DNA of 29,203 nt from Promethearchaeota archaeon (GTDB lineage Archaea > Asgardarchaeota > Lokiarchaeia > Sigynarchaeales > SOKP01). The notes under the pieces were generated by a model. The model saw only the letters and a list, made by a program, of their open reading frames with translations, was not told the DNA's origin and searched no databases. The stretch is taken from positions 1 to 29,203 of the forward strand of contig JAEOTJ010000307.1 in NCBI GenBank assembly GCA_016839905.1, written 5' to 3'. Every line of letters begins with the position of its first letter. Position 1 is the stretch's first letter. This document shows positions 1 through 29,203 of the stretch, piece by piece. The position numbers and the translations under genes are program-made.

Positions 1-102
1 ATTAAATTCACATTCATAATAAAATAGTAGATCTTAGAAGTATTTCAACTTTTCGTGATTTTTGTCGCCACGCATAACGTGTGGAGTATGAATTTAAAAT
101 AA

Positions 103-264
103 ATAAAGATTAGTTTTGAAATATATGAAAAAAAAAGATATAAAAATATAATTACTAAAACTTTTGAGAAGTTAAATCTTTCAGAAAATAATATTTCAAA
201 CAGAGAAGGATTATCCGAACTAAAATCATTAAAAAAGAAAACCTTACTGGAGAAGAAGAATTAA
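103..264 (+). pseudogene. leucine-rich-repeat-like remnant
   Basis: A frame open from 103 to a TAA at 262-264 has no ATG, GTG or TTG start but encodes a stretch containing LNLSENNIS followed by GLSELKSLK. This is the L-x-L-x-x-N-x-I spacing of SDS22-type leucine-rich repeats, which are common in Asgard genomes. The unit is single and is followed directly by a stop. It is probably a decayed fragment of an LRR protein whose body lies outside the window or has been lost. Chance resemblance in lysine- and leucine-rich AT-biased sequence cannot be excluded. Confidence 0.3.
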
Positions 265-300
265 AGATTTTCTTTCTTATTGTGTTAAATTAATTAATAA

Positions 301-401
301 TAGCGGGGGTTCGATTTGAACGAACGATCTCAGGGTTTCTCTGTGGTAATTTCTTACCAGTTATGAGCCCTGCGGCATAAACCAGGCTAGCCCACCCCGC
401 T
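301..401 (-). tRNA. initiator tRNA-Met (CAT) with intron
   Basis: On the minus strand the acceptor arm is AGCGGGG paired with CCCCGCT, followed by A73 (complement at 301). The T arm is GTTCG/CGAAC with loop TTCAAAT. The anticodon stem CAGGG/CCCTG encloses CTCATAA once a 25-nt insert is removed. The anticodon CAT is the complement of 363-365. The A1-U72 acceptor pair and the three G-C pairs beside the anticodon loop are hallmarks of the archaeal initiator rather than the elongator Met tRNA. The intron at 337-361 follows position 37, the canonical archaeal site. The 3' CCA is not encoded. Confidence 0.93.
337..361 (-). other. intron in tRNA-iMet (37/38)
   Basis: These 25 nt interrupt the anticodon loop directly after position 37, where archaeal bulge-helix-bulge introns normally sit. 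The intron contains an internal inverted repeat (TGGTAA and TTACCA) that would form its hairpin. Removing it leaves a seven-base anticodon loop and a tRNA of normal length. The exact cut sites could shift by one base because of flanking A residues. Confidence 0.85.
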
Positions 402-430
402 CTTTTTTTTTCCAATGCTAATGATATTAA

Positions 431-442
431 TTTATTTAAATA
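431..442 (-). promoter_or_regulatory. TATA box for tRNA-iMet
   Basis: The minus strand reads TATTTAAATAAA about 30-41 bases upstream of the tRNA 5' end. This suits an archaeal TATA element with initiation a few bases before the mature 5' end. The surroundings are very AT-rich, so the exact box is uncertain. Confidence 0.4.
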
Positions 443-553
443 TTAATTTTTTCGCTATTTCAATATTATTTGTTTAATAGATAATTCTATATTTTATATC
501 ATTTTATAAAACTATTGTTGGAATATAACTTACAATAATTGAAATGAATTAAT

Positions 554-1309
554 ATGAGTGAAATACAGAGTTTTAAAAGATTTCCCGCTGTCCGTTGTTG
601 GATAAAGCACATATTAGAAGGAAATTACTTAAATAATGAAAAATCTCTTTATACGATATTTGGAAAAGTAAAAAGAGTTCGAATTGTAGCAACAATAATT
701 CAAAAGAGAGAAATCATCAATACCCCAAATATTAATGGTGATATGATCATAGAAGATAAGGATGAATCGAACATAAGAATTGAATTTGATTTAGATGATG
801 GGACAGGTTTTATTCGAGCCACAATATGGCAAGCAAATCCAGAGCAATATGAAGAATTTAATAAGGGTGATATTGTAGATGTTGTAGGTTTAATTAGAAA
901 ATGGAAGGATTTTATCTCTATTTCACCAGAAATCATAAAAAAGGTAAGTAATCCTAATTTTATTTTATTGAGGAATGCTAAAATAATAAAAAAGATAAAA
1001 AATGGTGAAATTCAAGAAATTCCAGAAATAATTGAAGATGAGTTTGGAGATTATGAGCTTTCAAATGAAATAGATGTTAATTCTCTTTTTGAAGATGAAA
1101 ATACAACAGAAACGGATGATGTCAAAGAAAAATTATATTCTATAATACAGCAATATTCTTCTGAAGGAAATGGAATAAGTTTAAAAGATTTAAAAGGTAT
1201 GATCGAGATTTCAGAAGAGGAATTAAAAAAATTTATTCGAGATTTAGAAATTGAATCAAGAATTTATCCTTCAGAAGAAAATAAAGGAAAAATTTACTAT
1301 ACTTATTAA
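554..1309 (+). CDS. RPA32-like OB-fold/winged-helix protein
   Basis: Predicted single-stranded-DNA-binding protein of 251 residues, resembling the small subunit of replication protein A (RPA32/RPA2) or Stn1. Residues ~36-135 form an OB fold containing the characteristic run RIEFDLDDGTGFIRATIW followed by GDIVDVVGLIRKW, i.e. the nucleic-acid-binding strands typical of RPA2. An acidic linker (~145-190) leads to a C-terminal helical segment (~190-251) that fits the winged helix RPA32 uses for protein contacts. It would act in replication and repair, probably with a larger RPA such as the gene at 22927. It lies 79 bp upstream of aIF2-beta and may begin the plus-strand block. The fold is clear; the subunit assignment is family-level inference. 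Confidence 0.8.
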   Translation: MSEIQSFKRFPAVRCWIKHILEGNYLNNEKSLYTIFGKVKRVRIVATIIQKREIINTPNINGDMIIEDKDESNIRIEFDLDDGTGFIRATIWQANPEQYEEFNKGDIVDVVGLIRKWKDFISISPEIIKKVSNPNFILLRNAKIIKKIKNGEIQEIPEIIEDEFGDYELSNEIDVNSLFEDENTTETDDVKEKLYSIIQQYSSEGNGISLKDLKGMIEISEEELKKFIRDLEIESRIYPSEENKGKIYYTY

Positions 1310-1388
1310 TAACTATAAAAAAATAGTAAAATTATTTTTCCTAATATTCCTTATATTATTCATTAAAAAAGAAAAAGTGAGTTGAAAT

Positions 1389-1802
1389 ATGGATTTATAT
1401 GATTACAATAACTTATTAGAGAAGGCATTCGAAAAAATTCCGGAAAATGTGAAACAATCCTCAAGATTTGAAATCCCTATGGTTAACCTCCGTTATGAAA
1501 GTAAAAACACATATATTACAAACTTAGATAAAATAATAAATACTCTTAATAGGGATAATAGGCATTTCACGGGATTCTTACAAAAGAAAATAGGTACAAT
1601 GGGAGACATTCGTGGACAACAATTATTTCTAAAAGGACATTATAAAGAACAAATATTAAATAAGTTTATAGAAAATTATACGAAAACATATGTTCTATGC
1701 GATATTTGCAATAAACCTGATACAGATATTCAAAGAGAAGGGAAAAAATTATATTTAAAATGCTATGCGTGTGGAGCCAGGAATGAAATTAAAGAGAAAT
1801 AA
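1389..1802 (+). CDS. eif2b: translation initiation factor aIF2 subunit beta
   Basis: Beta subunit of heterotrimeric aIF2, which delivers initiator Met-tRNA to the small ribosomal subunit. At 137 residues it has the normal archaeal length. An N-terminal helix for contacting the gamma subunit (residues ~1-20) is followed by the conserved central alpha/beta domain with RHFTGFLQKKIGT and the run ending in GHY. The C-terminal zinc ribbon is C104-x2-C107 ... C125-x2-C128. It stands at the head of the tight cluster aIF2-beta, DUF424, NMD3, RIO1; the gap to the next gene is 18 bp. A purine-rich AAAAAGTGAG lies upstream of the ATG. This gene order is seen in other archaea and supports a link between initiation and ribosome maturation. 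Confidence 0.97.
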   Translation: MDLYDYNNLLEKAFEKIPENVKQSSRFEIPMVNLRYESKNTYITNLDKIINTLNRDNRHFTGFLQKKIGTMGDIRGQQLFLKGHYKEQILNKFIENYTKTYVLCDICNKPDTDIQREGKKLYLKCYACGARNEIKEK

Positions 1803-1820
1803 AAAAAACATTTATTTTTA

Positions 1821-2120
1821 ATGATGAAAGTCTATCTCAAGATTCATTATCATAATGGTATAGAAAACATTGCTTGTTGTGATGATCAATTACTTAACCA
1901 AGTCTTTCAAGAAAATGATTTGAGAATTGAAATTTCGAATCTCTTTTTTGGCGGATCTTTAATAAACCTGGAGGATGCAATTGAGATTTTAAAACAAGCA
2001 TCTTTTTTTAATATCGTGGGGGAAAGAATTATTAAAAAAGCAATAGAATGTAAAATTCTCTCCAAGGAAGGGGTTCGTTTAATAAATGGAGTACCAATGG
2101 CTTTAAAAATGATGTTTTAA
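1821..2120 (+). CDS. DUF424 family protein
   Basis: A 99-residue protein matching the archaeal DUF424 family. Visible family features are the LLNQVFQENDLRIEI segment (residues ~24-38), the FFGGSLIN turn, a helix with EDAIEILKQA and the NIVGERIIKKAIE segment, ending with a hydrophobic GVPMALKM strand. The biochemical function is not established. Its location between aIF2-beta and NMD3, which recurs in archaeal genomes, suggests a role in translation or ribosome biogenesis. Two adjacent ATG codons (1821 and 1824) could both start it. The stop codon is 2 bp before the NMD3 start, so the pair is probably translationally coupled. Confidence 0.88.
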   Translation: MMKVYLKIHYHNGIENIACCDDQLLNQVFQENDLRIEISNLFFGGSLINLEDAIEILKQASFFNIVGERIIKKAIECKILSKEGVRLINGVPMALKMMF

Positions 2121-2122
2121 GT

Positions 2123-3037
2123 ATGCCAAATCGATTTTGTGCAATATGTGGAAACAATATTAATGAAAATGCTCCTCATTTTGGAATGTGTCTTAATTGT
2201 TATTTAAAGGAACATCCTTTGTTTGAATTACCTGAAAAATTTACATTCAATATATGTTTAGATTGTGGAAATTATTCAATACGAGAAGAATGGAACAAAC
2301 CAGAAGAGAATGAATTCTCTGTTATAATTAATGAAGTAATTTTTAAATTCTTATTAAAACCATATTTAAAAAAAGAGACTATTGATTTTAACTTATTAAT
2401 AGATGAAAATAGTTATGAATATACCTCTAAAGACTTATTACAATCATTTAATGTGATAATAACTGGAATTCTGAATGTTGATGAAAATATAAAACATCAA
2501 CAAACAATAAAAGTGAATCTTAACCAAGAATTGTGTAAAAATTGTTCAAATATTAAAAGTGGAACATATTATTTATCGATTATTCAGTTGCGTGTTAAAA
2601 ATGAAAAACAATTCGATTTCTTAAAGGGCGTTATTGAAAATATAAATGATTTGGTAGAAAGATTATTCCAAAAAGATAATAGACAATATATTTCTAAAAT
2701 GGATGATCAAAAATATGGTGTTGATCTTTATTTAAGCACTAACGAGTTAATGAATCATATTCTCTCATATTTAAGAGGCATTTATCATTTTAAATTAATG
2801 AGATCCAAAAAATTAGTAGGGAGGGATACTCAGAAAGGGAAAAACCTTTATAGATTAAAATCCCTCATAAGATTCCTGCATTTTAAGAAAAATGACGATT
2901 TAATAATAGATAATTGCATTTACAAAGTAGAATCTATAACAAAAAATAGAATTATATTAAGAGCAAAAAATGGAGCTAAATTGATAAAGGATTATTCCTT
3001 TTTTTTTAAAGAGAATATTTCTATTAAAGATAAATGA
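2123..3037 (+). CDS. nmd3: archaeal NMD3 homologue
   Basis: Homologue of NMD3, the eukaryotic adaptor that binds the large ribosomal subunit during late maturation and export. The N-terminal zinc-binding module is visible as four Cys pairs: C6-x2-C9, C23-x2-C26, C45-x2-C48 and C138-x2-C141. The rest (~150-304) matches the NMD3 core, ending in beta-rich segments around ~255-300. At 304 residues it lacks the eukaryotic C-terminal export/import tail, as expected for an archaeon without a nuclear envelope. In archaea the likely job is quality control or a late assembly step of the 50S subunit. It follows DUF424 by 2 bp and precedes RIO1 by 12 bp, in an apparent operon. Confidence 0.93.
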   Translation: MPNRFCAICGNNINENAPHFGMCLNCYLKEHPLFELPEKFTFNICLDCGNYSIREEWNKPEENEFSVIINEVIFKFLLKPYLKKETIDFNLLIDENSYEYTSKDLLQSFNVIITGILNVDENIKHQQTIKVNLNQELCKNCSNIKSGTYYLSIIQLRVKNEKQFDFLKGVIENINDLVERLFQKDNRQYISKMDDQKYGVDLYLSTNELMNHILSYLRGIYHFKLMRSKKLVGRDTQKGKNLYRLKSLIRFLHFKKNDDLIIDNCIYKVESITKNRIILRAKNGAKLIKDYSFFFKENISIKDK

Positions 3038-3049
3038 GAGGATAATTAA

Positions 3050-3901
3050 TTGAAACATAATAATAATGAAATTGAAGAAGAATTTGAAGATGATATCGAA
3101 GATGATTTAGAGAATAAAATTATTGTAAGATTAGATGATTTGGAAAAAAAAAACATTGATAATAAGAGAAAGAAAAAAATTGACCAGTCAAAAAAGAGAG
3201 CTGTAGTAGAATCGGTTTTAGATGAACGCACAATATATGAGTTAAATAAATTATTAAGAAATGGTCCATTGGACCGAATAGAGGGATTAATTTCCTCAGG
3301 AAAAGAAGCAAACGTTTATCTTGCACAGGATATAAACGATAAAGAAGTTGCCATAAAAATTTATAAAATAGATAGCAATACATCAAGGTGGATGAAAAAT
3401 TATATCAAAGGAGATCCAAGATTTAAAAAAATTCCTCATAATATTTCAAAAATTATCTTTTTATGGGCGAGTAAAGAGTTTAAAAACTTAAAGAGAGCAT
3501 ATAAGGCGGATTTAAGAGTTCCTGAGCCAATATTAATAAAAAATAACATATTATTAATGGAATATATTGGATTTGGCAAACAACCAGCGCCTAAACTAAA
3601 AGATATAAAAAAACCTAAAAATATTGAAAAATTAGCAAAAGAAATATTAGACTTTATTAAAATTTTATATCAAAAAGCAAAATTAGTCCATGGGGACTTA
3701 AGTGAATTTAATATATTATATCATAATCAAGAGCCTATCATAATTGATATCTCACAAGCAGTAGCTATTCAACATCCTAAGGCTTTAGAATATTTAGAAA
3801 GAGATATTAAGAATATTTATAATTTTTTTAAGAAATTTGAAATAAAAATGCCAGATCCATATGAGTTCTATTATGGTATAATTGATTCCATTGACATATA
3901 A
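3050..3901 (+). CDS. rio1: RIO1-type serine/threonine kinase
   Basis: Atypical protein kinase/ATPase acting in late maturation of the small ribosomal subunit. Kinase features: the nucleotide loop SSGKEANVY (82-90), AIKIYK with catalytic Lys103, the RIO1-type insertion rich in basic and aromatic residues (~111-150), HGDLSEFNIL (214-223, catalytic D216 and N221) and the metal-binding DISQ (D233). The ~50-residue N-terminus is acidic then basic. The start is TTG at 3050: no ATG occurs before the kinase core, and GAGAGG at 3036-3041 lies 8 bases upstream as a Shine-Dalgarno match. Position after NMD3 and before a two-KH protein fits the conserved RIO1/Pno1 partnership in 40S/30S assembly. Its 283 residues are typical for archaeal RIO1. 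Confidence 0.95.
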   Translation: MKHNNNEIEEEFEDDIEDDLENKIIVRLDDLEKKNIDNKRKKKIDQSKKRAVVESVLDERTIYELNKLLRNGPLDRIEGLISSGKEANVYLAQDINDKEVAIKIYKIDSNTSRWMKNYIKGDPRFKKIPHNISKIIFLWASKEFKNLKRAYKADLRVPEPILIKNNILLMEYIGFGKQPAPKLKDIKKPKNIEKLAKEILDFIKILYQKAKLVHGDLSEFNILYHNQEPIIIDISQAVAIQHPKALEYLERDIKNIYNFFKKFEIKMPDPYEFYYGIIDSIDI

Positions 3902-3979
3902 TAAAAGAAAGATTATCAAGTATACTTCATACTAATAAAATAGATTAAATTATTAAAAGTGTAAAAATAAAGGAATTAA

Positions 3980-4537
3980 ATGAAAGTAGGAAAAAAACGG
4001 ATTGCAGTCTTAATTGGCCAACAAGGAGAAACTAAAAAGGAAATAGAAAATACTTTAGGTGTAAAAATCAATTTGGATAGTAAAACAGGAGAATGTGAAG
4101 TTATACAAAATATTAATAGTCCAAATTATAATCCAATAAATGTATTTACTGCCCAAAAAATTATCAATGCTATTAATAGAGGGTTTGCTCCAGTTAAAGC
4201 GTTAAAATTGATGGAAGAAACATATGACTTAGTTGTTTTTAACCTTCTTTCAATTATAGGAAGAGCTGATAAGAGAATTAAAACAATTAAAGGGCGAATA
4301 ATTGGTAGAAATGGGGAAATCCGTAAAGCATTGGAAAGATATGCGGAATCTTTCGTTTCGGTTTATGGAAAAACGGTTTCTATTATTGCTGATTATGAAA
4401 ATTTACAAATTGCTCGAAAAGCCGTTAGTATGATAATAAATGGAATGCCACATCATGTTGTTTTAAAATTTTTGGAAAATAAATATAATGAGAAGAAAAG
4501 AAATCAATTCAAGCAATTTTATAAACCTGAATTCTGA
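3980..4537 (+). CDS. two-KH RNA-binding protein, Pno1/Dim2 type
   Basis: A 185-residue protein with two KH domains. KH1 carries LIGQQGETKK (residues ~11-20) and KH2 carries IIGRNGEIRK; both contain the G-x-x-G loop that binds single-stranded RNA. The order and the connecting segment with NRGFAP match archaeal homologues of eukaryotic Pno1 (Dim2), which binds the 3' region of pre-small-subunit rRNA. RIO1 lies 78 bp upstream, agreeing with the shared pathway. The basic C-terminal tail (YNEKKRNQFKQF) may add RNA affinity. The last 19 bases overlap the 3' end of the minus-strand gene at 4519-4905, a tail-to-tail arrangement. Confidence 0.92.
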   Translation: MKVGKKRIAVLIGQQGETKKEIENTLGVKINLDSKTGECEVIQNINSPNYNPINVFTAQKIINAINRGFAPVKALKLMEETYDLVVFNLLSIIGRADKRIKTIKGRIIGRNGEIRKALERYAESFVSVYGKTVSIIADYENLQIARKAVSMIINGMPHHVVLKFLENKYNEKKRNQFKQFYKPEF

Positions 4538-4905
4538 AATTTATTTAGAACTTTATTTTTTAACTCTTTTGATGTAAAATTTATAAAATCTTTACCATAG
4601 ATAACATTCCTTAATTCTTTTATTAAATCAATATTATTTTCAATATCTTCCTTGGTATATAATTCATTATATCCCTCATTTTTAAATTTGTTAAGTTGAA
4701 CTTCAAAACTCTTAATAGAATAAAAGTTATTGAGATAAGATTTAAATATAATAATTCTACGAGGATATAAACATTTTTCTTTCAGTTTTATTGACCAACC
4801 ATCAATAAAATAATCAATATTTATATTAAATAGATTATTCCAAGGCTTAATTTTCTCTAAGATATAACTAATTTCATTTTGGATTTCTGGAGAATATTTT
4901 TCCAT
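4519..4905 (-). CDS. hypothetical protein, 128 aa
   Basis: Not recognised. The reading frame has an ATG start, a normal Asgard-like codon and residue mix rich in Lys, Asn, Ile and Phe, and fills the gap between the two-KH protein and ftsZ, so it is probably real. The sequence is soluble, predicted mixed helix/strand, with a Trp-rich N-terminal half (PWNNLFN, DGWSIKLKEKC) and a helical Lys-rich C-terminus. There are no Cys pairs, membrane spans or nucleotide-binding motifs. It overlaps the two-KH gene by 19 bases at the 3' ends. It lies 46 bp downstream of ftsZ on the same strand and could be co-transcribed with it. Confidence 0.6.
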   Translation of the reverse strand: MEKYSPEIQNEISYILEKIKPWNNLFNINIDYFIDGWSIKLKEKCLYPRRIIIFKSYLNNFYSIKSFEVQLNKFKNEGYNELYTKEDIENNIDLIKELRNVIYGKDFINFTSKELKNKVLNKFQNSGL

Positions 4906-4951
4906 ATATTTTCATAAAATAAAACCTATATAAAATACGAAAGTATTTTGA

Positions 4952-6073
4952 TCAATCAAAGGAAATTTCATTTATGTTAAAAATATCATCAGATAAGCCC
5001 ATCTTATGTTTTGAAATTTCCGGAAGACTTTTTGACTGATTTTGTGAAAATCCATTTCCAAAAATTTGGGGTGATTTTATACCTGTTATTAAAAGCATAA
5101 CCCTTAGATACCCATTGAATTCATCAGAAACTCTGGCCCCCCATATCACCATTGTATCCACCATATCCACATCCATCTTTTCCGAGATTTTTTTAGCTAC
5201 TGAATTCGCTTCTGCTAATGTCATATCATTTCCTCCACAAATATGTATTAAAGCACCTTTTGCACCTTCAATTGATACATCTAATAAAGGAGAATTAAGG
5301 GCATCATTTATTGCTTCCTCAACTCGATTTTCATTACTACTTGATTCTCCAACACCTATAATTGCTACACCGCCAGTACTTAATATAGTTCTAACATCTG
5401 CAAAATCTAAATTAATTAAGGAAGGTATTGAAATCGTTTCAGTTATGCCTTTTACCATTGAAGCTAAAACTTCATCAGCTACACTAAATGCTTCTATTAT
5501 TGGTAAATCGGGGGCAATTTCTAACAATTGATTATTATCAATAACAATTAGAGTATCAACATATCTCTTTAATTGGTCTAATCCTTTTTTTGCTTTATCT
5601 ATTCGGCCTATTTCTGTTTCAAAAGGTAAAGTAACTACACCAACAACAATAGCACCTTCTAACTTAGCGATCTCTGCCACAATAGGAGCACTACCTGTAC
5701 CAGTTCCCCCACCTTCACCGCAGGTAATAAATATTAAATCAGATTCTCTTAAAACTTTAGTTAATTCTTCCCTAGACTCCTCTGCTGCGGCTCGACCCAC
5801 TTCAGGATTGCCTCCTGCTCCGAGACCCCTTGTCAAATCTTTTCCTATTAAAATTTTTATGTGAGATTCGACCATATCTAAATGTTGACGATCAGTGTTG
5901 ATAGCAACGCATTTTGCTCCTTGTATTCCAATTTTCATTAATCGGTCAATAGTGTTATTTCCCGCACCACCACATCCTATGATTTTAATATTAGCATAAC
6001 CTAGCATGGATGACGCTGGTTGGATTATTTCCCTTTTTCGTGCTTTATTAATAAAAGACTCCATCATTATCAT
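4952..6073 (-). CDS. ftsZ: cell division GTPase FtsZ
   Basis: Tubulin-superfamily GTPase that polymerises into the division ring. Of 373 residues, the N-terminal GTP-binding domain shows GCGGAGNN (33-40), the signature GGGTGTGS (121-128), the PFETEIGR segment and the T7 synergy loop NLDFADVRTIL (221-231, catalytic D223 and D226). The C-terminal subdomain is complete to about residue 335. The tail, with a short acidic end (GLSDDIFNINEISFD), could be the binding peptide for partners such as SepF. ATG is at 6073, followed closely by two more Met codons. No second FtsZ, SepF or other division gene is nearby, so partner genes must lie elsewhere. Confidence 0.97.
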   Translation of the reverse strand: MIMMESFINKARKREIIQPASSMLGYANIKIIGCGGAGNNTIDRLMKIGIQGAKCVAINTDRQHLDMVESHIKILIGKDLTRGLGAGGNPEVGRAAAEESREELTKVLRESDLIFITCGEGGGTGTGSAPIVAEIAKLEGAIVVGVVTLPFETEIGRIDKAKKGLDQLKRYVDTLIVIDNNQLLEIAPDLPIIEAFSVADEVLASMVKGITETISIPSLINLDFADVRTILSTGGVAIIGVGESSSNENRVEEAINDALNSPLLDVSIEGAKGALIHICGGNDMTLAEANSVAKKISEKMDVDMVDTMVIWGARVSDEFNGYLRVMLLITGIKSPQIFGNGFSQNQSKSLPEISKHKMGLSDDIFNINEISFD

Positions 6074-6186
6074 TTAATACTTTATTAAAACGTTACAAGA
6101 CAAGATCAAAAACGAGAATTAATATTAATATAATATTTGGGTATTACTTCTTTTTAATTTTAAAATCTAAGTGTTTGTATTAGTAA

Positions 6187-7407
6187 TCAATTAATAGAGA
6201 AATCATTATCCAAGGAAGGGTTAAATATTTCTTTGTATTCATTATTTTTAACGATAAAGATTTTTGGCAACTCGTATGGAAATCGATTTGAGAAAGTTAA
6301 ACAATAGGCTCCAACATTAGTTACTAAAACATGATCTCCTTCGTTAATCTCTTCTGTAAAGAAATAATCTTTTATTAAAACATCTTGATCGGTTGGCATG
6401 ATTCCAGCAAAAGAAGTTTTATATTTATGGGGGGCCTCTATTTTTGAAGCATTATAAAACCTTAAAGAACACCTAGCAAATTTAGGACATATATGATTAC
6501 CAATATTTAAAAACGCCCAACGGTTTTGATTAACGTTAATTACGTCTGAAATAAAAATTGCCGTATCACCAACAAAATATCTTCCAGGTTCAAAATAAAT
6601 ATTTTCATAATTAACTTTTAGATCTTTTAGAGTTTTCTTTATATTAAACGCGATATTTTCTAATTGTTTTTTAGGCATAATAGCAGCTTCGGGAAATCCT
6701 CCTCCTAGATTTATATTTTTAATTTTAAAACCTATGCCTCTTAAAATTTTTAGATTATTTGCTAAGATTTTTATATTTTTTCTAAATAGATCAATATTAT
6801 TCAATTGTGTGCCATAATGTGATAATATTGTTTTTATTCTCAGAAAATTACACTCATTTTTAAGATTATTGAGAATATTAATATTATTTTCGTTTAATTT
6901 CACCCCTAATCTACTGTTATATTTCTGAGAATTTATTCTCAAGCAAATATCTTGTATAATATTAAATTTTTTTGCGATAAAATTTATTTTCTGTAAATCT
7001 TTTATATTATATACGATAATCTCCTTTACATTATTTTCAATACTTTTCTCGATTAGTTCTTTAGGTAGATAAGGGCCTCCTACTAAAATTTTATTAGGAG
7101 AAAATCCGATTTTTAAAGCTCTTTTAAGTTCTGGAAGGCTTATTATTTCAGCACCTACACCTTCTAACTTAATTATTTTACAAATATCATTTAGAAAATT
7201 TGCTTTAAATGAATAAAAACATTGAAAATTTTCAAATATAGAATTAAAAATATCTGTAAATGAGTTAATATTTTGTCTAATTCTATTTTCTAAAAAAATT
7301 AGTAATGGTGTTTTATATTTAGAAAGAAAATCGTCAAGAGAAACTTGATCAATTAAAATTTTACCCTCTTTTTTCTTTAAATAACTATTTCCAGCGATTT
7401 TTTTCAT
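6187..7407 (-). CDS. fold-type III PLP decarboxylase, DAP decarboxylase-like
   Basis: A 406-residue enzyme of the Orn/DAP/Arg decarboxylase family 2 (alanine-racemase-like barrel). The PLP lysine is K68 in YSFKAN; H197 in SHYGTQ stacks on the cofactor; GGGFP (235-239) and EPGRYFVGD (273-281) bind its phosphate and ring nitrogen. The C-terminal beta domain has NVGAYCLTFSNRF near 364-376. The usual substrate-specificity motif (GPxCESxD in lysine-forming enzymes, GPxCDxxD in ornithine enzymes) is replaced by AGIMPTDQD (334-342), so the substrate cannot be assigned and the catalytic Cys is absent at that place. It follows a GT4 glycosyltransferase by only 7 bp, suggesting a role in modifying a surface or secondary metabolite rather than lysine synthesis. 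lysA remains an alternative. Confidence 0.85.
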   Translation of the reverse strand: MKKIAGNSYLKKKEGKILIDQVSLDDFLSKYKTPLLIFLENRIRQNINSFTDIFNSIFENFQCFYSFKANFLNDICKIIKLEGVGAEIISLPELKRALKIGFSPNKILVGGPYLPKELIEKSIENNVKEIIVYNIKDLQKINFIAKKFNIIQDICLRINSQKYNSRLGVKLNENNINILNNLKNECNFLRIKTILSHYGTQLNNIDLFRKNIKILANNLKILRGIGFKIKNINLGGGFPEAAIMPKKQLENIAFNIKKTLKDLKVNYENIYFEPGRYFVGDTAIFISDVINVNQNRWAFLNIGNHICPKFARCSLRFYNASKIEAPHKYKTSFAGIMPTDQDVLIKDYFFTEEINEGDHVLVTNVGAYCLTFSNRFPYELPKIFIVKNNEYKEIFNPSLDNDFSIN

Positions 7408-7414
7408 GTTTTTA

Positions 7415-8716
7415 TCAATTCTTCTTATTAATTAAATCTTGATATAAATTATGAGTTTTTTGTGCAATTTTATCCCAAGTATAATTTTGTTTTACTTTAG
7501 TATTTCCAGCTGTTCCAAGCTTTTTCCTTAAATTTCTATTCTTAAGAAGTTTTACCAAAATTTCTGAAATATGTTTAGGATTGTCAAATTCAACTAGGAA
7601 TCCATCAACATTATTTCTTATTACTTCAGGCGTGGCTCCAATATTTGCTCCAATAACGGGTTTTCCAGCAGCCCATGCTTCTAAAAAAGCGATCCCAAAA
7701 GCATCACTCCGACTAGGCATCAAGTATACATCGGCTTCTTTAAATGCTGTCAATTTTTTTTTATCATAATAACCTGTTAGATTTTCAGGAGTGAAATTAA
7801 TAATTCTAGCATATTTGAATTTTTGAATTTTTGCTAATTCCATTTTGTATGCCATTGTTGCTGGGCCAATAAAAATAAAATAAACCTTTTTATTTTTTTT
7901 TAAGACGTGAGGAATAGCTTTTAATATTGAAATTGAACCCTTTTCATAATTTTTATAACCACTAAATAAGACCATTTTATACTTTTTTTCTTTTTTCTTG
8001 AAAAATTGTTCCTTAAAGTAATAATCTTTAAATTCTGTTTTATGAACACCATTAAAAATTTTAAAATCTACTCCCATTGGTATAACTTTAATTTTTTCCT
8101 CTAAAAATCCATAATGTTCTATTAAAAATTTTTTTTCGAGTTTTGTGCAGGCTATTAAAATGTTAAAATTTTTTAATACTTCAATTAAAACTTCATTTTT
8201 ATATCTTGGATTTGAAAAATGAAAAAAGGGAGTACAGATTACGGGTTTATTAATTAATCTACCGATAATCAAGCTAATTAAAAGGTTAAAATATGGAAAA
8301 AATGTTGTATGGATTAAATCAAAATTTAAATTCTGATTTTTTAAAAAAAAATCTATTAATTCAGAAATATATGGTCCATTTTTCAATAAGCTTTTTAGAC
8401 ATTCTTCAGAGATATTTAAATCCCTGAACTGTTTAATATTTTTAATGTTTTTGATCCTATCTTCTAAAGAAATTTTATAATCTATAGTAAATCTATTAAT
8501 TTTCAATTCATTTACTTTATCATAGAATTTATTACTAACTTCTATGATTTTACCTTGAGGATCTCTCAATGCTTTAAAATCTAATGCATTTGAAGTAAAA
8601 ATATTAATATTATATTCATATTTTGATGTAAATATTTCTGCCATTCTTTGCAAATAAAATTCTGCTCCAGAAATTGCTGGGAAATATCTAGTTGGAAGAT
8701 AAAGAATATTATTCAA
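7415..8716 (-). CDS. GT4 family glycosyltransferase
   Basis: A 433-residue GT-B fold glycosyltransferase using a nucleotide sugar. The N-terminal Rossmann domain begins with LPTRYFPAISGAEFYLQRMA, the usual acceptor-side glycine loop. The C-terminal donor domain has VLFSGYKNYEKGS, then ADVYLMPSRSDAFGIAFLEAW followed by AGKPVIG, the family-4 E-x7-E region in which the first Glu is Asp. The start is TTG at 8716: an in-frame stop lies just upstream and no ATG precedes the conserved N-terminus. No membrane span is seen, so it is cytosolic or peripheral. It is the first gene of a two-gene unit with the PLP decarboxylase and is divergent from the SWIM gene across about 40 bp. Acceptor and sugar are unknown. 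Confidence 0.9.
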   Translation of the reverse strand: MNNILYLPTRYFPAISGAEFYLQRMAEIFTSKYEYNINIFTSNALDFKALRDPQGKIIEVSNKFYDKVNELKINRFTIDYKISLEDRIKNIKNIKQFRDLNISEECLKSLLKNGPYISELIDFFLKNQNLNFDLIHTTFFPYFNLLISLIIGRLINKPVICTPFFHFSNPRYKNEVLIEVLKNFNILIACTKLEKKFLIEHYGFLEEKIKVIPMGVDFKIFNGVHKTEFKDYYFKEQFFKKKEKKYKMVLFSGYKNYEKGSISILKAIPHVLKKNKKVYFIFIGPATMAYKMELAKIQKFKYARIINFTPENLTGYYDKKKLTAFKEADVYLMPSRSDAFGIAFLEAWAAGKPVIGANIGATPEVIRNNVDGFLVEFDNPKHISEILVKLLKNRNLRKKLGTAGNTKVKQNYTWDKIAQKTHNLYQDLINKKN

Positions 8717-8757
8717 AATTATGATATTTTTTATTTTTTAATGATAATATATTATTG

Positions 8758-9156
8758 ATGCAAGTGTCAAAAGATTTACTATTCGATGTATATAAGTGTG
8801 TGAAAGAATATGGAATAATTAATGAAGATTTAATAAAATATTTAGAATCTATATTTCCTAACAAATCTCCAGATGTTTTAGAAGTAATTAAAAGAGGCAT
8901 TACAAAATATATTTACACTCCATCAGACAGAATCATTTGGACAGCTATTGGAGAGAATGCTGAATATTTGATATATCCAAAAACATTTTGCTCTTGCTCC
9001 GACTTTTATAAAAGAGTTATCATTGAAAAAAAACGTAATTTTTGTAAACATTTAATAGCTCAAATTATCTGTGAAGCATTAGATAATTTTAAAGTAAACA
9101 AGTTAGATAACATTAATTTTAATAAATTTATAAAAAAAATGAAGTTAAAACACTAA
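8758..9156 (+). CDS. SWIM zinc-finger protein
   Basis: A 132-residue protein whose SWIM zinc site is C78-x-C80 ... C96-x-H98, within FCSCSDFYKR and NFCKHLIAQ. The N-terminal ~75 residues are mainly helical. Small archaeal SWIM proteins of this type are grouped with the eukaryotic recombination factor Sws1, which works with RadA/Rad51 paralogues; a role in homologous recombination is inference from family. The ATG at 8758 is preferred to the TTG directly before it. The last 12 bases overlap the 3' end of the ThiI-like gene on the other strand. The divergent promoter shared with the glycosyltransferase gene is about 40 bp long. Confidence 0.85.
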   Translation: MQVSKDLLFDVYKCVKEYGIINEDLIKYLESIFPNKSPDVLEVIKRGITKYIYTPSDRIIWTAIGENAEYLIYPKTFCSCSDFYKRVIIEKKRNFCKHLIAQIICEALDNFKVNKLDNINFNKFIKKMKLKH

Positions 9157-9780
9157 AACTTCCGCTTTTTTAATTGATTTGCTTATAAGTTTATAAAAAT
9201 CAATAAGCGACTCTTCCTCTTTAACTTCGCGGGATTTAGCATGAGTTTCTGGATATTGCGGATTATACTGACAACCCGCTGAACTTTGAGAAGCTATTTC
9301 ATATAGTCCGATTACTTTATTTATTTTTATAACTTCGAGTTTATCTCGCCCTATAAGGGGTCTTATAATGATATTATTTTCTAAAAGATTATTATAAGCA
9401 AATAAATTATCAAGTGTCTGGCTAGCTTGTTCCCCTAAAATATCCCCCGTAACAATTATATTTGTATTTTCCTTTTTTCCAATCTCTTTCGCTATTCTTA
9501 TCATTAGCCTTTTACATAAAATGCATGTTAATTTACGCTCACATTTATCTTTAAATAATTCTAAATTTGTATCATGATTAATAAGATATAATTTAATTTT
9601 TTCATTAACGTTTTGAGCTAATATTTTAACAATTTGAATTACTTTCTTTTTCATACTATTTTCATCATCATCCGAAGTTAAAAAAGTAATAAATACTGGT
9701 ATAAAATTCTTTTTCATCATTAAATATGCTGCTATAGGACTGTCCAAACCTCCAGAAAGTAGAGATACAAATTTTTTCAT
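9145..9780 (-). CDS. ThiI-like PP-loop sulfurtransferase, THUMP-less
   Basis: A 211-residue ATP-pyrophosphatase domain like the catalytic part of ThiI, which adenylates tRNA U8 for 4-thiouridine formation. The PP-loop is SGGLDS (9-14); later signatures are the Cys pair C86-x2-C89 followed by KRLM, the GDILGEQASQT segment (112-122) and AGCQYNPQYPETHAK with C170. Both the N-terminal ferredoxin-like/THUMP tRNA-binding region and the C-terminal rhodanese domain of bacterial ThiI are missing. The tRNA-binding part must therefore be supplied in trans, or the target differs. It lies 4 bp after a CxxCxxCC protein gene on the same strand, so the two are likely co-transcribed. The cysteines might hold a metal cluster or persulfide. 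Confidence 0.88.
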   Translation of the reverse strand: MKKFVSLLSGGLDSPIAAYLMMKKNFIPVFITFLTSDDDENSMKKKVIQIVKILAQNVNEKIKLYLINHDTNLELFKDKCERKLTCILCKRLMIRIAKEIGKKENTNIIVTGDILGEQASQTLDNLFAYNNLLENNIIIRPLIGRDKLEVIKINKVIGLYEIASQSSAGCQYNPQYPETHAKSREVKEEESLIDFYKLISKSIKKAEVLVF

Positions 9781-9784
9781 TATT

Positions 9785-10405
9785 TCATTTCTTCTCCTTT
9801 TCTACTGTAAATTCAACACGGTCCCACTCTTTTAATGCTTCATTAAAATCTTCTAAAGAGATTTGTCTGGTTATTTTGATTCTATTCTCAGTTTCTAGTT
9901 TTTTAATTTTAAACATTAATTTTTTATTTTTACGATAAAATCTTTCAGCCTTGGGATATTCATCTTTAAATATGTTTTTAAGCTTATCTAAATCAATGTT
10001 TTTCAATTCTTCGTAATTCTTAATTACATAATTGCAAAGAGGGTCAATACTTATTTGAAAGTTAAATGCATCAAGCTGCTTTAAAGCTAATGGATAAGCT
10101 TGACATGCAAATGGCTTAACATTATGAACTGTACATCCTTTATTTTTATAATAAAAAGGACAACCCTTAGATTCATTATCTAAACGAATTCTATAAGTAA
10201 CGACGATTATTTTTTTATTTTTTATGTCAGGAAATACTAAATCTTCTATTATTTTAAATGGAATGCCTCTATCTTTTGCAATTTCTATCAAGATATCTGC
10301 TTCATCTGGATATAAAGGAATTCTCTTTTTATAACCAAATTCCGTTCCTTTAACCTCATGGCAACAAGTTCCACATTTTTGGCAAATGTAATTTAATTCA
10401 CTCAA
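9785..10405 (-). CDS. YkgJ-family CxxCxxCC protein
   Basis: A 206-residue protein of the zinc- or iron-chelating YkgJ/UPF0153 family. The N-terminus has C8-x2-C11-x2-C14-C15, and the second half of the site is GCPF followed by GCTVHNVKPFACQAYPL. A basic helical C-terminus (~145-206) follows. The family role is unsettled; metal or Fe-S cluster binding is likely. The start is TTG at 10405, the only candidate close to the conserved first Cys. It is coupled (4-bp gap) to the ThiI-like sulfurtransferase gene, which suggests the metal centre could serve tRNA thiolation. That functional link is inference. Confidence 0.88.
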   Translation of the reverse strand: MSELNYICQKCGTCCHEVKGTEFGYKKRIPLYPDEADILIEIAKDRGIPFKIIEDLVFPDIKNKKIIVVTYRIRLDNESKGCPFYYKNKGCTVHNVKPFACQAYPLALKQLDAFNFQISIDPLCNYVIKNYEELKNIDLDKLKNIFKDEYPKAERFYRKNKKLMFKIKKLETENRIKITRQISLEDFNEALKEWDRVEFTVEKEKK

Positions 10406-10590
10406 TGCTTAAAATAAAAAAAATGATATTATTCTTAAAAATTTAAATTTTTGATATTATGTAAATATTCATCTTTAAATCCATAAATCATTAATTCACA
10501 TGTCTATAAGGATAACACATTGTTTTTTATGAGGATAAAATAAAATTCTTTTTAATAAATAATAATCCCCTAAAAAATAAGGTATAAAAT

Positions 10591-11403
10591 ATGGAAGGAA
10601 TAAACATTATAAGTCATAAAGGAATTACTTATGATAATTTAATTAATCCTATTTGTTTTATAGGTATGCCTGGAATTGCCGATATTGGTAAGTTTGCATT
10701 AGATTCTTTAATAGGGCAACTTAAAGCTAAATTATTCTTAGAGATTATTTTTGACGAGTATCCAGCTGGAGCTATTGTAGATAATAGTCTTTTATCTGCT
10801 CCCAAAGCAGAGATTTTTATATGGAAAGATCCTGAAAATATAAGAGATATTATTCTAATAACGGGCGATGCACAGTCCCTAACACCTCGAGGTATTTACA
10901 AAATTTCACATTTTATTGCTGAAATTATAAATAAATGTCATACTAAATTCGTAATTTCTCTTGGAGCCCATCCAATCAGCAGTCGTAAGTTAAATTATAA
11001 AATTCCAATGATATTTGCTACATCAACTAATCAGGACCTTTTAAGCAATTTTTTAATAAAAAACAATTGTGAAAAAATTCAGAAGGGAGTGATTATTGGA
11101 GCAAATGGATTGATACCAGTTTTAACAAAAGCAAGATTTAATATTGATGGATTAGTATTTCTCGCAGAAACAGATAATATGGCATTGATCAATGAGGATA
11201 TTACAGATTTAAAGGCATCAATAGCATTATTAAGTATGCTTAAAAAAGCATTTACTTTACCAATCAAGAAGAATTATTCTCCGGAAAATATCGATAAGAT
11301 TACAAAAAACCTACAAATTAAGAAGGAACAAATAGAAAATGATCTTGATGCTTTACAGTGTATCGATAATGATGAAGATAAGCGTAAGTCATTATATATT
11401 TAA
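10591..11403 (+). CDS. PAC2-family proteasome assembly chaperone
   Basis: A 270-residue archaeal PAC2-family protein (PbaB/PbaA type). Family features are the nucleoside-phosphorylase-like core with CFIGMPGIADIGKFALDSL (residues ~22-40), the IFDEYPAGAIVD segment, LITGDAQSLTPRGIY and a central glycine-rich ISLGAHP. A C-terminal helical region (~225-262) ends in the tripeptide Leu-Tyr-Ile. That fits the HbYX motif by which chaperones and ATPases dock into pockets of the 20S proteasome alpha ring. No proteasome subunit gene is in the window, but the gene at 16594 may encode a second chaperone type. The upstream 185 bp is a gene-free promoter region shared with the divergent CxxCxxCC gene. Confidence 0.9.
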   Translation: MEGINIISHKGITYDNLINPICFIGMPGIADIGKFALDSLIGQLKAKLFLEIIFDEYPAGAIVDNSLLSAPKAEIFIWKDPENIRDIILITGDAQSLTPRGIYKISHFIAEIINKCHTKFVISLGAHPISSRKLNYKIPMIFATSTNQDLLSNFLIKNNCEKIQKGVIIGANGLIPVLTKARFNIDGLVFLAETDNMALINEDITDLKASIALLSMLKKAFTLPIKKNYSPENIDKITKNLQIKKEQIENDLDALQCIDNDEDKRKSLYI

Positions 11404-11466
11404 TATTAAAATTTAAAAATCCTAAAAACTATTTTATTCATTATTTTTATATTAATCTCAGGAACC

Positions 11467-11616
11467 TTAGCATACTTTAATTCTTTTAATGATATCTGGA
11501 CGTTTTTTATAAAGAATGCGAAAACCACAATGACTACATTTAATTCCAGGTAATGCGCTTAATTCCTTTTTACTTACTTCCTTGCCACAACTTTTTCGAG
11601 CACATATATATTTCAT
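11467..11616 (-). CDS. rpoP: RNA polymerase subunit P (Rpo12)
   Basis: A 49-residue zinc-binding subunit of archaeal RNA polymerase, homologous to eukaryotic Rpb12. The sequence contains C5 and C10 followed by ELSALPGIKC and CSHCGFRILYKKRPD, the hallmark motif of the family. The frame is open further upstream, but the extra 43 residues are an AT-rich hydrophobic translation with no family match. The ATG at 11616 gives the normal length and is chosen. It lies 135 bp downstream of TFB on the same strand. The two transcription genes may share a transcript or use separate promoters. Confidence 0.93.
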   Translation of the reverse strand: MKYICARKSCGKEVSKKELSALPGIKCSHCGFRILYKKRPDIIKRIKVC

Positions 11617-11751
11617 TATTATCACATAATATCTTTTTTCTTTAATAATGCATTTAATAGAAAAGAAATTAAATTTTTTGGTTTTATAGAAGTAATTCTT
11701 GAATAAAATAGAAATTAATATTAACAAGATTAAGATAAATAACAAGGCTAT

Positions 11752-12669
11752 TTAGGTATTTATACTAGGTTTTAAATGATTCACCAACTCTTTATATCGA
11801 TTTCGTATTGTAGCTTCAGTTACTCCTGCTGTTATTGATATTTCTTTTTGAGTTCGTCTTTCTCCTTCTTGTATGGCAGCAACATATAATGCTGCACCTG
11901 CTAAACCTGTTGGAGCTTTTCCTGCGGTAATACGATATTTTTTAGCTAATTTTAACAATTCTGCTGCACGATTTTGCGTCCTTCCTGAAAGATTTAATTC
12001 TGCACAAAACCGTGGAATAAAGTTAGTTGGAGAAGAGACTTGAATGGTCATTTTAAGCTCACTTAAAATTAATCTATAACAACGCGCTATTTTTTTTTTA
12101 TCTACAGAAGCAAATTCAAGAAAATCGTCTAATGTTTTTGCAATACTATTTAATCTACAAGAAGAATATATCGAAGCTATTAACATTGCTTCAATTGATC
12201 TACCTCTAATAAGGTTTTTATAAGCCATTTTTCTATAAATATATGCTGAGGATTCTTTTAATTCTCGAGATAAATTCAATTGAGATGAAAATCGATCTAA
12301 TTCATTCATTGCAAAAGCAAGATTTCTATCAATCGATTTATTAGTTCTCGTTCTAACATGCCATTTTCTTAAACGATATACTTCAGCTTTCATTTTAGGA
12401 CTAATCGTTTTTCCAAATGCATCTTTATTTTTCCATCCAATCATAGTGCTTAGACCTTTATCATGGATAGTAAGTGTTGTTGGAGCGCCAACTCTAACCT
12501 TTTTATTTGCTTCCTCTGATGAAAATGCTCGCCATTCAGGTCCAGAATCGATGATTTTTTGTGATAAAACTAAACCACAGTCATTACATGTGATTTCGGC
12601 TCGAGAATCATCTAGTATTAGATTCATATTGCCACATTCTGGACATAAATTTTCGTTATTTTCAGCCAT
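11752..12669 (-). CDS. tfb: transcription initiation factor TFB
   Basis: Archaeal homologue of TFIIB, which binds TBP-DNA and recruits RNA polymerase. Of 305 residues, the N-terminal zinc ribbon is C9-x2-C12 ... C28-x2-C31. The B-reader region has SGPEWRAFSSEE (42-53), and two cyclin-fold repeats follow (~105-200 and ~205-300). The second repeat ends in a helix-turn-helix with QKEISITAGVTEATIRNRY, used to read the BRE upstream of the TATA box. All key elements are present, so it should be a functional general factor. It is transcribed away from the zinc-finger gene at 12984 across a 314-bp AT-rich gap. Confidence 0.97.
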   Translation of the reverse strand: MAENNENLCPECGNMNLILDDSRAEITCNDCGLVLSQKIIDSGPEWRAFSSEEANKKVRVGAPTTLTIHDKGLSTMIGWKNKDAFGKTISPKMKAEVYRLRKWHVRTRTNKSIDRNLAFAMNELDRFSSQLNLSRELKESSAYIYRKMAYKNLIRGRSIEAMLIASIYSSCRLNSIAKTLDDFLEFASVDKKKIARCYRLILSELKMTIQVSSPTNFIPRFCAELNLSGRTQNRAAELLKLAKKYRITAGKAPTGLAGAALYVAAIQEGERRTQKEISITAGVTEATIRNRYKELVNHLKPSINT

Positions 12670-12983
12670 ATTGAAGTCTATGAAATTAAAACTATATTCT
12701 TTAATTTGTATAATTATATTTGTATTTTTAAATGTTTCCGTTTTAGTAATTTCTCTGTTAATAATAATAATATTTTTTTATCAAATCTTTTCATATTTGA
12801 ATAAAAATTAGAGACAGAATATTTTTGTCGGATAATTTATATAAAAAAATAAAATAAAATAAACCTTATGAATAATATCTCAAATAATATTATTTCTCTA
12901 AAATAAAGTATATCTCTTTTTTTTAAAAAAACATAAAAATTTAATCAAAAGATTTTAATTAATGACTTTTTTCATTTATCATA
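12670..12983. other. divergent intergenic region, 314 bp
   Basis: No supported gene lies between the divergent tfb and zinc-finger genes. An open frame across part of it runs antisense into tfb and reads as low-complexity hydrophobic sequence, so it is not credited. The stretch should hold promoters for both flanking genes. TTTATATAAA at ~12837-12846 and other AT runs could be TATA elements, but the composition makes single-site calls unreliable. No structured RNA was recognised. Confidence 0.5.
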
Positions 12984-13448
12984 ATGCAAAATTTTTATAA
13001 AACTCATGGAAAACATTGTTATTATCGATCTTTTCAGACGGAATGTCCAAGATGTGGAGTAGAAGTATTATTTTGGGAATGTAATCACGGATGTAAAGTC
13101 TTTTTCAATTACCCCCCTTATGGAAAATTGATAAGACATATTTGTAGGCAATATAAAGGTAATAAAATAAAAAATAAATATCCTATCATTATTAGAAACC
13201 CAAATAAAATGTTAGAAGATGCTTCACCAAGTTGTCCTATATGTGGAAAAATATTTAAAAATGAAAGTAATTTAAAAGAACATTTAAAGCAGTCAAAAAA
13301 AAATGATCAACAATACAAGCAGTTTTTTGAAGGAAAATTTTCATTTTTTAATGAATTTAATCATAAAACTCTCATAAAGTCAGAGAAAACCAAGGTTAGT
13401 GATAAACTTAAATTTGGCAAGATTAATTTAAGGAGAAGAAAACAATAG
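12984..13448 (+). CDS. double zinc-finger protein
   Basis: A 154-residue basic protein with two putative metal sites. The first is C21-x2-C24 ... H52-x-C54, with ECPRCGVEVLFWECNHGCKVFF between; this resembles a small domain of unknown role in archaeal and bacterial proteins that reads C-x2-C-x-V-x-F/Y-W ... H-x-C. The second, residues 84-100, is a classical-looking C2H2 finger start, CPICGKIFKNESNLKEH, but no second histidine follows at the expected 3-5 residues; the next His is H127. It may therefore be a three-ligand or degenerate finger. The C-terminus is Lys/Arg-rich (NLRRRKQ), consistent with nucleic-acid binding. Function is unknown. Two further Cys (C33, C37) lie inside the first module. 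Confidence 0.75.
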   Translation: MQNFYKTHGKHCYYRSFQTECPRCGVEVLFWECNHGCKVFFNYPPYGKLIRHICRQYKGNKIKNKYPIIIRNPNKMLEDASPSCPICGKIFKNESNLKEHLKQSKKNDQQYKQFFEGKFSFFNEFNHKTLIKSEKTKVSDKLKFGKINLRRRKQ

Positions 13449-13566
13449 TTTGTTTTCCATAAATTTTTAATAAAAATTTTACAATTATAATTATATCAAA
13501 TATATTTATCTTATAATTTTATTAATTTAGATATGTAATAACTATTTAAAAAAGGAAAATAAAAAT

Positions 13567-14190
13567 ATGACTAATTATGAATCCGCTGTCAGTTATTTAA
13601 TGGAGTCTGAACCTTCTATAATAGCGGTTGCTATTATAGAGGGAAGGAACATAGTATATTCCACGGATAATTGGGATATTACTCCAGATGCATCAAAAGT
13701 CACATCAGCTTGGACTTCTATGAATGCTCAATTTGTTATGATATCGGGAGTAAAATATTCATTATTACAATGTACGGCTGAAAGGTTAATAGCAACGTCT
13801 ATTCGTGGAGAGGGTCATATTGTAGGGGCAAAAGATGAAAATAGAAAAATGATTGTATATGTTGAGCCAGATGGTCCTATGAATGCGGCATATATGGAGA
13901 CAGCAAGAGCTATACAAAAGTTAAGTTCTGCGGGAGCATATATAAGCGCAAATACACAATTAGGACAAAAATCTCAGTCAATGGGAGAATCATCATCTGC
14001 AGGTGGAGGCACAGGTGGAGGAAATGTAGATCCCCAATTAAAAAGTGAGATTCAATCATTTTTAGATTGGATAAAGGATTCTGAGGGGTTATCGGGGTAT
14101 ATAAATTATTACATTCAACAAAATAATGCTCAAATCGTTTCTGAAATATCAAAGATTTATAAAGAATTGAGACAAATCCTTGGTGTTTGA
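13567..14190 (+). CDS. roadblock/longin-like protein, Asgard type
   Basis: A 207-residue protein in three parts. Residues ~1-125 form an alpha/beta domain with the profilin/longin/roadblock-like order helix, two strands (AVAIIEG then NIVYSTD), helix, three strands (YSLLQCT, RLIATSI, MIVYVEP), helix. A Ser/Gly-rich linker covers ~138-153 (GESSSAGGGTGGGN), and a helical segment (~155-207) ends the protein. Roadblock and longin folds are abundant in Asgard archaea and act as partners of small GTPases. Assignment here is by strand pattern and resemblance to Asgard sequences, so the exact superfamily is uncertain. No signal peptide or membrane span is seen. A T9 run just after the stop probably terminates transcription. 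Confidence 0.7.
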   Translation: MTNYESAVSYLMESEPSIIAVAIIEGRNIVYSTDNWDITPDASKVTSAWTSMNAQFVMISGVKYSLLQCTAERLIATSIRGEGHIVGAKDENRKMIVYVEPDGPMNAAYMETARAIQKLSSAGAYISANTQLGQKSQSMGESSSAGGGTGGGNVDPQLKSEIQSFLDWIKDSEGLSGYINYYIQQNNAQIVSEISKIYKELRQILGV

Positions 14191-14195
14191 AGGTA

Positions 14196-14204
14196 TTTTT
14201 TTTT
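14196..14204 (+). terminator. T-run terminator after roadblock-like gene
   Basis: Nine consecutive T residues on the sense strand begin 6 bases after the TGA of the gene ending at 14190. Archaeal RNA polymerase stops at such U-rich tracts without needing a hairpin. The next gene begins about 90 bp later. Confidence 0.5.
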
Positions 14205-14295
14205 AATTTATAAATAATTTTTATATAATATTCGAAAACTATAATAATTGAGATTGTTTATTATTTCAATTAAAGATTAAATTATAGTGAGATTA

Positions 14296-15453
14296 ATGGA
14301 ATTTTATATAGTTAATGATGAGAATATAAAATTGTCTAATAAAATATCTCATCAAGATATTATTTTTATTTTGGATGGAAAAGCTGGATATATATGGAAA
14401 GGAAAACAAGCAAGAAATTTAGATGAAGATATGGTAAATAAAATGGTACAATTGATAACAAATAAATTTATTGATATAAAATTTGGTTTAATTCCAAGTT
14501 TAGAGATATCTGAAATAGATAATCCTAAAAATATTCAAATAAAAACAGAAATATCACAAAGATTACCAAGTCTAATTAAAGAAAAAATTAAAGGAAAAAA
14601 AACTTCATTTTTTCAAGGTTTGGGAAAGAAAATCAGAGAATTTAAAGAATATGAAAATTCTAGGGAGTGGCGAAAGAAGCTCTCAAATTTATCTAATATT
14701 TGGAAACTTTCTATTTTCAATATTATAGTAGTTTCGATATGCATCATTATACTTTTTGATTCATTATATTTTCATTTATTTTTTGGAGATTTTAATTTAT
14801 TATTAATATTAGGAAGTTGTTTAGCAATTGTAGTATTAGCAAATTTAATTTTTATAATATTTCCAATGAGGTTTCCTACTAAAATTTTAAATATTGGAGA
14901 TGGAGATATGACAAGGAAAAATTTACCGCCTCAACCAATTGTTCCTGAAAAAAAAACCTCAATATCTAAAGGAGAAGTAAAAAGAAAAACAAAAACTATT
15001 GTAAAACAGATACCTATTGCTCCTTTAATAGTTCCAAAAAAAAAAAAAAAATCAATTCTAAAAGATAAAAAAGCAGAAAAAGATAATGGAGTAGATTATT
15101 TATCAGAAGAAGATATGGATTTGGATATCCCCTTAATACCAGAATCACCTAAGAAAAAAGATAAAATAACAATAGATTCTCCAGGATTATCTACAAAATT
15201 ATTAGAGACAATAAAGAGTATGGAATCTAAAGATATAAAAGCTGTTATAGTTAATTGTGAAAGATGTAAGGAAGTAATCCCTGTTCCAATTAAAAAAGAT
15301 GCAGTATTAAAATCAGAATTACCAGTTGTTCCGATAAGTTATTTTCATAAAAACCCTAAAGGTAAAGACTTACATTGCATAACACTTCATCTTGACCATG
15401 ATTTCGATATTCGAAGGCAGAGAATCTCTGATGTAGTTCTTTCTTTTGATTAA
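14296..15453 (+). CDS. gelsolin-like membrane protein
   Basis: A 385-residue protein from the ATG at 14296 (GTG at 14287 would add three residues; GTGAGA upstream of the ATG resembles a ribosome binding site). Numbering here is from the GTG. Residues ~24-62 contain IIFILDGKAGYIWKGKQA followed by a helix, which matches the core strand-strand-helix of a gelsolin domain (I/V-F-I-L-D ... I-Y-V-W-x-G-K-x-A). A basic stretch precedes two membrane helices (~142-163 and ~169-193). A long Lys/Pro-rich linker (~205-300) follows, then a C-terminal domain with C324-x2-C327 and a strand pattern SYFHKNPKGKDLHCITLHLD. Gelsolin-like proteins regulate actin in Asgard archaea; a membrane-anchored actin-binding role is inference. 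A16 within the linker coding sequence is noted separately. Confidence 0.75.
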   Translation: MEFYIVNDENIKLSNKISHQDIIFILDGKAGYIWKGKQARNLDEDMVNKMVQLITNKFIDIKFGLIPSLEISEIDNPKNIQIKTEISQRLPSLIKEKIKGKKTSFFQGLGKKIREFKEYENSREWRKKLSNLSNIWKLSIFNIIVVSICIIILFDSLYFHLFFGDFNLLLILGSCLAIVVLANLIFIIFPMRFPTKILNIGDGDMTRKNLPPQPIVPEKKTSISKGEVKRKTKTIVKQIPIAPLIVPKKKKKSILKDKKAEKDNGVDYLSEEDMDLDIPLIPESPKKKDKITIDSPGLSTKLLETIKSMESKDIKAVIVNCERCKEVIPVPIKKDAVLKSELPVVPISYFHKNPKGKDLHCITLHLDHDFDIRRQRISDVVLSFD

Positions 15454-15502
15454 TAAAGATTTATTTCAAAAAAAATAAAATTTTTTTATATTTTAAAAAA
15501 TT

Positions 15503-16570
15503 ATGGTAATCAATGTAGGCGCTATCGCTGCAAGTGGTTATACAGGAGGAGAAGTCGTAAGACTATTGAGTTCTCATCCTAATGTAAAAATAACATATAT
15601 TACGTCTCGAAGATTAATGTCGAAATTCTTCCATTCTGTATACCCAAACTTTAGAAATATTTCAAATATAAAATTTGAAGAGTTTAATATAGAAAAAGCA
15701 AAAAATAAATGCGATATTGTATTTTTGTGTGTTCCACATAAAGTTTCCCAAGATATTGTACCTGAATTATTAGAAGTAGGATTAAAAGTTATAGATTTAA
15801 GTGCAGATTTTAGATTAAAAGAAAAAGAAATCTATAAATATTACTACAAGAAGGAGCATTCACATCCAGAGTTATTAGAGAGGGCAGTTTATGGATTACC
15901 TGAATTACATCGAAAAGAAATAAAAGATGCGAGTTTAGTTGCTGTAGCTGGTTGTCAAGCATCAAGTGCAATTTATAGTCTCTATCCCGCCATTAAGGAA
16001 GACTTAATTCAAGTAAACAATATAATCATTGACTCTAAGACGGGATCATCTGGTTCTGGAGCGATTTCTAATGAAGCCTCCCATCATCCTATTAGAGCTA
16101 ATAGTATTCGTGCTTATAAAATGACAGGACATCGCCATATTGCTGAAATAGAACAAGAATTGAATTTAATTTTAAAAAATAAAAAAGTTATTGTAGGATT
16201 TTCTGCTCATGGCGTTAATTTAATTCGAGGGATTTTATCTACATCTCATGTTTTTATTGATGAATCTATTGAATTAGATGAAAAACTATTATTTAAAGTG
16301 TATAGAACTGCTTATAAAGACGAGCCGTTTCTACGTTTAATTAATCAAAAAAAGGGAGTATTTAGATTACCAGATCCAAAAATTATATTAGGTACAAATT
16401 TCGCGGATATAGGATTTCAGATAGACAAACATATGAATCGAATAGTTATTTTATGTGCTCTAGATAATTTAGTTAAAGGTGCTGCGGGTAACGCAATTCA
16501 ATGCATGAATATAATGTGTGGTTTTGATGAAACTGAAGGGCTTACTTTTCCAGGATATTTTCCTTTATAA
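15503..16570 (+). CDS. argC: N-acyl-gamma-glutamyl/aminoadipyl-phosphate reductase
   Basis: NADPH-dependent reductase of the ArgC/LysY family that turns an acyl phosphate into the semialdehyde in arginine or LysW-carrier lysine/ornithine synthesis. Of 355 residues, the N-terminal Rossmann fold has GAIAASGYTGGE (6-17). The catalytic cysteine is C151 in AGCQAS, followed by DSKTGSSGSG and the substrate histidines in TGHRHIAE. The C-terminal LVKGAAGNAIQCMN segment is also family-typical. Arginine and aminoadipate substrates cannot be separated by eye; an archaeal LysY role is quite possible. No argB/lysZ, lysW, lysX or argJ gene adjoins, so the gene is detached from its usual pathway cluster. Confidence 0.93.
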   Translation: MVINVGAIAASGYTGGEVVRLLSSHPNVKITYITSRRLMSKFFHSVYPNFRNISNIKFEEFNIEKAKNKCDIVFLCVPHKVSQDIVPELLEVGLKVIDLSADFRLKEKEIYKYYYKKEHSHPELLERAVYGLPELHRKEIKDASLVAVAGCQASSAIYSLYPAIKEDLIQVNNIIIDSKTGSSGSGAISNEASHHPIRANSIRAYKMTGHRHIAEIEQELNLILKNKKVIVGFSAHGVNLIRGILSTSHVFIDESIELDEKLLFKVYRTAYKDEPFLRLINQKKGVFRLPDPKIILGTNFADIGFQIDKHMNRIVILCALDNLVKGAAGNAIQCMNIMCGFDETEGLTFPGYFPL

Positions 16571-16593
16571 AAAATAGTATAAATTTTTTAATT

Positions 16594-16959
16594 ATGAAGC
16601 TTTTAATAGAAAAAAATCATAAAATTGATGATTTAATAATATTTTTAAAGATTTTCAGATTACATAAAAGTTATCTTTTACTTATATCTGATCAAAAAGA
16701 AATGGGAATTGGTTCTGTTACTTTAGGTAGCCCCCCAATAGTTGCAGGTCTCAAATCAAATGTGGCTTCTTATAACTTATTTGGTGTAAATAAGAAATTA
16801 TTAAGTACGATAATTGCTGAAAAAGCTTCTTTTACACTTAAAGCTCCCGTTCTACTTTTATTATTCTTGAAACTTAAAAAAAAGGAAGAGGATCTGGCCA
16901 AACCAATTATTACTTTTTTAAATGAAATTTTGACTGAGATAGTGAATAAAATTAAATAA
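16594..16959 (+). CDS. possible PAC3/PAC4-like chaperone
   Basis: A 121-residue protein with pattern: N-terminal strand, LLLISDQKEMGIGSVTLGSP (~28-47), SYNLFGVNKKLLSTIIAEKAS (~59-79), a strand LKAPVLLLLFLKL (~82-94) and a C-terminal helix. That order resembles eukaryotic proteasome assembly chaperones PSMG3/PSMG4, in which a strand ending in an M-G-x-x-x-x turn precedes an LFG- or LLG-containing segment and a strand-helix finish. The assignment rests on pattern only and needs profile searching. It starts 23 bp after argC and is followed 16 bp later by a winged-helix gene, so the three may be co-transcribed. A PAC2 protein is encoded about 5 kb upstream. Confidence 0.5.
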   Translation: MKLLIEKNHKIDDLIIFLKIFRLHKSYLLLISDQKEMGIGSVTLGSPPIVAGLKSNVASYNLFGVNKKLLSTIIAEKASFTLKAPVLLLLFLKLKKKEEDLAKPIITFLNEILTEIVNKIK

Positions 16960-16975
16960 AATATTAATAAGAATT

Positions 16976-17293
16976 ATGTCTAATACATCTAAATTTATTC
17001 TTGCAAAAATTCTTGGAAATAGTGTAAGGATTAAAATATTAGAGACTCTCTTAGAAAATAGCTTAAAAAAGGAAATAAGGTGGTTAAATATTTCAAAAAT
17101 AGCTAAAATTGCTGGAATTTCTACTTCTTCCTCAAAAAGAATAATTGATGAATTAATACAAGAGAAACTCGTAGATTTAAAACCTATTCAGACACATGCA
17201 AAAAATCCCGAAAAAGAAATTCAATTAAATTTGGAAAATAGAATTATTAAAGAATTACTCTTTTTTTATAGAAAGATTAAAGGATTTTCTTGA
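16976..17293 (+). CDS. small winged-helix regulator
   Basis: A 105-residue protein with a winged helix-turn-helix: helix ILGNSVRIKILETLLEN (~13-29), then LNISKIAKIAGISTSSSKRIIDELIQEKLV (helix-turn-recognition helix, ~37-66), and a wing with LKPIQTHAKNPEKEIQLN. This resembles archaeal ArsR/MarR-like DNA-binding proteins. No sensor domain or cysteine site is present, so it probably senses through partners or acts constitutively. It is the last gene of the argC-led plus-strand run, 16 bp after the PAC3/4-like gene. Its targets are unknown; the neighbouring genes are reasonable candidates. Confidence 0.75.
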   Translation: MSNTSKFILAKILGNSVRIKILETLLENSLKKEIRWLNISKIAKIAGISTSSSKRIIDELIQEKLVDLKPIQTHAKNPEKEIQLNLENRIIKELLFFYRKIKGFS

Positions 17294-17308
17294 AGTATTT
17301 CGAAAATA

Positions 17309-17320
17309 TTTATTAAAATA
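17309..17320 (+). promoter_or_regulatory. candidate TATA box for tRNA-Leu
   Basis: TTTATTAAAATA lies about 25-36 bases before the tRNA 5' end, the distance expected for an archaeal TATA element. Neighbouring sequence is equally AT-rich, so the assignment is weak. Confidence 0.3.
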
Positions 17321-17344
17321 TAATATTATAATATATATAATACA

Positions 17345-17457
17345 GCAGAGATAACCAAGTCTGGTCAACGGTGATGGACTCAAGATCCATTGACATAGGT
17401 CATCGTTAAACTTTGGTCAACGACCTGAATGCGTGGGTTCAAATCCCACTCTCTGCA
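17345..17457 (+). tRNA. tRNA-Leu (CAA), probable variable-arm intron
   Basis: Acceptor GCAGAGA (17345-17351) pairs with TCTCTGC (17450-17456), followed by A73. The D stem is ACC/GGT with a TGGTCAAC-containing loop. The anticodon stem ATGGA/TCCAT encloses CTCAAGA, with anticodon CAA at 17381-17383. The T arm is GTGGG, TTCAAAT, CCCAC. This is a class II tRNA, but the 42 nt between the anticodon and T stems is far longer than the ~14-16 nt of an archaeal Leu variable arm. An intron of about 26 nt at 17403-17428 explains the excess and leaves an 87-nt tRNA. The 3' CCA is not encoded. The next minus-strand gene ends 4 bp downstream. Confidence 0.9.
17403..17428 (+). other. candidate noncanonical intron in tRNA-Leu
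   Basis: The flanks can form a bulge-helix-bulge: a 4-bp helix AGGT/ACCT, a 3-nt bulge CAT on the 5' strand before an inner stem CGTT/AACG, and a 2-3-nt bulge (GA or GAA) on the 3' strand before a short outer pairing. Cutting after the second bulge base on each side removes 26 nt and restores a variable-arm stem TGAC/GTCA with loop ATAG. The exact boundaries could move by a base or two. Confidence 0.6.
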
Positions 17458-17461
17458 TCTC

Positions 17462-17704
17462 TTAACCTCCCAACATTGCTGGTAAAAACATCATTATCAT
17501 CATAACACCCATCATCGCAACAAGACATATTAATTGATACCTCCCTTTTTTCTTCTGCTTCATCTCATATTGAAGGTATTTATCTCGGCAAGCTTGGCCA
17601 CAAAATTTTTTATCAGGTGGGACTGCCTTACCGCATATAGTGCAGTGCAAATGGGGCCCCCATTTCTTCTTAATTTGTTCTTTCCAAGATGATTTTTGAG
17701 ACAT
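17462..17704 (-). CDS. DUF2116-type zinc-ribbon membrane protein
   Basis: An 80-residue protein with an N-terminal basic segment, a zinc ribbon C21-x2-C24 ... C35-x3-C39 (HCTICGKAVPPDKKFC, then GQACRDKY), a charged linker and one C-terminal membrane helix (~57-78). The pattern matches the archaeal DUF2116 family, which pairs a zinc ribbon with one transmembrane segment. The membrane helix is unusually Met-rich (MMGVMMIMM). The layout suggests a tail-anchored protein with the zinc ribbon in the cytosol. Function is unknown. The gene ends 4 bp beyond the convergent tRNA-Leu gene. Confidence 0.85.
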   Translation of the reverse strand: MSQKSSWKEQIKKKWGPHLHCTICGKAVPPDKKFCGQACRDKYLQYEMKQKKKGRYQLICLVAMMGVMMIMMFLPAMLGG

Positions 17705-17783
17705 ATTATTTCATACAGATATAAAGAATATTCATTTAAAATAATAAAATAAAGAAGATTAAAATAATTTATTCAAGGTTAAT

Positions 17784-18491
17784 TTAATTAGTTATAAAGG
17801 TTCCAATTATCTCTTTTTCTCCATTCCAGAATTTTTTAAATTGATCTAATTTCTTTCCAGACATTAATAGTATCTTAAGTTTACTTCTTTTTAAAATTTG
17901 TAAAGAAACAGCATCGAATATGCGATATTCACCCGCAGCTGCTTGTTTATCTCCTTTTAAGTTTAAAATCAAATCTTGTAATTGAGCATAATTTAATTGC
18001 TTGAGCAGCTTAGCATCTTTAAATTTTTTTGGATCATTGTCATATATACCATCAACATCAGTGAGTATAATCAGTTGGTCCGCCCTTATAAATTCCGAAA
18101 CTTCAAGGGCAACAGATGTTGTTGATTGTCCCGGTTGTAATCCCCCTATTACTATAATCTTTTTTGACAGTAGAGCTGTAGAGAGTTCTTCCATTGATTT
18201 TGGGATTAGTGGATATGCTTTATCCATAAAAGCTGCTGCGATTAATTTAGAATTTATACGGGATATTTCAATTCCAAAAGTATCGCATAAAGCTTCATTT
18301 TCCGTGAACGCTCTAACAGCTTTAATGTAGTCTCTTGCGATAATTCCCCCGCCACTTACAATAACGAGTTGATCGTAGTCAGGGGATTCTAAAAATATTT
18401 TACAAAATTCAGTGATTATTTCTTTATTTATTATTTTTTCTTTAGTAAATAACAACGAGCCTCCTATTTTAATCACAATTTTTCCTTTCAA
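17784..18491 (-). CDS. pyrH: UMP kinase, archaeal PyrH
   Basis: A 235-residue amino-acid-kinase-fold enzyme that phosphorylates UMP to UDP. Motifs: KIGGSLL near the N-terminus, VSGGGIIARDYIKAVR for the phosphate-binding loop, the ENEALCDTFGIEISRINSKLI segment typical of archaeal PyrH, GGLQPGQSTTSVA, and LTDVDGIYDNDP for the nucleotide base. The start is TTG at 18491; an in-frame stop lies two codons upstream and the sequence GGSLL begins at residue 10 as expected. The closely related isopentenyl phosphate kinase is the main alternative but lacks this segment order. It is divergent from the pantoate kinase gene across about 100 bp. Confidence 0.92.
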   Translation of the reverse strand: MKGKIVIKIGGSLLFTKEKIINKEIITEFCKIFLESPDYDQLVIVSGGGIIARDYIKAVRAFTENEALCDTFGIEISRINSKLIAAAFMDKAYPLIPKSMEELSTALLSKKIIVIGGLQPGQSTTSVALEVSEFIRADQLIILTDVDGIYDNDPKKFKDAKLLKQLNYAQLQDLILNLKGDKQAAAGEYRIFDAVSLQILKRSKLKILLMSGKKLDQFKKFWNGEKEIIGTFITN

Positions 18492-18590
18492 ATTATTTCA
18501 CACTCAAATTTATTCTTTCAAAATATTTTCATTCAATTCTTCTTTGTATTATTATATAGGAGATTAGATAAATTAAGTTATTTACATTTT

Positions 18591-19547
18591 ATGTCCTTCA
18601 GTAAGAAAAAAATTACAGTTGAAGTACCTCATAGGATATCTGGGTTTTTTGAAATAGTCGATGAAATTAATGGAATTAAAATAAATAATCCAGAAAAGAT
18701 AGGGTCAAGAGGAGCAGGTTTCTGTCTTAGTGCGGTTGGTCGAACTGAAATCATCATAGAGCCAGATAAGAATGAAAAAAGTTTTGAAATCCATATTAAT
18801 GGTAAAAGATTAGATCAAAAAGCTGAAACTACTTTATATATCCTAAATTATATTAAAGAACAATTTGGTCAGAAATATTATGTTAGGATCAACCACTCAT
18901 TCGAATTACCCGTAGGATGCGGATACGGTGCTAGTGGTTCTGGAGCTCTAGGGACAATATTTGGTCTAAACTATCTATTTAATCTTAATTTATCTTATGA
19001 AGAAAGGGGAAAAATCGCACATATTGCAGAAGTAGAGAATAGGACGGGATTAGGAACTATATGCGGTCAATTAGGAAGGGGATTGTGTATGCTGAAGGAA
19101 CCTGGATATCCATGTAATATTAAACGTATCAATGTTCCTGAGGGGATTAAAATTATTTGTGGTACTTTTGGTATGATACATACAAAATCTATCTTATCTG
19201 ACCATTTATTAAGCTCAAAGATAAAAGAAGCTGGAAAAAAAGCATTAATAAAGATGATTCAAGAGCCCAATATGATGACCTTCGTACAAGCATCAAAAGA
19301 TTTTGTGATCGAGACCAAAATGCTTGAACTACTAAATTTAGAAAAAGTTGAAGAATTGATGAAAAATTTAAATAAATTAAACATAATAGGGGCAAGTATG
19401 AATCAATTAGGTCGATCTGTTTATGCGGTTGGTTATGAAAAAGATGTTAAAGAGATGCTTGAAATTTTTGACACATTCAAACCGGAGCTTAAGATCTTCG
19501 ACTTAAGGATTAATAATAACTATCCGAGAATTATTAAAAGTTATTAG
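18591..19547 (+). CDS. pantoate kinase
   Basis: A 318-residue GHMP-superfamily kinase matching archaeal pantoate kinase (COG1829), which phosphorylates pantoate in the archaeal route to coenzyme A. Key features are PHRISGFFEIV at the N-terminus, GSRGAGFCLS, and the ATP-binding loop PVGCGYGASGSGALG (107-121). The IAHIAEVENRTGLGTICGQ segment and the C-terminal GASMNQLGRSVYAV strand are also typical. The partner phosphopantothenate synthetase gene is not in the window. The gene ends 6 bp from the 3' end of the convergent proC gene. Confidence 0.92.
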   Translation: MSFSKKKITVEVPHRISGFFEIVDEINGIKINNPEKIGSRGAGFCLSAVGRTEIIIEPDKNEKSFEIHINGKRLDQKAETTLYILNYIKEQFGQKYYVRINHSFELPVGCGYGASGSGALGTIFGLNYLFNLNLSYEERGKIAHIAEVENRTGLGTICGQLGRGLCMLKEPGYPCNIKRINVPEGIKIICGTFGMIHTKSILSDHLLSSKIKEAGKKALIKMIQEPNMMTFVQASKDFVIETKMLELLNLEKVEELMKNLNKLNIIGASMNQLGRSVYAVGYEKDVKEMLEIFDTFKPELKIFDLRINNNYPRIIKSY

Positions 19548-19553
19548 GGGTAT

Positions 19554-20360
19554 TCATTTTATAGATTTTGATTTTAGAGTCGCCGCCTCTACAGCAGATA
19601 TAAGGGTACCTCTTATTTTTCCCTTTTCTAATTCATGTAGAGCTGTAATGGTAGTACCTCCCGGTGATGTAACCATGTCTTTTAACTCTCCAGGATGTTT
19701 TCCGGTTTCTAGAAACATCTTTGCTGAACCTAGAACGGTCTGAGCAGCAAGTTTTAAAGCCACATCTCTCGGTAAGCCCATTTTTACCCCTCCATCCGCT
19801 AAAGCTTCAATAATAATAAAGATATAAGCAGGACCACTTCCTGATAACCCTGTGACTGCATCTATGTATTTTTCTTCTAATTCAACTACAATACCAACTG
19901 ATTTTAATAATTTTTTTACTTGATCCAAATCGTTCTTACTTACTTTTTCATTATATGCTAAAGCTGAAGCTCCTGCTCCAACTAAAGCGGGTGTATTTGG
20001 CATGATCCTTATAATACCAACATCGTTTTTTAAAAAATTTTTTATGTAATCAATAGAAATTCCTGCTGCTATAGAGATTATAGTTTGTTTTTCTGTTATA
20101 ATAGAACCAATTTCTTTTAAGACTTCATCTATAACTTGAGGTTTCACTGCGATTAAGATAATATTAGCGCTTTGAGCTATGTCCTCATTATTTTTTGCGA
20201 TATTAATATTATATTCTTGAGATCTTTCCTTAAGTAATTTCTCATTTATATCGTAGATGATGATATCTTCTGCTTTCTCTATTTTTGAACCTAAAATTCC
20301 ACGTATCAATGCAGAACCCATATTTCCAACTCCAATTATTCCAATCTTTCTACTAAACAT
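19554..20360 (-). CDS. proC: pyrroline-5-carboxylate reductase
   Basis: NAD(P)H-dependent enzyme making proline from 1-pyrroline-5-carboxylate. The 268-residue length is standard. The N-terminal Rossmann loop is GIIGVGNMGSALIRG. AVKPQV and the RIMPNTPALVGAGASAL run follow, and the C-terminal dimerisation domain holds GLSGSGPAYIFIIIEALADGGVK and the signature MVTSPGGTTITALHELE. All residues expected for activity are present. It lies 73 bp downstream of mfnB on the same strand. No proA or proB gene accompanies it, so the source of the substrate, for example ornithine, is encoded elsewhere. Confidence 0.97.
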   Translation of the reverse strand: MFSRKIGIIGVGNMGSALIRGILGSKIEKAEDIIIYDINEKLLKERSQEYNINIAKNNEDIAQSANIILIAVKPQVIDEVLKEIGSIITEKQTIISIAAGISIDYIKNFLKNDVGIIRIMPNTPALVGAGASALAYNEKVSKNDLDQVKKLLKSVGIVVELEEKYIDAVTGLSGSGPAYIFIIIEALADGGVKMGLPRDVALKLAAQTVLGSAKMFLETGKHPGELKDMVTSPGGTTITALHELEKGKIRGTLISAVEAATLKSKSIK

Positions 20361-20433
20361 AGTATATTTTCATCTTCCTTTCAATAATAAAATTTATCTT
20401 TATATTATTTTTTTTAAAATTTTTTTTTTTTAT

Positions 20434-21165
20434 TTATTTATATAATTCAGACTTTAAATCTTCAATAAGATTTGTATTTATTATACTATTATTTCTATCA
20501 AAATCCTCACATACAACGCTCCTAACACCAATTATATCAGGAGAAATTTTCTTAATTAAATTAAGATCATTTTTTCTTAAATTTCCTGCTAATGCTATTT
20601 GAAGATTTAGTTCTTTAGCTTTATTTTTAAACTGAATTAATTGATCAATATTAAGAAAATCAAATAGACTTTTTCCATCTTTTATAAATGTATCTAGCAT
20701 TGCGATATCTGCTCCAGATTGAGCTGCGATCGTTGGTATTGCTAAAAAATTTAATGAGCTATTCATTCGAGATTGATCTGCATATCCTGCTGTTACAACT
20801 CTAACATTTTTATTAAAATCTTTTACAGCCTTCACAACACTTTTCATTAATTTAATTCCTTGTTCTTCATTTTTTGGACCTTTCAAACCTACTTTTATTA
20901 TATCTGCCCCAGATACTGCGGCACCTAAAGCTGCAAGAGATGCAGAGCCAGGAAGGTTAGGAAAGTCACCTATAGTTGCACTTAATTGTTGAGAACCGTC
21001 AGAAGGAATAAGTTTTTTCATACTTTTAATAATCCAAGGAAAATTAGCACCAAGAGAGCCTTCATTAGGGTTTTTACAATCAATCAAAGGCACTCCGCAT
21101 GAAATTACGGTTTTGGCTTCTTTAAGATCTTTAGGACTTATTAAAAGTTTGATTTTACTGCTCAT
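20434..21165 (-). CDS. mfnB: 4-HFC-P synthase MfnB (methanofuran pathway)
   Basis: A 243-residue TIM-barrel enzyme that condenses two glyceraldehyde-3-phosphate molecules into the furan phosphate precursor of methanofuran. The family run is visible: LLISPKDLKEAKT at the N-terminus, then IDCKNPNEGSLGANFPW. Candidate catalytic lysines K31, K91 (IIKVGLKGP) and K162, with D158 in LDTFIKDGKSLFDF, correspond in order and spacing to the active-site Lys/Asp set described for methanogen MfnB. Its presence implies that the cell makes methanofuran or a relative for formyl transfer in the C1 pathway. Later pathway genes are absent here, but a HisA-like protein of a kind found with C1 genes lies nearby. 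An AT-rich 283-bp gap lies upstream. Confidence 0.92.
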   Translation of the reverse strand: MSSKIKLLISPKDLKEAKTVISCGVPLIDCKNPNEGSLGANFPWIIKSMKKLIPSDGSQQLSATIGDFPNLPGSASLAALGAAVSGADIIKVGLKGPKNEEQGIKLMKSVVKAVKDFNKNVRVVTAGYADQSRMNSSLNFLAIPTIAAQSGADIAMLDTFIKDGKSLFDFLNIDQLIQFKNKAKELNLQIALAGNLRKNDLNLIKKISPDIIGVRSVVCEDFDRNNSIINTNLIEDLKSELYK

Positions 21166-21344
21166 ATTTTATCATTAAATACTAAAGTATAAAATTATTA
21201 AAAATTTTTTAGATTAAGATAGAACTAATTATTTAATTGTGGTTTTTTGTTTCGATTTATTGAAAAATTAAAAAAAAATGCGAATGTCTAATGATATCTC
21301 TTATCATATTAATATTATTCTTAAGCAAAATGAATAACAACTTT

Positions 21345-21367
21345 AAAAAAAAAAAAAAAAAAAAAAA
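21345..21367. repeat. A23 homopolymer
   Basis: Twenty-three consecutive A residues lie in the 283-bp gap between the divergent mfnB and RING-type genes, with another A-rich run (21423-21434) just before the RING-type start. Such tracts are prone to length change and can exclude nucleosomes or bend DNA. The exact length may also be affected by sequencing error. Confidence 0.9.
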
Positions 21368-21448
21368 TTATAGCAATATTTAAGTTAAATATAAAAAAAA
21401 GTATAATATTATAACATTATAATAAAAAAAAAAAAGTATGATATTATT

Positions 21449-21979
21449 ATGTCCCCAAAAGAAGTAACAAAAGTAGATATTACCGAAGAAGTCTTCAAGG
21501 AACCAATAGAAGTAATAAAAAAACTAACTTCTCATTTAGATGATTTAAGATATACAAAAGTTATACAAACTTACGTTATGGAAAATAGAAAACTAGATAT
21601 GTCCTTAGAAAAGCAAGGATCTAGTCATTTTAAAGGAAAAATAGTATGGATTGGAAATAAAAAAGATGATACAGAAGGAACAGTATTCTGTGTAGATAAA
21701 GGAAATGAATTAAAACAAGTTAGTCCTACTCCAGAGAATACAGAAAAGGTTATTTTAGACATTAGAAAAGATTTAATTAAAATAGAAACTAGTTCAAAAT
21801 CACGTTGCGCAGTTTGTGGAAAAGATATTGAAATCTTTGATGAAGTAGCGGGATGCCCCTTATGTGATACTAAAGCACATAAGGATCATCTTGTAGATTG
21901 GGTTAAAATGAAACATTCATGTCCTGTATGCAAAAAAAAGGTAAATGTTTCTAGTAAAGGAGTAATTTTCATAGATTAA
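21449..21979 (+). CDS. RING-type binuclear zinc-finger protein
   Basis: A 176-residue protein with an uncharacterised N-terminal domain (~15-112) and a C-terminal cross-brace zinc finger. The eight ligands are C120-x2-C123-x12-C136-x2-C139-x4-H144-x2-H147-x10-C158-x2-C161, with W151 and the CPVC end typical of RING/treble-clef E3-like fingers. Prokaryotic RING-like families of this kind are known, and Asgard archaea carry eukaryote-like ubiquitin components. No ubiquitin, E1, E2 or deubiquitinase gene is in the window, so ligase activity is unproven. The N-terminal domain is alpha/beta with no recognised family. It is convergent with the HisA-like gene, separated by 2 bp. Confidence 0.75.
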   Translation: MSPKEVTKVDITEEVFKEPIEVIKKLTSHLDDLRYTKVIQTYVMENRKLDMSLEKQGSSHFKGKIVWIGNKKDDTEGTVFCVDKGNELKQVSPTPENTEKVILDIRKDLIKIETSSKSRCAVCGKDIEIFDEVAGCPLCDTKAHKDHLVDWVKMKHSCPVCKKKVNVSSKGVIFID

Positions 21980-21981
21980 TA

Positions 21982-22722
21982 TTAATTAGCATTTTTTTTT
22001 AAATCCTCAATTTTTATGGTTCCATCATATAAAGAAGTCCCAATTAGAACACCTGAAAAACTTTTATAAGACAATTCCAATATATCTTTATAATCTTTAA
22101 TACCTCCTCCAATTAAAACATTTCCTTTATATTTTTCTCTGATTTTAAGATATAAAGGGGGAATTCCTCCAATCTTTTGGCCAACTCTAAATAGATCCAA
22201 AAGAATTAACTCGTTTATCCCAATTTTTTCTAATTTATTTATAATATCAATTGGGTTTTGAATTTTTAAAACATCTTTATTTGATATGATTTTACCATTA
22301 TACATATCTATACTTACAATGATCTTATTTTTTCCAAGTATTTTAAAGCATTCAGTAATTTCATTAAGATTGTTTATAGTTTCCAAGCCTAAAATAATCT
22401 TATTTAGTCTTAATTTTTCATATTTTAAAATATCCTTTTTATTATGAATTCCTGGATCCAGCATGATTTTGATACTAGAAATATTTAAAATTTTAGATAA
22501 TAATGCTAAATTTGGCTTATTATCAATAATAGAATCCAAATCTGCGATATAAAACTCTTCAAAACCAAAATTTTGTTCAAGAATTTTAATTATTTTAATT
22601 GGATCTGAAGAATCAGAAAAAATAGATTTTAATGGCTTATATTTATTCCTTTCTCCTTTAATGGCATGGACGGCTTGTGAATTTAATAAATCTATTACTG
22701 GAATAATTCTAAATTTAGACAT
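21982..22722 (-). CDS. HisA-like TIM-barrel protein (COG1411 type)
   Basis: A 246-residue beta/alpha-barrel related to HisA/HisF. The N-terminus IIPVIDLLNSQAVHAIKGER with KYKPL, then YIADLDSIIDNKPNL, is the pattern of the HisA-related group COG1411 rather than true HisA. The phosphate-binding end of the barrel is seen as VLIGGGIKDY and GVLIGTSLYDG. Members of this group occur beside tetrahydromethanopterin/methanofuran C1 genes in methylotrophs and archaea. That link and the mfnB gene less than 1 kb away suggest a cofactor-synthesis role. No other histidine genes are nearby, which argues against proFAR isomerase. The precise reaction is unknown. Confidence 0.82.
   Translation of the reverse strand: MSKFRIIPVIDLLNSQAVHAIKGERNKYKPLKSIFSDSSDPIKIIKILEQNFGFEEFYIADLDSIIDNKPNLALLSKILNISSIKIMLDPGIHNKKDILKYEKLRLNKIILGLETINNLNEITECFKILGKNKIIVSIDMYNGKIISNKDVLKIQNPIDIINKLEKIGINELILLDLFRVGQKIGGIPPLYLKIREKYKGNVLIGGGIKDYKDILELSYKSFSGVLIGTSLYDGTIKIEDLKKNAN
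21992..22000 (+). terminator. T-run terminator after RING-type gene
   Basis: A T9 tract on the sense strand starts 13 bases after the stop of the RING-type gene. It lies inside the last codons of the convergent HisA-like gene, where it encodes Lys residues on the other strand. U-rich tracts terminate archaeal transcription. Confidence 0.4.
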
Positions 22723-22926
22723 AAGACTATGTGAAAATTTTCTAATAAATTCATATAAAATTGAACTTTAAAAAACATTTAATTGAATATTATTATAAAT
22801 ATTTGTACTCCTTGTTTTTAAAAATGATAGGTTGTATATAATTAACAATTCAATAATTTAATTTTTAAATCATTACTTCCAAAATACTTATGAAAATACT
22901 AAAAATAATTTAATTAAGGTATAAAC

Positions 22927-24996
22927 ATGAAAATCGAATCTTATATCACAAAAATTATAGAAGAAACTGGTTTATCAAAAAAAGAAATTCAAGAAAGGGT
23001 CGAAGAAAAGAAGATTGAATTAAAAGGGTTAATTTCCGATGAAGGCGCATTATTTATAATTGCAAAAGAGCTGGGTGTAGATGTTAAAGAAGAGAATAAA
23101 GAATTATTAAAGGATATTGAAATAAATATATCAGATATAAGCCTTAATATGAAAAATATATGTCTTGTTGGGAGAATTAAGGAAATTGGATCAATCCACG
23201 AGTTTAATAGAAAAGATGGGGGAACTGGTTATGTGAGTTCATTTACATTACATGATAAAACTGGAGATATGCGAATTGTGCTTTGGGATGATCGAGTAAA
23301 GATAATCCAGAATGAGAATTTTGTTTTTAATGAATTAGTAAAAATAATAAATGGAAATGCTAAGAAAGGCAGATATGGAGATATTGAAATAAATATTGGA
23401 AAATTTAGTAAAATTATAATATCCCCTGAAGATGTAGATTATAATAAATATCCAAAAATTAAAGAAGAATTTATTAATATTAATGATATTAATTTAAATC
23501 TTAAATCTATTTCAATTGAAGGTAAAATAATACAAATATTTCCAATTAGAGAATTTACTAAGAAAAATGGTGATGAAGGTAAAGTAGGGTCCTTAAATAT
23601 AATGGACTCTACAGGATCTATAAGAGTTACTTTTTGGAATGAGGATACATCAAAAATTGAACCAATAAAAATAGATGATATTATCTCAATTACAAATTTA
23701 AATCCAAGATTAAGCAATTTAGATTCAAAAACAATTGATTTATTCGGAAATCGAAACTCTACAATCATTAAAAAAGATAAAAAAATAAATATTGAGAGTG
23801 ATATTGTTGATTCTATTAAAAATCTTCAGGAATTAAAGGGAATTGTTTCATTTAAAGGAGTAGTATCTTCTATTGATGACTTGCGCGAGGTAGCTTTGAA
23901 ATCAGGAGAGAATGTTTCGCTATTAGGATTTGTAGTAAGTGATAAATCGGATGGTATTAGAGTTACCCTATGGAGGGAAAAAGCTGAAGAATTTTCAGAA
24001 AAACTAACACTTGGACAAGGTTTATTATTGAAAAATTGTTTAATCAAGTATAGTTCCTTCTCAGGGAGAAATGAAATCTCTTTTATAAATGATTCAAGTA
24101 TAGAAATTATTGATTTAGAAATAAAAAACTTAGAATCACCACATAGAGAAGGAGAAGAAATCGAAAAAATTAATTCTCTTCAAGATAGAAAAGGATTCGT
24201 TACTTTTCAAGGAATAGTGTCCTCAATTGATAATTTAAGAACAATTTCCTTAAAGAATGGAGAGAATGTTTCAATATTAGGATTTGTAGTGAGTGATGAA
24301 ACGGATGGAATTAGAGTTACCTTGTGGAGGGAAAAAGCCGAAGAATTTTCAGAAAAACTAAAAGTTGGAACAGGCGTGTTATTAAAAAATACAATGCTGA
24401 AATTTAGCAATTATTCCAGCAGAAATGAAGTTTCCATGAATAAAGATTCAAGTTTAGAGATAATTGATTTACAAATGAAAAACCTCAAAGGGATAGAACC
24501 ACAGACGAGAATGAGTTCATCTAACTTTTCGGGTATATATACTCAAATTAATTCAATAGATACTTCAGGAATATATGAAATTAAAGGTTTCATTGCAAAA
24601 GAGATTACGAAAATAATTACTTATGAGGCTTGTTCTAATTGTAACAAAAAGATAGACAACTGTACTTGTGATAAAACTGGAGATACTGTAAATCGTTTAA
24701 TAATAAGTATGATTATTGATGATGAAAGTGCAACAATTAGAGCAACATTTTTTGGTGAAAAAGCAGAAAAAATAATTGGAGAAGAAACTGAACTCATTGT
24801 AAAACTTAAAGAAACTCCTGATTTTGAAAAATTTATGGAAAAAAAATCATCAGAACTCTTAGGTAAAGATATTATAATTAAAGGAAAAGCGAGATTTAGT
24901 GATTTTTCAAATTCATATGATATAAATGTATTTAATTTTAAGGAACTTGATATAAATGAAGAATTAGAAAAAGTGATGAAGGAAATAGAAATTTAG
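22927..24996 (+). CDS. RPA large subunit-like multi-OB protein
   Basis: A 689-residue single-stranded-DNA-binding protein of the archaeal RPA family. A helical N-terminal segment (~1-60) is followed by five predicted OB folds: ~68-168, ~186-285, ~299-402, ~417-520 and ~545-680. Each of the first four has the RPA run G-x-I/V-R-V-T-L/F-W, for example GIRVTLWREKAEEFSEKL. The last fold contains a zinc site C569-x2-C572 ... C579-x-C581, as in RPA70/RPA41. OB3 and OB4 are near-copies from an internal duplication. It would coat single-stranded DNA in replication and repair, possibly with the RPA32-like protein at 554. Five OB folds is more than the usual archaeal RPA. A T7 run at 25016-25022 may end transcription. 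Confidence 0.9.
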   Translation: MKIESYITKIIEETGLSKKEIQERVEEKKIELKGLISDEGALFIIAKELGVDVKEENKELLKDIEINISDISLNMKNICLVGRIKEIGSIHEFNRKDGGTGYVSSFTLHDKTGDMRIVLWDDRVKIIQNENFVFNELVKIINGNAKKGRYGDIEINIGKFSKIIISPEDVDYNKYPKIKEEFININDINLNLKSISIEGKIIQIFPIREFTKKNGDEGKVGSLNIMDSTGSIRVTFWNEDTSKIEPIKIDDIISITNLNPRLSNLDSKTIDLFGNRNSTIIKKDKKINIESDIVDSIKNLQELKGIVSFKGVVSSIDDLREVALKSGENVSLLGFVVSDKSDGIRVTLWREKAEEFSEKLTLGQGLLLKNCLIKYSSFSGRNEISFINDSSIEIIDLEIKNLESPHREGEEIEKINSLQDRKGFVTFQGIVSSIDNLRTISLKNGENVSILGFVVSDETDGIRVTLWREKAEEFSEKLKVGTGVLLKNTMLKFSNYSSRNEVSMNKDSSLEIIDLQMKNLKGIEPQTRMSSSNFSGIYTQINSIDTSGIYEIKGFIAKEITKIITYEACSNCNKKIDNCTCDKTGDTVNRLIISMIIDDESATIRATFFGEKAEKIIGEETELIVKLKETPDFEKFMEKKSSELLGKDIIIKGKARFSDFSNSYDINVFNFKELDINEELEKVMKEIEI
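23836..24132 (+). repeat. internal OB-fold repeat, copy 1
   Basis: Codes for residues 304-402 of the large RPA. It aligns without gaps to 24190-24486, offset 354 nt, with identical stretches such as IRVTLWREKAEEFSEKL in the protein. Synonymous differences show the duplication is not brand new. Confidence 0.85.
24190..24486 (+). repeat. internal OB-fold repeat, copy 2
   Basis: Codes for residues 422-520 of the large RPA, the second member of the tandem 99-residue repeat. The two copies are joined by a 19-residue acidic linker. Confidence 0.85.
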
Positions 24997-25046
24997 TTTT
25001 AAAATAATTAATAACTTTTTTTAATAAATTCAATTTAAATAATAGT

Positions 25047-26033
25047 ATGGTTTCTGATTTAGTGTTTTTTCTTATAATTCTTGTATTAATGCCATTATTA
25101 ATATTAGCAATTGGTTCTATACTCTTTTATTTATATGAATTTCTGACTAATGCAATTATAACAAATACAAGAGAGCAACCTCTCTTTAAAAGATTCACCG
25201 ATATAAGGGAGCGTCTCTTTTTTAAACAAGATGATAAACTTATCTTAAATATTTTAATTGTTATTTATTTACTAACTGCTTTATTTCTAGCTTTTATTAT
25301 AATAGATTATTTTAATTTAACATTTATTATAATGAATTTCTATAATTTTCCTATTTTTAAAGTAAATTTAGATTTAATAATAATTCTTTTTTGTCTAATA
25401 ATGCCTTTATTATTCACAGGAATAAATTACACAAATGAGCAATTATCTTTATCATCAAAAAACTTCTTCAATATAATTATTAATTACTATCTACCAATTA
25501 TTTTTTCAATTTTATCTATAATTATACTGTTATGGAACTATGAAATTAATTTAAAACTATTAAATATAGAAGATATTATGAGTTTTCAAAACACTTCATA
25601 TATCAAATTTAATGAATTAAGATTTCCTGCCTATTTTATAATTATTAATCCCTTTGCTGCGGTAGCCTTTTTTACAGGGATGATAGGTATCTTTAGAACA
25701 TATAGAAGTGAATCTTTTGTTAATAATGAATTGAATCAGAAATCATTTTCAAAAATCTTACGAAATACGTCCTTTTTTGTTTTAATTTTAATATTTGTAC
25801 TATTATTTTTAGGTGGAGGAAATATATTTGATCAAAATATACAATTAAATACTCTAGTAAGTTTATTCATTATTTTGATTATTATAATTATAATTATATT
25901 GATTGATTATGATCGACCAAAATTATTTATCGAAAGAAAATTAGGGGGTTTAACTATACCTCTTATATTTTCAATTTTAAGTATTATATACTCAATATTT
26001 TTAACAAATTTTGATTTTCTCGTATTAATTTAA
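25047..26033 (+). CDS. orphan NuoH/HyfC/EchB-like membrane protein
   Basis: A 328-residue protein with about eight membrane helices. The pattern follows complex-I subunit NuoH and the hydrogenase subunits HyfC/EchB. After the first helix comes a polar segment NTREQPLFKRFTDIRERLFFKQ, where the family has R-x-G-P-P ... Q-P-x-x-D-x-x-K-L-x-x-K-E. A later helix pair is linked by PFAAVAFFTGMIGIFRTYRSE ... NELN, where the family has an E-x-x-R-x-P-F-D-x-x-E-x-E-L segment, and LFLGG then matches the family LFFGG. Most conserved acidic residues of the quinone/proton path are lost, so it is either a highly divergent subunit or a re-used copy. No other complex or hydrogenase subunit is adjacent. Identity is inferred from motif order only. 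Confidence 0.6.
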   Translation: MVSDLVFFLIILVLMPLLILAIGSILFYLYEFLTNAIITNTREQPLFKRFTDIRERLFFKQDDKLILNILIVIYLLTALFLAFIIIDYFNLTFIIMNFYNFPIFKVNLDLIIILFCLIMPLLFTGINYTNEQLSLSSKNFFNIIINYYLPIIFSILSIIILLWNYEINLKLLNIEDIMSFQNTSYIKFNELRFPAYFIIINPFAAVAFFTGMIGIFRTYRSESFVNNELNQKSFSKILRNTSFFVLILIFVLLFLGGGNIFDQNIQLNTLVSLFIILIIIIIIILIDYDRPKLFIERKLGGLTIPLIFSILSIIYSIFLTNFDFLVLI

Positions 26034-26063
26034 TTTTAGATTCTAAAATTTTTTAATAAAAAT

Positions 26064-26999
26064 ATGAAAAAAGTAGATATTATCGGATTAGGAGAGGTTG
26101 TCGTAGATTGGGTTGCAGAAATACCTCATTTTCCTAAACCAGATGAAAAAATTGATGCTACTAGTGAGAACCATTTTTCAGGAGGGGTTACTGCTAATTT
26201 TTTAGTTGCAGTTGCACGGCAAGGCGCATCTTGTGGATTTATTGGTGCTGTCGGTGATGATTCTTATGGAGACTTTTTGATTCAAGATTTTAAAAAAGAA
26301 ATAGTAGATACATCCTATACGATAAAAAAGAAAGGTAAAAAAACACCCGTAAACTTCATTTTTATTGCTAAAGGGGAAAAGACCATAATTCAATCACCTC
26401 ATATGCAAACCACAAAAATCGAGATTACTGATTTAGATGAGAATTATATTGCTGAATCAAAACTTTTACATACTACAATAATTCATCCAAAAATTACAGA
26501 AAAAGCAATAAGTATAGCAAAAAGAAATGGTGTTAAGGTAAGTATTGATCTCGAGTCTCAAATTGCTCAGAGAGGCTACGACAATTTAAAAAATATTTTA
26601 TTAAATGCAGATATTTTAATCCCTAATAAAGAAGGGGCAAAATCTATAACAAACACTACAACTCCTAAAGAAGCTGCCAAGATTTTAATAAAAAAAGGAA
26701 TTCCTATTGTAATAATAACAATGGGAGCGAAAGGAGCGTTAATAACAACAGAAAAATTTCAAAAACAGATACCCACTTTTAATGTGGAACAAATTATCGA
26801 TACTACAGGGGCAGGTGATACATTTAATGGCGCATTTTCAGTGGCTTATTGGATTAAAGGATGGGATATAGAAAAGGCTTGTAGATATGCTAATGCTGCA
26901 GCATCTTTAAAAATTCAAAAATTAGGTGCTAGAACAGGAATGCCTATTGAAAAGGAATTAATGAAATTTTTAAAAGAATATGAAGATCCATTATTTTAA
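26064..26999 (+). CDS. PfkB-family carbohydrate kinase
   Basis: A 311-residue ribokinase-fold enzyme transferring phosphate from ATP to a sugar or nucleoside. It has the N-terminal GLGEVVVDWVAEIP, the first PfkB signature with GGVTANFLVAVARQGASCGFIGAVGDD (~40-66), PNKEGAK near 187-193, and the second signature DTTGAGDTFNGAF (246-258) with catalytic base D252. All elements for activity are present. The substrate (fructose phosphate, ribose, adenosine or other) cannot be fixed from sequence by eye. It follows the NuoH-like gene by 30 bp on the same strand but has no obvious shared function with it. Confidence 0.93.
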   Translation: MKKVDIIGLGEVVVDWVAEIPHFPKPDEKIDATSENHFSGGVTANFLVAVARQGASCGFIGAVGDDSYGDFLIQDFKKEIVDTSYTIKKKGKKTPVNFIFIAKGEKTIIQSPHMQTTKIEITDLDENYIAESKLLHTTIIHPKITEKAISIAKRNGVKVSIDLESQIAQRGYDNLKNILLNADILIPNKEGAKSITNTTTPKEAAKILIKKGIPIVIITMGAKGALITTEKFQKQIPTFNVEQIIDTTGAGDTFNGAFSVAYWIKGWDIEKACRYANAAASLKIQKLGARTGMPIEKELMKFLKEYEDPLF

Positions 27000-27109
27000 T
27001 TATATTTCAACTAAAAATATTATTGAAATATATTAAAAAAACCTTAATTCTTTAATTAAAACCATAATGAATTATTTTAATTAATAATTAAGATAACATT
27101 TATTACTTA

Positions 27110-27121
27110 GATAGTACTATC
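27110..27121. repeat. 12-bp perfect palindrome, copy 1
   Basis: GATAGTACTATC is its own reverse complement and is embedded in the 14-mer AGATAGTACTATCC (27109-27122), which recurs 149 bp downstream. It could be an operator for a dimeric regulator, a recombination or restriction-related site, or part of an RNA. Confidence 0.8.
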
Positions 27122-27258
27122 CAGAAACCCTTTTTCTAAGCTCCAAATTTTAAGAAGATACAGACTTAAAAAAAAAAATATGATCTAAATAATATGATTA
27201 TGATTTGGACCTAAAGGAATTTAAAGATATCTAAGTATAATATATGCATGGCACATCA

Positions 27259-27270
27259 GATAGTACTATC
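27259..27270. repeat. 12-bp perfect palindrome, copy 2
   Basis: Second exact copy of GATAGTACTATC, within the same 14-mer (27258-27271) and followed by a locally GC-rich CGAGGGGCATC. The spacing between copies is 149 bp start to start. Confidence 0.8.
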
Positions 27271-27375
27271 CGAGGGGCATCAAGAGAGCATAAGATGAAA
27301 TAATTATATTAAAAGTAATAAGAATTACAAAAAAGCGTATAAGAATTTTTAAAAAAGATTCCGATTAAACAAATT

Positions 27376-27819
27376 TTAACCAATTATAAGAGTTATATTC
27401 TTATATTTATGTGGATTTTTTATTAAATTTTCAAATTCTTCAACATAATTTTCAAAAAAACTTTTTTCTTTAAATTTTTTATTAAACGGCCAAATTCCGA
27501 TTAAAATATCCCCTAGACCTTTAGTATTTCCGATTAAAAATCCTGATTTTTTTCCATCAGTTTTAAAAGTATAGAGAAGTACAAAATAATAATGAAATTT
27601 AAAATCTAAAGAATCATTTCTAATTTTTAGAACTTCTTCAATATTTTGAAAAGTTATAATATTTGGATTATTTTCACTCATTTTTTTTAATTCTAAAATT
27701 AATTTTAAAGGAACCTTTATGGGTTTTTTTAATAAAATATTTTGAAAAGTTAGGGAAGATTTATTCTTCTCACTTGTTTTACTACCTTTAAAGATTACCT
27801 TATAATTTATAGAACTCAT
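27376..27819 (-). CDS. hypothetical protein, 147 aa
   Basis: Not recognised. ATG at 27819, soluble, alpha/beta, Lys-rich. The N-terminal half has short polar strands (INYKVIFKGSKTSEK) and a helix around LKLILELKKMSE. The middle has a strong strand FHYYFVLLYTFK followed by a glycine-containing turn SGFLIGNTKGLGDILIGIWPF. The C-terminus is an amphipathic helix (FFENYVEEFENLIKN) and a final strand. No Cys pairs, P-loop or membrane spans are present. The gene lies 33 bp downstream of aIF1 on the same strand and is likely to be read from the same transcript. Codon and residue usage match the neighbours. Confidence 0.65.
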   Translation of the reverse strand: MSSINYKVIFKGSKTSEKNKSSLTFQNILLKKPIKVPLKLILELKKMSENNPNIITFQNIEEVLKIRNDSLDFKFHYYFVLLYTFKTDGKKSGFLIGNTKGLGDILIGIWPFNKKFKEKSFFENYVEEFENLIKNPHKYKNITLIIG

Positions 27820-27852
27820 TGAAATTACAAAAAAAATTTTTTAAAAATTGTC

Positions 27853-28170
27853 TTATTCTACAATTGAAATATTTTCCTCAGGAAATCCCATATTAATTAA
27901 GAATTTTTTCATTTTAAATCGATGATCGCCTTGTAGCTCAACTTCATTTCCTCTTACAGTACCACCAGATGCACATATTTTTTTTGCTTTAGTTAAAATA
28001 TCTTTTAAGTTTACTTCAAAGTTTCCTTGAAATGTAAGAACAGTCACAACCCGCCCCCATTTTCGTCGATCGTTAGAAATTAGAATTTGCTGATCATCTT
28101 GACCTAAGCCATCACAGATACATAATTCTTTAGGGAAACTACATAATGGACAAATATCTTCGTCTTTAAT
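27853..28170 (-). CDS. sui1: translation initiation factor aIF1 (SUI1), non-ATG start
   Basis: Archaeal eIF1/SUI1, which sits near the P site and enforces start-codon fidelity. The C-terminal SUI1 core is clear: ICASGGTVRGNEVELQGDHR and the ending GFPEENISIVE. Upstream of the GTG at 28047 the same frame continues through RRKWGR and an N-terminal zinc knuckle ICPLCSFPKELCIC, as in archaeal aIF1. It then meets a TGA at 28180-28182 without an ATG, GTG or TTG. Full length (105 residues, normal for the family) therefore needs an unusual start such as ATT at 28168-28170. GGTTGTGA (28180-28187) lies 9 bases before it as a partial Shine-Dalgarno match. A one-base error in the AAAA at 28177-28180 would instead give a GTG start. 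Confidence 0.85.
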   Translation of the reverse strand: MKDEDICPLCSFPKELCICDGLGQDDQQILISNDRRKWGRVVTVLTFQGNFEVNLKDILTKAKKICASGGTVRGNEVELQGDHRFKMKKFLINMGFPEENISIVE

Positions 28171-28206
28171 ACTAACTTTTCACAACCGTTCTTAATAAAA
28201 AAAAAA

Positions 28207-28216
28207 TTAAATATAG
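28207..28216 (-). promoter_or_regulatory. candidate TATA box for aIF1
   Basis: The minus strand reads ACTATATTTAA here, about 40 bases before the proposed ATT start. Initiation about 25 bases downstream would give a short leader of roughly 10-15 nt that still contains the GGTTGTGA element. The call is weak because of the AT-rich context. Confidence 0.3.
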
Positions 28217-28348
28217 TACTAAAAATAATAGATTAAAATCTTTTAAAAATCTTTCATCTTGAAAAATTAATAGATAAAAGATAAAAAATATTTGATTTTA
28301 GAGTAAAAAAGAATTTTCTAAAAAAATATAAACTTAAAGATTTTTATT

Positions 28349-28358
28349 ATTATAAATA
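28349..28358 (+). promoter_or_regulatory. candidate TATA box for small GTPase
   Basis: ATTATAAATA lies about 23-32 bases before the ATG at 28381. That spacing places transcription start at or next to the ATG, as in leaderless archaeal mRNAs. No Shine-Dalgarno-like element is seen directly before the ATG, which agrees. Confidence 0.4.
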
Positions 28359-28380
28359 AGAAGATTAAGAGTATAAAAAT

Positions 28381-28914
28381 ATGCAAAGTTCATGGATCTT
28401 TAAAGTAATTGTAGCAGGAGCAGGTGGTGTTGGTAAGACAGCAATGATAACCCGTTATTGTACGGGTAAATTTGAAGAAGGTTATAAAATGACTATAGGT
28501 GCAGGTTTTCATACGAAACAAGAAACACTTGATACAGGAGAGGCTGTCAAAATGCAATTATGGGATTTTGCTGGCGAACGGCGATTTAGAGAGTTATTAC
28601 CAGAGTATTGTAAAGGAGCTAGTGGAGGCTTTATCTGCTTCGATATAACTGATTATGAGACATTTAAAGAGATTCCAGAATGGTTAAAAATAATAAGACA
28701 AAGAGCAGGTTTTATTCCAATAATTCTTATGGGAATGAAATGGGATTTATCTGACCATGAAGTTGATTTTGATATGGCTAATGAATATGCTGAAAAAGCA
28801 AAATGCAATCAATGTGTATTTTGTTCTTCAAAGGAAAATGTGAACATTCCTGAATCATTTCAAGCGATGGCGAAATGGTTAATTTATTATGCTAATTTAC
28901 CGGAAGATAAATAA
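28381..28914 (+). CDS. Ras/Rab-like small GTPase
   Basis: A 177-residue single-domain GTPase of the Ras superfamily, a family expanded in Asgard archaea. G1 is GAGGVGKT (13-20); switch I Thr is T38 in MTIGAGF; G3 is WDFAGE (61-66), with Glu at the position of the catalytic Gln of Ras. G4 is MKWD (119-122) instead of NKxD, and G5 is SSK (149-151). No C-terminal Cys motif for prenylation is present; the C-terminus ends in LPEDK, so membrane attachment would need another route. The closest eukaryotic resemblance is Rab/Ras-like, but orthology is not claimed. Roadblock-like proteins such as the one at 13567 are typical partners. Confidence 0.93.
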   Translation: MQSSWIFKVIVAGAGGVGKTAMITRYCTGKFEEGYKMTIGAGFHTKQETLDTGEAVKMQLWDFAGERRFRELLPEYCKGASGGFICFDITDYETFKEIPEWLKIIRQRAGFIPIILMGMKWDLSDHEVDFDMANEYAEKAKCNQCVFCSSKENVNIPESFQAMAKWLIYYANLPEDK

Positions 28915-29203
28915 TAAAAGAATTATTCTTATTAATTTTAATTAATAATCGTATAATATAAGTCTAAATTAAGATAATTCATAAGTTATATTCGTCTTTT
29001 TTAATAAATATGATTCCGTTATATATTTTTATTGTTTCAACTGTTCGTTGAAATTTTATAAAAATCTATAATTATTTGATTAAATGTTAAGTTATTTGTA
29101 GGAAACGAAAAAATAAAAGTTTTTTCTACTGAAAGATATCACGAGCATATCACACCCTAATATTACCACGATAATACACCTTCTTAAATATGGACTTTAA
29201 GAC
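28915..29203. other. window-end intergenic region
   Basis: No complete gene is seen after the GTPase. A minus-strand frame enters from the window edge and stops at 29150-29152 after 17 codons (SIFKKVYYRGNIRV end); it could be the tail of a gene beyond the edge, but the support is too thin for a CDS call. A 7-bp hairpin lies at 29035-29053. Confidence 0.4.
29035..29053. repeat. 7-bp inverted repeat (hairpin)
   Basis: TTTCAAC, loop TGTTC, GTTGAAA: a perfect 7-bp stem followed on the plus strand by TTTT. It could act as a terminator or small-RNA hairpin about 120 bp beyond the GTPase gene. A partly similar sequence (ATTTCAACTTTTCGTGATTT) occurs near 42-61 at the other window end. Confidence 0.5.

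Follow-up and report, generated by a model that had tools for sequence, protein, structure and literature searches.

How is translation started on the mRNA of a start-codon fidelity factor whose own frame opens without ATG, GTG or TTG? The question is raised by the aIF1 gene on the minus strand of a 29,203-nucleotide stretch of DNA from a Promethearchaeota archaeon (contig JAEOTJ010000307.1), analyzed here at its full length and termed the window. A preceding sequence-only reading had located an in-frame TGA at 28182-28180 and an ATT at 28170-28168, from which 105 residues would be translated (coding sequence 27853..28170), and our analysis agrees with these coordinates and codons. Overall, we assign a probability of roughly 0.65 to the reading that Lokiarchaeal aIF1 starts at AUU and that this start is coupled to homeostatic self-repression.

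The window gene encodes a complete aIF1

The minus-strand frame is open over 28179-27853, and its product is matched by Pfam SUI1 (PF01253; 59.1 bits, cut-off 25.5, E 6e-16), by NCBIfam PRK00939 (score 106.8, cut-off 98) and, near full length, by M. jannaschii aIF1 of solved structure 4mo0 (E 6e-26). Since residue 3 of 4mo0 already pairs with residue 8 of the window open frame, in which the ATT is residue 4, the N terminus of aIF1 has no missing part. The zinc knuckle (CPLCSFPKELCIC, 28114..28152) is also aligned with 4mo0 and lies near the CX2CGLPX3C motif printed for archaeal aIF1 in PMC6237735, SFP replacing GLP. At E ≤ 0.001 the only matches were of SUI1 type, with neither the N- nor the C-terminal domain of IF3 found, which argues that the gene is not infC and can be infC-like in its working at most.

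The window aIF1 shares 81-84% identity with those of ten Lokiarchaeota loci. Other genes of the window encode aIF2 beta, NMD3, a RIO kinase, a KH protein, FtsZ, TFIIB and an RPA-like protein, and these features place the window on a Lokiarchaeal chromosome. A small GTPase gene of the Ras family (28381..28914, plus strand, with an ATG start in the window) is oriented divergently to aIF1 and is its neighbor in 35 of the 39 distinct clade sequences described below; the next gene downstream (27376..27819, minus strand) encodes 147 residues from an ATG and has no Pfam match. An AT-rich, TATA-like element at 28239..28255 (minus strand), judged from the consensus, is the probable promoter. Elsewhere in the window, Rfam reports a tRNA at 17345-17457 whose 113 bases are long enough for an intron; ARAGORN finds none.

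The start region follows one layout throughout the clade

To describe conservation of this region, we collected 49 entries from the window's clade, the window included; some genomes were represented twice, leaving 39 distinct sequences, and two loci from one genome with a masked N-terminal part (L012 and L024) were excluded from all counts. All 39 share a common layout: an almost invariant AAGGTTGTGA, nine variable bases and then ATT (38 sequences) or ATC (one), with an in-frame TGA at -12. The absence of ATG, GTG and TTG between this TGA and the knuckle, claimed earlier for the window, was borne out there (first knuckle cysteine at 28152) and across the clade, where none of the 39 sequences carries a canonical start between its last upstream stop and the knuckle. 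GTGA and ATT are nine bases apart in every sequence, the spacer (28171..28179 in the window) being constant in length and variable in sequence, with 17 versions of its nine bases; a further in-frame stop lies inside it in 13 of the 39 sequences, the window not among them. GTDB genomes yielded twelve loci: ten with the window's arrangement, the masked L012, and L011, which differs in having GGGAGGTGA, then eight bases and ATT, and in carrying an in-frame GTG within the site.

Mapped onto a tree of these 39 sequences, whose total length is 4.7, AAGGTTGTGA at -19 to -10 underwent two changes in total (the window version has C replacing the second A), positions -60 to -20 underwent 2 to 14 changes each and spacer positions 2 to 5. 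The ATT changed once, to ATC, and the AAA that follows it never changed. No conserved RNA fold emerged between -60 and +60: for 36 sequences (three were omitted for N or a short leader) the consensus was empty.

These alignments make a non-AUG start of aIF1 well supported in the window's clade. The AUU start claimed by the sequence-only reading is strongly supported by the single layout of all 39 sequences, and we hold it very probable that AUU is the codon used.

Non-canonical starts recur among Asgard aIF1 genes

An aIF1 match was found in at least 200 of 227 genomes of the phylum, and DNA was read for 145 loci in addition to the window. Among these 146 sequences, 66 have no canonical start, 31 have ATG and 36 have GTG or TTG, so the trait is not needed by all. 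The 110 distinct sequences divide into 59 with none, 26 with ATG, 14 with GTG or TTG and 11 ambiguous (with the canonical codon lying within the Shine-Dalgarno site or upstream of it), and a further 36 loci into 7 with none, 5 with ATG, 22 with GTG and 2 ambiguous (L251 and L258); the "none" class was assigned mechanically, and the ATG, GTG/TTG and ambiguous classes are judgements by position. On a tree of the 110 proteins, built from few alignment columns, the "none" class required 10 changes, of which well supported branches force at least 7. Non-canonical aIF1 starts thus appear to recur in several Asgard lineages, and the comparison with Asgard relatives that the sequence-only reading had proposed favors a non-ATG start.

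On our reading, ATT, ATC, ATA or CTG replaces the canonical start in these 66 genes. For the window's clade and its sisters the likely start is ATT or ATC; in L086, L099, L102 and L120 it is ATA. In one further branch (L094, L100, L106, L114 and L119) it would be CTG, sister genes having GTG at that place of the protein; the spacing after AGGAG is 10 bases for the CTG and 11 for the GTG of the sister genes. Because ATT, ATC and ATA are common in AT-rich frames, the codon named outside the window's clade is a reading rather than a result. CTG also appears to be the start in the aIF1 of L244, L249, L256, L264 and L265, mostly where sisters have GTG. Two haloarchaeal aIF1 copies from a plasmid collection both begin with ATG, and one scan of viral contigs found no aIF1.

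The trait is specific to aIF1 among the genes compared

As a control, we compared 33 window frames with their orthologs in eleven genomes sharing much of the window's ~28-kb gene block, leaving out alignments that began after residue 40 and frames that ran off or met N; three frames had no ortholog. The aIF1 start was non-canonical in 11 of 11 orthologs vs 2 of 280 comparisons for the other genes. The two exceptions are an ortholog of window 9785-10405 in G136, which opens with an Ile codon right after a stop, and an ortholog of window 11467-11745 in G124, which may be no true gene. Among other initiation factors, aIF1A has a canonical start in all 30 loci examined (ATG in 27), and aIF2 beta has ATG in 25 of 25 recognized genes; five of its 30 loci escaped the recognition pattern and were dropped, and the ATG of L201, lying beyond 50 codons, was taken from the translation.

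A weak Shine-Dalgarno-like site precedes the ATT

The 3′ end of 16S rRNA reads GGATCACCTCC(T) in the five genomes in which 16S was found among ten searched, so the nearly invariant GGTTGTGA (28180..28187 in the window, minus strand) can pair with it as GG..GTGA. This element ends nine bases before the ATT and corresponds to the partial Shine-Dalgarno match noted previously. The predicted duplex is weak, at -7.4 kcal/mol for the window and -9.3 for L004 against -15.9 and -11.7 at two paralogs, and pairing leaves the two nearly invariant Ts of GGTTGTGA unaccounted for. In one sampled genome (308 frames, the first canonical codon taken as the start), the distance from GTGA to that codon was commonest at 6-7, with 18 of the 28 frames having such a site at that distance and 3 of 28 at 9. 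Both the weak duplex and the longer distance in aIF1 count against the preferred reading.

Some genomes carry a second aIF1 gene (L052, L058, L059, L061 and L065) whose strong site, GAGGTGA or GGAGGTGA, lies eight bases before ATT or ATA. The in-frame GTG inside this strong site is probably not the start.

Out-of-frame ATG is avoided close to the ATT

Codons 3-5 of the window gene (28156..28164) read GAC GAA GAT. At codons 3 and 4 the next base is G, so that GAT would give rise to an out-of-frame ATG, and aspartate at these two codons is encoded by GAC in 60 of 60 clade occurrences and never by GAT; as background, 145 of 1365 aspartate codons before G are GAC in 400 kb of one clade genome. GAT makes up 11 of 29 at codon 5, where the next base is A, and 29 of 39 and 23 of 34 at codons 25 and 52, where it is mostly or always G. 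Relatedness of the clade sequences means that these 60 codons are not 60 independent events; on the tree, GAC/GAT changes number zero at codons 3 and 4, five at codon 5 and seven at codon 25.

Sampling of synonymous codons by codon usage predicted 53.6 out-of-frame ATGs for the 39 genes with a first base at +1 to +16, vs none observed, and 106.8 over +1 to +50, vs 76 observed. An out-of-frame ATG is present at +17 in two of the 39 sequences and at +26 in all of them, indicating that avoidance is short and local. Outside the clade, near-start out-of-frame ATGs do occur (L060, L063, L052, L058 and L061). Together, the GAC bias and the ATG deficit near the ATT may be read as traces of selection against a competing AUG.

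Two start-stop pairs flank the ATT. Upstream, TTG-TGA (28180..28185, minus strand) lies in frame with it in 38 of the 39 sequences; downstream, an out-of-frame ATG-TAG (28139..28144, minus strand) lies 26 bases past its first base in 38 of 39 (the ATG alone in 39), and the A of this ATG was kept through five first-base changes of codon 9 on the tree. The pairs might serve as decoys or for re-initiation, or they might have arisen by chance from other constraints.

Public annotation and literature

Database entries treat this start in several ways. NCBI protein P0023, which matches locus L044, begins with Met exactly at the ATT, and four clade proteins (P0099, P0101, P0108 and P0117, each matching a locus) are annotated from the GTG of codon 41 and so lose the knuckle; others of the clade are annotated from a TTG at codon 22. 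aIF1 is thus cut short in part of the public annotation, probably because gene finders favor ATG, GTG and TTG. Several database proteins start M-W-K-K-S-I or similar, which suggests that TTG-TGA was read under a code in which TGA is Trp. Initiation at the upstream TTG with the TGA decoded as an amino acid is ruled out for the gene by the second in-frame stop in the spacer of 13 of the 39 sequences. Metagenome proteins P0002, P0007, P0009, P0010 and similar ones start Met-Trp ahead of the aIF1 frame, probably as a gene-finder artefact on short contigs.

A search of the open-licence literature found no report of a non-canonical start in an archaeal aIF1, an absence that is weak evidence. As PMC8211752 reports, an interruption was at first annotated in the aIF1 gene of S. 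solfataricus P2; re-sequencing showed the gene to be full length, and two kinds of peptide were still obtained. The start of that gene may merit a second look.

Proposed self-repression as the best explanation of the AUU start

Comparative sequence support extends to the start of the frame, the absence of a canonical start, its conservation, its specificity to aIF1 and its recurrence in Asgard lineages. How such a start would serve the cell is suggested by what the factor does: aIF1 is described as hindering the final accommodation of initiator tRNA and destabilizing erroneous complexes, those on non-AUG codons included (PMC6237735, PMC7531240, PMC8211752). In the parts of PMC6237735 and PMC8211752 that we could consult, rejection of non-AUG complexes is reported for Sulfolobus aIF1, not for Asgard aIF1. 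Because aIF1 destabilizes initiation on non-AUG codons, an aIF1 gene with an AUU start should be self-repressed. We propose that Lokiarchaeal aIF1 would be initiated at AUU (rarely AUC) through the weak Shine-Dalgarno site nine bases upstream, the codon being read by Met-tRNAi; high aIF1 would suppress initiation on its own mRNA and low aIF1 would allow it, which would close a homeostatic loop of the kind known from bacterial infC. This infC-like autoregulation is, by analogy, the best explanation that we can offer, at odds somewhat better than even.

A simpler alternative is that the AUU start is real and sets a low, constant level of aIF1 with no feedback loop, which we regard as possible though unlikely. 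Weak starts cut expression without feedback too, some Asgard aIF1 genes have ATG, and an ATT start has also been inferred for an Asgard tubulin gene (PMC13394414), so ATT starts need not mean self-control. However, it is in the one factor with a known role in judging start codons that the trait comes up repeatedly, whereas aIF1A, aIF2 beta and the block neighbors show it rarely or not at all, and bacterial infC provides a working example of the loop (PMC9410913, PMC5472188).

At the other extreme, the whole region might be a dedicated fidelity sensor, in which AUU sits between UUG-UGA (ending nine bases before it) and AUG-UAG (26 bases after it) and the choice among AUU, decoy and re-initiation reads out aIF1 activity. 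Recurrence of non-AUG starts across the Asgard phylum would make self-limitation of aIF1 old, and the poor AUG context of eukaryotic eIF1 its descendant or a parallel. We put this forward as an improbable speculation.

Somewhat less probable still is that a tiny leader frame, opening at GUG at -13 or consisting of UUG-UGA, is translated first and that ribosomes re-initiate at the AUU next to its stop. The TTG-TGA pair of 38 sequences would fit this, as would the nearly invariant TT that pairing alone does not explain and a 5-codon GTG frame whose TAA overlaps the ATT in 36 of 39. That overlap, however, follows mostly from the fixed spacing and the invariant ATTAAA; the GTG frame of the window stops at -4 to -2, and that of one sequence reaches a stop at +29. 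Moreover, neither GTG nor TTG has a good Shine-Dalgarno site upstream, and L047 has TCG in place of TTG. Leader re-initiation could also be compatible with autoregulation, so the rivals do not all exclude the explanation that we prefer.

Readings that dispense with the AUU fare considerably worse. A start further downstream, either at codon 6, which is another ATT, or at a GTG or TTG within the SUI1 domain, is what the codon 41 and codon 22 annotations would imply, but we consider it highly improbable, since conserved residues or the entire zinc knuckle would go: in the window, no canonical codon occurs in frame before the GTG at 28047, from which only 64 residues would remain, without the knuckle or the beginning of the SUI1 domain. 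The place of the first canonical codon also varies between sequences, falling at codon 22 to 94 in 37 of 39 (the other two have none within the first 100 codons), and it is codon 1 that fits the local avoidance of ATG and the -17 to -10 site. Initiation at the GTG at -13, invariant in all 39 sequences, followed by a +1 frameshift into the aIF1 frame seems remoter again, because no common slippery site was seen among the 17 spacer sequences and in-frame stops lie within the spacer in 13 of 39. Finally, the competing explanation of the sequence-only reading, an assembly or sequencing error with one A too many in the AAAA at 28180-28177 and a true start at GTG AAA GTT, was possible from the window alone but is refuted by relatives of equal GTG-to-ATT length (39 of 39), some also with AAAA and 12 of 39 with TAA directly 3′ of the TGA, which together indicate that no base is missing or extra.

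Comparison with known systems

In bacteria (IF3) and in eukaryotes (eIF1), a start-fidelity factor judges its own start site. If the proposed AUU start and self-repression of aIF1 are true, the device would exist in all three domains, including the archaeal aIF1 of the closest relatives of eukaryotes, and the AUU of aIF1 would be the same codon as in E. coli infC.

Two systems share part of the arrangement. Streptomyces sigR, whose GTC start is repressed by IF3 (PMC5472188), likewise places a non-canonical start under the control of a fidelity factor; unlike aIF1, it is a target gene rather than the factor's own gene, and it is bacterial. The Asgard tubulin atubA resembles aIF1 in an ATT start deduced from protein fold and a likely ribosome-binding site (PMC13394414), and differs in being a single gene with no tie to start fidelity.

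In its working aIF1 would resemble infC, described as having an AUU/AUC start with autorepression (PMC9410913, PMC5472188). IF3 spares AUG, GUG and UUG and discriminates against other triplets (PMC4611024), and a structural and functional resemblance of its C-terminal domain to eIF1 and aIF1 is stated in PMC9410913. Both genes would encode a start-codon fidelity factor behind an AUH start, a weak start recognized by the very process that the factor opposes. Unlike infC, aIF1 belongs to the SUI1 family, operates in archaeal initiation with aIF2 and adds to its leader the nearly invariant GGTTGTGA and the flanking start-stop pairs. A counterpart from the same protein family is eukaryotic eIF1 (SUI1), which, as cited in PMC6237735, autoregulates through an AUG in poor context, a start site that eIF1 itself would reject. 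Whereas eIF1 relies on an AUG in poor context under scanning, Asgard aIF1 would reach a comparable end with a non-AUG codon and a Shine-Dalgarno-like site.
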